This document shows, piece after piece, positions 1 to 64,000 of a stretch of 64,000 nucleotides of DNA. The stretch's first letter is position 1; each line of letters opens with the position of its first letter. The notes under the pieces were generated by a model. That model did not search any database. It was not told where the DNA came from and saw nothing but the letters and a program-made list of their open reading frames with translations. Both the position numbers and the translations under genes were made by a program. The stretch covers positions 2,976,001-3,040,000 of the forward strand of contig NZ_AP031573.1 in NCBI RefSeq assembly GCF_041154745.1. Reading direction: 5' to 3'. Source of the DNA: Flavobacterium sp. CFS9 (GTDB taxonomy: Bacteria; Bacteroidota; Bacteroidia; Flavobacteriales; Flavobacteriaceae).

Positions 1-98
1 CCATTTGTTAAAGAGTAGTAGGTTTCTTCTCCGTATACTATCTGTGAAGAAACTAGATTGTAGAAAAATATAAATAGGATGATTAGTATTTTTTTCAT
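1..98 (-). CDS. Secreted protein, 5' part only (runs off the window)
   Basis: An ATG at 98 (minus) opens a frame that stays open to the window edge. The first 20 or so residues form a signal peptide: two lysines, then an Ile/Leu/Phe-rich core ending near VSSQ. It starts 11 bases after the stop of the Tae4-like lipoprotein gene on the same strand, so the two are probably co-transcribed. Position and a periplasmic signal fit an immunity protein for the upstream amidase, but only 33 codons are visible and the family cannot be recognised. The immunity role is inference. Confidence 0.6.
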   Translation of the reverse strand, partial: MKKILIILFIFFYNLVSSQIVYGEETYYSLTN

Positions 99-109
99 TT
101 TTTTAGATT

Positions 110-1789
110 TTAGTTTAAACTCCAAATTCTTATTGATTGAACACCTCCTTTAGGCTGAGTATATGCGTTAGAGATGCACATACCGTTTACTATTGCATCT
201 ACATGACCTGAATAACCAGCACCATTTTTCCCAGGGTTTTTATTGATAATTACGTATATGCCTGACTTTCCTTGAAGTAAATTAGCCACCTTTGTGGCAT
301 CATTTGCATTATCCCCTTCAAGTTTGTCTTTAGTTTCTCCAAATTTATCAATCATAAATTTATTAAAGCTACTTGCGGACAAAATATAATTCAAGTTATC
401 ACCTCCTTTTTGCGTTACTTGTAATGGTGGTTTTCCGTATTTTAGCACTGGTATTGTTATTCCTGAATACAATAATGCTCTCGATCCCCTTATTGCACAA
501 GCATTTGTATATTGATTTTTTGTTTGTTCATTTATGGAACTGTTATAAAGAGAGCCACCTACTAATTTGTAAACTTCGGCAGAACTCATAGAATACCAAT
601 AGCCATTTAATTCTATTTTTGGGAAGTTAGTAAGCCATTGGCTTAAAGATGGTAATTCTTGTTTCGTTAGGGGAGTTTCGTAATAAATTAAATTCGGATC
701 GATGTATTCTCCATCTTGCCCTTCGGAAGTTCCCATAAACCAATTTTTAAATTGATGTATCGTTACATTAGGGTTCTGCATTAGATAATTTATTGCCCAA
801 TTACAAAAACTTTTAGCTTCATCAGAAAAGTTATTTGAATTCAAATAACTACCTATTATATTCATAGTGTCAGGACGATTTCTTAAAAAAGCAATTTGAT
901 CTTTCGATAAACTTAATTGAGTGCCTAAAGTTTTAATCAACGGCATTGTATTTACCGGTACGTATCCGGTTGGAGGAGTTACTTCAGGACAAGGTGCAGC
1001 ACTTTTTGAAGTATGGGGATGCGGTGGGCGAACATCACCGGCATAATACCAATATTGTCCGTTGCTGCCATAACAGTTAGAATGATCGTGACCGGAACTG
1101 CCATCACCACCGCCTTTGTAACCGCCGCTGCTTGGAGGAGAGTTGTACCCCGGAACACTTGTGTTGAATCCTCCTGATGGGAGATTTCCGCCACCTCCGC
1201 TTCCTCCACCTGCTGCTGGATTACTCTTTGGATCTGATGATGAAGGAATAAAGATTTTAGCACATGGATCGTCTCCTGCACTGGACTTCGAGGTAAATTT
1301 TCCAGTAGTATTGTAACTAACCTGACTTATCTCGGTAGTACCATCAAAATATTTGAAATTAAAATGGTGTGCTTTAAAATTTTCATAATCCTCTGGATTA
1401 CAAATATATTTAAAAACGTATTTTTTACTTTCTCCCGTTGGCAGTACATTTATAACCAGATTGTAATACACATTTTCAGGAGTGTCTGGATAAAAGAAGC
1501 TAATACTGTAATTGGTGACGCTCTTATCGTCAGTCATACTTACAATATCATACATCATAAATATTGGCTCGTTTAGAGTTTCAGTATTACCGGATTTTGA
1601 ACTGTTTTTTGTTTCATCAGTGTTGATGTATTGCTGAATGTCTGCCGGAAGTTCATTGGCATTAATGAGTTTCTTTTCAAAAGGAACCGATGATTCTGTT
1701 TTGGTTTGATGTGGTTCATTTGAATCTTTTTCGCAACTTGTCAAGGCAAGAAAAACAAACGCTAAGGCGTACTTAAATAGCTTTTTCAT
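110..1789 (-). CDS. Lipoprotein with C-terminal Tae4-like peptidoglycan amidase domain
   Basis: The 559-residue product starts with a lipoprotein signal (lipobox LTSC, Cys19). Residues about 190-260 form a Gly/Ser-rich linker. The last 170 residues resemble Tae4 amidases (NlpC/P60-type fold): a Cys in an NACAIRGSRAL context near residue 431 and a His in YSGHVDAIVNG near residue 529, matching the family's catalytic Cys and its GH-hydrophobic-D motif. Known Tae4 proteins cut peptidoglycan peptides and are type VI secretion effectors without signal peptides; a lipid-anchored form is unusual. The next gene, 11 bases downstream, encodes a secreted protein that could be its inhibitor. The Tae4 assignment comes from motifs only; a housekeeping NlpC/P60-like lipoprotein is the alternative. 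Confidence 0.7.
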   Translation of the reverse strand: MKKLFKYALAFVFLALTSCEKDSNEPHQTKTESSVPFEKKLINANELPADIQQYINTDETKNSSKSGNTETLNEPIFMMYDIVSMTDDKSVTNYSISFFYPDTPENVYYNLVINVLPTGESKKYVFKYICNPEDYENFKAHHFNFKYFDGTTEISQVSYNTTGKFTSKSSAGDDPCAKIFIPSSSDPKSNPAAGGGSGGGGNLPSGGFNTSVPGYNSPPSSGGYKGGGDGSSGHDHSNCYGSNGQYWYYAGDVRPPHPHTSKSAAPCPEVTPPTGYVPVNTMPLIKTLGTQLSLSKDQIAFLRNRPDTMNIIGSYLNSNNFSDEAKSFCNWAINYLMQNPNVTIHQFKNWFMGTSEGQDGEYIDPNLIYYETPLTKQELPSLSQWLTNFPKIELNGYWYSMSSAEVYKLVGGSLYNSSINEQTKNQYTNACAIRGSRALLYSGITIPVLKYGKPPLQVTQKGGDNLNYILSASSFNKFMIDKFGETKDKLEGDNANDATKVANLLQGKSGIYVIINKNPGKNGAGYSGHVDAIVNGMCISNAYTQPKGGVQSIRIWSLN

Positions 1790-2192
1790 GATTATTGGCT
1801 TTTAATAGTTAGTAAACCGGGGTATATAGCTTGATAAGTTTGTTTTTGCAAAGTATTTAAATTTATAAAAATAAACTTACTTTTTTGTGAAAAAGACAGA
1901 AAAATTTTATATTTATTTTATTGTGTAGCTTTGGAATAACTTTTTTGATTTTGGAAAGTAAATATTGTGAACATGAATCTTTAAGCATATTCCACTCATG
2001 AATATAAAGCTGTTTCAGAATAGTTTACAATAAAAAAGCTCCAGATTTCTCTGAAGCTTTGTTTTAGTAATGGAAAACGTTGATGTATATAACTAGTTTG
2101 TTGAAGATCTTAGTGAAGTTACATCTGTTTAAACTGTCTTTAGTTTTTGACAAGATTTTATAATTGTAATGTGCCAGTTTTACATTTGTATG
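1790..2192. other. Intergenic stretch with one hairpin module, no gene seen
   Basis: AT-rich sequence between the Tae4-like gene and the P-loop gene, both on the minus strand. It carries the outermost copy of the hairpin module (2036-2059). I see no credible coding frame. Confidence 0.6.
2036..2090 (-). repeat. Hairpin module, decayed tRNA-3'-end type
   Basis: AAGCTCCAGA and TCTGAAGCTT (one mismatch) are separated by a TTTC loop at 2036-2059, with an A-run before and T-rich sequence after, so it could terminate transcription from either side. The following bases (AGTAATGGAA...) align weakly with the 3' end of the tRNA at 11170. It is the outermost of five related copies. Confidence 0.55.
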
Positions 2193-2645
2193 TTAGAATT
2201 TGAATGGTGTTTGATTGCCAGCTATGATTGCTATTTTTAATATTGAGGCTAAGTACCAGCCAAGGCTCTTACGTCTATTATTTCCAGTTACCTGACGTCC
2301 CAGTGGTATTTCCATAAAAGTATTAAGTGGGTCATTGAGTTGCAGTTGCTGAAACTGATATTGTCGTGTGGACACATTGTAGCTTTTGCATGATGTGACA
2401 ACTGCTTCTGCATCAGGATGAACTGAAATGAATGTGACCAATTCATCAATTAAATTGCGAGTATCAGTTGCAGACCAAAAAATAATTTTTCGATCATTTT
2501 TAATTAAAATACAGGAAAAGTCAGTCGGATCAATCTTCGTGAAATTGCTAATTTTATAACCAGTTGATATGAGATAATCTTTATAACGAGTTATGGAAGG
2601 AGTTTTACCAGAGCCAGAAGGACCAGAGAATAAAAGAAAGTTCAT
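2193..2645 (-). CDS. Small P-loop NTP-binding protein, function unknown
   Basis: The 150-residue product has a clear Walker A motif at its N-terminus (GPSGSGKT, residues 8-15), typical of P-loop nucleotide-binding folds. No obvious Walker B or family motif follows, and the protein is short for a complete NTPase. It lies between two hairpin modules in the accessory region and shares their strand. It could be a reduced ATPase, a cassette gene of an uncharacterised family, or a truncated relative. I do not recognise the family. Confidence 0.6.
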   Translation of the reverse strand: MNFLLFSGPSGSGKTPSITRYKDYLISTGYKISNFTKIDPTDFSCILIKNDRKIIFWSATDTRNLIDELVTFISVHPDAEAVVTSCKSYNVSTRQYQFQQLQLNDPLNTFMEIPLGRQVTGNNRRKSLGWYLASILKIAIIAGNQTPFKF

Positions 2646-2719
2646 TTTTGAGATTTAGATAATGTTATATAAAAATATAGTTATTAATAATGGTTAATTA
2701 TTGAACTAATATAAACAAA

Positions 2720-2785
2720 AAGCTCCAGATTTCTCTGAAGCTTTTGTCTTTGTAGTCCGTCTTGGTGAAGACTTGAATACGTATA
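2720..2785 (-). repeat. Hairpin module with decayed tRNA T-arm
   Basis: AAGCTCCAGA/TCTGAAGCTT hairpin at 2720-2743, then at 2753-2785 a degraded copy of the sequence that at 4004-4034 still contains GACTCGAACCTGTG, the antisense of a tRNA T-arm. Together with the adjoining peptidase fragment it forms the left arm of a direct repeat with 3970-4235. Confidence 0.6.
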
Positions 2786-2790
2786 GAGAT

Positions 2791-2985
2791 TTACTTACTT
2801 TGTTTTAATTGAGTAGAGTCTACTCTTGTTGGCGTATCTTTTCCGCTAATAATCGAAGAAGAACTTACTGCAATTGATTTTATGATTTGAGTCATGTTAT
2901 CAATATCTAACGTTTCAAATTCATCATCGGCCGTGTGATACGTAGGCTCATTATCCATTTTTGAAGTAGAAATAGTGTGAGCAGG
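2791..2985 (-). pseudogene. Duplicated 3' end of the M28 peptidase gene
   Basis: These 195 bases match the last 64 codons and stop of the peptidase gene at 4041-4235 with no length change and scattered substitutions. Similarity stops abruptly at 2985, where an unrelated plus-strand toxin-tip frame begins. It has no start or signal region and cannot encode a peptidase. Mostly silent-looking changes and the preserved frame suggest a duplication old enough to have diverged but not badly broken. Confidence 0.85.
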
Positions 2986-3354
2986 GGATTAAGTACGGCT
3001 TTAATCATTGACGGTGTATATAGAATTGGAACGAATTCAGCAAGGTTAGGGATGTATTTATATGGAGAAAACAAGATGGGTGATGCGTTACCAAGTAGTG
3101 GAGGAGCGTTAATAGGATCAGTAATTGATGGGATGAATGGTGGGAAATTTGGTGAAACAGGCTCATGGCAGAAGGGACTTGGCGCTGCAAACGATATGGC
3201 ATCATTTTTAGTAACTGGTGGAAATGGTCAGGCATATGCATCATTTTTGGAACTTAGTACTTTTTATGGGTATGATACTATTTATTATGGAGGTGCAATT
3301 GTTTCTAATTGGTACACTATAATTTCTTACATACCTGCAAACCCTAAAAAATAA
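2986..3354 (+). pseudogene. 5'-truncated polymorphic toxin C-terminal tip
   Basis: The frame opens at the junction with the duplicated peptidase fragment and runs 122 codons to a stop at 3354. The nearest possible start is GTG at 2977, but that lies inside the antisense peptidase copy, so the original N-terminus is missing. The Gly/Ser/Ala-rich, hydrophobic sequence (LIIDGVYRIGT, LGMYLYGENKMGDALPSSGG, GSWQKGLGAANDM) resembles the region just after the core of Rhs-type proteins in Bacteroidota, as I recall that family. The following membrane-protein gene would be its immunity partner. This looks like a displaced tip kept after recombination. The toxic activity is unknown. Confidence 0.6.
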
Positions 3355-3379
3355 AGAATTTTAGAAAAAAATATAAATT

Positions 3380-3874
3380 ATGAAATACTACTCAAATAAT
3401 GAATTGGTAACTTGGTTTAAGCGATATGAGAGACAAAATCTAAAAATTACCATACTTTTAATAATTTTCGCATGTTTAGCAGGAGTTGGTTTTTTCTTTG
3501 ATGGACAAAAGGAAATTGATAACAAATTTATTTTTGGCTCGGGAGGATTGGTTTTAATAATTGTTTTCTTTTTGTATGCTTATTTGAATTCTGGTGCTCT
3601 AACAAATAAAACAATCAGAGAGATATCATTTACAGATTCTGAGATTGTTTTTTCTACTTTTTCTTATAAATTGTTTGCATTATACAGAATTAAGGAAAAA
3701 GAAATTGTAGTAGATTTGCCGGCTTTTAAATTTATAAAGAGTGAATATCCTGTAAATAATAAAAAAGTTAAACTTCAAAAAGAATGTTTTATAATAACAA
3801 ATAATGGCATTGAGTTTTTTTTATTGTTTAAGTATTTTAATGATGATCTTTTAACTCAGATAAAAAATGAATAA
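3380..3874 (+). CDS. Two-helix membrane protein, candidate immunity protein
   Basis: The 164-residue product has two transmembrane helices (about residues 23-42 and 50-68) followed by a soluble domain of about 95 residues. It begins 25 bases after the toxin-tip stop on the same strand, which is the usual tip-then-immunity order of polymorphic toxin loci. A membrane location would suit a toxin that acts at the inner membrane or arrives from the periplasm. No recognised family; the bPH-like soluble half seen in some two-helix proteins is only a possibility. The gene is intact. Confidence 0.65.
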   Translation: MKYYSNNELVTWFKRYERQNLKITILLIIFACLAGVGFFFDGQKEIDNKFIFGSGGLVLIIVFFLYAYLNSGALTNKTIREISFTDSEIVFSTFSYKLFALYRIKEKEIVVDLPAFKFIKSEYPVNNKKVKLQKECFIITNNGIEFFLLFKYFNDDLLTQIKNE

Positions 3875-3969
3875 ATGTTCAGAAATGAAAATTTAGCTCT
3901 ATCTCTCCGGTTAGCACCACTGTTCCGCTCGTGAACGTAAAGTTTCTTCAGAGACGGTCAAAACAAAAA

Positions 3970-4034
3970 AAGCTTCAGATCTCTCTGAAGCTTTTGTCTT
4001 AATAGTTCGTCGCGACGAAGACTCGAACCTGTGT
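3970..4034 (-). repeat. Perfect hairpin plus tRNA T-arm remnant
   Basis: AAGCTTCAGA / TCTGAAGCTT with a TCTC loop is a perfect 10-bp stem at 3970-3993, flanked by A- and T-runs. At 4004-4034 the antisense strand keeps an ACAGGTTCGAGTC-like T-arm (plus: GACTCGAACCTGTG). It sits immediately downstream of the peptidase stop codon and is the best preserved of the plain hairpin modules. Confidence 0.7.
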
Positions 4035-4040
4035 AATGAT

Positions 4041-5354
4041 TTACTTGCTTTGTTTTAATTGCGTAGTATTGACTCTTGTTGGCGTATCTTTTCCGCTAAT
4101 AATCGAAGAAGAACTTAGTGCAATTGATTTTATGATTTGAGTCATGTTATCAATATCTAAGGTTTCAAATTCATCATCGGCAGTGTGATATGTTGGCTCA
4201 TTATCCATTTTTGAAGTAGAAATGGTGTGAGCAGGAACTCCAAGTCTGGCTAAAGTAGCATTGTCTGAGCGGTAGAATAATTGTTGATCCGGATAAGGGT
4301 CTGCATAAAAATTAAAGCTTGTTCCAGTTAAATTAGTTTGTAAAATCTGCCCCATATTCGACTTTTCGAAGCCTGTAATGTAAGCAGAGTTTTTGCCCCA
4401 TTTCGATTCTGTTCCTATCATTTCAATATTGAACATCGCAATCACTTGTTCCGGCGCAAGCTGTTTAGAAAAATATTTGGCTCCATAACCACCTAATTCT
4501 TCCGCTGTAAATGTGGTAAAAATAATAGTACGCTCGTTGTTGTTTTGTTTTTTAAAATATTTCGCAAGCATAATTACTGCTGTTGTTCCGGCAGCATCAT
4601 CATTAGCTCCATTATAAATAGAATCCGTTGCAGGATGCGGAGCACCTTCTTCAGGAGAGCCTACACCAATATGATCATAATGCCCTGAAAAAATCACATA
4701 CTCATTTGGTTTCGTTTTTCCGGGTAATATTCCAACAACATTATTCAATGCTTTTTTAGAGATTGTATTCGTTTGTTCAACAGAAAAAGTGGTCGCTTCT
4801 GTGGTTCCAAAAACAAACACAACCGTATTGTTTCCCGGATTAGCAGTTATTCGATCAATATGTTGAATATTTGGTAAAATCTTATCAAATGAAGAGTCAA
4901 CTAAGACCAAAAGATTTTTTGCACTTTTATAATATTCATTAAATTTCTCGCCAAAGCTGTCTCCTTTATTGATTTTTACAATGGAAACATCGCTTTTTTC
5001 CGTTAAAGAAACTTGAGGGAGGTAGGAGAAGGTTACAACCTGATTGTTATTTATTTCTTTACCATCAATAGTAATTTTTGAAGAAACGGCTTTAGAGGCA
5101 GTCATCGAAAATTCTTGTCTGTAATTTGGTGCTGAATTGAAAGTTTGCAAACCAATTTTCTTAAACTCAGATTCTATAAAGGCGGATGCTTTTTCAATAC
5201 CGGGAGTAAAAGTTCTTCTGCCTTGCATATCATCAGCCGAAAGTATTTTCTCTATGCGACTTACTTCTTTGTTCGTAATAATTTTATCTATCGATTGTCC
5301 ATGTACATTAAAACATTGACTTAGAACAAACATACTTACAATAATTTTTCTCAT
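4041..5354 (-). CDS. Secreted M28-family zinc metallopeptidase
   Basis: The 437-residue product has a signal peptide (residues 1-20) and a C-terminal M28 catalytic domain. The two-zinc ligand set is visible: His225 in FSGHYDH, the Asp pair in NGANDDAAGT (about 252), Glu pair 285-286 in TAEELGG, and His near 397 in YHTADDEF. M28 enzymes are aminopeptidases of the cell envelope or outside. A 3' fragment of this gene is repeated at 2791-2985. The gene lies inside the variable region but looks intact and like an ordinary Flavobacterium peptidase, so the rearrangements have probably used its 3' end. Confidence 0.9.
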   Translation of the reverse strand: MRKIIVSMFVLSQCFNVHGQSIDKIITNKEVSRIEKILSADDMQGRRTFTPGIEKASAFIESEFKKIGLQTFNSAPNYRQEFSMTASKAVSSKITIDGKEINNNQVVTFSYLPQVSLTEKSDVSIVKINKGDSFGEKFNEYYKSAKNLLVLVDSSFDKILPNIQHIDRITANPGNNTVVFVFGTTEATTFSVEQTNTISKKALNNVVGILPGKTKPNEYVIFSGHYDHIGVGSPEEGAPHPATDSIYNGANDDAAGTTAVIMLAKYFKKQNNNERTIIFTTFTAEELGGYGAKYFSKQLAPEQVIAMFNIEMIGTESKWGKNSAYITGFEKSNMGQILQTNLTGTSFNFYADPYPDQQLFYRSDNATLARLGVPAHTISTSKMDNEPTYHTADDEFETLDIDNMTQIIKSIALSSSSIISGKDTPTRVNTTQLKQSK

Positions 5355-5467
5355 ATTTTAGTTTTATAAATAAGGTTTTAGTTAATTCAAAAGTATGTTA
5401 TTTATTTGCAAAATGTAACGCTGGTAAAAGTTTTTAATTTAAAAAAAAACTGAAAACATTACCCGTT

Positions 5468-5520
5468 ATGCGAAGTGTTCATCTGCAACGCTGTGCGAAT
5501 GTCTCTGACTTCGCACCTGC
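5468..5520. repeat. 53-bp dispersed repeat, copy 1
   Basis: Begins ATGCGAAG and contains GCGAATGTCTCTGACTTCGC, which can fold as a short bulged hairpin. It is nearly identical to 7711-7765. It lies between the M28 and GNAT genes. Confidence 0.7.
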
Positions 5521-5524
5521 AAGA

Positions 5525-6025
5525 TTATAATCGTCCTATCTTAAAATAAGCCAGCTCTTCTTCATTTCTGATCAGATTATTTAATCGTTCAAATCCGGCT
5601 TTTTGCAGTACATTTTGTGATCCGGTGTTATGGAGATCTGTTATGGCTACAACTTCTTTTGTATTAGTATTTGCAAAACTATATTGTGTTATTGCTTTGC
5701 ATACTTCTGTAGCAATGCCTTTTCCCCAATATTCCCTGCTGAGTACATACCCAATCTCTATTTGGTTTATGTTGTGTATAAAAATACGAGCAACACACAT
5801 TCCTATGAAATTATTGTTTGTAGCGTCAAATATCGCCCATCGACTAAGATTTTTCTTTTCATAGTTTTCAAGCAATTCATTAAACATCTCTACATATCTT
5901 TCCGGTGAAGTATCAGGAAGGTACTGTGTAACTTGATTGTCTTTAAAAAGATTTAAAAATGTTTGTTGCTCTTGAGGTAAAAATTCTCGAATAATAATTC
6001 TTGGGCTTTGATAAAGAGTAGACAT
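5525..6025 (-). CDS. GNAT-family N-acetyltransferase (RimJ/RimL-like)
   Basis: The 166-residue product fits the single-domain GNAT fold. It has an N-terminal strand RIIIREF, the central strands around NNNFIGMCVARIF and IEIGYVLSREYWGKGIATE (the acetyl-CoA-binding loop, residues about 95-115), and the late NTGSQNVLQKAGFERL segment typical of RimJ/RimL-like enzymes that acetylate protein N-termini or small molecules. The substrate cannot be read from sequence. The gene is complete and alone between repeats of the accessory region. Confidence 0.85.
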   Translation of the reverse strand: MSTLYQSPRIIIREFLPQEQQTFLNLFKDNQVTQYLPDTSPERYVEMFNELLENYEKKNLSRWAIFDATNNNFIGMCVARIFIHNINQIEIGYVLSREYWGKGIATEVCKAITQYSFANTNTKEVVAITDLHNTGSQNVLQKAGFERLNNLIRNEEELAYFKIGRL

Positions 6026-6432
6026 TGGTTATAGTAAGATAAAAAAATTAGAAGTTGTTAGCTAAAATTATGAGCAGATTTGTTTTTGTAAATACAGTCA
6101 AATTTACAGAAAATAAATAGAGAAAACTTTTCGCTTTTTAAAATGTTTAATGATTTTTGGGCAATCTCGTTCTTCGAAAAGTTCTTTGTGAGAAGCTGCA
6201 CAAATGTCCCTGATTTTGCACTCATGTTGGTACGAAAAGTATTCAACAGGTAAAAAGCCGATTTGATGATTTATGAAATAAAAAACCTATTTTTGAGAAC
6301 AAATAAAAACTGATATTTACCAGACATCGGCTCAATTTAGGGTAGATAAAACTGATATGGTAAGAGATATATACAAATTAGTGGCTAGGCTGCGGAAGAA
6401 TAAATAATCAAACACATTTTTTTAACACAGGG
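6026..6432. other. Intergenic stretch with a 105-bp repeat
   Basis: No credible gene. It contains repeat copy 6118-6222. The sequence just before 6433 (ACACAGGGATG) gives only a weak ribosome-binding context. Confidence 0.6.
6118..6222. repeat. 105-bp dispersed repeat, copy 1
   Basis: Almost identical to 9871-9975, with only a few differences in the first 25 bases. The last part, GCACAAATGTCCCTGATTTTGC, is a diverged form of the small hairpin in the 53-bp repeat, so the families are related. Confidence 0.85.
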
Positions 6433-6912
6433 ATGAAAACAATAAAATTCAGAAATTGGGAACTTATTGTAAATGACGAATTGACTAAATTAACTTATGA
6501 AAAGGTTGAAATTGGCAATGCTGACAGTTGTGTTTGTAATGAATGTAAAAACTATTCAAATTATCGTGAAAATGCCTTCCCCGAAGAAATTAAAAATCTG
6601 TTTATAGAAATTGGAATTAACTATAGGAAAGAAAGTGAAGTAACCAGATATTGTAAGCAGAATAACGGATTACATCTTTATGGTGGTTGGTTTCATTTTA
6701 AAGGAGAATTTATCGGTAAAAACTGCGAAGTTCCTGTACGAGAAAATAGCTTTACATTTGAGTTAACTAAAATTGAAGAAAATTTTAGTATTGGATTTCG
6801 CAACGATAATGCTTTGTCATTTTTTGAAGACGGAAAAAATCTTGTGCAAATTGAATTTGAAACTGAAATTCCTTGGACAATTGATAAAGAATTAGAAGCT
6901 GACTTAATGTAA
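6433..6912 (+). CDS. Conserved-looking protein with a CxCxxC motif, function unknown
   Basis: The 159-residue product carries a tight cysteine cluster (Cys33, Cys35, Cys38 in CVCNECKNY) followed by a hydrophilic alpha/beta domain; no signal peptide or membrane helix. Proteins with this CxCxxCxNY start are found as stand-alone genes in many bacteria and resemble immunity-type cassette genes, but I cannot name the family. It is followed by an inverted-repeat region ending in GTTAGGC (6925-7060) and another orphan gene, an arrangement like gene cassettes. Confidence 0.6.
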   Translation: MKTIKFRNWELIVNDELTKLTYEKVEIGNADSCVCNECKNYSNYRENAFPEEIKNLFIEIGINYRKESEVTRYCKQNNGLHLYGGWFHFKGEFIGKNCEVPVRENSFTFELTKIEENFSIGFRNDNALSFFEDGKNLVQIEFETEIPWTIDKELEADLM

Positions 6913-6924
6913 ATAGAAAGTCCA

Positions 6925-7060
6925 GCTACTAATAACTACTACAACGGATTTGGGCAATAGGCTTAATGGAAAGTTGGTTTTGTATTTGGGGTGATTTGGT
7001 AAATCTGAAAATAGGACTTAATTTAGTTCCAACTCCCCTGTAGTAGCGGGACGTTAGGCG
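6925..7060 (+). other. attC-like cassette junction (candidate)
   Basis: CTACTACA near 6935 and TGTAGTAG near 7034 form an inverted repeat about 90 bases apart, and the right arm continues into CGTTAGGCG, which fits the GTTRRRY core of integron attC sites. The matching left core (RYYYAAC) is poor. No integrase gene is visible, so a cassette of a CALIN type or a chance resemblance are both possible. Confidence 0.3.
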
Positions 7061-7090
7061 ACATTCACACGTATTCACTTAAGAAAGAAA

Positions 7091-7699
7091 TTGGACAATT
7101 CAAACAAAAAATTAATAACTCCAGAAGAAGTTGAAGTAAATCAAGTTTTCTTTGAGAAATGTGCTTTAGAGCATCGAGAACTTGCGACCCAACTAATCTT
7201 TGAGTTAGCAGGGCTTTTAAAGATTGACATTTCAAATGAAATTCCCTATTTAGCTTTTGTCAAATATTGGCAGAAAAATGGACAAAGTGGAAAAATGAAT
7301 AACTGGAAATTCTTTTTTCATGGTTTTCACTGTAGCTTTGAAAATGTTGTTACAAATCAATATATTGAAGTTCCTATTGTCTTTGGATTAGAATTTGGTG
7401 ACCTAGACCCTTATTTCTTCACTCAATACATAAAATCGACTTCTGGATATTTTCCAATCCCACTAGTGATAAATGATAATTACAAAGATGGTAAAACGAT
7501 ACTAGAGACGATGTTATCCATTGGTAAGTTTGAGAAAATTAATTCAAACTGGCCAAATCATTACGGAACTGTAGTAAAAAATAGACCAGATAAAGTTGAA
7601 ATAATCACATTTGAAAACCCATTAGAAAAGTCAAACGACAAAATAAAAGTTGAAAAAAAGGGAAAGTTTGATCTCTGGAAACTTTTAAAATTAAAATAA
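7091..7699 (+). CDS. Orphan cassette protein, function unknown
   Basis: The 202-residue product begins at a TTG (7091), the only start that keeps the well-formed N-terminal helix region; the next ATG is about 70 codons later. It is soluble, mixed alpha/beta, without signal peptide or recognisable motif, and ends in a lysine-rich tail. It follows the attC-like junction and precedes a toxin-tip cassette. Its size and setting suit an immunity or accessory protein, but this is not supported by any motif. Confidence 0.5.
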   Translation: MDNSNKKLITPEEVEVNQVFFEKCALEHRELATQLIFELAGLLKIDISNEIPYLAFVKYWQKNGQSGKMNNWKFFFHGFHCSFENVVTNQYIEVPIVFGLEFGDLDPYFFTQYIKSTSGYFPIPLVINDNYKDGKTILETMLSIGKFEKINSNWPNHYGTVVKNRPDKVEIITFENPLEKSNDKIKVEKKGKFDLWKLLKLK

Positions 7700-7710
7700 A
7701 ACGCCCCTCT

Positions 7711-7765
7711 ATGCGAAGTTTTCATCTGTAACGCTGTGCGAATGTCTCTGACTTCGCATCCGCAA
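7711..7765. repeat. 53-bp dispersed repeat, copy 2
   Basis: Nearly identical to 5468-5520, including the internal GCGAATGTCTCTGACTTCGC hairpin. It starts right after a 10-base GC-rich arm (ACGCCCCTCT, 7701-7710) that recurs inverted at 9433-9442. Confidence 0.7.
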
Positions 7766-7884
7766 AGTGACTAAGTTTTCTTGTAGAAGATGTAATTTGA
7801 AAACGACTATTAATCTAATTAGAATTAAGAAAAGTCGGGAGACTTATACGGGTTTAAGGTCTATGAGAACTAAAGGTTAAAAAT

Positions 7885-7904
7885 GCAAAGTCAGGAGACT
7901 TTGC
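7885..7904. repeat. Perfect 8-bp hairpin at the toxin-tip junction
   Basis: GCAAAGTC and GACTTTGC are separated by AGGA. It lies directly upstream of the point where the truncated toxin frame opens, and related hairpins occur around 9144 and 9957. Confidence 0.65.
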
Positions 7905-7908
7905 GTAG

Positions 7909-8505
7909 CGGGGTGCTGCCTATGCTGAGTATACTAAAACCGGAGACTGGAATGCTGCATCAAATAATGCAGGAATAAGTTTTGGTACGACTGTAAAGAC
8001 CGATTTCGGTTATGATAATTCTAAAAATCATATTTCTGGAGTTGTTCAAAATGAATCTATTGGAAAAACAGTACAAAATAATGCAGCTTTTTATTATAAT
8101 GCTTTAGATGGAATACAGTTTAATGATGGGGCAATAAAACACAGAAAAGATTTTGCGTTGACATTTAAACCAAGTAATGCAAATGCAGAATATTTTGGAT
8201 ACAAAAACGGAAAGTATCATATCAATTTTGATATAACAGATTTTGAAGTTACAAAATCAAATGTACGTGCTTTAACAATTCATGAAGCATATGGTCATGG
8301 AGATATAAACTACGGAGACGATAAGAAAAATCATTATCGAGCATATACGGCAACAATAGACAGTAAATATTGGGAGACAACGACCTATGAATTCAAGCAT
8401 AATCAAGTTCAGAAAATGTGGTCATATTTCTACAATGAAGTAGGTAATCAAAGGATGCGAGAGAAATATATGATAGAATATGATAAATATATTAAAAGAA
8501 GATGA
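7909..8505 (+). pseudogene. 5'-truncated toxin tip with zincin-like HExxxH motif
   Basis: The frame is open from the stop at 7906-7908 to 8505 (198 codons) with no ATG before the conserved part; a TTG at 8158 is only an internal start. The first residues (RGAAYAEYTKTGDWN) resemble a linker from a large Rhs-type protein. The core has HEAYGHG (near 8281), an HExxxH arrangement one residue longer than classical HExxH, then a conserved-looking SKYWETTTYEF and MWSYFYNEVG region. I infer a zinc-dependent peptidase-like toxin tip. The immunity-candidate gene overlaps its stop by four bases (8502). It is either a silent reserve tip or, from TTG 8158, a small expressed protein. Confidence 0.65.
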
Positions 8506-9104
8506 TAAAACAGTTATTAACGCTATTATTATTGATAGTATCAATTGATTCATATTGTTGCGATTGTAAAACTATTTCTAAAGAAGAAGAATATATTAAT
8601 TCTGATTTAATTTTTTTAGGAAAAATTATTACTGTTAACGATAAGTTTTTCGAAATAAAAACATTAGAAGTTTATAAAGGGAAAACAATAAAAAAGATTA
8701 AATCTTATATAAGTGATTGTGGTATTCATCCGCATAAAGGAGAAATATGGCTTTTATATTCAAAAAAAAATGATAAAAATGCGTTTTTTATTAGTACTTG
8801 TGGAAATTCAAGAAGCTTTTCAAAACCATTCATTTTAAATGATGCAAATTTGCCACCACCACCATTATTTGATAGCTCTGTTTCTTTGAATGAATTAAAT
8901 GAAAAAAACTATTTTAAAATTGCTTCATTGCAACTAAGATTAGATATATTAAATTTGAGAGAAAATAAAAGACAAAACGAATTAATAGTTCTTAGAAGCA
9001 GTTGTGAGAGTCTAGAAAATCGAATAGAATTGTTAAAATTGATTCTAGGATCGATAATTATTCTTGTGGTCTTTTTTGTTTTTAGGGGGCTTAAATCCAG
9101 TTGA
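8502..9104 (+). CDS. TIMP/netrin-like exported protein with C-terminal anchor; candidate immunity protein
   Basis: The 200-residue product overlaps the toxin-tip stop by ATGA. Residues 1-18 are a signal peptide, then CCDC (Cys20 and Cys22 as a CxC) and EEEYINSDLIFLGKI, a strand and motif order like bacterial TIMP/NTR-like proteins. Cys73 and Cys100 could pair with the CxC, as in TIMPs, where the N-terminal Cys chelates the target's zinc. A transmembrane helix lies near residues 178-194, so the domain would face the periplasm. Next to an HExxxH tip, an inhibitor role is attractive. The fold call is from motifs, and the exact signal cleavage site is unclear. Confidence 0.65.
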   Translation: MIKQLLTLLLLIVSIDSYCCDCKTISKEEEYINSDLIFLGKIITVNDKFFEIKTLEVYKGKTIKKIKSYISDCGIHPHKGEIWLLYSKKNDKNAFFISTCGNSRSFSKPFILNDANLPPPPLFDSSVSLNELNEKNYFKIASLQLRLDILNLRENKRQNELIVLRSSCESLENRIELLKLILGSIIILVVFFVFRGLKSS

Positions 9105-9452
9105 TTGAAACAAATAGCTCTACAAAGAGTTACTTATGAAAAATTGCGCAAATGTCTTTGACTTTGCGTAGTTTTTTTTGATACTGTAAAATGTAGTTTT
9201 TCTAAAAATCTCAATCGTAAATGTATAGAAATAAATACTGGTTTTAGAAAATACAGTTTATTTCGAATTTGAGTTAAAGTCAGAGGTTTTATGACGTTTT
9301 CGTTTTTTATATTAGATTTTTTTTAAGAAGTTATGCAAAGCCGGAGATATTTGGGTTTTATTTATGAGAATATTTCGAAGAGCGAGGTATTATTGAATGA
9401 GTAATATTTTATAACAGGAATTATATAGTGCCAGAGGGGCGTATCATAGGTT
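9105..9452. other. Intergenic stretch with repeat remnants
   Basis: No credible gene. A diverged hairpin (GCGCAAATGTCTTTGACTTTGCG) occurs at 9142-9165, another remnant near 9333, and the inverted GC-rich arm AGAGGGGCGT at 9433-9442. Confidence 0.55.
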
Positions 9453-9809
9453 TTGGACAATTACAACATTTTCAAAAAAAATAGCGTTATGAATGATGGT
9501 TATGATTTGATTCAGCTTAAGTTGTTGGTAAATGAAGTTTTTGGGATAGATAATATCAATTTGGACACAGTAGTAAATAAACTCCAAACAGTATCAGAAG
9601 ATAATGATCGGTTTATAGTTTTATTTAAGACCAAATTTAAAATAGACATGAATACTTTTAATTATTATGAATATTTTGATGAAGATGAATTTATATTGAT
9701 TTCAATTTTTAGGAGAATCTTTAGAACTAAAAAAGAAAAGAAATCATTAACTGTGGAACATTTGTTATCAATTATAAATAAAGGGGAATGGTTTGAACCT
9801 GATCTCTAA
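9453..9809 (+). CDS. DUF1493-like small protein
   Basis: A small soluble protein: 118 residues from TTG 9453, or 106 from ATG 9489, which I consider equally likely. The order of a helical first half, FKIDMNTFNYYEYFDEDEF and the late LTVEHLLSIINKGEWFEP matches my memory of DUF1493 proteins, with their VDLS-F-YF centre and LT..L..A...G.W end. Members are often near toxin loci or in gene clusters of unknown role. It lies between the toxin/TIMP pair and a repeat copy and is probably another orphan immunity or accessory gene. Confidence 0.6.
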   Translation: MDNYNIFKKNSVMNDGYDLIQLKLLVNEVFGIDNINLDTVVNKLQTVSEDNDRFIVLFKTKFKIDMNTFNYYEYFDEDEFILISIFRRIFRTKKEKKSLTVEHLLSIINKGEWFEPDL

Positions 9810-9870
9810 GTATACCGTTCCCGCTCTACAAAGAGCCTCTTATAAAAAAGCTATGCAAATGTCACTTAAC

Positions 9871-9975
9871 TAGGGAAAACTTCTCATTTTTTAAAATGTT
9901 TAATGATTTTTGGGCAATCTCGTTCTTCGAAAAGTTCTTTGTGAGAAGCTGCACAAATGTCCCTGATTTTGCACT
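9871..9975. repeat. 105-bp dispersed repeat, copy 2
   Basis: Nearly identical to 6118-6222, in the same orientation, 3.75 kb apart. Confidence 0.85.
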
Positions 9976-10002
9976 TGTAATCGAAATTCTAACATAAACA
10001 AT

Positions 10003-10062
10003 AATGCTTTAGATTTCTCTGAAGCGTTGTTCTAGTAACGGGAAGTATTTAAATCCCTAACC
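10003..10062 (-). repeat. Decayed hairpin module
   Basis: ATGCTTTAGA / TCTGAAGCGT with a TTTC loop (10003-10028) is a diverged copy of the hairpins at 2036, 2720, 3970 and 10771. The following AGTAACGGGAAG aligns with the AGTAGCGGGAACAGG start of the antisense tRNA at 11169. Confidence 0.55.
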
Positions 10063-10114
10063 GATTTAGATACTATTATTGTATTATGGGATATGTATCT
10101 TAAATTTCGAGGTT

Positions 10115-10720
10115 ATGCGTATTTTTGTTGCACACATCAATAAGTCATTATACTTTATGAAAGCACGAAAGCGAATAGAAAAGGCAACAGGAATAACTCA
10201 ATTTGATATAACCGGCGATATCATTCCTAAGGTTGGTGCAGGTGGCGTGACTTTTGTAAATATATTAGCTGACTTTGAATATGTCTTAACAAATACTCTT
10301 TTGGACAGAAATATTCATAAAGTTATTGATCATACATTAGACAATGAGCACTTATATCTTACACTAAAAACATGTAACAACGAGTTTAAGATTGAGATAG
10401 ACATATTCACAGGTAAAATATGTTCTATGGTCTGTGAACAGGGTTATCGAGGAAAACTATTAAATGGTTTTGGGATTGGTTCGAGAATTAGTGAAATTAT
10501 AAAAGCTGACAGTAATTTTGGTTTTGATCTCGATCATAGTTTTTTTGTAAGAAGTCCCTTTGACGGATTGGTAATATATGCACCTGTAGAACTTGTTGAT
10601 AAGATCTATAATGCTACAATTGAGGGCAAAGTTATACCTGACTTTAAAATTGAAACTATTGAAATTCTTTCAATGGACTTTGCTAAAGAATACTTCAATG
10701 ACACACTTTTTATTGAATGA
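10115..10720 (+). CDS. Orphan cassette protein, function unknown
   Basis: A soluble protein of 201 residues from ATG 10115, preceded by a GAGG; the frame extends to a TTG at 10079, and ATG 10157 (MKARKRIEK) is another possible start. No signal peptide, membrane helix or known motif is visible. It contains a strand-rich middle (HLYLTLKTCNNEFKIEIDIF) and a C-terminal FKIETIEILSMDF segment. Location among orphan toxin-immunity genes and hairpin modules suggests an immunity-type gene without its toxin. Confidence 0.55.
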   Translation: MRIFVAHINKSLYFMKARKRIEKATGITQFDITGDIIPKVGAGGVTFVNILADFEYVLTNTLLDRNIHKVIDHTLDNEHLYLTLKTCNNEFKIEIDIFTGKICSMVCEQGYRGKLLNGFGIGSRISEIIKADSNFGFDLDHSFFVRSPFDGLVIYAPVELVDKIYNATIEGKVIPDFKIETIEILSMDFAKEYFNDTLFIE

Positions 10721-10770
10721 CAAGAAAAGGATTTATTTAAATTTAATTTGTTATTTGTTTTAAACAGACA

Positions 10771-10794
10771 AAGCTTCAGATTTCTCTGAGGTTT
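10771..10794 (-). terminator. Hairpin following the tRNA remnant
   Basis: AAGCTTCAGA / TCTGAGGTTT with a TTTC loop. In minus orientation it comes right after the tRNA half at 10804-10860, as a terminator would. Confidence 0.6.
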
Positions 10795-10803
10795 TTTTAC
10801 TTG

Positions 10804-10860
10804 TAGCGAAAGCAGGACTCGAACCTGTGTCCGCCGCGGCGGATATGAGCCGAAGAGCTA
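10804..10860 (-). pseudogene. 3' half of a tRNA-Met-like gene
   Basis: On the minus strand the sequence keeps a D-stem-like TAGCTC, an anticodon arm with GGCTCATA (CAT anticodon), a damaged GC-rich variable region, and an intact T-arm ACAGG-TTCGAGT-CCTGC with the acceptor end TTTCGCTA. The 5' acceptor strand is absent. The first TAG of this half is the stop codon of the GIY-YIG gene. It cannot form a tRNA. Confidence 0.75.
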
Positions 10861-11112
10861 TAATTTTTGAATAAGATCTTTGATAAATTCTCTTCCGATT
10901 CCGGTTTTTAGATATTTCTCTCTTTTCATTGCCTCAGATTTAGAATTAAAAAATTCTACATGAATTACTTTCCATGGTCTGAATTTTAGGGTATAACCTT
11001 TTGTTTCAAGAAGATTGTGAGATTTGAATCTTTCAATTAAATTAGAAGCAAAACCGGTATAGGTTTTATTGAACTTTTCTGAATACAGAATGTAAACAAC
11101 GAATTCTTCCAT
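10858..11112 (-). CDS. Small GIY-YIG nuclease-domain protein
   Basis: The 84-residue product is a single GIY-YIG domain: VYILYS (residues 6-11) as the GIY strand, KTYTG (16-20) as the YIG strand, then the helix NLIERFKSHN with the catalytic-type Arg (Arg28), and a late Glu/Lys helix (AMKREKYLKTG). This UvrC-N/YhbQ-like family acts on branched or damaged DNA or as a mobile nuclease. The gene sits between an intact tRNA-Met with its terminator and a tRNA 3' half, and its stop codon lies in the tRNA half. Confidence 0.88.
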   Translation of the reverse strand: MEEFVVYILYSEKFNKTYTGFASNLIERFKSHNLLETKGYTLKFRPWKVIHVEFFNSKSEAMKREKYLKTGIGREFIKDLIQKL

Positions 11113-11137
11113 AATATGAAATTGTTATAAACAAAAA

Positions 11138-11161
11138 AACACCACTTGTTGAAGTGGTGTT
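11138..11161 (-). terminator. tRNA-Met terminator
   Basis: AACACCACTT / AAGTGGTGTT, a perfect 10-bp stem with a GTTG loop, followed in minus direction by a T-run (A-run at 11133-11139). It begins 8 bases after the tRNA. Confidence 0.85.
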
Positions 11162-11169
11162 TTACTTAG

Positions 11170-11242
11170 TAGCGGGAACAGGACTCGAACCTGTGACCTT
11201 CGGGTTATGAGCCCGACGAGCTGCCTACTGCTCTATCCCGCG
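11170..11242 (-). tRNA. Initiator tRNA-fMet (CAT)
   Basis: A 73-base cloverleaf fits: acceptor CGCGGGA/TCCCGCT, D-arm GAGC/GCTC, anticodon stem TCGGG/CCCGA with loop CTCATAA, T-arm ACAGG/CCTGT with TTCGAGT. The mismatched first pair (C1 with T72) and the three G-C pairs at the base of the anticodon stem are initiator hallmarks. The 3' CCA is not encoded. A TTG-N19-TATCTTTG promoter precedes it. Confidence 0.95.
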
Positions 11243-11254
11243 ATGTTTCGGGTG

Positions 11255-11284
11255 CAAAGATACGCCGTTTTTTGAGAAATCCAA
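11255..11284 (-). promoter_or_regulatory. Promoter of the initiator tRNA
   Basis: In minus direction TTG (11284-11282), 19 bases, then TATCTTTG (11262-11255) ends 12 bases before the tRNA. This matches the Bacteroidota TTG / TAnnTTTG consensus. Confidence 0.8.
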
Positions 11285-11331
11285 CGAAAACATTAAAAAA
11301 TGTTTTATTTTCTGTATTGAGTTGATATGAC

Positions 11332-11339
11332 TACCTTTG
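11332..11339 (+). promoter_or_regulatory. -7 box upstream of era
   Basis: TACCTTTG fits TAnnTTTG. It lies 52 bases before the era start. A well-spaced -33 TTG is not evident. Confidence 0.6.
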
Positions 11340-11391
11340 CACCCGAGACCTTTAGGTCAAATGGTCCTCAGTACAATTAAATCATACACAA

Positions 11392-12273
11392 ATGTCACAT
11401 AAAGCAGGTTTTGTAAACATCATCGGGAATCCAAACGTTGGAAAATCAACATTGATGAACGCCTTTGTTGGAGAAAGATTATCGATCATTACTTCAAAAG
11501 CACAAACAACACGTCATAGAATCTTAGGAATCGTAAATGGCGAAGATTTTCAGTTGGTACTTTCAGATACGCCCGGAATTATAAAACCGGCTTATGAAAT
11601 GCAGGAGTCGATGATGAACTTTGTAAAATCGGCTTTTGAAGATGCAGATATTTTGATTTATATGGTCGAAATAGGGGAGCAGGACTTAAAAGATGAAGCT
11701 TTCTTTAATAAAATCATCTATGCTAAAATTCCGGTTTTGCTATTGTTGAATAAAATCGACAACTCCAATCAGGAACAATTAGAAGAGCAGGTTGCTTTTT
11801 GGAAAGAGAAAGTGCCAAATGCTGAAATTTTCCCGATCTCGGCTTTACAGAATTTTAATGTGCCGGAAGTTTTTAGCCGAATTATCGAATTGTTACCGGA
11901 ATCACCTGCTTATTATCCGAAAGATCAATTGACAGACAAACCGGAACGTTTTTTTGTGAACGAGACTATTCGTGAGAAAATCTTATTGAACTACAGCAAA
12001 GAGATTCCGTATGCGGTTGAAATCGTAACAGAAGAGTTTCTGGAAGACGATAATATTATCCGTATCCGTTCGGTAATTATGGTAGAGCGCGATACACAAA
12101 AAGGAATCATTATCGGACATAAAGGTGCCGCTCTGAAAAAAGTGGGAATGGATGCCAGAATAGATTTAGAGAAATTCTTCGGAAAACAAATTCATATCGA
12201 ATTGTACGTAAAAGTGAATAAAAACTGGCGAAGTAATGCCAATATGCTGAAACGATTCGGGTATAATCAATAA
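11392..12273 (+). CDS. era: GTPase Era
   Basis: The 293-residue product has the Era layout. The N-terminal G domain carries G1 GNPNVGKST (residues 12-20), a switch TTRHRI, G3 DTPG and G4 NKID. A C-terminal KH domain carries GIIIGHKGAALKKVG. Era binds 16S rRNA and helps 30S ribosome assembly at the membrane. The length is normal. It is followed by der, another ribosome-assembly GTPase, with its own promoter between them. Start ATG 11392 directly precedes the first strand and leaves no extra N-terminus. Confidence 0.97.
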   Translation: MSHKAGFVNIIGNPNVGKSTLMNAFVGERLSIITSKAQTTRHRILGIVNGEDFQLVLSDTPGIIKPAYEMQESMMNFVKSAFEDADILIYMVEIGEQDLKDEAFFNKIIYAKIPVLLLLNKIDNSNQEQLEEQVAFWKEKVPNAEIFPISALQNFNVPEVFSRIIELLPESPAYYPKDQLTDKPERFFVNETIREKILLNYSKEIPYAVEIVTEEFLEDDNIIRIRSVIMVERDTQKGIIIGHKGAALKKVGMDARIDLEKFFGKQIHIELYVKVNKNWRSNANMLKRFGYNQ

Positions 12274-12486
12274 AGAGTTTTCAGTTTTCAGTTGCAGTTT
12301 TCAGGTTTGTGAGATGTGATACGTGAAATGTGAGATGTGAGATGTAAAATTGAAGCGATGTGTTTTTTCGGAACAATTTCTTATTTATCCGTTTCACATA
12401 TCACATTTTACATTTAACAAATCTCAAGAAAAAAGAACAAAAATCTTAGGTACTTAGAAACTTAGCGACTTAGTCACTTTTTTAAC

Positions 12487-12494
12487 TACCTTTG
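12487..12494 (+). promoter_or_regulatory. -7 box upstream of der
   Basis: TACCTTTG, the same octamer as before era, 96 bases before the der start. Confidence 0.6.
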
Positions 12495-12547
12495 CAAAAA
12501 AATTAAACAAAGCATTTTAGATTATAAGTGATAGATTTTTAAGAACC

Positions 12548-12584
12548 TAAAAATCTAAAATCTAAAATCTAAAATCTAAAATTT
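12548..12584. repeat. AAAATCT heptad tandem repeat
   Basis: Five consecutive, slightly varied copies of a 7-base unit in the der leader. The same unit appears before hemL (62860-62878). Confidence 0.75.
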
Positions 12585-12590
12585 ACACAA

Positions 12591-13898
12591 ATGAATAACA
12601 TTGTTGCGATAGTAGGAAGACCTAACGTGGGGAAATCAACCCTGTTTAATAGGCTGATACAAAGAAGAGAAGCTATTGTAGATTCAGTATCCGGGGTTAC
12701 CCGTGATAGAAACTATGGTAAAAGCGAGTGGAACGGAAAAGAGTTTTCTGTAATTGATACGGGTGGATACGTTCGCGGATCTGATGACGTATTTGAAGGT
12801 GAAATCCGTAAACAGGTAGAACTGGCTATCGACGAAGCCGATGTTATTATTTTTGTAGTGGATGTTGAAGAAGGTATTACACCAATGGATGAAACAGTGG
12901 CCAAATTGTTGCGTAAAGTAACAAAGCCTGTTTTGTTAGCGGTAAACAAAGTAGACAACGCGATGCGTGAGAAAGACGCAGTTGAATTTTACAATCTTGG
13001 TCTTGGAGATTATTTTACTTTCGCTAGTATTTCAGGAAGCGGAACAGGAGATTTATTAGATGCTTTAATTGACGCATTTCCTGAGAAACCGGTTGTTGAG
13101 GTTAAAGAAGATTTACCACGTTTTGCAGTTGTAGGACGTCCGAATGCTGGTAAATCAAGTTTTATAAACGCTTTGATCGGACAGGATCGTTATATAGTAA
13201 CCGATATTGCAGGAACTACCCGTGATGCAATTGATACAAAATTTGACCGTTTTGGTTTTGAATTTAATTTAGTAGATACTGCGGGAATCCGTCGTAAAGC
13301 TAAAGTGAAAGAAGATTTAGAGTTTTATTCTGTAATGCGTTCGGTTCGTGCCATCGAGCATGCAGATATCTGTATATTGGTTATCGACGCAACCCGTGGA
13401 TTTGAAGGGCAGGATCAGAGTATTTTCTGGCTGGCTGAGAAAAACCGTAAAGGAGTTGTAATCTTGGTAAACAAGTGGGATTTGGTAGAAAAAGATACCA
13501 TGTCGACTCGTGATTACGAAGAGAAAATCAAAAAAGAATTAATGCCTTTTACTGATGTGCCAATTTTATTCGTTTCGGCTTTAACCAAACAACGTTTGTT
13601 GAAAGCATTAGAAGCTACAGTTCAGGTTTTTGAAAACAGAAAACAAAGAATTGCTACTTCAAAATTCAACGAATACATGTTGAAAGTAATTGAAGCTTAC
13701 CCGCCTCCGGCAACAAAAGGAAAGTATGTGAAAATTAAATATTGTATGCAGTTGCCAACGCAAACGCCTCAGTTTGTGTTTTTTGCCAACATGCCACAAT
13801 ACGTTAAAGAACCTTACAAACGTTACCTGGAAAATAAAATTAGAGAAAATTGGGATTTCGCAGGAGTGCCAATTGATATTTATATCAGAGAGAAATAA
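12591..13898 (+). CDS. der: GTPase Der (EngA)
   Basis: The 435-residue product contains two G domains in tandem, the mark of Der: first G1 GRPNVGKST at residues 9-17 with DTGG and NKVD, second G1 GRPNAGKSS near residue 182 with DTAG and NKWD. A C-terminal KH-like domain follows, ending in [26 protein letters not shown] sequence. Der is essential for 50S ribosome assembly. A strong terminator follows at 13905. The normal length and motifs leave little doubt. Confidence 0.97.
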
Positions 13899-13904
13899 AA
13901 GTAA

Positions 13905-13930
13905 AAGTCCTCCTAAAGAGGACTTTTTTT
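13905..13930 (+). terminator. Rho-independent terminator after der
   Basis: AAGTCCTC / GAGGACTT, an 8-bp perfect stem with a CTAAA loop followed by seven T residues. Confidence 0.92.
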
Positions 13931-13952
13931 ATGCCTTGTTGTTAATTCAAAC

Positions 13953-13960
13953 TATTTTTG
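13953..13960 (+). promoter_or_regulatory. -7 box upstream of the outer-membrane barrel gene
   Basis: TATTTTTG fits TAnnTTTG and lies 86 bases before ATG 14046. Upstream TTG triplets exist, but the spacing is short. Confidence 0.45.
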
Positions 13961-14045
13961 CAATCATACTATTTGACCGAATGTTTCGTTCATAATAAAC
14001 CTTTTAGCTCTTATGGAGTCTTACTGTCTCAAACGAACCATTTTC

Positions 14046-16796
14046 ATGACCAAATATTTATATTTCCTGATTACTTTCCTTTTTTGTTATGCGGCGAGTG
14101 CCCAAAATGATATTGTTATTAAAGGAACCGTAGTAGATATCAATACACAATTGCCGCTTGAGCTGGCAACGGTTTATTTTACCACGGTTAAAGATTCTAC
14201 CGTAATCGAATATGCAACAACCGATAAAAATGGGGCTTTTAGCATTACCACTAAAAAGTATGATAAACCTGTTTTTCTTAAGGTTAATTATATGGGATAT
14301 CAGCCTTATTTTGAGGAAGAAAAGAGCCTTCAGGAGAGTAAGGATTTCGGGAAGTTGTATTTGCTTGAAAATGTAAACGCCTTAAAAAATGTCGTGATAA
14401 AAAGTGAAGCACCGCCAATTACCATTAAAAAAGACACTTTAGAATTTAATGCGGCTTCCTATAAAGTCCGTCCGGACTCCAATGTAGAGACTTTATTGAA
14501 ACAATTACCGGGTTTTGATGTGGGAACAGATGGAAAGGTGACGGTAAACGGTAGAGAAGTCAATCAGGTTCTGGTGAACGGGAAAACTTTCTTTGGTAAA
14601 GACGGTGCGATTGCGTTAAAAAATCTGCCTGCGGAAATAATTAAAAAGGTTCAGGTGTCTGATTTTAAAACGAAGAAAGAAGAGCTCTCCAGGCAGGAAT
14701 CAACTTCGGATTTTTCAAGTATCAACATTACAATTGACGAAAAGAAGAACAAGGGGTACTTTGGAAAAATATTGGGAGGTTATGGCTCCGACGATCGTTA
14801 TGAAAGCAGTCTGATCTTGAACTTTTTTAATAACAAACAGAAAATTAGTCTTTTGGCTTCTTCCAACAATATTAATTCCACAAGTTTTGCGATGGATGAG
14901 GTTTTTGATACGATGGGAGGCGGACGAAATAGTAAAGGAAATAGCAGTTCGGGCAGTGGCAAAGGAATTACACAGTCTAATTTAGTAGGACTTAATTACT
15001 CCGATGACTGGTCGAAAAGCTGGTCGGGAATGGGAAGTTATAATTTTTCGAATTCCGTTACTAATAATGACAGTAAATCCGATCAGGTGAGTTTTTTACC
15101 TACTGGAAATATTGCTACTTCGGCCGATTCTAAAACCAGAAATGAAAATACCGGAAACAACGCGAATTTTGAGTTAGAATATAAAATTGATCCCACAACC
15201 CGATTGGTCATAACGCCAAAAGTCAATCAGTCCCGTTCGAATAATAACTCATCTTCATCGAGTTTTTCGGAAGATGAAAATGGAAATTCTCTGAATGAAA
15301 GTACTGCTAAATCCTACTCGGAAAGTACGAATACAAGTTTGGGGAATACCATCAATTTTAATAAAGCTTTCAAGAAGGACTATCGCAATTTTAATCTTTC
15401 TTTTGACAGCAATAACACCAGTACAGACAGCGAAGCCAGGAATCTTTCGCAGACTATTTTTTATCAGGACAACAAACCTAATGACGATAGAAATCAGAAA
15501 AGCCTAAACAACAATAAAAGTGATGTTTATTCTCTCGAACTTGAATATACAGAGCCGGTGACAGATTCTTTAAGATTAAGATTCGGATCAAATTTTGCCT
15601 GGAATAAAGAGATCAAAGATGCAAAAACATTCGATTTCGACAACGCAACACAATCGTATTCAAGTTTGAATGAATCGTTAACGAATTATACCACTTCAAA
15701 GCAAAATTCCTTCAGTCCGAAAGTTGGGATGACCTGGCAAAAGCGAAAATTTACTGTTAATTTAAACAGCAGAACTGCAATTGTAGAGTTTGACAATCAT
15801 TCCTTATACCTTAATAATGCTACCGATTTGAACAAACGATATCTTTTGCCTTATGGGGATTTTCAGGTTCGATACAAATTTAGCCGTTCGAAAAATTTGT
15901 CATTCAAATACGATTATTCCAATGCGCTTCCTACAGCGGTTCAATTAATGCCGGTTTTAGATTTAACGAATCCGTTAAATACAATTACCGGAAATCCTGA
16001 TTTGAAGCCTATTGAAAAAAACAGTGCTAATTTTAGTTTTAGAAACTATGATTTCCGTACGCGTTCCGGTTACAGTTTGTTTGTAAAAGGAGATTATTAT
16101 AACAACGATGTGGTTTCGACTTCAATTTATGATGAAAGTGGAAAGAGAACTACTACCTATACTAATATCTCAGGAACTTACACAACTTCGATTGGTGGAA
16201 ACTGGAATCAGTCAGTAAAAAGAGATGCTCACCTTTTTAGATATGGTTTGGGATTGAATGGAAGTTATTCTTTTGATAAAGGATTTACCAATGCCATCAT
16301 GTATAATGCGAAATCAACAGCGATTACTCCAAAAGTTAATTTAAGCTATGAGTATGGTGAGCTGTTAATCATTTCACCATCTTATAGTTTGTCTTATAAC
16401 GAAACCAAGTACGAGAATTCTTCAAGAGATGCCAGTTCAAACGTGGTGCACAAAATCAATTTGCAGACGACAAGTTACTGGCCCGAAAATCTGATTTTTG
16501 GAAATGATTTTGGCTACACTTATAATTCGAGTATTTCGGGTAATTTCAAAAAAGATTTTTATCTGTGGAATACAAGTCTGGCCTATGGTTTCTTTGATAA
16601 AAAAGTGTACGCCAAAGTAAAAGTTTATGACGTTTTAAACCAAAATCAAAGCGCAGTAAGGACGATTTCGACGACATCAATCCGTGATGAAGAAAACACT
16701 GTTTTGAAACGCTATATTATGTTCTCAGTAAGTTATAAAATAGGTAATTTTGCTGCTGAAAAAGGGAAAAAGAAAAGGCAAAGAGAGGACTTTTAA
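14046..16796 (+). CDS. Outer-membrane beta-barrel protein with carboxypeptidase-regulatory-like N-domain
   Basis: From ATG 14046 the product is 916 residues with a clean signal peptide ending at ASAQ; the open frame extends 11 codons upstream, but that start would hide the signal. Residues about 20-100 form a CarboxypepD_reg-like domain (IKGTVVDINTQLPLELATV). A plug-like region follows (DTLEFNAASYKVRPDSNVETLLKQLPG and VNGREVNQVLVNGKTFFG), then a long Asn/Ser-rich barrel. This is the OMP_b-brl_3-type family related to TonB-dependent receptors. The substrate is unknown. The C-terminus is basic (GKKKRQREDF), not the usual aromatic residue. It is a single gene after the der terminator. Confidence 0.88.
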   Translation: MTKYLYFLITFLFCYAASAQNDIVIKGTVVDINTQLPLELATVYFTTVKDSTVIEYATTDKNGAFSITTKKYDKPVFLKVNYMGYQPYFEEEKSLQESKDFGKLYLLENVNALKNVVIKSEAPPITIKKDTLEFNAASYKVRPDSNVETLLKQLPGFDVGTDGKVTVNGREVNQVLVNGKTFFGKDGAIALKNLPAEIIKKVQVSDFKTKKEELSRQESTSDFSSINITIDEKKNKGYFGKILGGYGSDDRYESSLILNFFNNKQKISLLASSNNINSTSFAMDEVFDTMGGGRNSKGNSSSGSGKGITQSNLVGLNYSDDWSKSWSGMGSYNFSNSVTNNDSKSDQVSFLPTGNIATSADSKTRNENTGNNANFELEYKIDPTTRLVITPKVNQSRSNNNSSSSSFSEDENGNSLNESTAKSYSESTNTSLGNTINFNKAFKKDYRNFNLSFDSNNTSTDSEARNLSQTIFYQDNKPNDDRNQKSLNNNKSDVYSLELEYTEPVTDSLRLRFGSNFAWNKEIKDAKTFDFDNATQSYSSLNESLTNYTTSKQNSFSPKVGMTWQKRKFTVNLNSRTAIVEFDNHSLYLNNATDLNKRYLLPYGDFQVRYKFSRSKNLSFKYDYSNALPTAVQLMPVLDLTNPLNTITGNPDLKPIEKNSANFSFRNYDFRTRSGYSLFVKGDYYNNDVVSTSIYDESGKRTTTYTNISGTYTTSIGGNWNQSVKRDAHLFRYGLGLNGSYSFDKGFTNAIMYNAKSTAITPKVNLSYEYGELLIISPSYSLSYNETKYENSSRDASSNVVHKINLQTTSYWPENLIFGNDFGYTYNSSISGNFKKDFYLWNTSLAYGFFDKKVYAKVKVYDVLNQNQSAVRTISTTSIRDEENTVLKRYIMFSVSYKIGNFAAEKGKKKRQREDF

Positions 16797-16866
16797 TTTC
16801 CTGCTGAAGGAGTGATGGGCTTCTAGATTTTTGGAATTTGGAATTTAGAGCCTGCTATTTGAAAAT

Positions 16867-17610
16867 TTAAATCCTGGGTTTACGATTAATTCTGTGATAG
16901 AAAGTAAATCGGATAATATCCCTGTCATAAAAATCGACTCCGCTGGCTCGTCTTTGGAAGTTTTTCAGGTAGCCTAATTCCAAACCAACATTAGGATTGA
17001 AATGATAACGTAAAGCAGTATAAATTCTGTTTTGGTCAAAGGTATTTCGTTTGTTGTCTTTGCCGAAATTAAACATGATTTCGTCCGAAAGAGTAGCTTT
17101 TAAACTCTGTTTTTCTTTTTTCCAGAGATCAAATGTGGCTTGTAATCTATAGCGGAATCGGTAAGCAAAAGAAAAATCGTTTAGTAGTTCTGTTTTGGTT
17201 GCTTTTTGAAAGAATCGTTCTTCCAGTTGGAAACGGTTGTGAAAGGTAATTCTAGCAGCATCATGAATAAAAGTGACATCCTGCTGCATTCGATATTCCG
17301 GAATTGAAAAATCCGGATCAAGCTTTGGATCCTGCGTATTTACATTGAAATAAGCAAAACCGGCTCCCAAATCGATGTTTTTATGAATTCGATATCTTCC
17401 CTGAAGTCTTATAACAAATAAATTTTCATGAATAGGATTGACAAAACTTCTGTTGTCAATTTCAGAATGAACCGCCCACTTTTCACTGATAGGTAAAATG
17501 TTATAATACCTGATCCAGGTTAAGGTTTGGTGGTCTGTTTTTGTCAGGTTCTGAGCCATTAAAAATGGGCTTACCAAACCAAAACAGAATAGTAATCTGA
17601 GAACTTTCAT
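16867..17610 (-). CDS. DUF2490 outer-membrane protein
   Basis: The 247-residue product has a signal peptide (cut near LMAQ) and a barrel-like pattern of alternating aromatic strands. The start WIRYYNILPISEKWAVHSEIDNR and repeated strand pairs match DUF2490, a Bacteroidota family of predicted small outer-membrane barrels of unknown role. It is convergent with the upstream barrel gene and follows the TonB-dependent receptor on the same strand across a terminator. Length is normal for the family. Confidence 0.85.
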   Translation of the reverse strand: MKVLRLLFCFGLVSPFLMAQNLTKTDHQTLTWIRYYNILPISEKWAVHSEIDNRSFVNPIHENLFVIRLQGRYRIHKNIDLGAGFAYFNVNTQDPKLDPDFSIPEYRMQQDVTFIHDAARITFHNRFQLEERFFQKATKTELLNDFSFAYRFRYRLQATFDLWKKEKQSLKATLSDEIMFNFGKDNKRNTFDQNRIYTALRYHFNPNVGLELGYLKNFQRRASGVDFYDRDIIRFTFYHRINRKPRI

Positions 17611-17730
17611 CCAGTTTGTATCAATTCAAGGCGCGAATATATACAAATTGAGATAATTACAGTTGGTAAAGGCTTGATTTTTAAATTGGATTTGAATTCG
17701 ATTTTGTGATTTTTTGAATGTGTTGGATAT

Positions 17731-17768
17731 AAAAAAAACGAGGTAAGTTTTAAAAACCTGCCTCGTTT
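17731..17768 (-). terminator. Terminator of the TonB-dependent receptor gene
   Basis: AAACGAGG and CCTCGTTT enclose a 17-base loop that can pair further. The A-run at 17731-17738 gives a T-run on the minus strand. Confidence 0.85.
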
Positions 17769-17789
17769 AGTTTAAAATTAACTAATTGG

Positions 17790-20336
17790 TTATAATGAAT
17801 ATTTTAAAGTGATACCATAGGTTCTTTGATCACCAAGTACAGCGGCGTATTGTCCTGCATTTCCACCGGCAGGCAGCAATTGCTCATAATAATCTTTGTT
17901 TAATAAGTTACGGCCCCAGAAATGAATAGATAATCCGTCTGATGCACGAAACCCTAAACGAGCATTAAAAATAGCATACCCCGGAACCACTAAGTATTTT
18001 GAAGCAGAAGGACTTGATGAAAATTCAGAACGTGCATAAGAATCAACGGCAAGGAAAATTTTCCCTTTATTTCCAAAGAATTTCGCATTGTCAGAAAGCT
18101 CACCTCCTAAAGATCCTGCCCATTTTGAAGCACCAGGTAAAGTTGATCCCGAAACATCTTTAAAAGCTACAGGAGCTCCTGTCTCTTCTAACGGAAGTGG
18201 TGCATTGGTAAACTTAACATATTTTCCATCAGTATAAGTGGCGGCTGCATTTACAGTCAGGTGCTGGCTAAAAACAAAGCTGGCATCAAGTTCAACACCT
18301 CTTACACGTACTTTATCGGCATTGGCAAGGTAACCGCGGTTTACACCAAGTTCGGCAGCCTGAACATTCGTTTGAAAGTCTTTGATTTCTGTATTAAAGA
18401 AAGTCAGGTTAAATATAGAATTCTTGAACGGAGAAGTTTTTACTCCAACTTCATAATGATTTACTTTTTCAGGTTTGATTACTGCCAGATCCAATAACGG
18501 TAGTCCTTTAGAATCTGTTGGAAGTCCTGCAACATTCACACCCACAGGTTTGTAGCTTTTAGCGTAAGTAGCATAAGCGTTGATTTTATCAGATGCTTTA
18601 TAAGATACGGTTATGTTTCCTGAGAAATCGGTATTGTCTGTATTCGAAGCAAAAGACTGGTCAGAGTAAACTGATTTTTTAAGTGCCAGTAAAGCCGGAT
18701 CAGTAGTTTGAAGACCACCGTAAGTAGTACGGCTGTATTGAGCATCTTTTTTGTCGAAGTTGTATCTTACACCCGGTAATACATGTAAACGCTCGGTAAT
18801 TGCCCAGTCAACCTGGCCAAAAACAGCGGCACTGGAAGCTCTGATTCTGGCATCTGTTTTAATCCCGTATCCTTCAAAAAGACCCGGAGTTTTCCATAAA
18901 GGACTGGTACTGCTTTGTGAGAATCTCCACTGTGCATTACCGGATTCTTCTGTTCCGTCAGTCTGCGAAGTCTGATCAATAAAGAAGGCACCAACAACAC
19001 CGCTAAGTTTAGAAGTCAGCTGACCTGCGTAACGTACTTCCTGTGTAAATTGAGTCTGTCTGGTTGGGTTTTGAGATTTAGCCAAAACTTGTAATCCTGT
19101 AAAGTCTCTGTCATTTGACGGATCCCAGTTCCAAAAACGCCACGCAGTTGTTGAAGTAAGTGTTCCTGTTCCAATCTTAGTATCAATATTAAGAGAAATA
19201 CCTCCCATGTCCTGTCCTGAACGCCATGGAGTATCGTGATCGATTTTTCGATCAAAAGCATTTTGACTTGGAAGCTGATAGTTTAAATCTTTAATGATAG
19301 CATCAAATTGTCTGTAAGCAGCTCTTTGTGTGGGCGCGACACCAGCCACAACCTGTGCGTATCCGTCCGGACGTTGCGTTGTGATATCGGCTGCCAAAAT
19401 AATATTAGTATTTTCTGAAGGAGTAAAAAGCAATTGTCCTCTGATTCCCTGATTGTTTAAACTGTTTGTTGGTCTTCCGGTTGCTACATTGTCGATCAAA
19501 CCATCGCGTTGTGTACCTGAAAAGGAGATACGACCCGCTACTTTTTTACCCAAAGCTCCTGTAACGGATGCTTTTGCCTGAAGAAATGCATAATTTCCAT
19601 AACTCACTTCAAAATCAGCACCTGAAGTAAAACTTGGTTTGCGAGTGGTAATGTTAAAGGCACCAGAGGTAGTATTTTTTCCAAATAATGATCCTTGTGG
19701 TCCACGTAGTACTTCAATTTGTTCGACGTCAATAAAATCTAGGGTAGTGGCTGCCGGACGGGCATAATAAACCCCGTCTACATAAAAACCAACACCCGGA
19801 TCAATTCCGTCATTCGTAAGTCCGAAAGGAGAACCAAGACTACGAATATTAATTCCCGTATTTCTTGGATTTGAAGAGTATAATTGTACAGAAGGAACGA
19901 GTTCTTTAATTCGGTTAACATTAAAAGCTCCGGTTTGTTCTGCCTGTTTACCGGTAATTACCGATACAGCGATGGGCACGTCCTGAACTTTTTCGATTCT
20001 GCGTCGTGAAGAAACCACTACTTCAATAAGTTCGTTTTCTTCTTTAATGGTTATCTGAAGCGGTGCTATTGGTAAATCGGCAAGTTCAATCTCTGTAGTT
20101 TTATAACCTACGTATTGAACTAATAAGGTTAACGGAAGTTTTCCTCTGCTGTCGATGCTGAACTTTCCGTTTTGATCGGAAGTAGTATTTGAGGTTGTCC
20201 CTTTTATAACAATGTTTGCTGCTTCTAAAGGGATGTTTTCGCCTGTTTTAACAACACCTTCAATGTTTTGTGCAAATGATATGGAGAAAGTTAAAAAAGA
20301 TAATATTGTAAGTATATTTTTTGTCGAATTTTTCAT
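17790..20336 (-). CDS. TonB-dependent outer-membrane receptor
   Basis: The 848-residue product has a signal peptide ending SFAQ, a CarboxypepD_reg-like domain (residues 23-105), a plug with VVVSSRRRIEKVQDVPIAVSVIT and IRSLGSPFGLTNDGIDPGVGFYVDG, and a barrel ending in ...LKYSL. Such receptors import siderophores, vitamins or other large solutes using TonB energy. The plug motifs are like iron-siderophore receptors, but the ligand is not determinable. An Rrf2 regulator gene lies just upstream on the same strand and could control it. A minus-strand terminator follows. Confidence 0.93.
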   Translation of the reverse strand: MKNSTKNILTILSFLTFSISFAQNIEGVVKTGENIPLEAANIVIKGTTSNTTSDQNGKFSIDSRGKLPLTLLVQYVGYKTTEIELADLPIAPLQITIKEENELIEVVVSSRRRIEKVQDVPIAVSVITGKQAEQTGAFNVNRIKELVPSVQLYSSNPRNTGINIRSLGSPFGLTNDGIDPGVGFYVDGVYYARPAATTLDFIDVEQIEVLRGPQGSLFGKNTTSGAFNITTRKPSFTSGADFEVSYGNYAFLQAKASVTGALGKKVAGRISFSGTQRDGLIDNVATGRPTNSLNNQGIRGQLLFTPSENTNIILAADITTQRPDGYAQVVAGVAPTQRAAYRQFDAIIKDLNYQLPSQNAFDRKIDHDTPWRSGQDMGGISLNIDTKIGTGTLTSTTAWRFWNWDPSNDRDFTGLQVLAKSQNPTRQTQFTQEVRYAGQLTSKLSGVVGAFFIDQTSQTDGTEESGNAQWRFSQSSTSPLWKTPGLFEGYGIKTDARIRASSAAVFGQVDWAITERLHVLPGVRYNFDKKDAQYSRTTYGGLQTTDPALLALKKSVYSDQSFASNTDNTDFSGNITVSYKASDKINAYATYAKSYKPVGVNVAGLPTDSKGLPLLDLAVIKPEKVNHYEVGVKTSPFKNSIFNLTFFNTEIKDFQTNVQAAELGVNRGYLANADKVRVRGVELDASFVFSQHLTVNAAATYTDGKYVKFTNAPLPLEETGAPVAFKDVSGSTLPGASKWAGSLGGELSDNAKFFGNKGKIFLAVDSYARSEFSSSPSASKYLVVPGYAIFNARLGFRASDGLSIHFWGRNLLNKDYYEQLLPAGGNAGQYAAVLGDQRTYGITLKYSL

Positions 20337-20537
20337 TTTTATATTAAGTATATGTGATTAGTAGAATTTAAAATAAATTTTTTTTACCAACACATACACA
20401 TAGTAGAAGAATAGTTTTTCACAGTTGTGAATGGAATAATATAATTTCTTTGCAAAAGATTTTTCGATACATCGATTGGTTGTGAATGTACTCTCATAGT
20501 TAAAACTTTAGTAAATGATTTGTTAATTATTTTTTTG

Positions 20538-20545
20538 CAAATATA
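20538..20545 (-). promoter_or_regulatory. Candidate -7 box for the TonB receptor gene
   Basis: TATATTTG in minus direction, about 200 bases before the start. No clear -33 partner. Confidence 0.35.
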
Positions 20546-20588
20546 TATATAAATTCTATCGATTTACTAGGAATTAAAAAATATTTTT

Positions 20589-21002
20589 TTATTTCTTGAT
20601 GAGAGAGGCGATTGTGATGCCTTGCATCGCTTTAAGAGTCTCGTCGCGAATGATCATTAAACCATGTCTTAAGCTGCATTCTTCCTCGGTTTTACAATCA
20701 GAGCATGGTTCGTAGAAGTTTAATGATGCACAAGGTAATAAGGCAATTGCACCGTCAAATAAACGATGAATTTCTGCCAGAGTGATGTCATTTTTGGAGC
20801 GTATCAGATAATATCCGCCAAATTTTCCCTGCTTACTGCTTACCAAACGTCCTCGTTTCAGGTCTAATAAAATCTGCTCCAGGAACTTTTTAGGAATATT
20901 GGCTCCATCAGCGATTTCAATAGTTCTTGAAATGTGATTTTCTTCTTGTTCTGCTAAATAAAGTAAGGCCTTAAGGGCGTATTTTGCTTTATGTGATAAC
21001 AT
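20589..21002 (-). CDS. Rrf2-family transcriptional regulator
   Basis: The 137-residue product begins with the typical Rrf2 N-terminus (MLSHKAKYALKALLYLAE), a winged helix with IPKKFLEQILLDLKRGRLV and the wing KQGKFGGYYLI. Four cysteines follow in LPCASLNFYEPCSDCKTEEECSL (residues about 90-112), the position of the Fe-S cluster in IscR/NsrR-like members. It likely senses iron, redox state or nitric oxide. The TonB-dependent receptor lies 250 bases downstream on the same strand and is a plausible target. Confidence 0.93.
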   Translation of the reverse strand: MLSHKAKYALKALLYLAEQEENHISRTIEIADGANIPKKFLEQILLDLKRGRLVSSKQGKFGGYYLIRSKNDITLAEIHRLFDGAIALLPCASLNFYEPCSDCKTEEECSLRHGLMIIRDETLKAMQGITIASLIKK

Positions 21003-21059
21003 CTTTTATTTTAATTATGAATTATAAATTGTGAGTTATGAGTTATAGGTTTTGAGTAG

Positions 21060-21094
21060 TTAAACTTAAATTTTATTTTAAAATTTAAGTTTAA
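21060..21094. repeat. AT-rich 16-bp perfect hairpin
   Basis: TTAAACTTAAATTTTA and its exact complement are separated by TTT. It sits between the heptad array and the Rrf2 start. It may be a weak terminator for the TPM genes or a regulator site. Confidence 0.8.
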
Positions 21095-21097
21095 GGG

Positions 21098-21270
21098 GAA
21101 ACCTGAAACCTGAAACCTGAAACCTGAAACCTGAAACCTGAAACCTGAAACCTGAAACCTGAAACCTGAAACCTGAAACCTGAAACCTGAAACCTGAAAC
21201 CTGAAACCTGAAACCTGAAACCTGAAACCTGAAACCTGAAACCTGAAACCTGAAACCTGAAACCTGAAAC
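21098..21270. repeat. GAAACCT heptad array, 24.7 copies
   Basis: Twenty-four identical consecutive copies of the 7-base unit GAAACCT followed by GAAAC, ending three bases before the stop of the TPM gene. No spacers exist, so it is not a CRISPR array. Confidence 0.97.
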
Positions 21271-21273
21271 TAT

Positions 21274-22101
21274 TTACCAGCCTCCGCTAGAACCTCCTCC
21301 AGAGAAGCCTCCACCGCCAAAACCTCCGCCAAAGCCTCCTCCGCCTCCGGATGATCCTCCGCCGAAGCCTCCAAATCCGCCTCCGCCGCTTCTTCCAAGA
21401 TTGCTTAGAATGATGACATCGAGCAGGCTAGGACCACCGCCTCCGCTGTTATTGCCTGAATTACCTCCGCCGCCTCTTTTATTTCGGGACAGTAAAATTA
21501 ATACAATTACGACAATTATAATAAAAGGGAGGATTGGAAAATCTTTTCCTTTGGTTTGTTTGCGTTCACCTTTGAATTTTCCTTTAAAAACATCAATGAT
21601 CGCATCTGTTCCTTTGTCAAGTCCGTTGTAAAAACTTCCGGCTTTGAACTCCGGAATAATTATATTTCGGATGATTGTTCCGCCAATTCCGGCAGTCAAT
21701 CGGTCTTCAAGACCGTAACCGGGATTTATGGCAATTTTTTTCTCCTTTTTTGCCAAAAGGATAATAACACCATTATCGTCTTTTGCCGTTCCTCCAATAC
21801 CCCAGGTTTGTCCCCATTTGGTTGCTAACTGACTTACATCTTCGCCTTTTAAACTTTCGACTGTAATCACTACAATTTGAGTAGTAGTGGAGTCGGAATA
21901 ACGAATTAGTTTTTGTTCCAGCTGAGATTTTTCAGATGCATTTAGAATGTTGGCATAATCGTAAACCGAAGTTTGTAAACTTGGTTTTTCCGGTATTGTA
22001 AATTGTGCAAAAATACTGTTACAGGTAACAAGCGCGATAAACAAAAGAGTAAACTGAAAAATTCTGTTGGAATTTGAGATTTTATATTTGGAAATTTTCA
22101 T
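21274..22101 (-). CDS. TPM-domain protein with glycine-rich C-terminus
   Basis: The 275-residue product has a signal peptide, a TPM domain (about residues 35-175; VYDYANILNASEKSQLEQKL, QIVVITVESLKGEDVSQLA, WGIGGTAKDDNGVIILLAKKEKKIAINPGYGLEDRLTAG-type motifs), a membrane helix near 188-205 and a Gly/Ser-rich tail that fills the last 60 residues. Related YgcG/Psb32 proteins are membrane-associated and work with LemA. It is the last of a LemA-TPM-TPM cluster, four bases after the preceding gene. Confidence 0.92.
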   Translation of the reverse strand: MKISKYKISNSNRIFQFTLLFIALVTCNSIFAQFTIPEKPSLQTSVYDYANILNASEKSQLEQKLIRYSDSTTTQIVVITVESLKGEDVSQLATKWGQTWGIGGTAKDDNGVIILLAKKEKKIAINPGYGLEDRLTAGIGGTIIRNIIIPEFKAGSFYNGLDKGTDAIIDVFKGKFKGERKQTKGKDFPILPFIIIVVIVLILLSRNKRGGGGNSGNNSGGGGPSLLDVIILSNLGRSGGGGFGGFGGGSSGGGGGFGGGFGGGGFSGGGSSGGW

Positions 22102-22104
22102 TAT

Positions 22105-22542
22105 TTATCCTTTTGATATTTCGTTTGATAATTCATTACTGTCACCTTCAGACCACGGAAAGTATTTTTTCAATTGTTCACCCGCATTCAAAATACCGTC
22201 AACAATACCTTGTTTAAAATTTCCGGATTTAAATTGTTGAACTAGGGCATCTTTAGTGCAGTCCCAAAAATCAGTGGCAACCACGTCGTTTATGCCTTTG
22301 TCTCCGCAAATTGCAAAAGTTTTATCAGCAACGGCAAAGTAAAACAAAACCCCATTTTGAAGCTGGGTTTCGTGCATTTTTAATTCATGAAAAACTTCTA
22401 AAGCCCTTTCGTAAGGAGCTTTAGAAGTCGTTTGTTCTATATGAACTCTAATTTCGCCAGAAGTATTTTTTTCGGCCACGCGAATTGCTTCTACAATTTC
22501 CAGCTCTTCTTCTTTGGATAAAAAATCTTCTACTTTTGACAT
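22105..22542 (-). CDS. TPM-domain protein, short form
   Basis: The 145-residue product is a TPM domain without signal peptide: EIVEAIRVAEKNTSGEIRVHIE, ELKMHETQLQNGVLFYFAVADKTFAICGDKGIN. It lies between lemA and the larger TPM gene and is separated from the latter by 3 bases, so they are co-translated or nearly so. Pairs of one secreted and one cytosolic-looking TPM protein with LemA are common in Bacteroidota. The biochemical role is not established. Confidence 0.92.
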   Translation of the reverse strand: MSKVEDFLSKEEELEIVEAIRVAEKNTSGEIRVHIEQTTSKAPYERALEVFHELKMHETQLQNGVLFYFAVADKTFAICGDKGINDVVATDFWDCTKDALVQQFKSGNFKQGIVDGILNAGEQLKKYFPWSEGDSNELSNEISKG

Positions 22543-22598
22543 TGAAATAATTTTAGAGTTTAGATTGTTGATTTTAGATGATGATCTAAAAAAAGGTT

Positions 22599-23183
22599 TT
22601 AGAATTTTACTTCAACCGGTTTGTCTGCACCTGTAGATGCTTCAAAATATGGTTTTTCTTTGTATTCACCCAAGAACCATTTGTTTGGAATTGAAAGAAT
22701 GTATCCGTTGTATTCCTGTACAGATTCGTTGAAACGGGTTCTGGCAGTCAGAATTTGATTTTCAGTACTTGCCAGCTCATCCTGTAATTTAAGAAAATTT
22801 TCATTCGCTTTTAAAGTTGGATATTGCTCAACAGAAACCAATAATTTTGATAAAGAAGAAGATACACCGCTTTGAGCTTGATTGAATTGCGCTAATTGTT
22901 CAGGAGTAACGTTACTTGGATCAATTGTTACCGATGTTGCTTTAGCACGGGCTTCAATAACAGCCGTTAAAGTCGATTTTTCAAAATCGGCCGCACCTTT
23001 TACAGTATTTACTAAATTTCCAATAAGGTCATTACGTCTTTGGTAAGCTGTTTGTACATTTCCCCATTCTTTATTCACTGCCTGGCTGTATTTTAAACCA
23101 TTATTTTTAATTCCAATTGACCAAAAAGCAATAATAGCAATTAGTACAACAATAATTCCTACTGGGATTAACCATTTTTTCAT
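22599..23183 (-). CDS. lemA: LemA family protein
   Basis: The 194-residue product has one N-terminal membrane helix (residues 5-24) and a helical LemA domain: EWGNVQTAYQRRNDLIGNLVNTVKG, ARAKATSV, and the late FNESVQEYNGYILSIPNKWFLGEYKEKPYFEA. LemA proteins are membrane-anchored helical bundles exposed outside; their job is unclear. It heads the LemA-TPM-TPM run and follows merR by 41 bases, so it may be part of the same transcript. Confidence 0.95.
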   Translation of the reverse strand: MKKWLIPVGIIVVLIAIIAFWSIGIKNNGLKYSQAVNKEWGNVQTAYQRRNDLIGNLVNTVKGAADFEKSTLTAVIEARAKATSVTIDPSNVTPEQLAQFNQAQSGVSSSLSKLLVSVEQYPTLKANENFLKLQDELASTENQILTARTRFNESVQEYNGYILSIPNKWFLGEYKEKPYFEASTGADKPVEVKF

Positions 23184-23224
23184 ATCTGTTTTGATTTAAG
23201 TTTGTTTCTGATTTAATAAATGTG

Positions 23225-23557
23225 TTATAATTCGTTCTTAATATCGATTAATTGTGTTTTGATGGTCTCTAATTTACGTATTATTTCGAATTTATCTAAT
23301 GTTTTCTTTTGTCCTTCTTTCAAATGTGTTTTGGCACCTTCAAGTGTAAAACCTCTTTCTTTCACCAAATGATAGATCAATTGCAAGTTCGTAATATCAT
23401 CGGGCGTAAACATTCGATTGCCTTTGGCATTCTTTTTTGGTTTCAAAATGTCAAATTCGCTGTCCCAAAACCGAATCAGTGATGCATTGACATTAAAAGC
23501 TTTGGCCACTTCGCCAATGCTGTAATATCGTTTATCTTTTGAAAGCTCAATATGCAT
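23225..23557 (-). CDS. MerR-family transcriptional regulator
   Basis: The 110-residue product begins with a MerR helix-turn-helix (YYSIGEVAKAFNVNASLIRFWDSEFDILKPKKNAKGNRMFTPDDI, residues 11-55) followed by a helix. It lacks a long effector domain, so it may sense by dimerisation only. It lies between the M23 peptidase and lemA genes. This M23-MerR-LemA order is common in Flavobacteria, from memory. The regulated targets are not known. Confidence 0.92.
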   Translation of the reverse strand: MHIELSKDKRYYSIGEVAKAFNVNASLIRFWDSEFDILKPKKNAKGNRMFTPDDITNLQLIYHLVKERGFTLEGAKTHLKEGQKKTLDKFEIIRKLETIKTQLIDIKNEL

Positions 23558-23606
23558 GGTTCTTAATTTTCTATAATTTATTCCAAAAATACTACTTTTT
23601 GCAGTA

Positions 23607-24584
23607 TTAATCTAATGACTGATTTTCCTGGTTTGCCATTTGTGAAATAGCCACATATTCGACAGCCGAAATATTACCGTAATAAAAGTTCAGCGGATTT
23701 ACGACTTTGCCGTCTTTGTGTACTTCATAATGACAATGCGGTCCTTCAGATCTTCCTGTGCTTCCCACATAACCAATAACATCGCCTCGTTTTACACGTT
23801 GTCCGGGTCTGCAATTGTATTTGCTTAAATGCGCATACAAACTTTCGTAGCCAAAACCGTGCCTGATGACCACATGATTCCCAAATCCTGATGCTGAATT
23901 ATCAGCGCGCTCTACAACGCCATCTCCGGTAGCATAAACGGCAGTGCCTGTTTTGGCGGTGAAATCCATTCCGTTATGCATTTTTCGCACTTTGGTGAAC
24001 GGGTCGGTTCTGTACCCAAAACCGGAGGCCATACGAATTAGATTCTCATTTCGCACAGGCTGAATGGCCGGAATTGCAAGCAGTAAATTACCTTTCGTAC
24101 TGGCTAATTTTAAAATTTCATCTAACGATCGAGACTGAATCGCTAATTCTTTAGAGAGGCGATCTATTCGTTTTGTGGTGTTTAAAACCAATTGAGAATT
24201 GTTGTAACCCTCTAAATCTTTATATTTTCTGGAATCTCTGAAACCTGCTTTTCGAATAGAATCCGGAATTTCGGCTTTGTTAAAATAAACTCTGTAAATG
24301 TTATTGTCTCTGTTTTCCAATGTCTCGGCTACAGCATCGATTTCATCCATTTTTCTGTTCAGAATGGCATATTGTAATTTCAGATTTTCAATTTCGCGTG
24401 CCTGTAAACGATCTTTCGGTGTTTCAAAATAGGGAGTATTGATTAAAAGTATAAAAACTAAAAAGCCAAATAATGCAGAAGCCAATAAAAACAGTAATGC
24501 GTAGCCAACTTTAGCCCTTTTTCGGGTCTTTATTTTTGTATAAGCCAGATTTTCTGAGTCGTAATAATATTTTACTTTCGCCAT
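23607..24584 (-). CDS. M23-family peptidoglycan endopeptidase
   Basis: The 325-residue product has a membrane helix near residues 27-50, a coiled-coil-like middle (60-165) and a C-terminal LytM/M23 domain. Zinc ligands are seen in MHNGMDF (His and Asp) and HCHYEVH (second His of HxH), with the LGTR-like ..GRSEGPH segment. It would cut peptidoglycan cross-links at the inner membrane face. It is divergent from alaS and heads the minus-strand cluster. Confidence 0.95.
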   Translation of the reverse strand: MAKVKYYYDSENLAYTKIKTRKRAKVGYALLFLLASALFGFLVFILLINTPYFETPKDRLQAREIENLKLQYAILNRKMDEIDAVAETLENRDNNIYRVYFNKAEIPDSIRKAGFRDSRKYKDLEGYNNSQLVLNTTKRIDRLSKELAIQSRSLDEILKLASTKGNLLLAIPAIQPVRNENLIRMASGFGYRTDPFTKVRKMHNGMDFTAKTGTAVYATGDGVVERADNSASGFGNHVVIRHGFGYESLYAHLSKYNCRPGQRVKRGDVIGYVGSTGRSEGPHCHYEVHKDGKVVNPLNFYYGNISAVEYVAISQMANQENQSLD

Positions 24585-24598
24585 ATTTTAAAATACCC

Positions 24599-24606
24599 TA
24601 TTTTTG
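24599..24606 (+). promoter_or_regulatory. Possible -7 box upstream of alaS
   Basis: TATTTTTG fits TAnnTTTG but lies 240 bases before alaS, so the leader would be long. The leader contains repeated GATAATTAGATAAT and TCACATTTTCAAA motifs. Confidence 0.3.
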
Positions 24607-24847
24607 CAGCTTGTAAAATAAGTTAGTCGAACAAATTTAGTAAATGTTTCAGATGTTCGGGACTTTTTCAACAATAAAAACAATTAGATAATTTGAACAA
24701 TTAGATAATTAGATAATGCATCCATTAGACGATTTATTGCAGTGAACAATAAGTTTTAAAATTATAATTTTCTAATGCTCTCATTATCAAATTGGCACAT
24801 TTTCAAATTATCACATTTTCAAAATTGACACATTTTCTAATTATAAC

Positions 24848-27484
24848 ATGAAATCACAAGACGTACGTAAACAATTTCTAGACTTTTTTAAGAGCAATGG
24901 ACACTTAATCGTTCCATCTGCTCCAATTGTGCTTAAAGACGATCCAACCCTAATGTTCAACAACTCGGGGATGGCCCAGTTTAAAGAATTTTTCTTAGGA
25001 AACGGAACGCCAAAAAGTCCAAGAATAGCCGATACGCAAAAATGTCTTCGTGTTTCAGGAAAACATAATGATTTAGAAGATGTAGGTTTTGATACCTATC
25101 ACCATACTATGTTTGAGATGTTGGGTAACTGGTCTTTTGGAGATTATTTTAAAAGAGAAGCTATCAATTGGGCCTGGCAACTTTTGACGGAAGTGTATAA
25201 AATTCCAAAAGAAAATTTATACGTTTCTGTTTTTGAAGGAAGTAAAGAAGATAATGTGCCTTTTGATCAGGAAGCCTGGGATATCTGGAAAGAATTAATC
25301 GATGAAGACCGCATTATTCTGGGGAATAAAAAAGACAACTTCTGGGAAATGGGAGATCAGGGACCATGCGGGCCTTGTTCTGAAATTCACGTTGATTTAC
25401 GTCCAGAATCTGAAAAAGCATTGGTTACAGGAAAAAGTCTGGTAAACAATGACCACCCGCAAGTAGTTGAAATCTGGAATAATGTATTTATGGAATTCAA
25501 CCGTAAAGCAGATGGATCTCTGGAAAAACTTCCGGCACAACACGTTGATACCGGAATGGGATTTGAGCGTTTGTGTATGGCACTTCAAGGCAAAACGTCT
25601 AACTATGATACAGATGTTTTTACACCGCTTATTGAGAAAGTAGAACAAATTACAGGATTAAAATATACGTCTGACGAGGTAAAAAATATCTCAGAGGAAC
25701 AAAATAAAACCAATATTGCAATTCGCGTTGTGGTAGACCACGTGCGTGCGGTCGCTTTCGCCATTGCTGATGGGCAGTTACCATCTAACACTGGTGCTGG
25801 TTATGTAATTCGTAGAATTTTGCGTCGTGCAATTCGTTACGGATTTACATTCCTGGGAACAAAAGAACCTTTTATTAATAAATTGGTGGAAGTTCTGGCT
25901 AATCAAATGGGAGAATTTTTCCCGGAAATCAAATCACAGCAACAATTGGTTACCAATGTAATTCGTGAAGAAGAAGCTTCATTCTTAAGAACTTTAGATC
26001 AGGGCTTGCAGTTGTTAGAAAACGTAGTGGCTGAAACATCCGGAAAAGAAGTTTCAGGATCTAAAGTATTTGAGTTATACGATACTTTTGGTTTTCCAAA
26101 AGATTTAACAGCTTTGATTTTAAAAGAAAAAGGGTTCTCTTATAACGAAGAAGAATTTGAAGCTGAATTGCAAAAGCAAAAAGCACGTTCTCGTGCCGCT
26201 TCTGAAGTTTCTACCGAAGACTGGAATGTTTTAATTCCCGGAAATGTTGAAACTTTCGTTGGTTATGATAAAACTGAAAACGAAGTAAAAATTACTCGTA
26301 TCAGAAAAGTAGATTCTAAAAAAGACGGTATTTTGTACCAAATCGTTTTAGACCATACACCGTTTTATCCGGAAGGAGGAGGACAAGTTGGAGATAAAGG
26401 AGTATTGGTTTCTGCAAACGAAACAATCGAAATTATCGACACGAAGAAAGAGAATAACTTAATCCTGCATTTTGCAAAACAGCTTCCGGAAAATGTAGAA
26501 GCAGGTTTTGCAGCAAAAGTAAATACAGATTTAAGAACATCAACTTCAAAGAATCACTCGGCTACGCATTTAATGCATTTGGCTTTGAGAAGTATTTTAG
26601 GAACGCATGTAGAGCAAAAAGGGTCGTTGGTAAATCCAAATTACTTGCGTTTTGACTTTTCTCATTTCAGCAAAGTTTCTGACGAAGAAATTAAACAGGT
26701 TGAAGCTTCTGTAAATGCTCAAATTGAAGCGCAGCTACAATTGGTGGAACACAGAAACATTCCGATTAAAGAAGCTTTAGATAAAGGTGCAATGGCTTTA
26801 TTTGGCGAAAAATACGGAGATAATGTTCGTATGATCGAGTTTGGAGAAAGTAAAGAACTTTGTGGTGGTATTCACGTAAAAAATACGGCTGAGATCTGGC
26901 ATTTCAAAATTATTTCTGAAGGGGCTGTTGCAGCGGGAATTCGTCGTATTGAAGCAATTACGGGTGATGCTGTGAAGAATTTCTATGTAAACCAGGAAAA
27001 CACATTAGCAGAAATAAAAGAAACACTTAAAAATCCGCAGGATATTTTAAAATCGGTTGCTTCACTTCAGGATGATAATGCGAAACTGAAAAAACAAGTG
27101 GAACAATTGCTTAAAGAAAAAGTAGGTTCTTTAAAAACGGAATTGGAGAAAGATTTTCAGGAAGTAAGCGGCGTAAATTTCCTTGCGAAGCAGGTTGATT
27201 TAAGCATGGCTTCGACTAAAGATTTAGCTTCGGCATTAGGAAGTTCAAAACCTGATTCATTTGTGTTTTTGGCTTCTGTTGAAGACGGTCTTCCAAATAT
27301 TCATTGTTATATTGCAAAAGAACTTGTGGCTTCAAAAAGCTTAAATGCAAATGCAGTAATCAAAGAATTAGGAAAATATATTGAAGGAAATGGAGGAGGG
27401 CAGCCTTTCTTCGCTTCCGGAAAAGGAAAAAATGCTTCTGGAATTGCTGAGGCACTGGCTAAAGCAATTGATTTTGTGAAGTAA
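24848..27484 (+). CDS. alaS: Alanine--tRNA ligase
   Basis: The 878-residue product has all AlaRS parts: class II catalytic domain ([30 protein letters not shown]), tRNA-recognition middle, editing domain with zinc-site motifs HSATHLMH and CGGIHV, and C-terminal DHHA1 domain ending [16 protein letters not shown]. Length is normal. It is monocistronic: divergent M23 gene upstream and a hairpin terminator at 27517-27566 downstream. Confidence 0.99.
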
Positions 27485-27516
27485 ATTCAAGTTCTAAATA
27501 TATAGTTCTCGCAAAG

Positions 27517-27566
27517 TCGCTAAGACGCCAAGTTATAAAAAGCTTAGTGTCTTAGCGATTTTTTAA
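27517..27566 (+). terminator. Terminator after alaS
   Basis: TCGCTAAGAC (27517-27526) and GTCTTAGCGA (27549-27558) make a perfect 10-bp stem that extends inward, followed by a T-run. Confidence 0.8.
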
Positions 27567-27759
27567 TATTTCTATTTCTTCGCTTGTTTTAATTAGTAGG
27601 TTTTTTCTGTGATTTTGCGAAAAAAACTTTATGTCTCTGCGCCTTTGCGAGATTAGCAAATTAAGAGTAAAGAGGTTTTTTTGTCGGATAAAAGAGATAG
27701 GTTTTTAAGTTTTGTTTTACTTTATTTGTAGGATTGTTAAACAAATAAATTTATCCAGC

Positions 27760-28512
27760 ATGAAAAGAATTCTATGTTTCGTTAGTATTTTATCACTTAT
27801 TTTAACTTCTTGCTCCAGTAATGTTGAAAGTGCTGTCAATGCAGAAAATATACTTTTGCCCACGACAGAAAAATACACAAATGCCTCTTATCCGGAAGAT
27901 AGCAGTACTGTGACCTATGCTTATGATGGAAACAAAATTACCAGTTTAACATACGACAATGGTTCTGCAGTACTATTTACGTATACCGGTAATTTAATCA
28001 CAAAAGCAGTATACACAGAAACTTATGAAGGTGCAACTCACACAAGTACTACGACTTTTACATATGAAAATGATAAACTTAAATCTACATTAAAAGTTAA
28101 TTCGGGAAATTCTTTGCATAAAAAAAGAACTTATACCTACAATCCAGACGGAACAATTTCTACAGTTACCATTTTAATTAATCCTGTAACTTTGGAAGAA
28201 ACAGAAGATTCAACCAGTATTCTTACTTTAGATGCTAATGGTAACATCATTAAACAAGAATCGGATGGTTTTACGACTGTAGTAGAATATGATACTAAAA
28301 ACAGTCCTTTCAAAAGTATATTAGGATATAGTTCGTTGCTGGACTCCGATGTTTTTGATCAGGATGCTAACTCTTCAAATAACCTGACAAAAGTGACTGA
28401 TATATCTGGCGATGGCAGTCAGGATATAAACACTTATGTCAATACCTACAATAGTGATAATTATTTAATTAAATCGGTAAACGGCAGTGAAACAAAAGAG
28501 TACACGTATTAA
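27760..28512 (+). CDS. Lipoprotein, paralogue 1 of a tandem family
   Basis: From ATG 27760 the product is 250 residues with a lipobox (LTSCSS, Cys19); the frame extends 16 codons upstream, but that start would bury the signal. The rest is strand-rich with short YxY-type repeats (TYAYDGNKI, TFTYENDKL, YTYNPDG, VEYDTKNSPF), similar to RHS/YD-like short strands. Same pattern and size as the protein at 30851, so the two are paralogues flanking an ABC exporter gene. Role unknown; Asn/Thr-rich surface lipoprotein. Confidence 0.8.
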   Translation: MKRILCFVSILSLILTSCSSNVESAVNAENILLPTTEKYTNASYPEDSSTVTYAYDGNKITSLTYDNGSAVLFTYTGNLITKAVYTETYEGATHTSTTTFTYENDKLKSTLKVNSGNSLHKKRTYTYNPDGTISTVTILINPVTLEETEDSTSILTLDANGNIIKQESDGFTTVVEYDTKNSPFKSILGYSSLLDSDVFDQDANSSNNLTKVTDISGDGSQDINTYVNTYNSDNYLIKSVNGSETKEYTY

Positions 28513-28573
28513 AAAAATAGAATTACTTTCACAAGCTTAATTGAAAACAAACTAGCTCCGGTTAGAAAAAAGT

Positions 28574-28605
28574 AAATCCGACAGATTTTAAAATCTGTCG
28601 GATTT
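28574..28605. repeat. Perfect 32-bp palindrome, copy 1
   Basis: AAATCCGACAGATTTT followed at once by its exact complement. It can serve as a terminator for the lipoprotein gene, and a near-identical copy with one added base lies at 50139-50171. Confidence 0.92.
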
Positions 28606-28614
28606 TATATTTTT

Positions 28615-28654
28615 GTCATTACGAGCGAAGGGAGAAACCTTCGCTCGTAATGAC
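28615..28654. repeat. REP-like 17-bp hairpin
   Basis: GTCATTACGAGCGAAGG and its exact complement enclose GAGAAA. The GAGCGAAGGGAGAAA core recurs near 50190. Confidence 0.9.
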
Positions 28655-28727
28655 AAATAGTGTTCTTTAATAATATTTAAAGAAACTCAGAATCTTAGCA
28701 ACTTAGAGCCTTAGAATCTTAATTAAA

Positions 28728-30473
28728 CTATTTACGCTCTCCAATCTGCTGGCGCCACATCGCGTAATAAAGCCCTTTTTCAAAAATCAAATCTTCGTGT
28801 TTTCCTTGTTCGATGATTTTTCCCTGTTCCAGTACGAATATTTTGTCGGCATGCATTACGGTTGACAGACGGTGCGCAATCAGAACCGTGATTCTGTTTT
28901 TGTCGGATATATTTCGAATAGTGGTGTTGATTTCTTCTTCGGTAATAGAATCCAGGGCAGAAGTGGCTTCATCAAAAATCAATAAATTCGGGTTTCTTAA
29001 AATAGCACGGGCAATCGACAAACGCTGTTTTTCACCACCGGAAACTTTAATCCCACCTTCTCCAATTGTCGTGTTTAAACCGTCTTCGGCACGTTGCAGC
29101 AGTTTTTCGCAGCTTGCTCTTTTCAAGGCATCGTATAAGTCTTCATCGGTTGCACTAGGCCTTACGAACAATAAATTCTCGCGGATTGTTCCCGAGAATA
29201 ACTGTGCGTCCTGAGTAACGAATCCTAATTGTTTTCTTAAGTCCAGTAAATCAATTTCGGTAGAATCGATGTCGTTGTAGAATACCTGACCTTCCGCTGG
29301 GGTGTACAATCCAACCAGTAATTTAACCAAAGTTGTTTTTCCTGATCCTGACGGGCCTACAAATGCAACGGTTTGTCCCTGTTTAATTTCGAAATTGATA
29401 TTCTCAACCGCTTTAAATTTAGCGGTTTTGTGTTGAAAACTTACATTGGAAAAGAGTAAAGACTGAATCGCTCCGACATGCTTTGGGTTTTTCGGACGAA
29501 ATTCTTTCGGAGCACTCAATAAGGTCTTAAAATTCTCCATCGAAACCTTAGTTTCATTTAAGGCAATAATGAAGTTTCCAAGTTCCTGAAGCGGACCGAA
29601 AATGAAAAAAGTAAAGAAAACCATCGTCAGCAAATCACCCACAATAATTTTTCCTCCAAATAAGAAATAATACAAAGTGAAAACCACACAAGTTCTCAAA
29701 AAGTGTACAGTTGTACCCTGAATAAAACTCAAACTCCTTATGAAACGGATTTTTTGAAGTTCAAGCTGTAGAATTTTAAACGTATTTAGGTTCAGACGTT
29801 TTTCTTCCTGATAGGTCAATCCAAGACTTTTTACAAGTTCGATATTTCTTAAACTTTCGGTGGTCGAACCGGCTAGAGCATTGGTTTGATTTACGATTTT
29901 TTTAGAGACAATTTTGATTTTTTTGCCCAGATACGAACTAACCAGAGCAATAATTGGCGCCGTGATCAAAAAGATAATCGAAATACGATAATCGATTCGG
30001 GCAACATAAACAATCACAAATACAAAACCAATCACAGTCTGGAAGATTAAAGAAATTGATAGTGTGATTAATTTTTCAGAATCAGAGCGTACTTTGGTAA
30101 GTTTGCTTAAAGTTTCGCCGCTTCGTTGGTCTTCAAATTCAGCAAACGGCAGGTCAAGTGATTTTTTAATTCCATCTGTATACATTTGTGCTCCGGTACG
30201 CTGAATGACAACATTGGTAAAATAGTCCTGAAAGTTTTTGGTAATTCTCGATACCATTGCAGCACCAAGCGAAAGTCCTAACCAGAAGGCTAATGATTTG
30301 ATAAAACCGACTGCGTTTCCGTCGTATTTATGTAAACCAACACCACAATCCTGCATTAATTTACCGGTAATAATAGAGTCCGATAAACTGAAACAAATGT
30401 TGATCGAAGCCATAATCAAAGCAAAAAACAGTAACATTTTATGTTTGATTATATAAGAATATAGTAATTTCAT
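28728..30473 (-). CDS. ABC transporter, fused membrane and ATPase domains
   Basis: The 581-residue product is a half-transporter: six membrane helices in residues 1-300, then an ATPase domain with Walker A GPSGSGKTTLVKLL (about 371), signature VSGGEKQRLSIARAIL, Walker B LLIFDEATSALDS and IAHRLST. This is the MsbA/LmrA-like exporter layout; the homodimer pumps lipids or hydrophobic compounds outward. No substrate clue exists in the neighbourhood, which holds two paralogous lipoproteins. Confidence 0.95.
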   Translation of the reverse strand: MKLLYSYIIKHKMLLFFALIMASINICFSLSDSIITGKLMQDCGVGLHKYDGNAVGFIKSLAFWLGLSLGAAMVSRITKNFQDYFTNVVIQRTGAQMYTDGIKKSLDLPFAEFEDQRSGETLSKLTKVRSDSEKLITLSISLIFQTVIGFVFVIVYVARIDYRISIIFLITAPIIALVSSYLGKKIKIVSKKIVNQTNALAGSTTESLRNIELVKSLGLTYQEEKRLNLNTFKILQLELQKIRFIRSLSFIQGTTVHFLRTCVVFTLYYFLFGGKIIVGDLLTMVFFTFFIFGPLQELGNFIIALNETKVSMENFKTLLSAPKEFRPKNPKHVGAIQSLLFSNVSFQHKTAKFKAVENINFEIKQGQTVAFVGPSGSGKTTLVKLLVGLYTPAEGQVFYNDIDSTEIDLLDLRKQLGFVTQDAQLFSGTIRENLLFVRPSATDEDLYDALKRASCEKLLQRAEDGLNTTIGEGGIKVSGGEKQRLSIARAILRNPNLLIFDEATSALDSITEEEINTTIRNISDKNRITVLIAHRLSTVMHADKIFVLEQGKIIEQGKHEDLIFEKGLYYAMWRQQIGERK

Positions 30474-30850
30474 AAAGTGAGTTTGAATTTATGGAGGATG
30501 TAAAAGTAGTGAATTGTTTAACACTGTTAAGTTGATTTTTGTTATTAAAAATGTAATTTTTTTTACAGATGAAATTGCCGGTGTTTTTTAAGAGTAGCGT
30601 GTTTTAATTTTCTGCAAAACATCTTTTTTTATAGGAGAGCTGAATGAAACTTTAAGAAAAAAGCTAGGTTTTGATATCGCATTTTAGTTTTTGATTAAAT
30701 TTTATCATTAATGGATTTAATATATCTTGCTTGTTATTAATGTGTTTTAGGATGTCTTGGGTCGTGGTATGTTTTTAAATGTGGAATCCCGTAAGGTTTT
30801 AGTTTTGGGTTGTCTTAAGTTTGCGGCAAAATAAATTTAACCAAATCAAA
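30474..30850. other. Intergenic stretch holding the leader of paralogue 2
   Basis: Between divergent genes. The 50 bases at 30778-30827 (AATGTGGAATCCCGTAAGG...) are repeated before the deleted third copy at 31887. No additional gene is seen. Confidence 0.6.
30816..30823 (+). promoter_or_regulatory. -7 box of lipoprotein paralogue 2
   Basis: TAAGTTTG fits TAnnTTTG, 28 bases before ATG 30851. The upstream GTGGAATCCCGTAAGGTTTT is conserved in the third copy. Confidence 0.55.
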
Positions 30851-31606
30851 ATGAAAAAAATTTTATGCCTTTTTAGTGCTTTGGCTCTAGTAGTTTCTTC
30901 TTGTTCAAGTGATGATGCCGCAGATGCATCAGCTTCAGTAAAACCATCAAAAATTGCTTATTCTTATTCTGATCCTACGGAGAATTATTATACAGACATG
31001 AACTATGAGGGAAGCAAACTAGTAAGTGAAATAGATAATGACGGTTACACACTTAAGCATTTTTATGTTGGTGATTTAATCTCAAAAACAGAGCAATACG
31101 GGATAGATAAGACACTTAAATCTACTACGGAATATAGTTATTCTGCAGGAAAGCTAGCTTCTGAAACTGTAAAAAATGCAGGTGAAACTAAATTTTACAA
31201 AACGAAATATACCCAAAATGGTGATGGGACTATTTCTTTTGCAGAGTTTTATGTTAATGCTGCAACAGGAGTTGAAGAAGAAGGTGGAAAAATTGGAAAA
31301 TATACGTACAAAGACGGTAACTTAGTGAAGTATGAAAGTTCTTATTATGGTAAACCAAATACTACGTATACGTATGAGTATGATTCAAAAAAGAATCCTA
31401 ATACTAATATTGCTGGGGTTAAACTTTTAACGGGTATGGAAGAGAGTGCTTCAGTTAACAATGTTGTTAAAATAACAGGCACTTCAGCGACTTCATCTTA
31501 TGTAAATACTTTCTCTTATGTTTACAATAACAATAATTTTCCAACTGAGAAAAAACAATTTAATGACAAGGGAACGTTAACGGAGACAGCTCAAATTACA
31601 TACTAA
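30851..31606 (+). CDS. Lipoprotein, paralogue 2 of a tandem family
   Basis: From ATG 30851 the product is 251 residues with lipobox VSSCSS (Cys18). It has the same strand-repeat design as the protein at 27760: YSYSDPTENYYTDMNYEG, TEYSYSAGKL, YTYKDGNLV, TYEYDSKKNPNTNIAG, FSYVYNNNNFP. The YDSKKNP and YVNT(F/Y) segments align directly between the two. A strong terminator follows. Function unknown; likely anchored in the outer membrane. Confidence 0.8.
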   Translation: MKKILCLFSALALVVSSCSSDDAADASASVKPSKIAYSYSDPTENYYTDMNYEGSKLVSEIDNDGYTLKHFYVGDLISKTEQYGIDKTLKSTTEYSYSAGKLASETVKNAGETKFYKTKYTQNGDGTISFAEFYVNAATGVEEEGGKIGKYTYKDGNLVKYESSYYGKPNTTYTYEYDSKKNPNTNIAGVKLLTGMEESASVNNVVKITGTSATSSYVNTFSYVYNNNNFPTEKKQFNDKGTLTETAQITY

Positions 31607-31631
31607 AAGTAAACTTATCAACTTTACACGA

Positions 31632-31668
31632 AAAACCAAATACTCTTGTATTTGGTTTTTTTTTTGGG
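31632..31668 (+). terminator. Terminator after lipoprotein paralogue 2
   Basis: AAAACCAAATAC / GTATTTGGTTTT, a perfect 12-bp stem with a TCTT loop, then a run of T. Confidence 0.95.
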
Positions 31669-31886
31669 CCAAAACGGGTAAAATTCGTGTTCAGATTAAA
31701 CGTCATGTAGTTCAGAACCCAAATTCCAATTTTTTTTAACTGTGAGAAATAAGCAAATACAAGAAAACAGCTAGGTATTTATACTCTTTTTTGTTTTTTA
31801 TTTTATTTTTTTTCTGAAACACACATTGTTTTATGTTTTTCATTATCAATGCTTTACGTTTGTTTTGGGTTAGCTGGTCAGTTTTC

Positions 31887-32145
31887 AATGTGGAATCCCG
31901 TAAGGTTTTGATTTTGAGATGTATTAAGTTTATGATGTTGAAAATAATACTGCTAAAAATATTTTAGAGTTTGATAAAATTTCTTTGATGGATGGAGAAG
32001 GAAGCGGAGTTTTTCACAATGAATTTCAGATACTTTAGGAAAGATCGTATGGTCTACCTATAGTTATGCATATAATACAGTAGGATATCCTGAAAGAAGC
32101 ATTGATAATGTTGAAGGATTAAAATATACATCTGAGCATTTCTAG
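31887..32145 (+). pseudogene. Third lipoprotein copy with internal deletion
   Basis: The leader 31887-31935 repeats the leader of paralogue 2 (GTGGAATCCCGTAAGG...), but the signal peptide and body are missing. A frame from 32038 to the stop at 32145 encodes a tail STYSYAYNTVGYPERSIDNVEG like the C-terminal end of the family; a stop and a frame change precede it. It is a remnant left by deletion. Confidence 0.7.
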
Positions 32146-32244
32146 TAATAGAAAGTTTAAAATTTGGGGGCGAAAAGTCGGGAGCATTTTGTTTTCGGCT
32201 TTTTTGTTTGTGAAAAATAACCGAAATTTACACAAAACATCTTC

Positions 32245-33201
32245 ATGCAATTCAGAACTCAGATTCCAATTTCAAAAAGCAGCAATCCAATCGATTATCA
32301 TTCGAAGATTATTTCTATGGGGTCTTGTTTTGCGGAAAACATGGCAGGGAAATTTGATTATTTTAAGTTTCAGAACGAAACCAATCCATTTGGAATTATC
32401 TTCAATCCGGTTTCTATTGAGAAAGTGATTCAGAGAGTGGTTCAACAGGAGTTTTTTACAGAGAAAGATGTTTTTTTTCATAACGAACGCTGGCATTGTT
32501 TTGAAGTACATTCAGATTTGAGCCATTCCGATCGACAGGAGCTGCTGCAAACACTTAACGAAACAATAACTGAGACAAACAAACAAATCAAAGAGGCGAC
32601 TCACATCATAGTAACCTATGGAACCTCGTGGATTTACAGAAATATTGAAAGTAACGAAGTAGTCGCCAATTGTCATAAAGTACCGCAAAAACAATTCACA
32701 AAGGAATTATTGACTGTTGATGTAATTCAGAAAAGCATTCAGAATACAATCGGTTTAATTCATGGTTTAAATCCGAATGTAAGTTTCATTTTCACCATTT
32801 CACCGGTACGCCATATCAAAGACGGTTTTGTAGAAAATCAATTGAGCAAGTCGCATTTGTTTTCGGGGTTTCACCAGAATCTGCAATCTAAAATCAATAA
32901 TCAACAATTAGAATATTTTCCTTCTTACGAAATTATGATGGACGAACTTCGTGATTATCGTTTTTATGCCGAAGATATGCTGCATCCGAATGCTGTAGCA
33001 ATTGACTATATCTGGCAGAGATTCAGTGAAAATTATATTGCGGAGAATAGCATTTCGACCTTGCAGGAAGTAGAAGAAATTCAAAAAAGTCTGCACCATC
33101 GAAGCTTTAATCCGGAATCTGAACAGCATCAGAAATTTTTAGCCAAACTTCGCCAAAAAATAAAAGCTGTAGAAGACAAGTGGCCGCATATTAAGTTTTA
33201 G
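32245..33201 (+). CDS. GSCFA-domain protein
   Basis: The 318-residue product carries the name-giving motif near its start (MGSCFAENM, residues 25-33), followed by NPFGIIFNPVSIE, and the later TYGTSWIYR, HKVPQKQF, FTISPVRHIKDG and ML-HPN (AEDMLHPNAVA) segments. This GDSL/SGNH-like family is predicted to be an esterase or acyltransferase, with the GSCFA Ser, the Asp near the end and HPN His as catalytic residues. No signal peptide, so probably cytosolic. Single gene. Confidence 0.93.
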   Translation: MQFRTQIPISKSSNPIDYHSKIISMGSCFAENMAGKFDYFKFQNETNPFGIIFNPVSIEKVIQRVVQQEFFTEKDVFFHNERWHCFEVHSDLSHSDRQELLQTLNETITETNKQIKEATHIIVTYGTSWIYRNIESNEVVANCHKVPQKQFTKELLTVDVIQKSIQNTIGLIHGLNPNVSFIFTISPVRHIKDGFVENQLSKSHLFSGFHQNLQSKINNQQLEYFPSYEIMMDELRDYRFYAEDMLHPNAVAIDYIWQRFSENYIAENSISTLQEVEEIQKSLHHRSFNPESEQHQKFLAKLRQKIKAVEDKWPHIKF

Positions 33202-33452
33202 AACCTTCTTGGTTTTTAGTACGTTTTGATATTCAGAGCATTGTAAATGTTCACTGCAATTTCAACAGAGCAGAATTCTTTACGATTGCGCTTAATAATC
33301 AGAATGTCAAACGTAAGAAAATAATTATTTGTTGCTAAATTTTAGAATAATTACAGGTAATTATGTAAATTGTTTGAGTTTAAATTTTACAAATTTGTTT
33401 TTAGCAGATTTGTCCAAAGCAAACTTTAATCTAAAATGTGTTTTATTGACGT

Positions 33453-36400
33453 ATGAATAAGAAAACCATTCATTTTCTAAAAAAAACACTTCGTGTACTG
33501 CTTTGGTGCGTCGCTTCTGTAATTACACTTTTACTGCTTCTTATTGTATTAATTCAGGTTCCGTCTGTACAGAACTTTGTAAAAGATAAGGCCATTACTT
33601 ATCTGCATAAAAAGATAAAAACCAAAGTTTCGTTAGATCATATTTCGATAAAATTTCCGACGGATATTGTTTTGGAAGGATTTTACTTTGAAGATCAAAA
33701 AAGAGATACCTTGTTAAGCGGAAAACGTCTGGAGTTAGATGTTGATTTGTTTAAATTGGTCGATAGTGAATTGGAGATTAATTCGGTTTCACTGCAAAAT
33801 ACCACTGCCCGTATTTCAAGGGACAAAAAAGGAGCTTTTAATTTTGATTACATTATTAAAGCATTCGAGTCTAAAGAACCAAAGGTTGAAGATCCGAACA
33901 GCAAACCTTTTAAAATTTCGGTTGTAAAAATAAATCTGGACAACGTCAGGTTTGATTTTAAAGATGATTTTTCTAAAAATGATACTCGCGTAAAACTTAC
34001 GCATTTTGATACCAAATTCAAGGAATTCGATTTGGACAAAATGAATTTCAATATTCCGAATATTAATCTAAGCGGATTAAAGGTAGTTTTGAATCAGGAT
34101 GTGGTCGAGAAGATCGCTGAAGCATCTGTGCAAACGATCGATACCGTTTCGAAAAGATCGGATTTCAATTTGAAGTTAGGAAATATCAGATTAGCCAAAA
34201 TTGATATTGTTTACGACAACAAAGATTCCAAATTAGATTCCGGAATAAAACTGGATCAATTAAATGTAGCAGTAAACAAAATCGATTTGAACCGTCAATT
34301 ATTGGATTTTGAAGCTTTAGAACTTAAAAATTTAAAAGGGAATCTACGTTTTGGCGCAAAAGACAAGCAGCTTCAAACGCCCGATTTAGATACCACCGCC
34401 ATAAAACAGGCCGGATGGAAAGTAAAGCTGAACGTTATTGACATCCAAAATATAGCGTTCAAATTTGATGATATGCAGTCGAAACCAATTTCGAAAGGAA
34501 TTGATTACAGTCACATGGATTTGAATCGGGTTAATTTTAAAGCAGAGAAGCTGTATTATGGGAACGATACAATTTCAGGAAATATAAAAGCTTTGACTCT
34601 AAATGATAAAAGCGGCTTGCAGCTTCAGGCTTTAAAAACCAATTTTTTCTACGGACCAAAGAACGCGTACCTGAGTGATTTGTATTTAAAGACTCCTCAA
34701 ACGCTTTTTCAGAATGGTGTTAAAGTTGGATATTCTTCCATCGCATCCATTTCCAAAGATTTGGGTAATCTTACTTTAGAGGCCAATTTAAATCAGTCCA
34801 AAATCGGTTTCAAGGATATCCTGCTTTTTGCTCCCGATTTACAGAAAACTAATCCGTTCAAGAGTACTCCAAACGCTGTTTTGAATGTCAACGCACGTGT
34901 GAGCGGGAAGATAAAAGATCTGACTATTGCACAGTTCGAAATGAGCGGAATCGGAGCTACAAAAGTGGCTGTTTCGGGAAAGATAAAAGGGATGCCTGAT
35001 GCACAAAAAGCCTATTACGATTTGGACATCAGAAAACTTTCAAGCACGTCAAAAGACATTTACTCGTTTGTGCCTGCGGGGACTGTTCCGAAGAATATTC
35101 AATTGCCTTCACAGTTGAATTTACAAGGGAAGTTCAAAGGTTCCGTTGAAAATTTTAAAACGAATCTGGTTTTCAGCAGCAGTTTCGGAAATGCAAAAGT
35201 TGATGCTTTATTGGATCAGCGACTGAAGAAAAAAGAAAAATACGATGCGACCGTTTATTTACTGGATTTTGATTTAGGTAAATGGATTAAAAACGATTCA
35301 ATAGGAAGAATTACGCTTAAAGCAAAAGTAAAAGGGAAAGGTTTAGATCCAAAAACAGCACAGGCAGAATTTGACGGATTGGTTCAGAAGGCCGTTTTCA
35401 ATAAATATACCTATAAAGATTTGGCTTTAAAAGGCAATATCGAGAAAGGATCTTTTGCAGTAAATTCAGGAATGAAGGATCCGAATCTGCATTTTGATTT
35501 AACGGCCAGTGGAAATACCAAAGAGAAATACCCCTCCATTCAGTTAAAATTGAACCTGGATATTGCCGATTTGGAAAAATTAAATCTGCATGCCGGTCCA
35601 ATGAAGCTGCGTGGAAATGTTGACGCTGATATTGCCAACAGTAATCCTGATTTTTTGAACGGAAAAGTATTTCTTTCAAACATTCAGATTGCTCAGACAG
35701 CAGAACCTATCGTTCTTGATTCCATCAGATTGATTGCTTTTGCCGATCAAAATCGAAACAATATCAGAGTTTCTTCCCAGTTTTTAAATGCGGAGATGGA
35801 TGGGAAATACAAGCTGACGACGTTAACAGCAGCCTTAAAAAAATCACTGTCAAAGTACATCGATTTAAAAAATCCAAAAGTAAAAGGAGAAACGGATGAG
35901 CAACGACTGGCTTTTACGGTCAAGATTGATAACGATCCCATGTTACTGAAATTGCTTCCTGAATTAACAGGGTTGGAACCCATTACTTTATCAGGAAAAT
36001 ACAATAACGTATCAGATTCTCTGGAAATAAAAGGAAGTATTCCGAGAATTGTATATGCCGCTAATACCATTGCCGACGGGAAAATTGATATCGAAGCCAA
36101 AGAAAATGGTTTAGCATACAATGCTTCTTTTGGAACAATTGAAAACAGTTCATTAAAAATTCCATTTACAAGCTTATCCGGAAAAATTGAAAATAACATT
36201 TTGGACTATGCACTTGAAGTAAAAGACGCCAAAGAGAAACAGCAGTATTTTATTGCCGGAAACTTACACCATCAGGATTCGAAAAACAGCTTCAGGATTA
36301 ATGCGGAAAATTTTGTGCTGAATTATGATAAATGGAATATCAATCCGGAAAATTTAGTTGAGTTTGGAGGCAAAAGATTGTATGTCAATAAATTTTATTT

Positions 36401-38543
36401 AGAAAATACAGGAAACGAATTAAAAGTTCAATCGCAGGGAGATCAGGATAATGCACCTTTACAAGTCGATTTTGTAAATTTCAAAATAGAGACGATTATG
36501 AACATCGTCAAAAAAGATCAATTGTTAATGCAGGGCTTGATTAATGGAAATGCATTGGTCGAAAATGTAATGACAAAACCCACTTTTACTTCGGATATAA
36601 AAGTAGATCAATTTGCTTTCAAAGGAGAACCTGTCGGGGATATTGCGGTAAAAGTAGATAATAAAACCGATAATTTGCTCGCAGCTAACATCACACTTAG
36701 CGGAGAAGGAAACGACGTAAACCTGACCGGAAATTATAAAATCGACGATGGAAATCTGGATTTCAATCTGGATCTGAACAAATTAAACATCAAAAGTATT
36801 CAGGGATTCAGCATGGGCAATCTGACTGAGGGAACAGGTTTTTTAGCAGGGAATTTTAAAATTACCGGAAATGCTGCTGCACCAAAAGTAAACGGAGCAC
36901 TGGAATTTAAAGAGACAGGTTTCAGAGTAACAAAATTTAATTCCTATTACAGAACAACTGACGAAAAAATAACACTTCAGGACGACATTATCACTTTTGA
37001 TACCTTTACTTTTCATGATGAAAACGACAATGAACTGATTGTAAACGGAACTATTAAAGCAACAGATTATACCAAATTTGACTTTGGTTTAACTGTGGTT
37101 GCAGATAATTTCAGAGCAATACATTCTCAAGAAAAAGACAATGATTTGTTTTATGGAGATTTGGTGTTAGACAGCAAGCTGAACATTAAAGGAACACTTG
37201 AAAATCCTGTAGTTGGCGGGAATATTAAAATAAACAAAGACACGAAGTTTACAGTTGTGATGCCGCAATCAGATCCTTCGATCGCTGATCGGGAAGGGAT
37301 AGTTGAATTTGTAAACGAAGACAATCAATATCTGAAACAGACTGTTGCGATGGAGCAAAAACTCAATCAGTCGCGCTTAGTGGGTATGGACGTGAGTGTG
37401 GCTATTGCCATCAACAAAGAGGCAGAACTTACATTGGTTATCGATAAAGGAAACGGTGATTATTTGAATCTAAAAGGAGAGGCAGAGCTGACAGGGGGAA
37501 TCGACCCGTCCGGGAAAACAACATTAACCGGTAAGTATGAATTCTCAGGCGGAGCGTATGAAATGAATTTCAATATGATCCGACGAAAATTTGATATTCA
37601 GAAAGGAAGTTATATCATTTGGAATGGGGAGCCAACTATGGCTAATTTGAACATTACGGCTATTTATAAAGTAAATACGGCACCAATAGATTTGGTAGGA
37701 AGTCAATTGCCAACCAATAATCCTACTGAGAGAAACACTTACAAACAGAAAATTCCGTTTGAGACCCTTTTGAAAATGAATGGAGAACTTTTGAAACCGG
37801 AGATCACTTTTGATATTGTGCTTCCGGAAGGGAATAACGATGTTTCAGGGGATGTTGTAACACGTACAAAAAACAAACTCCAGCAGTTAAGACAAGAACC
37901 TGCAGAGTTAAACAAACAGGTTTTTGCTCTTTTATTGTTGAATCGGTTTATAGGTGAAAACCCATTTGCAAGTGAAAGCGGTGGAACGAGTGCAGAGTCT
38001 ATGGCACGACAAAGTGTGAGCAAAATTTTGTCGCAGCAGTTAAACGATCTTGCCGGAGAGTTAATTACGGGAGTTCAACTGGAGTTTGATTTAGAATCTA
38101 CAGACGATTATACTTCAGGAACAAGAGAAAACAGAACCGACCTGAATGTTGGGGTTTCTAAAAAGTTGTTAAACGATCGGTTGAAAGTTACCGTAGGAAG
38201 CAGTTTTGCCGTTGAAGGTCAGGAACGTGCGAACGAGCAAAGTGCCAATATTGCTGGAGACGTGGCATTAGATTATCAATTAACCAAAGACGGTCGTTAT
38301 ATGGTTCGTGCCTATCGAAAAAATGAATATCAGGTAGCGGTCGAAGGTCAGGTAATTGAAACCGGTGTTGCTTTTATCATCACAATGAGTTACAATAAAT
38401 TCCGTGAACTTTTTCATCGCAGTGCAGCCGAAAAAGAAATGATCAGAGAAGAAAAATTGCGTAACGAAAAAAAGAAACTGAAAGAGAAAGAGGAGAAGCA
38501 AAAAAAGGAAAATCAAATAGAAGGGAATGAGCAAAAAACGTAA
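33453..38543 (+). CDS. tamB: TamB-like translocation/assembly protein
   Basis: The 1696-residue product has one N-terminal membrane helix (residues 13-35), an AsmA-like start (SVQNFVKDKAITYLHKKIKTKVSLDHISIKFP), a very long strand-rich middle of repeated DLN-type strands and a C-terminal TamB domain (DUF490; SGGAYEMNFNMIRRKFDIQKGSYIIWNGEPT, ending near 1640). The last 40 residues are a Lys/Glu-rich coil. TamB bridges the periplasm and supports lipid or barrel-protein delivery to the outer membrane. Its stop overlaps the barrel gene by 17 bases. Confidence 0.93.
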   Translation: MNKKTIHFLKKTLRVLLWCVASVITLLLLLIVLIQVPSVQNFVKDKAITYLHKKIKTKVSLDHISIKFPTDIVLEGFYFEDQKRDTLLSGKRLELDVDLFKLVDSELEINSVSLQNTTARISRDKKGAFNFDYIIKAFESKEPKVEDPNSKPFKISVVKINLDNVRFDFKDDFSKNDTRVKLTHFDTKFKEFDLDKMNFNIPNINLSGLKVVLNQDVVEKIAEASVQTIDTVSKRSDFNLKLGNIRLAKIDIVYDNKDSKLDSGIKLDQLNVAVNKIDLNRQLLDFEALELKNLKGNLRFGAKDKQLQTPDLDTTAIKQAGWKVKLNVIDIQNIAFKFDDMQSKPISKGIDYSHMDLNRVNFKAEKLYYGNDTISGNIKALTLNDKSGLQLQALKTNFFYGPKNAYLSDLYLKTPQTLFQNGVKVGYSSIASISKDLGNLTLEANLNQSKIGFKDILLFAPDLQKTNPFKSTPNAVLNVNARVSGKIKDLTIAQFEMSGIGATKVAVSGKIKGMPDAQKAYYDLDIRKLSSTSKDIYSFVPAGTVPKNIQLPSQLNLQGKFKGSVENFKTNLVFSSSFGNAKVDALLDQRLKKKEKYDATVYLLDFDLGKWIKNDSIGRITLKAKVKGKGLDPKTAQAEFDGLVQKAVFNKYTYKDLALKGNIEKGSFAVNSGMKDPNLHFDLTASGNTKEKYPSIQLKLNLDIADLEKLNLHAGPMKLRGNVDADIANSNPDFLNGKVFLSNIQIAQTAEPIVLDSIRLIAFADQNRNNIRVSSQFLNAEMDGKYKLTTLTAALKKSLSKYIDLKNPKVKGETDEQRLAFTVKIDNDPMLLKLLPELTGLEPITLSGKYNNVSDSLEIKGSIPRIVYAANTIADGKIDIEAKENGLAYNASFGTIENSSLKIPFTSLSGKIENNILDYALEVKDAKEKQQYFIAGNLHHQDSKNSFRINAENFVLNYDKWNINPENLVEFGGKRLYVNKFYLENTGNELKVQSQGDQDNAPLQVDFVNFKIETIMNIVKKDQLLMQGLINGNALVENVMTKPTFTSDIKVDQFAFKGEPVGDIAVKVDNKTDNLLAANITLSGEGNDVNLTGNYKIDDGNLDFNLDLNKLNIKSIQGFSMGNLTEGTGFLAGNFKITGNAAAPKVNGALEFKETGFRVTKFNSYYRTTDEKITLQDDIITFDTFTFHDENDNELIVNGTIKATDYTKFDFGLTVVADNFRAIHSQEKDNDLFYGDLVLDSKLNIKGTLENPVVGGNIKINKDTKFTVVMPQSDPSIADREGIVEFVNEDNQYLKQTVAMEQKLNQSRLVGMDVSVAIAINKEAELTLVIDKGNGDYLNLKGEAELTGGIDPSGKTTLTGKYEFSGGAYEMNFNMIRRKFDIQKGSYIIWNGEPTMANLNITAIYKVNTAPIDLVGSQLPTNNPTERNTYKQKIPFETLLKMNGELLKPEITFDIVLPEGNNDVSGDVVTRTKNKLQQLRQEPAELNKQVFALLLLNRFIGENPFASESGGTSAESMARQSVSKILSQQLNDLAGELITGVQLEFDLESTDDYTSGTRENRTDLNVGVSKKLLNDRLKVTVGSSFAVEGQERANEQSANIAGDVALDYQLTKDGRYMVRAYRKNEYQVAVEGQVIETGVAFIITMSYNKFRELFHRSAAEKEMIREEKLRNEKKKLKEKEEKQKKENQIEGNEQKT

Positions 38544-40842
38544 CCATATAAGAATGGAATATATCAGATATTTTGTTGTGCTGTCCTTATTTTTTGTTTT
38601 TGGATGCAGTAACACAAAATATTTGCCGGAGGGAGATTTGTTATACACCGGAGGTTCGGTAACCGTAAAAGATTCTATTCTAAAAAAGAAAGAACGAAAA
38701 GAACTGGAAAATGAACTGAATGATTTACTACGCCCTAAACCCAACAAAAAATTCCTTGGCTTGCGTCCTAAATTATGGTTTTATAATATTGCCGGAGAGC
38801 CTAAAAAACAAAAAGGAATCCGATATTGGCTGCGTACTAAAGTGGGAGAGCCTCCTGTGCTTTTTAGTAAAGTTGATTTAGAATATAATGCATCTGTCCT
38901 TCGCAATTTTACCGAAAACAGAGGGTATTTTAAAACCCGTGTCAGTGCTGATTCCACCGTTCACGACAAAAGAGTTACGGCAGAATACACACTCATACCT
39001 AAAAAACGATACATCATAAAGAGTGTGACTTTTCCTGATGATTCTCTGGCAATGTCCAGAATAATAGGAAGGTCAAGCCGAAGAAGTCTCTTAAAAGCAG
39101 GGCAGCCATATGATTTGGATGTTATTAAAGCCGAACGGGAACGTATCGATGCCAGACTTAAAGAAAAAGGGTATTATTATTTTAATCCGGATTATCTTTT
39201 AGCACAGGTAGACAGCAGTAAAGGGGATCATGAAGTAAAAATTAAAATGATCATTAAAGTCGATACTCCGCCGAAAGCTCTTACAGCCTATAAGATTAAT
39301 AAAATCGTGGTCTACCCTAATTTTACGCTTTCAAAAGACAGTGTAAAATACCAGCCGAAAGACGTTACTCAATATAAAGACTTTACGATTATTGATACGG
39401 CTAATACTTTCAAACCAAGAGTTTTTGACCGTACAATCCGTTTCAAAAAAGGAGATTTTTACAATCGAAAAGACCACAATCTGACCCTAAATCGTTTTGT
39501 GAATCTGGGCACATTTAGTTTTGTGAAAAACGAGTTTAAACCTTCAGACAGTTTAGATAATATGCTGGATTCGTATTACTATCTGACGCTTTTGCCTAAA
39601 AAGTTTATTCGGGTAGAAGTTTTAGGGAAAACAAATTCGGCCAGTTATACCGGCAGCGAAATTAATATAAACTGGAACAACCGAAATTTGTTTAAAGGAG
39701 CAGAATTATTCACCGTATCGGTTTTTGGCGGAGCCGATTTTCAGTTGTCAGGAGCCAATAACGGAAAAAATATTTATAAACTTGGAACTGAAACCAGTCT
39801 GACCTGGCCAAGACTTATAACGCCCTTTCGTATTGAAGGGCCTATTGAATTTGTTCCCAGAACGAAAGCAACCCTGAGGTACGAGTATCAAAACAGAACA
39901 CAATTGTATGCTCTGAATTCTTTTAAAACATCATTTGGTTATTTGTGGAAAGAAAACATTCGTAAAGAGCATCAGTTAAACGTTGTGGATATTACTTACG
40001 TGAGCCCGAATCACGTGACCCCCGAATATTTAGAAGATATTAAAGAAGATCCGTCATTAGGAAAGGTAATTGAAAAACAATTGATTTTTGGGCCAACCTA
40101 TACGTATACCTACACTAATACGATGCAAAAGCGTAAGAAGAGTACATTTTACTTTAGCGGTGATCTCGATCTGGCGGGAAATATTACAGGTCTGGTGACC
40201 GGAGCGAATGTCAAAAAGAACGATACTATAAAATTATTTAATGTTCCGTTCAGTCAGTATGTAAAAATGAGAGGAGATTTCAGGCATTACTTAAAATTGG
40301 GTAAAGAAAGTGAATTGGCCAGCAGAATTATTTTAGGAGTAGGGATTCCGTATGGAAATTCAGGAGCTTTACCAACGTCTAAACAATTTGTGGTAGGAGG
40401 AACCAACAGTATTCGAGCCTTCAGAGCCAGGTCGCTGGGGCCGGGAAGCTATCTCAATACACAAACGACTAATGATTTTCTTCCCGATCAGTCAGGCGAT
40501 TTGAAACTGGAGTTTAGTACCGAATACAGGGCCAAACTTTTTAGTATTGTTCGCGGAGCCGTATTTGTAGATGCAGGAAACGTCTGGCTTTTAAATGCCG
40601 ATCCCAATAAGGCCGGAGGAGAAATTACCAAAGATTTTATGAAAGATATTGCCGTAGGAGCCGGAGCCGGACTGCGTTTTGATTTGTCTTTTTTGGTTTT
40701 AAGAACCGATTTGGCATTTCCGTTGAGAAAACCCTATTTGCCGCAAGGTCAGAGATGGGTAATTGATGATATTAATTTCGGAAGCGGTCCCTGGAGAAAA
40801 GAGAATTTGATTTTAAACATCGCCATTGGATATCCATTCTGA
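38527..40842 (+). CDS. TamA/BamA-family outer-membrane lipoprotein
   Basis: The 771-residue product starts at ATG 38527 inside the end of tamB. A lipobox (FVFGCS, Cys27) is unusual for a BamA-type barrel in Proteobacteria but known in Bacteroidota TamL proteins. POTRA-like segments lie around residues 90-330 and a surface-antigen barrel follows, with the conserved loop VGGTNSIRAFRARSLGPGSY and the end NIAIGYPF. It would work with TamB in outer-membrane assembly. The overlap implies coupled translation. Confidence 0.93.
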   Translation: MSKKRNHIRMEYIRYFVVLSLFFVFGCSNTKYLPEGDLLYTGGSVTVKDSILKKKERKELENELNDLLRPKPNKKFLGLRPKLWFYNIAGEPKKQKGIRYWLRTKVGEPPVLFSKVDLEYNASVLRNFTENRGYFKTRVSADSTVHDKRVTAEYTLIPKKRYIIKSVTFPDDSLAMSRIIGRSSRRSLLKAGQPYDLDVIKAERERIDARLKEKGYYYFNPDYLLAQVDSSKGDHEVKIKMIIKVDTPPKALTAYKINKIVVYPNFTLSKDSVKYQPKDVTQYKDFTIIDTANTFKPRVFDRTIRFKKGDFYNRKDHNLTLNRFVNLGTFSFVKNEFKPSDSLDNMLDSYYYLTLLPKKFIRVEVLGKTNSASYTGSEININWNNRNLFKGAELFTVSVFGGADFQLSGANNGKNIYKLGTETSLTWPRLITPFRIEGPIEFVPRTKATLRYEYQNRTQLYALNSFKTSFGYLWKENIRKEHQLNVVDITYVSPNHVTPEYLEDIKEDPSLGKVIEKQLIFGPTYTYTYTNTMQKRKKSTFYFSGDLDLAGNITGLVTGANVKKNDTIKLFNVPFSQYVKMRGDFRHYLKLGKESELASRIILGVGIPYGNSGALPTSKQFVVGGTNSIRAFRARSLGPGSYLNTQTTNDFLPDQSGDLKLEFSTEYRAKLFSIVRGAVFVDAGNVWLLNADPNKAGGEITKDFMKDIAVGAGAGLRFDLSFLVLRTDLAFPLRKPYLPQGQRWVIDDINFGSGPWRKENLILNIAIGYPF

Positions 40843-40867
40843 TTTTATGTTTTGAATGAAATAAAAT

Positions 40868-40907
40868 AGCAGGAATAGAAAGCTTCCTTTAAACTTCTAT
40901 TCCTGCT
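40868..40907. terminator. Bidirectional terminator between convergent genes
   Basis: AGCAGGAATAGAA and its complement make a 13-bp stem with a 14-base loop, between the TamA-like and OmpA-like genes. Confidence 0.8.
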
Positions 40908-40924
40908 GTTTAAGAGCGTTATTT

Positions 40925-42862
40925 TTACAATCCGGAAATAATAAATTCGCTTCTTCTGTTCATTTGATGCTCTTCTTCCGTACAATTTTCGTTATCAGAG
41001 CAATGATTTACAAGCTGTGTTTCACCGTAACCTTTACCGGTTAACCTGTTTTTATCAACACCATGTTTGATCAGCCAGTCGATAGTAGATTTAGCTCTTT
41101 TATCAGACAAGAGCTGATTGTATTTATGCGTCTGACGGCTGTCTGTATGAGAACGAATATCTAATTTCATTTTTGGATAAAGGGTCAGTACATCCAGGAT
41201 TTTTTCCAGATCTAAAGCAGCTTCTTTACCAATATTGGATTTGTCCAAATCAAAGTAGATCATTTTGATACCAAAAACTTTACCTAAATTATCTCCAATG
41301 GTTACCTGGTAGCTGGATTTTTCAAGAGGAATCGGTAAATAGGCTTTTGGACGGTCTTTTGATACCAGTATTTTTTGTTCCCAGGTGGTGTAGTTTTCTT
41401 TTTCGGCTCTGATATAATAAGGAGTTTCAGGATCTAAAATGAAACTATAATTTCCTTTGTCATCGGAGATGGTAGAATCTTTTACCTTCATTTCCTGATC
41501 GTACAAGGTGATTTTGGCATTTGGTAAAATTTCATTCGTGTCCAGATCAGTCACAACTCCATATAATTGGTAGTCAGTGTTTAGTTTTTGTGTCTCTAAA
41601 AATTTATAAATATCATCCGATCCTTGTCCGCCTTTTCTGTTGGATGAAAAAAAGCCTCTTCGTGATTTGATGTCAATAATATAAGCAAAATCATCATTAG
41701 GAGAATTGACATCCGCTCCTAAATTTTGAATATTACGAACTCCTGTATCAGTTAATTTTCCAACAAAAACATCTAAGCCGCCAAGTCCCGGATGTCCGTC
41801 TGAGGCGAAATAAATTTCATTTTCATCGGTTACATAGGGAAATGTTTCTTTTCCTTCAGTGTTGATTCCGGGGCCTAAATTTTGAGGAGAACTGTATCCC
41901 CCTGTACTCAGTATTTTGACCTTGTAAATATCAGATTGTCCTATTGTTCCAGGCATATCCGAAGCAAAGTATAAAGTCTTTTCATCCGGACTCAGAACAG
42001 GATGTGCCGTACTGTAATCATTACTGTTAAAAGGTAATTCTACAATATTATCCCACTCCTTCTTTTGATTAAGAGTGGCTTTGTATATTTTTATGAATGT
42101 GGTTTTTTGTTCGTTTTTCCCTTTTTTACCATCAATATAATTATTGCGAGTAAAATAAACAGTTGTTCCGTCTTTTGTAAAAGTGGGAGTGGATTCGTGA
42201 AACTTACTATTGATTTTTGATTTTATTTTTTTAGGTGTGCCTGGATTGAAATTTTCATCCAGGGCAGCTTCATAAAGGTTGGTGAAACTTTCTCCCGTCC
42301 ATTTATGTCTTTGTTGTCCCAATCCTCCCGTATCTCTTGCTGTGGTAAAAACAATTTTATTCCCGAAAAATGTTGTTCCGTAATCCGAAAATTTACTGTT
42401 TATTCCTGAATCTTCAATCGTATAACGTCCGGAATTGGCTTTAATCAAATCCAGATAGTTTTCGTTTTTTTTGTACAGTTTACCTCTTGTATCATTTTTC
42501 GAATGCTGAAAGAATAGATCAAGCATCTGATTGGCTTTTTCTGTACGACCTGTTGATTTTAAGGATTGTGCATATCGGTAATAATATTCCGGTTCCACAT
42601 CATTAGTCATAGCGAATAATTCATCATACCATTTTGTCGCTTTATCAAATTCAGCATTAAAGTAAAAAGAGTTACCCAGTTTTTTGAACATATCTGCAGA
42701 CTTGTAGCCTTTTGAAGCTACTCTTTCATAGGTTTCAATTGCATTAACATAAGCGTAGTTGGCATATTGTCTGTCTGCCGTAGCTATTTTATTCTTTTGA
42801 GAATAAGTATGAAGTGAAAAAAAGCTTAGTATTAATAGATAAAATGGTATATAATTCTTCAT
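40925..42862 (-). CDS. OmpA-family protein with TPR and PD40 repeats
   Basis: The 645-residue product has a signal peptide, TPR-like helices (residues 25-140), WD40/PD40-like propeller repeats (TPTFTKDGTTVYFTRN, HPVLSPDEKTLYFASD, FPYVTDENEIYFASDG), a CarboxypepD_reg-like domain (about 435-510) and a C-terminal OmpA peptidoglycan-binding domain (DIRSHTDSRQTHKYNQLLSDKRA). The same layout is known in PorE-like type IX secretion components and in OmpA proteins next to SprF-like genes. It is 11 bases downstream of the PorP/SprF gene. Confidence 0.93.
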   Translation of the reverse strand: MKNYIPFYLLILSFFSLHTYSQKNKIATADRQYANYAYVNAIETYERVASKGYKSADMFKKLGNSFYFNAEFDKATKWYDELFAMTNDVEPEYYYRYAQSLKSTGRTEKANQMLDLFFQHSKNDTRGKLYKKNENYLDLIKANSGRYTIEDSGINSKFSDYGTTFFGNKIVFTTARDTGGLGQQRHKWTGESFTNLYEAALDENFNPGTPKKIKSKINSKFHESTPTFTKDGTTVYFTRNNYIDGKKGKNEQKTTFIKIYKATLNQKKEWDNIVELPFNSNDYSTAHPVLSPDEKTLYFASDMPGTIGQSDIYKVKILSTGGYSSPQNLGPGINTEGKETFPYVTDENEIYFASDGHPGLGGLDVFVGKLTDTGVRNIQNLGADVNSPNDDFAYIIDIKSRRGFFSSNRKGGQGSDDIYKFLETQKLNTDYQLYGVVTDLDTNEILPNAKITLYDQEMKVKDSTISDDKGNYSFILDPETPYYIRAEKENYTTWEQKILVSKDRPKAYLPIPLEKSSYQVTIGDNLGKVFGIKMIYFDLDKSNIGKEAALDLEKILDVLTLYPKMKLDIRSHTDSRQTHKYNQLLSDKRAKSTIDWLIKHGVDKNRLTGKGYGETQLVNHCSDNENCTEEEHQMNRRSEFIISGL

Positions 42863-42873
42863 AGTAAATAATT

Positions 42874-43797
42874 TTAAGAGAAACGAGGGGTTGTCATTCT
42901 GCTTTGTTTTCTAATAAACTCAAAACGCAGGAATACTTCATGCGAACCATTACTGTAATTGTTTAGTTTTGAGGATTCAAGATCATAACCGTAACCAATG
43001 TACATACCATCTGAAATCTGAAAACCGGCCATGGTGCTGAATGCGGCATCCCATCGGTAAGCGATTCCAACCATAAATTTATTGTTGAACAAAAAATTAC
43101 CTGAGACATCCACCTGCAACGGCGCACCTTGTGTTATTTTTGTGAGCATTGCGGGTTTGAATTTTATATTATTGTAAGTACTTAAATTGAATACATATCC
43201 TCCCATTAAATAGTAGTTAATTTTATTTTTGAATATGGCTACTTCATTATCGTCATAATAATTGGTCACTATAAAATCCGGTACCGACAAACCGATGTAA
43301 GCTTTGTCAGAATGCCAATAGACCCCGGCTCCTATATTTGGAGATATGACATTTTTTAAATTTTGTAAATGAGGATCGTCCAAATCTGCGGGATTAAGTC
43401 TACTGGTGTCTAGATTAAAAAGACTTACAGTACCTTTAAGACCAAATGAAAGTTTAAAATTATCTGAAGTCTGAACCGTATAAGAAAAATCAGTTGATAG
43501 AGAGTTTTTATCTGTGGCGCCAATTTTGTCATTTACAAGAGAAACACCAATACCTAAATTAGTGTCGTTTATAGGAGTATTAATTGAAAAAGCGCTGGTT
43601 TTAGGAGCCCCTTCAAGACCTACCCATTGTGCACGATACAATCCAAAAATACTCGTCGTACCTCTTGATCCGGCATAAGCAGGATTAATATTTATGGTAT
43701 TGTACATGTACTGTGTGTATTGAGCATTTTGCTGAGCTGCTATATTTATTACATTGAAAAGCAATAAGAATTTTAAAAAAATTAAACTCTTTTTCAT
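42874..43797 (-). CDS. PorP/SprF-family type IX secretion membrane protein
   Basis: The 307-residue product has a signal peptide and the family start QQNAQYTQYMYNTININPAYAGSRGTTSIFGLYRAQWVGLEGAP, then a predicted outer-membrane barrel. SprF-like proteins serve as partners that export or anchor the giant type-B-CTD protein encoded next to them; the adhesin gene lies 59 bases upstream on the same strand. The gene order adhesin, SprF, OmpA is typical of Flavobacteria. Confidence 0.94.
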   Translation of the reverse strand: MKKSLIFLKFLLLFNVINIAAQQNAQYTQYMYNTININPAYAGSRGTTSIFGLYRAQWVGLEGAPKTSAFSINTPINDTNLGIGVSLVNDKIGATDKNSLSTDFSYTVQTSDNFKLSFGLKGTVSLFNLDTSRLNPADLDDPHLQNLKNVISPNIGAGVYWHSDKAYIGLSVPDFIVTNYYDDNEVAIFKNKINYYLMGGYVFNLSTYNNIKFKPAMLTKITQGAPLQVDVSGNFLFNNKFMVGIAYRWDAAFSTMAGFQISDGMYIGYGYDLESSKLNNYSNGSHEVFLRFEFIRKQSRMTTPRFS

Positions 43798-43856
43798 TTG
43801 TATAGTTGTTTTTAGTGAAACTTCTGTGCGAAAAGATTATGAAATTCTCTGTGTTT

Positions 43857-46800
43857 TTATCTAAAAGTAAGATGTAAGTATCCGCTTTTTTCAGTCATGA
43901 GCGTTCCGTTTCCGTAAGAAAGCACATAAAAATAGGTTCCGGGTGGTAATCCCACACTTTGGTTTACGGTTGCTCTCCCTTCAGAAATTCCGCGGAAATA
44001 ATTATTGTTTGCACCATAATTATTAGTTTCAAATACGATGACTCCCCAGGAATTATATATGGTTACAGTGTTATTTGGAAACCGTTCTAGACCTCTAATT
44101 TCGAAGTAATCATTTTTGCCGTCTCCATTTGGAGAAACCATATTGAAAACAATTACATCCGGATTTGTAATACCCGCCTGAGCTTTATTATTAAGCGGAT
44201 TATAATCTTGCGGAGTTGAATTTTCCAGAAAAGCAATGTTCAGATAATCCCCTTTTGTTTTTACTTTTGCTGTTAGGATCAATGTTTCTGTTTTATAGGG
44301 TAACAGTTCGGGTAAATTCCAAAGTCCGGTTGTGATATTATAATCTCCAGACGAAGTTTTAGATGAGGTATACATATATCCTGATGGAAGTATATCTTTA
44401 ATTTGAACATCTTTGAAAGTAGCCCCTCCCAGATTTTCAGCCGATATGGTAAACATGACCGGTTGACCAATGTTTGCAACGGAATTATCTATTGTTTTTC
44501 TTATCTCAATATCAGTATCCTCATTAGGTTTTAAACACGATTGGATGTCTAGAGAAAAATTAATACTTACAAGAGGATTACATTTGGTTTCATCAATATA
44601 ATTGACTTCTACAGTCCCTTTTCCGATATTGTTCCACAAAACTGTTACAAAATTGTCCGATTGTTGCCCTCCATTTACGATAGTACCTTCATTTGAAACG
44701 AGCCAATTGTAAGAGGACATTCCAGCCGCAGTAGTATAGGTTATTTTTTCTGAAATACAGGCTGACGTAAGCCAGTCAGGATTGTCATTAGGAACATCAT
44801 TTTTAACAATTACGATAACAGCCAAGCGATTTGTACTCTCACATGTACCCGTTTTTGCTGTTGCATAATAGGTTTTACCATCAATTAATAGTGTTGCGGA
44901 CGGAATTATACTTCCTCCTGTTAAGGCATCGTACCAGATAACACCGGTTCCGGAAGCTGCTAAGTCTGCTACTGTAGCCTTGGCAGCTGCACAGAATTGT
45001 TGTGTAGCAGCACCCGTTGGCGTTTTTGGGTCACTAATGCTAACGGTTATAGCTAAACGGTTTGTACTCTCACATGTACCCGCTTTTGCCGCTCCGTAAT
45101 AGGTTTTACCATCAATTAATAGTGTTGCGGACGGAATTATATTCCCTCCTGTTAAGGCATCGTACCAGATAACACCGGTTCCGGAGGCTGCTAAGTCTGC
45201 TACTGTAGCCTTGGCAGCTGGACAGAATTGTTGTGTAGCAGCACCAGTTGGTGTTTTTGGGTCACTAATGCTAACGGTTATAGCTAAACGGTTTGTACTC
45301 TCACATGTACCCGCTTTTGCCGCTCCGTAATAGGTTTTACCATCAATTAATAGTGTTGCGGACGGAATTATACTTCCTCCTGTTAAGGCATCGTAGCAGA
45401 TAACACCGGTTCCGGAGGCTGCTAAGTCTGCTACTGTAGCCTTGGCAGCTGCACAGAATTGTTGTGTAGCAGCACCGGTTGGCGTTTTTGGATCACTAAT
45501 GCTAACGATTACAGCTAAACGATTTGTGCTTTCACATGTACTTGTCTTTGCTGCTGCATAATAAGTTTTACCATCAATTAATAGTGTTGAGGACGGAATT
45601 ATATTTCCTCCTGTAAGTGCATCGTACCAGATAATACCGGTTCCGGAGGCTGCTAAGTCTGCTACTGTAGCCTTGGCAGCTGCACAGAATTGTTGTGTAG
45701 CAGCACCGGTTGGCGTTTTTGGATCACTAATGCTAACGATTACAGCTAAACGATTTGTGCTTTCACATGTACTTGTCTTTGCTGCTGCATAATAAGTTTT
45801 ACCATCAATTAATAGTGTTGAGGACGGAATTATATTTCCTCCTGTAAGTGCATCGTACCAGATAATACCGGTTCCGGAAGCTGCTAAGTCTGCTACTGTA
45901 GCCTTGGTTACTGCACAGAATTGTTGTGTAGCAGCGCCGGTTGGTGTTTTTGGATCACTAATGCTAACGGTTACAGCTAAACGATTTGTACTCTCACATG
46001 TACCCGCTTTTGCCGTTCCGTAATAAGTTTTACTATCAATTAATAATGTTGAGGACGGAATTATATTTCCTCCTGTAAGTGCATCGTACCAGATAATACC
46101 GGTTCCGGAGGTAGCCAAGTCCGCTACTGTCGCTTTTGTTGCTGTACAGAATTGTTGTGTAGCAGCACCGGTTGGTGTTTTTGGATCACTAATGCTAACG
46201 GTTACAGCTAAACGATTTGTACTCTCACATGTACTTGTCTTTGCTGCTGCATAATAGGTTTTACCATCAATTAATAGTGTTGTGGATGAAATTATATTTC
46301 CAGCCATAGCTGCATCATACCAGACAACATCAGTTTCAGAGGTAATTAAATCAGCTACTGTAGCCTTAGCAGCAGCACAGAATTGCTGGGTAGTGTTTCC
46401 TGTTGGGGTTGATAAGCCTCCAAGTGTAATGTTGACAGATTCTGTAAAATAACATCCTCCGAAAGAATTAATTTCTACTTTGTAAGTGCCAATTTGTGCA
46501 GCCGTTATATTATTGATATTTAATTCAGGGGTACTAATTTGCGTACCATCTGGCAAGGTCCATTTTATCGAATTTACCGGTCCCATTTGTATTATAGACA
46601 ATTTGATATCACTTCCGATACAAACAGCTCTGTCTCCACCATTTATTAATTGTGAAAAGGAACTTCTTAAAATCAGAGGCTGCAAGACTTCATAGCAGAC
46701 TGTTTTTGCTTTTACGATATAATTTCCTGCGGTCAATCCTTTAAATATAGGACTTGATTGTCCTGTTGTTGGGAAATCGGAATCCGTTTCTTTTTTTATA

Positions 46801-48905
46801 AAGTAAGTGACCGTTTCAGTGACCTGATCTACCTGGGTATAAAGATCCCCCGTTGTATTTCCTGAACAGACAATTCCGCCGGATTTAGATAAATTAAAAA
46901 CAGGAAAGTTAGGAGTAACATTTAAAATGCTGGTCGAAGTATTTTCCCATAATTGATTTCTGTTCAAAATGCCCGTTACAAAACTTCGCGATAAACTGAT
47001 TTCATAATTTCCGGCTACATCAGGTTCAAAAGAAAAGTTATAAATTCCGGTTTTTAAAGTAACAGCGTTACCAGGAATGTTTAAATGATTGGCACCAGGA
47101 GGTACAACAAGAAATCCCAGATCGATAAAGTCAATTCCGTAGAGTTTTCTCAAATTATTGTCCATTGCCGTTTTACCAACACCGGAAACCTGAACCGTTA
47201 CATTCTTGATATAGCGATCGCATACAGTAGATGACGGTATAGAGCTAACCTTAGTAATTTCAATTTTAGTAAAATAACTGTCTAAGACAACATCAAAGAC
47301 CTCGTCAAAACAAGCGGAATCTTGAATTCTTATTTTATAGTTCCCAGGCAGTAATTGGTTTCCCAGTCCAATGACAGAATCTTTTGTTATATCCAACGCA
47401 GAGGGACCACTTACAAGGCTTATGGTAACATCTCCTTGTAAACCTACATAACCGGGAGTAGCCATAGGAGGGTACACCGCCAGTGCACATTTACCAAAGA
47501 ATTTACCACTTGGTCCTGTGAAAAATTGTATTTTAGCTCTTATATTTTTATCTGGAGAAAAGTAATTGGCATCAATAAATACATTTTTTGAATCAGTAAG
47601 AGCTGGTTTTTCCGAAGAAGTGTTTGAAGTATTGTTTGTGAACGTGTAATTCTTTACTGCAGTTCCTGTATTATCAATTACTCTTACGGTGTACGTTTTA
47701 CCAATACCCAGTTTACAAATGGTCAGACTATTTATAGAGGTAATGGTGTAGGTGTTTTTGATACCGGTTCCATTTTCTGTTACTTCTACCGTATAAGGAA
47801 GACATCCCCCCTGATCTTTAGGAACATTATTTAATAAAACCCGTCCTGTGTCATTACAATTGGTGTTTAGAGGATCATCTTCTATACTAAATTCAAAATC
47901 AGTAAGTGGTCTTGGAATTCCAATAGAAGATGCACCATAATCCAATTCAACGGTTTTTGTCAGATTACAATAAGTAGCACTCAGGCGGACAATTCCCCAC
48001 TTAGAGCGGTCAGAAGGCAGCGGAAAAGATTTAGTGACCTGATTATACGTCAAATTATCGTAAACATTCCAGTTTGAGCCATTCTGAATTTCAAGTTTAT
48101 AGATAAAACTTTGATTTCCTGAAAAACGAGGTGTGAGATAAGGGTTAACATGAGCCTGACTAGCAGCAACAGCCAGTAAACCATTAGGAAGCGAAGCACT
48201 GCTAATACCTGAACATATATTTCCGGGAATAGTATAGACAAGGTCAACGCTATTGATGACTCCTTTGTCAAAAATAATATCATCGGCCTTCAGGGTTACA
48301 TTAGGTGCCAGATTTACTATGGTTGGAGGCGAAATAAGGGTACCGCAATTATCCATGGCTCTAACTTTGTAAGATCCGCTGGGCATATTTTTTAGCGACG
48401 AAAAGCCCCCCGACGTTTGTATACTTTGTACGATACTATTGTCGGAAGCATTAAGTAAGTTAATGGTGTATGGAGGGTTACCTTTTTCTATAACAATATT
48501 TATTGTGCCTAACGGATTAGGATCAGATGCGCAATAGGTGTAATTTTCGGCATAAAAAGATGTAATACTGGGTGAGCTTGAAGAATAGGTACTGCCTACT
48601 TTTATGGTAGTTGCAGTTTTTATAAAAGTATTGTTTTCGTAATAGCCGTAGAAATAATCTCCAGGCTCTAAATGTGTAATAAGAGAAGCCGTAGACGCAA
48701 TGATATTTGCCGGATCATAAGGAGATTTTGCAACGGCATAAACCAAAGGTGCAGAAACATTTTTAACCGTGATGGTAATAGTACCATCTGCTCTACCGTT
48801 ACCGGTACAGGACGCATCAGTTGCAACAGCAGAAATTTCTGCCTGAGCAATTGCGGCAAAAGGGAGTAAATAAAATAGCGCAACAAATAATTTTAGTGGC
48901 CTCAT
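43857..48905 (-). CDS. Giant surface protein with Ig-like repeats and gliding-motility-type C-terminal domain
   Basis: The 1682-residue product has a signal peptide, many Ig/SprB-like strand modules in the first 900 residues, seven 77-residue Ig_7-like (CHU_C-associated) repeats (44793-46409) beginning TPTG..TQQFC and holding WYDA..GG.II and YY.AAK..TCES.NRLAV, a DUF11 domain, and a type B C-terminal domain (MVSPNGDGKNDYFEIRGLERFPNNT) that directs export by the type IX system and cell-surface attachment. Probably an adhesin or gliding-related protein; the SprF-like neighbour is its likely export partner. Confidence 0.93.
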   Translation of the reverse strand: MRPLKLFVALFYLLPFAAIAQAEISAVATDASCTGNGRADGTITITVKNVSAPLVYAVAKSPYDPANIIASTASLITHLEPGDYFYGYYENNTFIKTATTIKVGSTYSSSSPSITSFYAENYTYCASDPNPLGTINIVIEKGNPPYTINLLNASDNSIVQSIQTSGGFSSLKNMPSGSYKVRAMDNCGTLISPPTIVNLAPNVTLKADDIIFDKGVINSVDLVYTIPGNICSGISSASLPNGLLAVAASQAHVNPYLTPRFSGNQSFIYKLEIQNGSNWNVYDNLTYNQVTKSFPLPSDRSKWGIVRLSATYCNLTKTVELDYGASSIGIPRPLTDFEFSIEDDPLNTNCNDTGRVLLNNVPKDQGGCLPYTVEVTENGTGIKNTYTITSINSLTICKLGIGKTYTVRVIDNTGTAVKNYTFTNNTSNTSSEKPALTDSKNVFIDANYFSPDKNIRAKIQFFTGPSGKFFGKCALAVYPPMATPGYVGLQGDVTISLVSGPSALDITKDSVIGLGNQLLPGNYKIRIQDSACFDEVFDVVLDSYFTKIEITKVSSIPSSTVCDRYIKNVTVQVSGVGKTAMDNNLRKLYGIDFIDLGFLVVPPGANHLNIPGNAVTLKTGIYNFSFEPDVAGNYEISLSRSFVTGILNRNQLWENTSTSILNVTPNFPVFNLSKSGGIVCSGNTTGDLYTQVDQVTETVTYFIKKETDSDFPTTGQSSPIFKGLTAGNYIVKAKTVCYEVLQPLILRSSFSQLINGGDRAVCIGSDIKLSIIQMGPVNSIKWTLPDGTQISTPELNINNITAAQIGTYKVEINSFGGCYFTESVNITLGGLSTPTGNTTQQFCAAAKATVADLITSETDVVWYDAAMAGNIISSTTLLIDGKTYYAAAKTSTCESTNRLAVTVSISDPKTPTGAATQQFCTATKATVADLATSGTGIIWYDALTGGNIIPSSTLLIDSKTYYGTAKAGTCESTNRLAVTVSISDPKTPTGAATQQFCAVTKATVADLAASGTGIIWYDALTGGNIIPSSTLLIDGKTYYAAAKTSTCESTNRLAVIVSISDPKTPTGAATQQFCAAAKATVADLAASGTGIIWYDALTGGNIIPSSTLLIDGKTYYAAAKTSTCESTNRLAVIVSISDPKTPTGAATQQFCAAAKATVADLAASGTGVICYDALTGGSIIPSATLLIDGKTYYGAAKAGTCESTNRLAITVSISDPKTPTGAATQQFCPAAKATVADLAASGTGVIWYDALTGGNIIPSATLLIDGKTYYGAAKAGTCESTNRLAITVSISDPKTPTGAATQQFCAAAKATVADLAASGTGVIWYDALTGGSIIPSATLLIDGKTYYATAKTGTCESTNRLAVIVIVKNDVPNDNPDWLTSACISEKITYTTAAGMSSYNWLVSNEGTIVNGGQQSDNFVTVLWNNIGKGTVEVNYIDETKCNPLVSINFSLDIQSCLKPNEDTDIEIRKTIDNSVANIGQPVMFTISAENLGGATFKDVQIKDILPSGYMYTSSKTSSGDYNITTGLWNLPELLPYKTETLILTAKVKTKGDYLNIAFLENSTPQDYNPLNNKAQAGITNPDVIVFNMVSPNGDGKNDYFEIRGLERFPNNTVTIYNSWGVIVFETNNYGANNNYFRGISEGRATVNQSVGLPPGTYFYVLSYGNGTLMTEKSGYLHLTFR
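44793..46409 (-). repeat. Seven tandem 231-bp repeats in the surface protein gene
   Basis: Each unit encodes 77 residues. Units 3 and 4 differ at only two residues in the protein, indicating recent duplication or conversion. Unit 5 (45255-45485) has Cys where all others have Trp (VICYDALTGG). Unit 1 is the most diverged. Confidence 0.95.
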
Positions 48906-49443
48906 AGTAGGTGCGTTAATTGTGTTTTTGGAATTTGGGGCAGTTAAGTGTGGAAGGATGACAATTCAGAAGAAAGCACTAAAATTTCTTTTAACTCAAT
49001 AATGAAATAAGTAGTGCTTTCAAAGCTGAATTGGTAAACGTCATCTTCTATACTTCATCTTAACTTAATGCAAAGGTATTTAGGACAATTGAGACAAGTG
49101 GTTCGGATTTAATAATCGGATTGTCAATGATATAACTGGTTGTTTTATGTAACAGTTGATCGGCTAAAAATTCCCGTGTTTTAGATTTTGGGAGGAATAA
49201 AAAACAGATATAAGTTAAAGATTACAAAATAATTGATCTACAGATGGTACGTGTGAATTTTTTGGAGGAAGATTGAAATCGTATTCAGAGCATAAGTCCT
49301 AAAAGAACATTAAAACCCAAAATAAAAAAAGATTCGTTTTTGAGAAATTAGCTTTAAGAAGTATTAAGTCAATGAATAAGAAGAAAAAAACATTACCCCA
49401 ATAGGCTGCTTTTGCGAAAAAAAGAAGTAATTTGGTTTAATAA
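48906..49443. other. Intergenic stretch between divergent genes
   Basis: No gene seen. On the minus strand TACCTTTG (49078-49071) is a candidate -7 box for the surface protein, 165 bases before its start, with a TTG 16 bases further upstream (short spacing). Confidence 0.55.
49071..49078 (-). promoter_or_regulatory. Candidate -7 box of the surface protein operon
   Basis: TACCTTTG in minus direction, identical to the boxes before era and der. Confidence 0.5.
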
Positions 49444-50082
49444 ATGGATAGAATGCAAAATCTAATAAAGAGAATAATAGTTTTAGCTATTGCCGTACTT
49501 GTTATAGTGCTGGCTTTCAAATATTGTGAATTCAAAAAGGATGACGATTCAACGATTGATTATAATACCAATCTGATTCAGCAGCAAATTTTAAATGTTG
49601 GAAAACTGGTCGTTACCGAAGGTCATTTTTCGGAAGTCATTACTTATAAAAACCAGCAGAAGTATTTAATGGACATGGTATCTTTTGAGAAGAAAGCGCT
49701 TGTGGTCGTAAATGCAAATGTCACCGTAGCTTACGATTTGCATAAAGTGAAATATGATATCGATGAAAAGAACAAGACGATTACCATTTTAAATATTCCA
49801 AAAGAAGAAATCACCATCAACCCTGATATACAGTTTTATGATGTTGAACAAAGTAAATTGAATCCATTTACGGGTGACGATTACAACAAGATCAATAAAT
49901 CGGTAAAAGCCAATCTGGCTAAAAAAATAGAAAAGTCTACCTTAAAAACAAATGCTCAAAACCGATTGATCAGTGAACTGTCAAAGATTCTAATTCTAAC
50001 CAATTCAATGGGATGGAAACTGCAATACAACGGAAAAACAATTCAGTCTGAAAAAGAGTTTAGCGAGGATTTGAAGCTTTAG
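49444..50082 (+). CDS. DUF4230 protein
   Basis: The 212-residue product has one N-terminal membrane helix (residues 9-27) and a DUF4230 domain: LIQQQILNVGKLVVTEGHFSEVITYKNQQK, KKALVVVNANVTVAYDLHKVKYDID, ITILNIPKEEITINPDIQFYDVEQSKLNPFTGDDYNKI. These are conserved single-helix membrane proteins of unknown job. It is convergent with the hydroxylase gene, with a palindromic element between. Confidence 0.93.
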   Translation: MDRMQNLIKRIIVLAIAVLVIVLAFKYCEFKKDDDSTIDYNTNLIQQQILNVGKLVVTEGHFSEVITYKNQQKYLMDMVSFEKKALVVVNANVTVAYDLHKVKYDIDEKNKTITILNIPKEEITINPDIQFYDVEQSKLNPFTGDDYNKINKSVKANLAKKIEKSTLKTNAQNRLISELSKILILTNSMGWKLQYNGKTIQSEKEFSEDLKL

Positions 50083-50084
50083 TT

Positions 50085-50332
50085 TTTTTTTAGAGGTACT
50101 AAGAGGCTAAGGTTCTGAGGTTTTAAAACAATTATATTAAATCCGACAGGTTTTAAAAACCTGTCGGATTTTGTGTTTTTATAGTATTTCGAGCGAAGGG
50201 AGAAATTACATTCGTAATTCGACAAAGATTGATTACAATTGGGACGGAGTTTCTCTTGTGATTTCTCCTTTCAATCGAAATGACAAGATTGAAAAACCTC
50301 AGAACCTTAGTACCTTAGTACCTCTAAAAAAA
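50085..50332. repeat. 248-bp imperfect palindromic element between convergent genes
   Basis: Arms 50085-50124 and 50293-50332 (TTTTTTTAGAGGTACTAAG...) are about 37 of 40 complementary. Inside lie the palindrome AAATCCGACAGGTTTT + A + complement (50139-50171) and a GAGCGAAGGGAGAAA segment. It ends one base before the hydroxylase stop and begins two after the DUF4230 stop, so it can terminate both genes. Confidence 0.88.
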
Positions 50333-50333
50333 C

Positions 50334-52091
50334 TTAAACCGCTTCTTTATCAAAAATCAGATCTAAGCCTCCAGAAATCAAATGTGCCACTTCAGGGCGT
50401 TTTTCTTTTAATTGATCTAAATGAACGAGAACTTCCTGTAAAAGTTGTTTCTCATTTGAATGTTCTAAAAGCTCGACGATTTCCACAGCCAATAACCAAT
50501 CATTAGGATGGTTTTCTTTCAGTTTATGAAATATAGCCTTTAATTCAGTTACGGCACCTTTATTTTCTCTGGTCATACGAACAGTTTGATAAAGTACTTC
50601 TAAATCATCTCGTTCGGCAGTATGTTGTGCTTTAATAGTAGTTGTTTTTGGAACCGTATTGATCAGGTCAAAACTATTCACATCGGCAGGGCCGGAAAAA
50701 GCCGAAACCACTTTTTTACCAATCGCCATATCATAATTACCCCATTCAGGCTGAAACAAAATCGTTTCGCCATGAGTTACGGTGCAATTTCTAAAACTAA
50801 TTAAAATGATTTCGCCGTGTAAATTTCTTGAACCGGTAATGATTTCACCTTCTACAATAACGTCACCTTCAAATTCTAATCGAACAGTTTCATTTTCTAC
50901 GATAGAATAGGCTTGTAAATCTTTAGGGCTCATGTCTTCGATTGCTAAATTGAAGCCTTTCAGTTTCCCAATTGGGCTTCCAAATCCATGAGGATGCGTT
51001 AGCGTTCCGTGACCAACTAATTCTTTTTCACGGTAGGATAAAGCCGTTTTTCCGGTAGTCTGAATATAGATAGGTTTTCCTTCATCTTCCAGAACATTAG
51101 TAAAAACACCTGAAATCTGTAAACCGGTACTCAACTCAATTGTTCCTAAAGCATTAGAGTGAATTAGTTTTTGTATACCCGAAAGGCCTCCCGTTCTCAA
51201 AGCCATTTTATTGGCAAATTCTTCTAAAACCAAACTCAAATAGGAAAAATTTGGTGTTACAAAAAGTTGAGGCTGTAACTGTGTAATATCAAAATTTTGA
51301 TTGGCAGCAGAGATGTTATAAGGGATCTTCTTTACATTCTCCGTCATGCACCAGGCACTCTCTCCAATAGAGGACAGTAAGCCCGCACCATATATTTTCG
51401 GATTATCAACCGTGCCGATTAAACCATATTCTACCGTCCACCAATGCAGGTTTCGAATTTGTGCCATTTCAGACAATTCGCCCATATTGTTTTGTAAATC
51501 AGCTACGGCTTTTTCGGCTTCGTCAATTTTTTCCTGTGGTGTATCTTCGGCTTCTTTCAAAATAGAAAGCAGTCGAATAGCCTCATACATTTGATAATCT
51601 TTATGAGATGAAATCGCTTTACAGCCAATTTCTCCAAAACGTCTTAAGTATTCTGCATATTCCGGATTAGCAATAATAGGAGCATGTCCTGCACCTTCAT
51701 GAATAATATCCGGTGCCGGAGTATATTCGATATGTTCCAGTTGACGAATATCTGAAGCAATAACCAAAACATTATATGCCTGAAATTCCATAAAGGCATT
51801 TGGCGGAATAAATCCGTCCACCGCAACAGCTGCCCAGCCTATTTCAGTCAGAATTCGATTCATTCCGTACATACTTGGAATAGAGTCAATTTCGATTCCG
51901 GTTTTTTTCAACCCATCCAGGTACGAATGATGGGCAACTCTTGAAAGATAATCTACATTTTTACGCATTACATAGCGCCAAACAGCTTGATTAATTGGTG
52001 TGTAATCACCATAATCCTGAGGTTTAATAAATTGCTTTAAATGTTTAGGCAATCGCTCTAGTAACGGGTTTGTTTCAATATTGGCATTCAT
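50334..52091 (-). CDS. Aromatic amino acid hydroxylase (phenylalanine-4-hydroxylase type)
   Basis: The 585-residue product has the biopterin-dependent hydroxylase fold in its first half: iron ligands His131 and His136 in PAPDIIHEGAGHAPII and Glu221 in HWWTVEYGL. A further 300 residues form a long C-terminal extension, a version known in Bacteroidota. The enzyme converts phenylalanine to tyrosine using tetrahydrobiopterin and oxygen. Size and motifs are consistent with the family. Single gene. Confidence 0.93.
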   Translation of the reverse strand: MNANIETNPLLERLPKHLKQFIKPQDYGDYTPINQAVWRYVMRKNVDYLSRVAHHSYLDGLKKTGIEIDSIPSMYGMNRILTEIGWAAVAVDGFIPPNAFMEFQAYNVLVIASDIRQLEHIEYTPAPDIIHEGAGHAPIIANPEYAEYLRRFGEIGCKAISSHKDYQMYEAIRLLSILKEAEDTPQEKIDEAEKAVADLQNNMGELSEMAQIRNLHWWTVEYGLIGTVDNPKIYGAGLLSSIGESAWCMTENVKKIPYNISAANQNFDITQLQPQLFVTPNFSYLSLVLEEFANKMALRTGGLSGIQKLIHSNALGTIELSTGLQISGVFTNVLEDEGKPIYIQTTGKTALSYREKELVGHGTLTHPHGFGSPIGKLKGFNLAIEDMSPKDLQAYSIVENETVRLEFEGDVIVEGEIITGSRNLHGEIILISFRNCTVTHGETILFQPEWGNYDMAIGKKVVSAFSGPADVNSFDLINTVPKTTTIKAQHTAERDDLEVLYQTVRMTRENKGAVTELKAIFHKLKENHPNDWLLAVEIVELLEHSNEKQLLQEVLVHLDQLKEKRPEVAHLISGGLDLIFDKEAV

Positions 52092-52231
52092 TTCGAAAAC
52101 GTTGTAGATTAGAATGTAAAATTACGGATTTACGGTGCTAATTTTTGCTATTTATAGCATTTTTTTTATCCGAAATGATTTTTAATTGCATTTTTCGTGA
52201 CTTTTCCCAATAAGAAAAGGAAGCTTATCTT

Positions 52232-52672
52232 TTAGCAATCATTGTTTTCGTAGTTAACTTTCTCCAGTTTCTTTTCGTATGATTCAATGTCTTTTTTAGA
52301 CATACTGATTTCTTTTAGTACTACTTTTAATTGTTTTTTAGTGTCGGGACTTATCCATAAACCACTAAAATTGGTTCCTTCCTTCGTTAAAATCATCATG
52401 CCGGAAAAGCCATGTTCTACAAGGGCGAACTGATTTTCGTTTTTTGTGTTTTGCGTAATATTCAGCTGAATCCACCCTCCTGATTTGTCATAACGATAGA
52501 TTGAAGTGTACATGAGGTCGGCTGTACAGGGATTTTCTTCTGCTTTTATATAAAAAGTGACATTTGTCTTTCCATCGATTGTTCCCTTGTATAAAGTATT
52601 TTTTGATGATTGTGCTTTTGTAAAATTTAAAAATAAAAGAGAGAACAAAAAAGAGAGTACTATTTTTTTCAT
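52232..52672 (-). CDS. Small secreted protein, function unknown
   Basis: From ATG 52672 the product is 146 residues with a signal peptide (ends TKAQ); four extra codons upstream are unlikely to be used. The mature protein is strand-rich (TLYKGTIDGKTNVTFYIKAEENPC, FALVEHGFSGMMILTKEGTNFSGLW) with a C-terminal helix. It resembles small beta-sandwich periplasmic proteins, but I do not recognise the family. Confidence 0.7.
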   Translation of the reverse strand: MKKIVLSFLFSLLFLNFTKAQSSKNTLYKGTIDGKTNVTFYIKAEENPCTADLMYTSIYRYDKSGGWIQLNITQNTKNENQFALVEHGFSGMMILTKEGTNFSGLWISPDTKKQLKVVLKEISMSKKDIESYEKKLEKVNYENNDC

Positions 52673-52779
52673 GTGTAAACGCAAAAGTAGATTGGTTAGA
52701 ATAATTTTATGTGGGTTTAAAAGTACTGTATATTTTAGTTAAGGCAAACAGTAAAATCAGCTAAGTATCAATTAAAAAA

Positions 52780-53166
52780 TTAATGATTTTCAGGATTTCT
52801 GAAATACTCAATTTTGTAATTGAACATATAAGCCATGTTGGCTGCCCGCATTTTTGCTTCTTCGGTAATAGTTCCTGAGAAAAGTCCGTCGATAGAAGTG
52901 TTAAAAATCAGTACCCAACGATCGAAATGGGTTTTATCTACCGGTAATTGTTTGTGTGGAGGAAAAGGACTTCCTGAATAGGCACGCACATCAAATAAAA
53001 TAGTTTGCCAAAAACCGTACATTTTTTCTAAATGCTCCGACCATCGATCCTGTAATTTAGCATTGAAAATCGGTCCCAGTAAATTGTCTTTTCGCACTTT
53101 ACCATAAAAGGTATCGACCATTAATTTTATATCTTCTATGTTTGAAATGTCTTTAAGCGTTGCCAT
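52780..53166 (-). CDS. Group III truncated haemoglobin
   Basis: The 128-residue product matches group III truncated haemoglobins: LMVDTFYGKVRKDNLLGPIF, YGFWQTILF, and the F-helix region SGSPFPPHKQLPVDKTHFDRW, where His71 is the likely haem ligand. The C-terminal YKIEYFRNPENH fits too. Such proteins bind oxygen or nitric oxide in the cytosol. It lies beside the hydroxylase group but is transcribed alone. Confidence 0.93.
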   Translation of the reverse strand: MATLKDISNIEDIKLMVDTFYGKVRKDNLLGPIFNAKLQDRWSEHLEKMYGFWQTILFDVRAYSGSPFPPHKQLPVDKTHFDRWVLIFNTSIDGLFSGTITEEAKMRAANMAYMFNYKIEYFRNPENH

Positions 53167-53516
53167 GTTTTTTACTATAAATGAAAGACAAAAGTACGAT
53201 TAACTCAGTTGTGATCGATGATATTTGTCATTTTCAGTCAATTTATCTTTTTCTGCCGGAAAGGTTGTTCTTATGAAATTTCTATTCCTAAATTCTAATA
53301 ATTTTTGCTATGAATTGCAGGAGGGTTTTCTCAAATTGGCCGAACACATCTTTTTTTAAAATATTGTTTTACTTTTTGTCAGAATGTTAAATTTTGTTTT
53401 TAAAAGCAAAATATTGTGATTTTTTATGTGTTAGTAAGATAAAACTTGTATTTTTAGAAAATATAAGCACGTTTGGGCTGTATTTACTTTATAACAAAAT
53501 CACTTTCAAAAACAAC
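53167..53516. other. Intergenic stretch before the VKOR-fusion gene
   Basis: AT-rich, with no RNA or gene seen. The long upstream open frame (53394-53516) is in-frame with the VKOR gene but has no ribosome-binding support. Confidence 0.5.
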
Positions 53517-55100
53517 ATGATAAGATTGATAGAAAAATTACTTGAATTAAATAATTATGATAAATTAAAAAATGAATTCGAAGAAATCTTTCTCTCTCAT
53601 CCAAATTACCCAAGTTTATTTGCAATAACAGATACACTAGATTTACTAGCTGTAGAAAATATCGCTGCAAATGTTCCAAAGGATCAATTGTTAGAGCTAC
53701 CGGAGTCTTTTTTAGCTCTTTATAAAGAAAAGCTGGTGTTGGTGTCTAAAAGCGAAAAAAATATAAAAATTGTTGACCAGGACGAAGTTAAACAAACACT
53801 TTTATTTGATGAATTTACTTCAGACTGGAACGGGATAATTGTTGCAATAGAACCTAATGAAAGTAAAATAATAAAAAATAAAAATTATGATCTGAATGGA
53901 CTAAAGTACATATTCCCTTTATTATTCCTGGTTTTGTTGTCTGTTTTTATGAATTACTATACCTTATTTGATTATATTTTTCTTGGAACTACAATAGCTG
54001 GATTAATAGTAAGTGTTTTTATTGCTCAGGAAAATTTTGGAATAAAAAATACAGTTGTTTCTAAGTTGTGTACAATAGGAGCAAATGTTTCCTGTGATTC
54101 GGTTATAAAATCAGAAAAAAATAATTTTATTAAAGGAATTAATTTTCCTGAGCTACCATTGATCTTCTTTAGTACAAGTTTACTTTCTTTATTACTTAAG
54201 CCTTCAATGTCAAGTGTTTTTCTCGGTTTTTTAAGCGTGCTCTCGTTTCCGGTACTGCTATTTTCATTTTGGATTCAAAAATTTCAAATTCAAAAATGGT
54301 GTATTTTATGCTTGGTAACTTCATTTTTAATAGCAATTCAAGGAGTTGTATGGTTTTTTCAAAATGAATTTACTTTAAGTTTTTCTCCTGATATTTTTGT
54401 TTTATTCTTCGTTTTGTTAGTCTCCATTTATTCTATTTGGAAATTGATAAAACCATTTATTAAAGATAGTATCGAAGCCGGGCATGGTTTAAAACAGATG
54501 AAAAAATTTAAGCGAAGCTATTCTCTTTTTAATTTTCTATCAAAAGAGGTTCCCGTATTAGATGGTTTCGAAGATTTAAAAAGTTTAAACTTTGGGAATA
54601 AAGATGCGGATTTGCAATTGTCGATAATTGTTAGCCCAAGTTGTGGACATTGTCATAAGGCATTTCAGGAATCTTTTGCTTTAGTTTCTAAATTTCCCGA
54701 GCGCGTTTTTTTGCGAGTTTTATTTAATGTAAATCCCGAAAACAACGATAACCCATACAAAGTTGTCGTTGAAAGATTGTTGACGATCAATAAAACGGAA
54801 CCGTCTAAAATCACGGAAGCAATTTCGGATTGGCACATTAAAAACTTAGATTTAAAACAGTGGACAGAAAAGTGGAATGTCAATTTGGTAACAATGATGG
54901 TAAATTATGAGATTCAGAAACAGTATGATTGGTGTTTCAAGAATGAATTTAATTATACTCCGGTTACCATTGTAAACGGCAGGTTGCATCCAAATGAGTA
55001 CGATATAAGTGAACTAAAATATTTTCTGAATGAATTTGCAGAAGAAAGTGAAAATTTAGAAAAAATAATAGGACCTCAAAATATTCTTGCGCAAGAGTAG
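53517..55100 (+). CDS. Fusion of C39-like domain, vitamin K epoxide reductase-like domain and thioredoxin-like domain
   Basis: From ATG 53517 the product is 527 residues. Residues 1-115 look like a C39 peptidase domain (SHPNYPSLFAITDTLDLLAVEN) without a catalytic Cys. Residues 130-310 carry 4-5 membrane helices and VKOR cysteines: Cys185 and Cys193 in the loop and Cys262/Cys265 in WCILC. Residues 345-527 form a thioredoxin-like domain with CGHC (Cys376/379). VKOR-thioredoxin fusions make disulfide bonds in exported proteins. The next gene, 59 bases away, encodes a four-Cys double-glycine peptide, a likely substrate. Confidence 0.92.
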   Translation: MIRLIEKLLELNNYDKLKNEFEEIFLSHPNYPSLFAITDTLDLLAVENIAANVPKDQLLELPESFLALYKEKLVLVSKSEKNIKIVDQDEVKQTLLFDEFTSDWNGIIVAIEPNESKIIKNKNYDLNGLKYIFPLLFLVLLSVFMNYYTLFDYIFLGTTIAGLIVSVFIAQENFGIKNTVVSKLCTIGANVSCDSVIKSEKNNFIKGINFPELPLIFFSTSLLSLLLKPSMSSVFLGFLSVLSFPVLLFSFWIQKFQIQKWCILCLVTSFLIAIQGVVWFFQNEFTLSFSPDIFVLFFVLLVSIYSIWKLIKPFIKDSIEAGHGLKQMKKFKRSYSLFNFLSKEVPVLDGFEDLKSLNFGNKDADLQLSIIVSPSCGHCHKAFQESFALVSKFPERVFLRVLFNVNPENNDNPYKVVVERLLTINKTEPSKITEAISDWHIKNLDLKQWTEKWNVNLVTMMVNYEIQKQYDWCFKNEFNYTPVTIVNGRLHPNEYDISELKYFLNEFAEESENLEKIIGPQNILAQE

Positions 55101-55159
55101 ACAGAAGCTTCGACTGTCTTAAAACGATTGAAGTATTAATTATATCAAAAAAAATAACC

Positions 55160-55327
55160 ATGAAAAAGTTAAAAGATTTAAAAGGAATTGTAGTTTTAGG
55201 TAAAAATGCATTGAAAGCAATCAATGGTGGTCTGGGAGAAAGATGCGTTGAAGGTGGACCTAGATGTCTTCCTCTAGGAAGTACAAAGTGCGTGAACGGA
55301 TTTTGTGCGGCAAGAACAGATATGTAA
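55160..55327 (+). CDS. Double-glycine leader peptide with four-cysteine core
   Basis: A 55-codon frame from ATG 55160 to TAA 55325-55327. The leader (residues 1-24) is rich in Lys/Leu, has hydrophobic positions at 7, 10-13 and 18-21 and ends in NGG (Gly23-Gly24), as in double-glycine peptides. The core (25-55) has Cys29, Cys36, Cys44 and Cys49, two glycine pairs and a proline. It follows the disulfide-forming fusion gene on the same strand and precedes a hairpin terminator. It is probably a secreted natural-product or bacteriocin-like precursor of the type often seen in Bacteroidota; no transporter lies nearby. Confidence 0.85.
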   Translation: MKKLKDLKGIVVLGKNALKAINGGLGERCVEGGPRCLPLGSTKCVNGFCAARTDM

Positions 55328-55353
55328 TAAACTACTTAAAGTGAGTATATAAA

Positions 55354-55388
55354 CTTAGAACCTGTTTCAATTTTAAGCAGGTTCTAAG
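55354..55388 (+). terminator. Hairpin after the peptide gene
   Basis: CTTAGAACCTG and CAGGTTCTAAG, an 11-bp perfect stem with a 13-base loop. The T-run after it is weak. Confidence 0.7.
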
Positions 55389-55591
55389 CCTTTAAGAATA
55401 ATAATTAGTAGCTATTTCCTGCTGTACGCTGTATCTTTTAAGGCAGAGAATTTACGTAAAGCGAGAATTTTTTCGATTGCCTAAAAAGGATGCCGCTTCC
55501 ATCAGGGCTAGAAACTCCGTTTTCAAAAACATCAAACGAAGTTCCTTATAATAGCCAATACATATTGACTTTGGTAATTATAAGCTTTGTT

Positions 55592-56836
55592 TTATCCGAT
55601 CAGTTGTGTAAACAAATCCTGACGGTCATTTAAGTATTGAAACTCAAATCCGCTTTGGGTCATGTTCATTTTAATAGCCAGTATATCCTTCTTGTTTTTT
55701 AGTTCTAAGCCAACGACAACAGAACCTACTTCCCGGCTGTTTTTCTTAGCAAATTGGAAATAAGTAATATCATCATCAGGGCCTAAAATATTGTTTACAA
55801 ATTCTTTTAAAGCCCCCGGACGCTGTGGAAATTGAATCATGAAATAGTGCATCAGACCTTCATACAATAAAGAGCGCTCTTTTATTTCGGCTGTTCTTTC
55901 AATATCATTGTTACTGCCACTAACCACACAGACTACTTTTTTACCTTTTATCTTATCCTTATAAAAATCTAAAGCGGCAATAGTGAGAGCTCCTGCAGGC
56001 TCTACCACCATGGCTTCTTCGTTGTACAAACGCAAAATTGTAGTACAAACTTTTCCTTCCGGTACCAGAACAATATCGTCTAAATTAGTACGGCAGATTT
56101 CGAAAGTTTTGTCGCCCACTTGTTTGACAGCGGCACCATCCACAAATTTGTCAATTGTTTTTAAAGCCGTGTTTTTATTTGCTTCGATAGAGTTTTTCAT
56201 CGAAGGAGCTCCTTTAGGCTCCACTCCAATAATTTTTGTATTAGGGCTTAATTGTTTAAAAACTTCAGACAAACCTGAAGCCAGTCCACCGCCGCCTATC
56301 GGAACAAAAACATAATCAATAGGTTCCTTGCAGCTGTCCAGAATTTCTAATCCTACAGTTCCCTGACCGGCAATAACTTTGTCATCGTCAAAAGGATGGA
56401 TGAATGTTTTTTGATTTTCGGTTGCATCTGCTGTAGCTGAGGCATAGGCATCATCGAAAGTATCTCCGGTAAGTACAATTTCAACAAATGATTTTCCGAA
56501 CAATTGTACCTGTTTAACTTTTTGTTTTGGAGTGGTTTTGGGCATGTAGATTTTGCCTTTTATTTGTAAAAGATGACAGGAGTAAGCCACGCCTTGTGCA
56601 TGATTTCCTGCGCTGGCACATACAATTCCGCTTGCTTTTTCGGTTTCGGTTAACGAAGAAATCTTGTTGTAAGCTCCTCTGATTTTATACGATCGTACAA
56701 TTTGTAAATCTTCTCTTTTTAATAAAATAGTAGATTTAAACTCTTCCGAAAGATTTAAATTTTGGGTGAGTGGAGTAGCGGCAACCACATTTTCAAGTTG
56801 CTTTTGAGCAGCAAGTACTTCGTTAAATAAATTCAT
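55592..56836 (-). CDS. ilvA: Threonine ammonia-lyase (threonine deaminase)
   Basis: From ATG 56836 (MNLFNEVL) the product is 414 residues; eight upstream codons could also be used. The PLP enzyme motifs are clear: Lys in SYKIRGAYNKI binds PLP, CASAGNHAQGVAYSC, and VPIGGGGLASGLS. The last 90 residues are an ACT-like domain (MIQFPQRPGALKEFVNNILG) that would sense isoleucine. It makes 2-oxobutanoate for isoleucine. An Ile-rich leader peptide and attenuator lie upstream. Confidence 0.95.
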   Translation of the reverse strand: MNLFNEVLAAQKQLENVVAATPLTQNLNLSEEFKSTILLKREDLQIVRSYKIRGAYNKISSLTETEKASGIVCASAGNHAQGVAYSCHLLQIKGKIYMPKTTPKQKVKQVQLFGKSFVEIVLTGDTFDDAYASATADATENQKTFIHPFDDDKVIAGQGTVGLEILDSCKEPIDYVFVPIGGGGLASGLSEVFKQLSPNTKIIGVEPKGAPSMKNSIEANKNTALKTIDKFVDGAAVKQVGDKTFEICRTNLDDIVLVPEGKVCTTILRLYNEEAMVVEPAGALTIAALDFYKDKIKGKKVVCVVSGSNNDIERTAEIKERSLLYEGLMHYFMIQFPQRPGALKEFVNNILGPDDDITYFQFAKKNSREVGSVVVGLELKNKKDILAIKMNMTQSGFEFQYLNDRQDLFTQLIG

Positions 56837-56904
56837 ATTGTTTGTTTTATTTTTTGCCACAGATTCAAAAGATTTTTAATCTGTGACAAAATAATTTAAA
56901 TAAA

Positions 56905-56929
56905 AAAACCTCCCGATCTGGGAGGTTTT
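56905..56929 (-). terminator. Attenuator terminator before ilvA
   Basis: AAAACCTCCC / GGGAGGTTTT, a perfect 10-bp stem with a 5-base loop followed in minus direction by seven T. It lies between the leader peptide and ilvA, about 40 bases after the leader stop. Confidence 0.9.
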
Positions 56930-56971
56930 ATAAATTGTATTTTGTTTACTTATTTATATATTACCTCGCCA

Positions 56972-57028
56972 TTATTGCTGAATTGCAATAATAGTAATAG
57001 AGATAATAATGTTATTTAAGTTTTTCAT
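56972..57028 (-). CDS. ilvL: Isoleucine-rich leader peptide of ilvA
   Basis: ATG at 57028 opens 18 codons: Met-Lys-Asn-Leu-Asn-Asn, then Ile at positions 7, 8, 9, 11, 13, 14 and 16, with Thr12 and Ser10, ending Gln-Gln-stop. Seven Ile in 18 and the downstream terminator are the mark of transcription attenuation by isoleucyl-tRNA. The minus strand has a promoter (TTG-N21-TACATTTG) in front of it. Confidence 0.85.
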   Translation of the reverse strand: MKNLNNIIISITIIAIQQ

Positions 57029-57045
57029 TTCAGATAATTGAATCG

Positions 57046-57077
57046 CAAATGTATTAATTATTTTGAGAAGATTTCAA
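57046..57077 (-). promoter_or_regulatory. Promoter of the ilvA leader
   Basis: In minus direction TTG (57077-57075), 21 bases, TACATTTG (57053-57046), 18 bases before the leader ATG. Confidence 0.75.
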
Positions 57078-57123
57078 TAACTTTTTTTAGTTTTTGTAAA
57101 AAACTGAAAACAGAGACTGAAAA

Positions 57124-57663
57124 CTACTTTTTAACCGGAGGGTATTGTGCCAGAATTTTAGATACAAATTCGGCAACCTTTTCGTCTTTTTTAGCAACGT
57201 TTTTGGTTAGCGTTCCAACACCTTCTCCTTGCCAGATCATTTCTTTTTTCTTAGCATCAATCAAATCAATGAATAGAGTTCCTTCGGTAGAAGTAGAAAC
57301 GGTAGTCTGGTTTCCTCCGTACATCATGTAAGGATTCCATCCCCATCCCCAACCATAACCCCAGCCGGCGCTAAATTGATTTACATTGACTTGTTCTCTT
57401 GCTTTAGTAAAAATATTAACTAATAAATCAGGGTTTTCGCTTTTGGTAAAACCTTTGGCTTGCATTTGATCATCGATGGCACGTAAAATACGTCTTTTAT
57501 CCAAATCAGAGATTTCAACCTTATCAATTCCGGGCTTGAAGAAAGCATACGTTTTGTAAGAGCCAAAATTTACGTTTTTGTCGTAATCAGAGTAAACGCT
57601 AACCGTGCTGCATGACGCTAGTATTAAAAGCAAAAAAACGGGTACTAATTTGAATGTTTTCAT
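57124..57663 (-). CDS. DUF4136 lipoprotein
   Basis: The 179-residue product has lipobox LASCST (Cys18) and a DUF4136 domain (VYSDYDKNVNFGSYKTYAFFKPG, DDQMQAKGFTKSENPDLLVNIFTK, LFIDLIDAKKKEMIWQGEG). An aromatic Gly/Trp-rich loop (AGWGYGWGWGWNPY) sits in the middle, as in many members. Function unknown; outer-membrane lipoprotein. It ends upstream of the ilvA promoter. Confidence 0.93.
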   Translation of the reverse strand: MKTFKLVPVFLLLILASCSTVSVYSDYDKNVNFGSYKTYAFFKPGIDKVEISDLDKRRILRAIDDQMQAKGFTKSENPDLLVNIFTKAREQVNVNQFSAGWGYGWGWGWNPYMMYGGNQTTVSTSTEGTLFIDLIDAKKKEMIWQGEGVGTLTKNVAKKDEKVAEFVSKILAQYPPVKK

Positions 57664-57697
57664 ATGTTTAAAATTTAATGTTCTCTTTGATCTGCCA

Positions 57698-57800
57698 GAC
57701 TTCGACTACGCTCAGTCTGACTGAATATAGCCGCTTCAAACTGAGCCTAGCCCTGTTTGACTGAGCGAAGCCCTGTGTCAGACTGAGCGAAGCCGAAGTC
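57698..57800. repeat. Inverted repeat pair of a Flavobacterium-type REP element
   Basis: GACTTCGACTACGCTCAGTC... at 57698-57721 and its complement with two mismatches at 57777-57800, with diverged copies (CTGAGCGAAGCC) between. It lies between the DUF4136 and hutU genes on the minus strand. Confidence 0.85.
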
Positions 57801-57837
57801 CTCATTTTTTCAACCCCGCTCAGCTTAATATTTTTGT

Positions 57838-59814
57838 CTAAAATAGATTTTCATCTACAATATTAGGCAAAGTTACTTTTAATAAAGGCTGAACTTCCAT
57901 TGCTCTTTTGATAGCAAAAATTGCTTCGTCATTTCGCGCCCAGCTTCTTCTTGAAATTCCGTTGTTAACATCCCAAAAAAGCATTGAGGCTAAACGCTTT
58001 GAAGCCTCTTTGGATCCATCAAGAACCATACCAAAGCCACCATTTATAACCTCTCCCCAGCCAACTCCGCCGCCATTATGTATAGAAACCCAGGTTGCCC
58101 CTCTAAAGCTGTCTCCAATCACGTTTTGGATGGCCATATCGGCTGTAAAGCGTGAGCCATCGTAGATGTTAGAGGTTTCTCTATACGGAGAATCTGTTCC
58201 CGAAACGTCATGATGATCGCGTCCTAAAACAACTGCTCCAATTTCACCTTTGGCAATCGCCTGATTGAAAGCCTCGGCAATTTTAATTCGGCCTTCAGCA
58301 TCGGCATATAGAATTCTGGCTTGTGAACCTACAACCAGTTTGTTCTCCTGTGCACCTTTGATCCATTTAATATTATCCTGCATTTGCTGCTGAATTTCAT
58401 TTGGAGCTGTTTGGGCCATTTCTTCTAAAACCTGACTGGCAATAGCATCTGTTTTCTGTAAATCTTCCGGTTTCCCCGAAGTACAAACCCATCTAAACGG
58501 ACCAAAACCGTAATCAAAACACATAGGTCCCATAATGTCCTGAACATAACTTGGGTACTTAAAATCAATATTATTTTCGGCCATTACATCAGCACCTGCG
58601 CGTGAAGCTTCTAATAAAAAGGCATTTCCGTAATCAAAAAAGTAAGTCCCTTTTGCAGTGTGTTTGTTAATGGCTTTTGCCTGACGGCGTAATGATTCCT
58701 GTACTTTCTCTTTGAATAATTCAGGATTATTAGCCATCATTTCGTTAGCTCCTTCAAAAGAAATTCCAACAGGATAATAACCTCCTGCCCAGGGATTATG
58801 GAGAGAAGTCTGATCTGAACCCAGATCAATTTTGATGTTTTCTTTGTCGAAGCATTCCCAAACGTCCACCACATTTCCTAAGTAAGCGATGGATACTACT
58901 TCTTTATTGGCTTTTGCGGTTAGGACTCTTTTTACCAGTTCTTCTGTCGAAGTTACAATTTCATTGATCCAGCCCTGTTCGTGACGAATCTTAGTTATTT
59001 TTGGATTTACTTCGGCACAAACCGTGATACAGCCGGCAATATTTCCGGCTTTTGGCTGTGCGCCCGACATTCCGCCAAGCCCTGAAGTTACAAAAAGATT
59101 TCCTTCCGGATTTTGTTTGATTTTTCTGAAACCGTTCAAAACAGTAATCGTTGTTCCGTGCACAATTCCCTGAGGCCCGATGTACATATAACTTCCTGCA
59201 GTCATTTGTCCGTATTGCGAAACTCCTAAAGCATTCATTTTCTCCCAATCATCCGGTTTTGAATAATTTGGGATAACCATTCCATTTGTTACGACAACTC
59301 TTGGAGCTTCTGCATGCGACGGAAACAATCCCATTGGATGTCCTGAGTACATGGTCAATGTTTGCTCGTCTGTCATTTCAGACAGATATTGCATCGTCAG
59401 TAAATATTGTGCCCAGTTTTGAAAAACAGCTCCATTTCCACCATAAGTAATTAATTCATGCGGATGTTGTGCTACAGCATAATCCAAATTGTTCTGAATC
59501 ATGTGCATGATGGCTTTTGCCTGCAATGATTTTCCCGGATATTCATCAATTGGACGAGCATACATTCTGTACTCCGGACGAAAACGGTACATATAAATAC
59601 GTCCGTAAGTTTCTAATTCTTCCGAAAACTCCTGAATTAATTCCGCATGGTGCTTGGCATCAAAATAACGCAATGCATTTTTTAAAGCCAGCTTTTTTTC
59701 TTCAGCTGACAGGATTTCTTTTCGCTTTGGCGCATGGTTAATCGCTAAATCGTAAGTTGCTTTTGGAGGTAATATGGCAGGTATTCCTTGTTGTATTTGT
59801 TCTTGAAAAGTCAT
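57838..59814 (-). CDS. hutU: Urocanate hydratase
   Basis: The 658-residue product carries the HutU motifs: TYGGNGAVFQNWAQYLLTM, SGHPMGLFPS, GGMSGAQPKAGNIAGCI, the FDYGFGPFRWVCTSGKPEDL segment containing the catalytic Cys, and NGGGVGWGEVINGGFGMVLDG. It hydrates urocanate to imidazolone propionate in histidine breakdown, using NAD. It is about 100 residues longer than the usual bacterial enzyme, which fits the Bacteroidota form. No other hut gene is in the window. Confidence 0.96.
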   Translation of the reverse strand: MTFQEQIQQGIPAILPPKATYDLAINHAPKRKEILSAEEKKLALKNALRYFDAKHHAELIQEFSEELETYGRIYMYRFRPEYRMYARPIDEYPGKSLQAKAIMHMIQNNLDYAVAQHPHELITYGGNGAVFQNWAQYLLTMQYLSEMTDEQTLTMYSGHPMGLFPSHAEAPRVVVTNGMVIPNYSKPDDWEKMNALGVSQYGQMTAGSYMYIGPQGIVHGTTITVLNGFRKIKQNPEGNLFVTSGLGGMSGAQPKAGNIAGCITVCAEVNPKITKIRHEQGWINEIVTSTEELVKRVLTAKANKEVVSIAYLGNVVDVWECFDKENIKIDLGSDQTSLHNPWAGGYYPVGISFEGANEMMANNPELFKEKVQESLRRQAKAINKHTAKGTYFFDYGNAFLLEASRAGADVMAENNIDFKYPSYVQDIMGPMCFDYGFGPFRWVCTSGKPEDLQKTDAIASQVLEEMAQTAPNEIQQQMQDNIKWIKGAQENKLVVGSQARILYADAEGRIKIAEAFNQAIAKGEIGAVVLGRDHHDVSGTDSPYRETSNIYDGSRFTADMAIQNVIGDSFRGATWVSIHNGGGVGWGEVINGGFGMVLDGSKEASKRLASMLFWDVNNGISRRSWARNDEAIFAIKRAMEVQPLLKVTLPNIVDENLF

Positions 59815-60381
59815 TTTTTTAAGGTACTTAGTTGCTAAGATTCAAAGTTGCTAAGATAATTTAGCAAGATTAACAACAGATTAATTTTTTGTTTTTTTAG
59901 ATTATGTCGCTCCGCCTGAGTTGAATTTCTGATCGATAATTTTACTTTTACAAATAGTACATTCCTAATGGAGTTATTCTAAGTCCTGAAAAGGCGACAT
60001 ATTTATAATAGAAAACAATGCGATCATTTGGTAAAAGCCCCAGAGGAGCGAAATATGGCCAATGAATACTCGATTCAAAAAATAATGATCTCATTTTCAA
60101 ATTGGCACATTTTCAATTTAAAAAAAATAACTAAGGATAACGGATATCCGACCTGTGATAGGATTTGTGGATGGTAATCCTAAATTTTCGAAACAGAATA
60201 TCCATTTATAGATTTTTAGATTGTTAGACTTGCTTAGATTGTTAGATTTCTTTAAAGTGAATCTAAGTCTTGTAATTTTACAATTGTTATTTATTTTATT
60301 GACTTCTTGTCATTCTTAGATGAAGATGATTAGGATAATCTAAGTAGTCTAAAAATCTAACGATCTAAGAAGTCTAAAGAA
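59815..60381. other. Intergenic stretch with short direct repeats
   Basis: Contains TTAGTTGCTAAGATTCAAAG-type and TTAGATTGTTAGA repeats (60210-60260) and a TCAAATTGGCACATTTTCAA motif (about 60096) that also occurs near 24789. No gene seen except the DUF5522 frame at its right end. Confidence 0.6.
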
Positions 60382-60558
60382 TTATTTCCTTATTTCCCCT
60401 GTTCGTTTGTCAAATCCATACGGACAATGACGACAGCCGCTTTTACAGCAATAACCACGTTTTAGATGGTGTTTTTCAGTAAAGCATTTATAACCTTCGG
60501 GGGTATAGTAAAAATCTTCCCCTTCAGTTAATTTATTTTCATTACTTTGCTCCTTCAT
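60382..60558 (-). CDS. DUF5522 small cysteine-rich protein
   Basis: A 58-residue frame from ATG 60558 to TAA 60382-60384. It contains the DUF5522-type cysteine motif GYCCKSGCRHCPYGF (residues 35-49) after a charged helix (FTEKHHLKRG). The four closely spaced cysteines probably bind a metal ion. The function is unknown. Confidence 0.85.
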   Translation of the reverse strand: MKEQSNENKLTEGEDFYYTPEGYKCFTEKHHLKRGYCCKSGCRHCPYGFDKRTGEIRK

Positions 60559-60670
60559 AAATCTGCATTGCGTTCGTGTTCCTCTTTTTTAAAATCAAAA
60601 ATAATTAATAGATTGTGACTTTAATGAAATTGGACAATTTTCATCTACAAATTTATAAATTTTACAGCTA

Positions 60671-61012
60671 ATGTTTCTGATTGTTGCTAAATATTTAATT
60701 CCAAAAGGGTATCGGGGAATGGCTGTGTTTCCGTTTGTGATTTTGAAATATGATGCAGATAAAGCAAATGCTGTTTTTGTCAATCATGAAAAAATTCATC
60801 TTCGACAACAAATGGAATTATTGATACTTCTGTTTTATATTTTTTATGTTTTTGAATATGCAATTCGGCTGATACAATATAAAGACAAAGAGCTGGCGTA
60901 TCGGAATATAAGTTTTGAGAGGGAAGCTTACGCCAATGAAACTCAACTAAATTATTTGAAAAACCGATCTTTTTTTGGCTTTTTGAATTACTTAACTTTA
61001 AAACACCATTAG
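60671..61012 (+). CDS. Small protein with HEXXH-like motif and membrane helix
   Basis: The 113-residue product has HEKIHLRQQ (residues about 39-47), an HExxH zinc site, followed by a hydrophobic stretch LLILLFYIFYVFEY. Such proteins are found in Bacteroidota near amino acid or cell-wall genes and are predicted to be membrane-bound metal-dependent peptidases. The gene is 4 bases before the PLP enzyme. Confidence 0.75.
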   Translation: MFLIVAKYLIPKGYRGMAVFPFVILKYDADKANAVFVNHEKIHLRQQMELLILLFYIFYVFEYAIRLIQYKDKELAYRNISFEREAYANETQLNYLKNRSFFGFLNYLTLKHH

Positions 61013-61015
61013 ATT

Positions 61016-61912
61016 TTGAATCAGGAAATTCATATTACTTTTCCGAAGGGTATTTCGCTGACTATAAAACGGGAAGATTTGATTCATCCGTTTGTTTCAG
61101 GAAATAAATTCAGGAAACTTAAATACAATTTACTTCAGGCGAAAACCGAAGACAAGAAGACGCTGTTGACTTTTGGTGGAGCTTTTTCCAATCATATTGC
61201 AGCAGTTGCTTATGCTGGAAAAGAGCAGGGTTTGAGAACAATTGGAGTGATTAGAGGCGAGGAGCTTTTTAATAAAATTGAAGAGAATCCTACATTAAAA
61301 TTTGCTCAGGAAAACGGAATGGAGTTTGAGTTTGCGACGCGGGAAGAGTACCGACATAAAAATGAAGATTCCTTTATAGAAAAACTAAAAGATAAATTTG
61401 GTGATTTCTATTTAGTACCCGAAGGCGGAACAAATGAACTGGCCGTGAGAGGATGTGAAGAGATTTTGACCAGAGAAGATGCTCATTTTGATTTTGTTTG
61501 CTGTGCGGTAGGAACGGGCGGAACAATATCGGGATTGATTAATAGTGCGTTGCCGCATCAGAAAATTTTGGGATTTCCAGCGTTAAAAGGTGACTTTTTA
61601 ACCGATGAAATTCGTATTTTTGCAAAGAAAGATAACTGGGATTTAATTTCTGACTATCATTTTGGAGGTTATGGGAAGGTAAATTTGGAATTAATTGAAT
61701 TTATCAACGCTTTTTTGGAAGAAAATAAAGTGCCTTTAGATCCAATTTATACGGGAAAGATGGTTTTTGGCGTTATAGACTTAATACATAAAAACTATTT
61801 TCCTGAACATTCAAAAATTTTACTCCTTCACACCGGCGGACTGCAGGGCATTGAAGGAATGAATATTAAATTGAAGCAGAAAAAATTACCAATACTTAAA
61901 AGCAATGGTTAA
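61016..61912 (+). CDS. PLP-dependent deaminase/desulfhydrase (ACC deaminase/D-cysteine desulfhydrase family)
   Basis: The product is 298 residues from TTG 61016, four bases after the previous stop; no ATG lies near the real N-terminus. PLP motifs: the Lys in VSGNKFRKLKYNL, GGAFSNHIAAVAYAGKEQG and CCAVGTGGTISGL (phosphate-binding). This is the fold-type II family of 1-aminocyclopropane-1-carboxylate deaminase and D-cysteine desulfhydrase; the substrate is uncertain. It overlaps the next gene by 8 bases. Confidence 0.9.
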   Translation: MNQEIHITFPKGISLTIKREDLIHPFVSGNKFRKLKYNLLQAKTEDKKTLLTFGGAFSNHIAAVAYAGKEQGLRTIGVIRGEELFNKIEENPTLKFAQENGMEFEFATREEYRHKNEDSFIEKLKDKFGDFYLVPEGGTNELAVRGCEEILTREDAHFDFVCCAVGTGGTISGLINSALPHQKILGFPALKGDFLTDEIRIFAKKDNWDLISDYHFGGYGKVNLELIEFINAFLEENKVPLDPIYTGKMVFGVIDLIHKNYFPEHSKILLLHTGGLQGIEGMNIKLKQKKLPILKSNG

Positions 61913-62801
61913 AAAAATATTAGCACTTTTAATTCTGGCAACTGTAGTAGGCTGCTCTTCCAGTAAACCTACTATCGCGACGACCAAAAAAGCGGCAGAA
62001 GTCCAGAGGCCCAGAGTGGCAACAACCAAAAAGCCAACTTATACCAAACCAATTGGCAAAAAATACCCTTCTACAAATAATACAACTGAGGTTATTCAGT
62101 CTACTTCAAAAACAGTTGTAACCAGCGATTTAATCAATAATTATATTTTACAGTACAAAGATATTGCAATAGGCAATATGCAGAAGTACGGCATTCCGGC
62201 AAGTATCATTCTGGCACAGGGAATTTTAGAATCCGGTGCAGGAAAAGGAGATCTGGCCCTGGAAGCCAATAATCATTTTGGGATTAAATGTCATAAGGAT
62301 TGGCTGGGAGAAAGTGTTCGTCACGATGATGATTCTGCTCAGGAATGTTTCAGAAAATATACAGAAGCATCTGAATCGTACAGAGATCACGCTTTATTTT
62401 TGGTTGGAAAAAACAGATATGCAACTTTATTTACTTACGAAAAAGACGATTATAAATCTTGGGCAAAGGGATTAAGAGCGGCAGGTTATGCGACAGATCC
62501 CAATTATCCGGATAAATTAATTAGCTATATCGAACGATACAATTTACATCAATACGATTGTCAGGTTACTGGAAAAAGCTATAAACCTTTTGAAAAATCA
62601 GCTCCGGTGAGAAGTTCTTCGGCTTCTTCCAACACTCCGTCATCTTCTAATTCCAATGATCCAAATTTATATGAAGTTCAAAAGGGAGATACCTTGTATT
62701 CGATTTCAAAAAAATTCAACGTATTGGTTGACGATTTAAAACAAAAAAATAATCTTTCGGATAACGCGATTTCGATAGGACAGAAGTTGAGAGTGAAATA
62801 G
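61905..62801 (+). CDS. Glucosaminidase-domain lipoprotein with C-terminal LysM
   Basis: The 298-residue product has a lipobox (VVGCSS, Cys16), a Lys/Thr-rich linker, a glucosaminidase (GH73-like) domain about residues 75-220 (IPASIILAQGILESGAGKGDLALEANNHFGIKC, catalytic Glu in LESG) and a LysM at 252-298 (YEVQKGDTLYSISKKFNV). It cuts the glycan backbone of peptidoglycan and is held to the outer membrane or wall. Start ATG 61905 overlaps the PLP gene. Confidence 0.95.
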   Translation: MVKKILALLILATVVGCSSSKPTIATTKKAAEVQRPRVATTKKPTYTKPIGKKYPSTNNTTEVIQSTSKTVVTSDLINNYILQYKDIAIGNMQKYGIPASIILAQGILESGAGKGDLALEANNHFGIKCHKDWLGESVRHDDDSAQECFRKYTEASESYRDHALFLVGKNRYATLFTYEKDDYKSWAKGLRAAGYATDPNYPDKLISYIERYNLHQYDCQVTGKSYKPFEKSAPVRSSSASSNTPSSSNSNDPNLYEVQKGDTLYSISKKFNVLVDDLKQKNNLSDNAISIGQKLRVK

Positions 62802-62882
62802 TTTTCAGTCTCAGTCTCGGTTTTCAGTGTTGGTTCGAATTCATTAAAATCTAAATTCAGAAATCTAAAATCTAAAATCATA

Positions 62883-64000
62883 ATGATTTATAAAAGAAGT
62901 AGTCAGCTTTTTGCTGAAGCAGAAAAAGTAATTCCGGGAGGAGTAAATTCACCGGTAAGAGCATTTAAAGCGGTTGGTGGAACTCCAATTTTTGTAAAGA
63001 GCGCCAAGGGTGCTTATTTGTATGATGAAGACGGAAATAAATTAATCGATTATATCAATTCATGGGGGCCAATGGTCCTGGGACATGCTTACCAGCCAGT
63101 TGTGGATGCGGTAATCGAAAAAGCAAAACTGGGAACTTCTTTTGGAATGCCAACGGAATTAGAAACTGAAATTGCAGCTTTAGCGGTTTCGATGGTTCCG
63201 AATATTGATAAAATAAGATTTGTAAATTCAGGTACAGAGGCTTGCATGAGTGCCATTCGTTTGGCTCGTGGATTTACAAAAAGAGATAAAATCATCAAGT
63301 TTGCAGGCTGTTACCACGGACATTCAGATTCATTTTTGATTCAGGCGGGAAGTGGTGCCGTAACTTTCGGATCGCCAAACAGCCCTGGTGTTACAGAAGG
63401 AACTGCAAAAGATACTTTATTGGCAAAATACAATGATCTAGAGAATGTAAAAACTTTAATCGACGCTAATAAAGGTGAAATTGCTGCGATTATCATCGAA
63501 GCTGTTGCAGGAAATATGGGGTGTATCCCGCCACAAAAAGGTTTTCTGGAAGGCTTAAGAGAATTGTGTACGGCAAACGGAATTTTACTGATTTTTGATG
63601 AGGTTATGACTGGTTTCCGTTTGGCTCGTGGTGGAGTTCAGGAATTGTACAACATCAATGCGGATATCGTAACTTTCGGAAAAGTAATTGGTGGAGGTTT
63701 ACCTGTAGGTGCTTTTGCAGCCCGTGAAGAAATCATGAATTATCTAGCACCGCTTGGTCCGGTATATCAGGCAGGAACATTATCAGGGAATCCGTTGGCA
63801 ATGGCTGCAGGTTTGGCAATGTTACAGGCACTGAATAATGATCCGGCAATCTTTACCCGTTTAGAAGAAAAAACAGCTTACTTAGAAGCCGGAATCGATA
63901 GAGTTTTAAAAGCCAATAATGTGATTTTTACAATCAATAGAGTAGGATCGATGATTTCAGTTCATTTTGATGCAAATCCGGTTGTTGATTTTCAAACTGC
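62883..64000 (+). CDS. hemL: Glutamate-1-semialdehyde 2,1-aminomutase (runs off the window)
   Basis: ATG 62883 follows an AAAATCT repeat. The 372 visible codons give [52 protein letters not shown] and TFGKVIGGG with the PLP Lys. It converts glutamate-1-semialdehyde to 5-aminolevulinate for haem synthesis. The C-terminus lies beyond 64000. Confidence 0.97.

Follow-up and report, generated by a model that had tools for sequence, protein, structure and literature searches.

Class IIa bacteriocins of Gram-positive bacteria have accessory thiol-disulfide proteins, such as PedC of pediocin, and VKOR-thioredoxin fusions of the ssVKOR type carry four VKOR cysteines together with a thioredoxin-like CXXC motif. 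In the Bacteroidota, the closest known system to the one reported here appears, by analogy, to be that of the bacteroidetocins, class IIf bacteriocins described by Coyne et al. (2019, PMC6671954). According to the available part of that paper, deletion of the thiol oxidoreductase attenuates bacteroidetocin activity, and the authors propose that this enzyme makes the disulfides, so the principle of an oxidase acting beside double-glycine peptides in Bacteroidota is already established.

The locus studied here lies in a stretch of 64,000 nucleotides from Flavobacterium sp. CFS9 (contig NZ_AP031573.1, positions 2,976,001 to 3,040,000), hereafter the window, whose first letter is position 1. It consists of a gene for a VKOR-containing fusion protein (the fusion) and a short gene for a Cys-rich peptide, with an RNA pseudoknot between them that was absent from the initial annotation. 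We consider it probable that the locus belongs to a disulfide-peptide (bacteriocin-like) pathway of Flavobacteriaceae, in which the window holds a satellite copy and the pseudoknot most likely controls the peptide in cis. The features are as follows.

53517..55100, + strand: ORF of the VKOR fusion, 527 aa
53613-53861, + strand: residues 33-115 of the fusion, C39-like part without catalytic residues (Pfam)
53976-54347, + strand: residues 154-277, VKOR part with C185, C193, C262 and C265
54585-55028, + strand: residues 357-504, thioredoxin/DsbA-like part with CGHC (C376, C379)
55083..55098, + strand: near-palindrome ATTCTTGCGCAAGAGT, abutting the pseudoknot, inside the 3' end of the fusion CDS
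55099..55133, + strand: H-type pseudoknot of 35 nt, AGACAGAAGCTTCGACTGTCTTAAAACGATTGAAG, recognized by covariation, overlapping the stop codon of the fusion
55099-55104/55114-55119 and 55108-55113/55128-55133, + strand: pseudoknot helices S1 and S2
55105-55107 and 55120-55127, + strand: pseudoknot loops L1 and L3
55160..55327, + strand: ORF of the double-glycine peptide precursor, 55 aa, MKKLKDLKGIVVLGKNALKAINGG followed by LGERCVEGGPRCLPLGSTKCVNGFCAARTDM
55160-55231, + strand: leader of 24 aa, ending in a double glycine
55232-55324, + strand: core of 31 aa with four Cys (stop codon 55325-55327)

The ORF coordinates agree with the initial annotation both for the peptide gene, with its 55 codons, double-glycine leader and four-Cys core of 31 residues, and for the 59 bases that separate it from the fusion. 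The double glycine and the four Cys are all conserved in two database homologues of the peptide, which are 82% and 73% identical to it. When 150 genomes of the genus were searched with the peptide as query, there were 14 non-self matches (E up to 0.1); 10 of these lie no more than 0.7 kb from a fusion, and the other 4 do not. On this conservation, and because the genus matches lie mostly near fusions, we judge the reading frame to be no chance ORF. Pfam (E up to 1) and NCBIfam (E up to 10) contain no match to it. Elsewhere in the window, a 1682-aa protein (43857-48905, - strand) has, by eye, near-identical repeats of roughly 75-80 residues mid-protein.

The start codon of the fusion (53517) is supported by homologues that start with this Met, and the database fusions at 93% and 65% identity are from Flavobacterium spp. 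The domains named in the initial annotation were recovered by profile searches. The VKOR family (PF07884) matches residues 154-277 with an E value of 4e-13 (50.1 bits against a Pfam cut-off of 27.5), and this match, together with the four redox Cys, places the fusion in that family. The thioredoxin-like part is matched under the Pfam cut-off by Thioredoxin_4 (E 0.0028, residues 357-504), and by profile to PDB chain 1z6m of that fold (E 3e-8); with its CGHC motif and the invariant C376 and C379, it belongs to the DsbA/thioredoxin fold. All six redox Cys are invariant in 30/30 and 51/51 aligned fusions (L150, which has an early stop in its frame, was excluded from alignment A4). Peptidase_C39 (PF03412) matches residues 33-115 with an E value of 0.0026 and 18 bits, under the curated cut-off of 22, and its alignment begins at profile position 46 of 133. 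The catalytic Cys of C39 peptidases sits in the part of the profile before position 46, so the fusion lacks this region and falls outside the peptidase family. Its N-terminus would at most have a C39-like fold, and the annotated term ‘catalytically dead’ fits it.

Hydropathy across 51 sequences predicts six transmembrane (TM) segments in the fusion, one of which precedes the VKOR part, since the PDB match of that part starts at profile position 153. This topology would place the C39-like part, the VKOR Cys and the thioredoxin part on one side of the membrane. HlyB-type exporters have C39-like domains that bind substrate without cutting it, and the initial annotation had suggested that the C39-like part of the fusion docks the double-glycine leader while the redox parts fold the core. 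Such docking, with oxidation of the core on the cytoplasmic side before export, is possible, though we regard it as doubtful. With six predicted TM segments and all parts on one side, it works only if the shared side is the cytoplasm. The positive-inside rule points that way: the K/R counts of the seven outer and inner stretches (2.3, 0.16, 4.75, 0.10, 2.6, 0.22 and 8.0) favour a cytoplasmic redox side, although the argument is weak because no more than 4, 2 and 10 residues make up the K/R-poor stretches. The redox centre of VKOR is usually on the periplasmic side, outside the cytoplasm; in that orientation the leader would have been removed beforehand, and the C39-like part must have some other function. 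This part is conserved among fusions, with H28, P29 and P32 near-invariant, which is consistent with a docking function. The initial annotation had proposed a test of co-variation between the two genes, and no link specific to leader and C39-like part appeared. In Mantel and partial Mantel tests on 42 fusions, which compared leader or core with the C39-like, VKOR and thioredoxin parts, no part stood out, and the partial correlation of leader and C39-like part (r 0.06) was reached in 73/300 permutations.

Fusions are present in 45/150 genomes of the genus, and in 41/395 genomes of the phylum, distributed over seven families. Gene neighbourhoods were compared across 55 fetched loci around the genus matches, which together contain 60 fusions with a length of 450 aa or more; two loci that are not fusions (L112, L113) and two exporter loci of the CFS9 genome (L055, L056) stand outside these counts. 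Downstream peptides were picked by a regular expression blind to Cys. A same-strand double-glycine ORF is found within 5 kb downstream of 42/60 fusions, and within 600 nt of 40/60, with no downstream peptide at 18/60 by this expression, while a same-strand C39 ABC exporter lies downstream of 49/60. These counts are lower bounds, since some fusions are at contig ends, and some loci contain two fusions sharing one exporter. Typically, divergent tandem double-glycine peptides come first, then the fusion, then 1 to 14 Cys-rich double-glycine peptides, and last the exporter. HlyD is present in all three clusters scanned by Pfam, where the 8 flanking proteins are HlyD (3), TPR/HTH regulators (2), a methyltransferase-like protein, an acyl-CoA dehydrogenase and 23S-IVP.

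The number of core Cys is even in 88/90 distinct downstream peptides (two Cys in 7 peptides, four in 37, six in 41 and eight in 3; one and five Cys in one peptide each). Distinct here means distinct by sequence, with a peptide of a two-fusion locus counted once and with some fetched loci being the same contigs as loci named by genome; many of the peptides are related to one another and are therefore not independent observations. The divergent upstream peptides lack Cys in 90/93 cases. They occur in tandem at L054:6595-7373 (- strand) and many other loci, with sequences such as ..LSKxQQKTVRGG/D.., and in up to 8 copies beside fusions. A TPR plus HTH_18 protein is encoded upstream of the divergent peptides at L054:4833-6572 (+ strand) and L058:3734-5485 (+ strand), and is a possible cluster regulator. 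The largest array of Cys-rich peptides (L080:8648-13113, + strand) has 14 double-glycine ORFs (13 distinct, two identical) between fusion and exporter.

The ‘dedicated pair’ of the initial annotation holds insofar as the fusion and Cys-rich double-glycine peptides, mostly with even numbers of Cys, are repeatedly found together, two of every three fusions having a peptide within 600 nt. A one-to-one pairing is rejected, since as many as 14 peptide genes can follow one fusion.

The CFS9 genome (5.37 Mb, single contig) encodes a second fusion, a paralogue 55% identical to that of the window, whose locus contains a Cys-rich peptide of its own, an exporter and five divergent peptides, four of which lack Cys. 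Three full C39 matches are present in this genome, one of them about 1 kb after the paralogue and followed by HlyD. The window copy has a single peptide, no exporter within 6.9 kb downstream, and its nearest full C39 match about 0.86 Mb away; in the 16-kb locus L057, the only other same-strand ORFs of at least 120 aa kept are one of 212 aa, located 3.3 kb upstream, and one of 298 aa, located 5.9 kb downstream. The locus in the window is a satellite of the paralogous cluster with its exporter and HlyD, which would supply the transporter that the initial annotation expected elsewhere. Two further exporter loci of this genome have no fusion: four hydrophobic, nearly Cys-free double-glycine ORFs lie near the exporter at L055 (12084-14259, - strand), and a double-glycine ORF with three core Cys lies near that at L056 (9407-9574, - strand).

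In the pathway that we favour, the fusion would oxidise the Cys of secreted double-glycine peptides to disulfides, with electrons passing from the CGHC thioredoxin-like part to the VKOR cysteines and on to quinone, as the protein families suggest. The C39 ABC exporter and HlyD of the paralogous locus would cut the leader of the window peptide and export it in trans. By analogy with bacteroidetocins, the most likely role of the peptide is that of an antibacterial toxin aimed at related bacteria.

In the CFS9 genome, VKOR matches above the cut-off are limited to the two fusions (a third match is far under it, E 0.57), and DsbB has no match there. As far as the VKOR and DsbB searches indicate, the fusions seem to be this cell's dedicated route to disulfides, and they could act on other proteins as well. 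It is nevertheless improbable that the fusion is a general envelope thiol oxidase with an incidental peptide neighbourhood, as it occurs in only 45/150 genus genomes, recurs beside Cys-rich double-glycine peptides and C39 exporters, and co-occurs with the RNA element described below. The patchy occurrence and the recurrent neighbours lead us to reject a housekeeping function.

The RNA element has a consensus, derived from inspected upstream regions, of 6 pairs in S1, 3 nt in L1, 6 pairs in S2, 0 nt in L2 and 8 nt in L3, which starts with UUAAA or UAAAA. In the window it ends 26 nt before the start codon of the peptide, and a DNA search found the 59-base gap sequence again in a relative (G004), before other peptides. 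A looser initial descriptor gave 169 matches versus 46 in shuffled DNA. In a peptide-blind scan of 134 loci (2.17 Mb, both strands), all 12 pairs were present at 74 places, 72 of them with a double-glycine ORF within 60 nt, versus 18/193 control places with a complete S1 and at most 3 pairs in S2; chance is rejected on this comparison. When only unique full-pairing sequences are counted, 51/52 stand before a double-glycine ORF, the exception being at a contig end with a leader-like start.

Of the 72 listed elements, 69 were placed in a gapless alignment (A3), without the chance matches L145:3195 and L167:6005, and without L076:5663, which is one base off L070. In this alignment 97.8% of cells pair, against 27-54% in slid registers, a share that is partly built in because rows were chosen on pairing. 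Both sides change in 6/6 S2 pairs and 4/6 S1 pairs, and 0/500 shuffles were as high. A weight matrix blind to S2 gave 104 matches of at least 18 bits, 95 of them before a double-glycine ORF. The 32 S2-blind matches outside A3 provide a fairer test, yet are relatives of the training rows: S2 pairs at 5 or 6 of 6 positions in 23 of them, or in 30 if L3 may be one nucleotide longer, and 86% of cells pair in register, against 29-57% when slid. The covariation of its helices shows the predicted pseudoknot to be a structured RNA. Rfam has no family at 55099-55133 (E up to 10), and in four element-rich loci (E up to 1) gave two mir-2797 rows only, far under the cut-off and off the element. A Flavo-1 RNA (RF01705) is matched at 55411-55500 on the opposite strand, 84 bases past the peptide stop, with 42.9 bits against a cut-off of 42; part of that stretch is a dispersed repeat in related genomes.

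Distribution of the element was studied with a covariance model (R1) that has S1 as its sole pairs. In the CFS9 genome, R1 has exactly two matches at E 0.01, each between a fusion and its Cys peptide. The 150 genus genomes contain 50 matches at E 1e-4 or better, 44 of them before an ORF with a GG, GA or GS leader end; of the other six, five show a leader-like start that is cut off by the contig end, has no GG or is disrupted, while the sixth (in G061) shows none. Peptides were inspected for 64/65 genus and 36/47 phylum matches (3 of the other 11 phylum rows were already in the genus set). Weaker genus matches are mixed, with a peptide at 8/14 inspected, and a peptide was found at 33/36 phylum matches inspected. 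Two R1 matches, in G055 (E 1.2e-5) and at G004:C7:170278 (E 0.003), precede Cys-free ORFs.

Strong matches (E 1e-4) occur in 24/150 genus genomes, of which 23 carry a fusion, versus 45/150 overall (Fisher p 1e-13, with genomes counted without kinship correction), G055 being the sole exception. The occurrence of peptides far from any fusion, which the initial annotation had named as evidence against a dedicated pair, is partly observed: for 10/44 strong genus elements with a peptide, all fusions of the genome concerned are either on a different contig or more than 60 kb away (G121:C32, G121:C3, G091:C10, G098:463181, two in G149, G079:C19, G111:C37, G096:267678 and G103:5867086; the G149 and G121:C32 contigs are too short to judge linkage), yet nearly all genomes with strong matches do carry a fusion. 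Among 395 phylum genomes, R1 matches below E 5e-4 are confined to Flavobacteriaceae. Among the carriers of the element that bear a name are Flavobacterium, Tenacibaculum, Kordia, Aquimarina, Dokdonia, Winogradskyella, Psychroserpens, Flagellimonas and one Bacteroidia MAG. Because fusions are found in more genus genomes than strong elements are, and fusions extend to families in which no strong element turned up, the RNA is not essential to the pathway, and looks like a Flavobacteriaceae layer over a wider one.

In the fetched loci, 136 elements (S2-blind, at least 20 bits) lead to 121 distinct peptides, with 14 elements lacking a peptide by rule. None of the 121 peptides is without Cys and 114 have an even number (two in 10, four in 56, six in 44, eight in 3 and ten in 1, the odd counts being three in 1, five in 5 and seven in 1); when grouped into 90 core clusters, 85 are even and 5 odd. 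The distance from element end to ATG is 24-31 nt in 113/121.

The near-palindrome beside the window element also has counterparts elsewhere. A self-complementary hexamer, mostly TCGCGA, TTGCAA, TGCGCA or TGGCCA, begins 10-12 nt before the element in 69/136 cases, compared to 7% in shuffled flanks, and is present in 43/61 elements after a long gene, 9/40 after a small ORF and 17/35 others. A hairpin reading scores weakly above shuffled sequence (45% versus 20% at score 9). The hexamer is as compatible with an operator in the DNA or a piece of a promoter as with a hairpin in the RNA, and may be an operator, a promoter part or a processing hairpin. Beyond about 23 nt upstream of the element there is hardly any conservation, as judged from a search for a promoter box by positional consensus and by eye.

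With covarying S1 and S2, an A-rich L3 and a fixed place before one set of genes, the element has the hallmarks of a cis-regulatory H-type pseudoknot, and cis-regulation is the best reading of its probable function. It would control peptide expression by affecting either how stable the peptide section of the message is or how readily the ribosome gains access, possibly by binding a protein or ligand. On balance, we incline to regard this 35-nt H-type pseudoknot, which often has a palindrome in front of it, as a new class of cis-regulatory RNA. It would define a Flavobacteriaceae regulon of disulfide double-glycine peptides tied to the VKOR-fusion pathway, and what it senses is perhaps that pathway's redox state, a metabolite of it or one of its regulators. 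The arrangement of the L080 peptide genes, and seven model matches within that array (G004:C11:343585 to 345749), could also suggest a DNA-level cassette or recombination site for swapping peptide genes, with no regulatory RNA. This is very unlikely, as the compensatory changes in both helices and the H-type geometry are requirements of RNA, the strand and the spacing to the ATG are fixed, and single dispersed copies exist. Least likely of all is that the Cys form thioethers (lanthipeptide or radical-SAM type) in place of disulfides: one Cys-less divergent peptide passes TIGR04149 (‘rSAM-modified RiPP’; the sole cut-off match among 7 related peptides scanned) and a modifying enzyme may lie outside the 8 flanking proteins covered by Pfam, but Cys numbers are even in most core clusters, and these 8 proteins include no LanM, LanB or radical SAM enzyme.

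In the literature searched, which was mostly open-access and makes for a weak search, we found no VKOR/C39-like fusion with double-glycine peptide arrays and no such pseudoknot. The terms ‘vitamin K’ and ‘VKOR’ are absent from PMC10352776, and a 2010 structured-RNA survey (PMC2864571), which reports Bacteroidetes motifs including Flavo-1, shows no motif like the window pseudoknot in its available part. What appears new, within that literature, is the pseudoknot outside any Rfam family and the VKOR/C39-like fusion with its multi-peptide arrays. One enzyme gene and one RNA signature find the 121 different Cys-containing precursors in the fetched loci, making the RNA a search key for new antibacterial peptides. 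Since this short covarying RNA stands before such peptides and almost nowhere else in the 150 genus genomes, the question of what it binds or senses is testable, and the system offers a case for studying where in the cell such peptides are oxidised.

Among known systems, NCBIfam families NF047798 (‘bacteriocin-like protein’) and TIGR04149 share a leader ending in a double glycine, but the window peptide matches neither. The preQ1-I and SAM-II riboswitches are H-type pseudoknots, and the element resembles them in its fold, its 5' position and its A-rich third loop, but differs in matching no Rfam family and in preceding Cys-rich peptides. PedC of pediocin likewise is a dedicated disulfide helper adjoining a double-glycine peptide, but is an unrelated protein of Gram-positive hosts. 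The fusion shares with the ssVKOR type the four VKOR Cys and the thioredoxin-like CXXC, and differs in having a C39-like part added at the N-terminus and an additional predicted TM segment, which would place its N-terminus on the thioredoxin side.

Bacteroidetocins, as described in the available part of PMC6671954, have leaders of 15-16 aa, compared to the 24 aa of the window leader, which also ends in GG. Their region encodes a 5-TM protein and its own exporter, while the window copy has neither; its paralogue does have an exporter. Their definition asks for two or more Cys within a 35-50-aa peptide; the window peptide has four Cys, in a core of 31 aa. No pseudoknot is seen for them in that part of the paper (PMC6671954). 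Bacteroidetocins kill Bacteroidales via BamA. Both systems belong to Bacteroidota and combine a double-glycine leader with a small Cys-containing core (four Cys in bacteroidetocins A and B), and bacteroidetocins likewise involve a thiol oxidoreductase gene, required for full activity, and an exporter with a double-glycine peptidase (PMC6671954).
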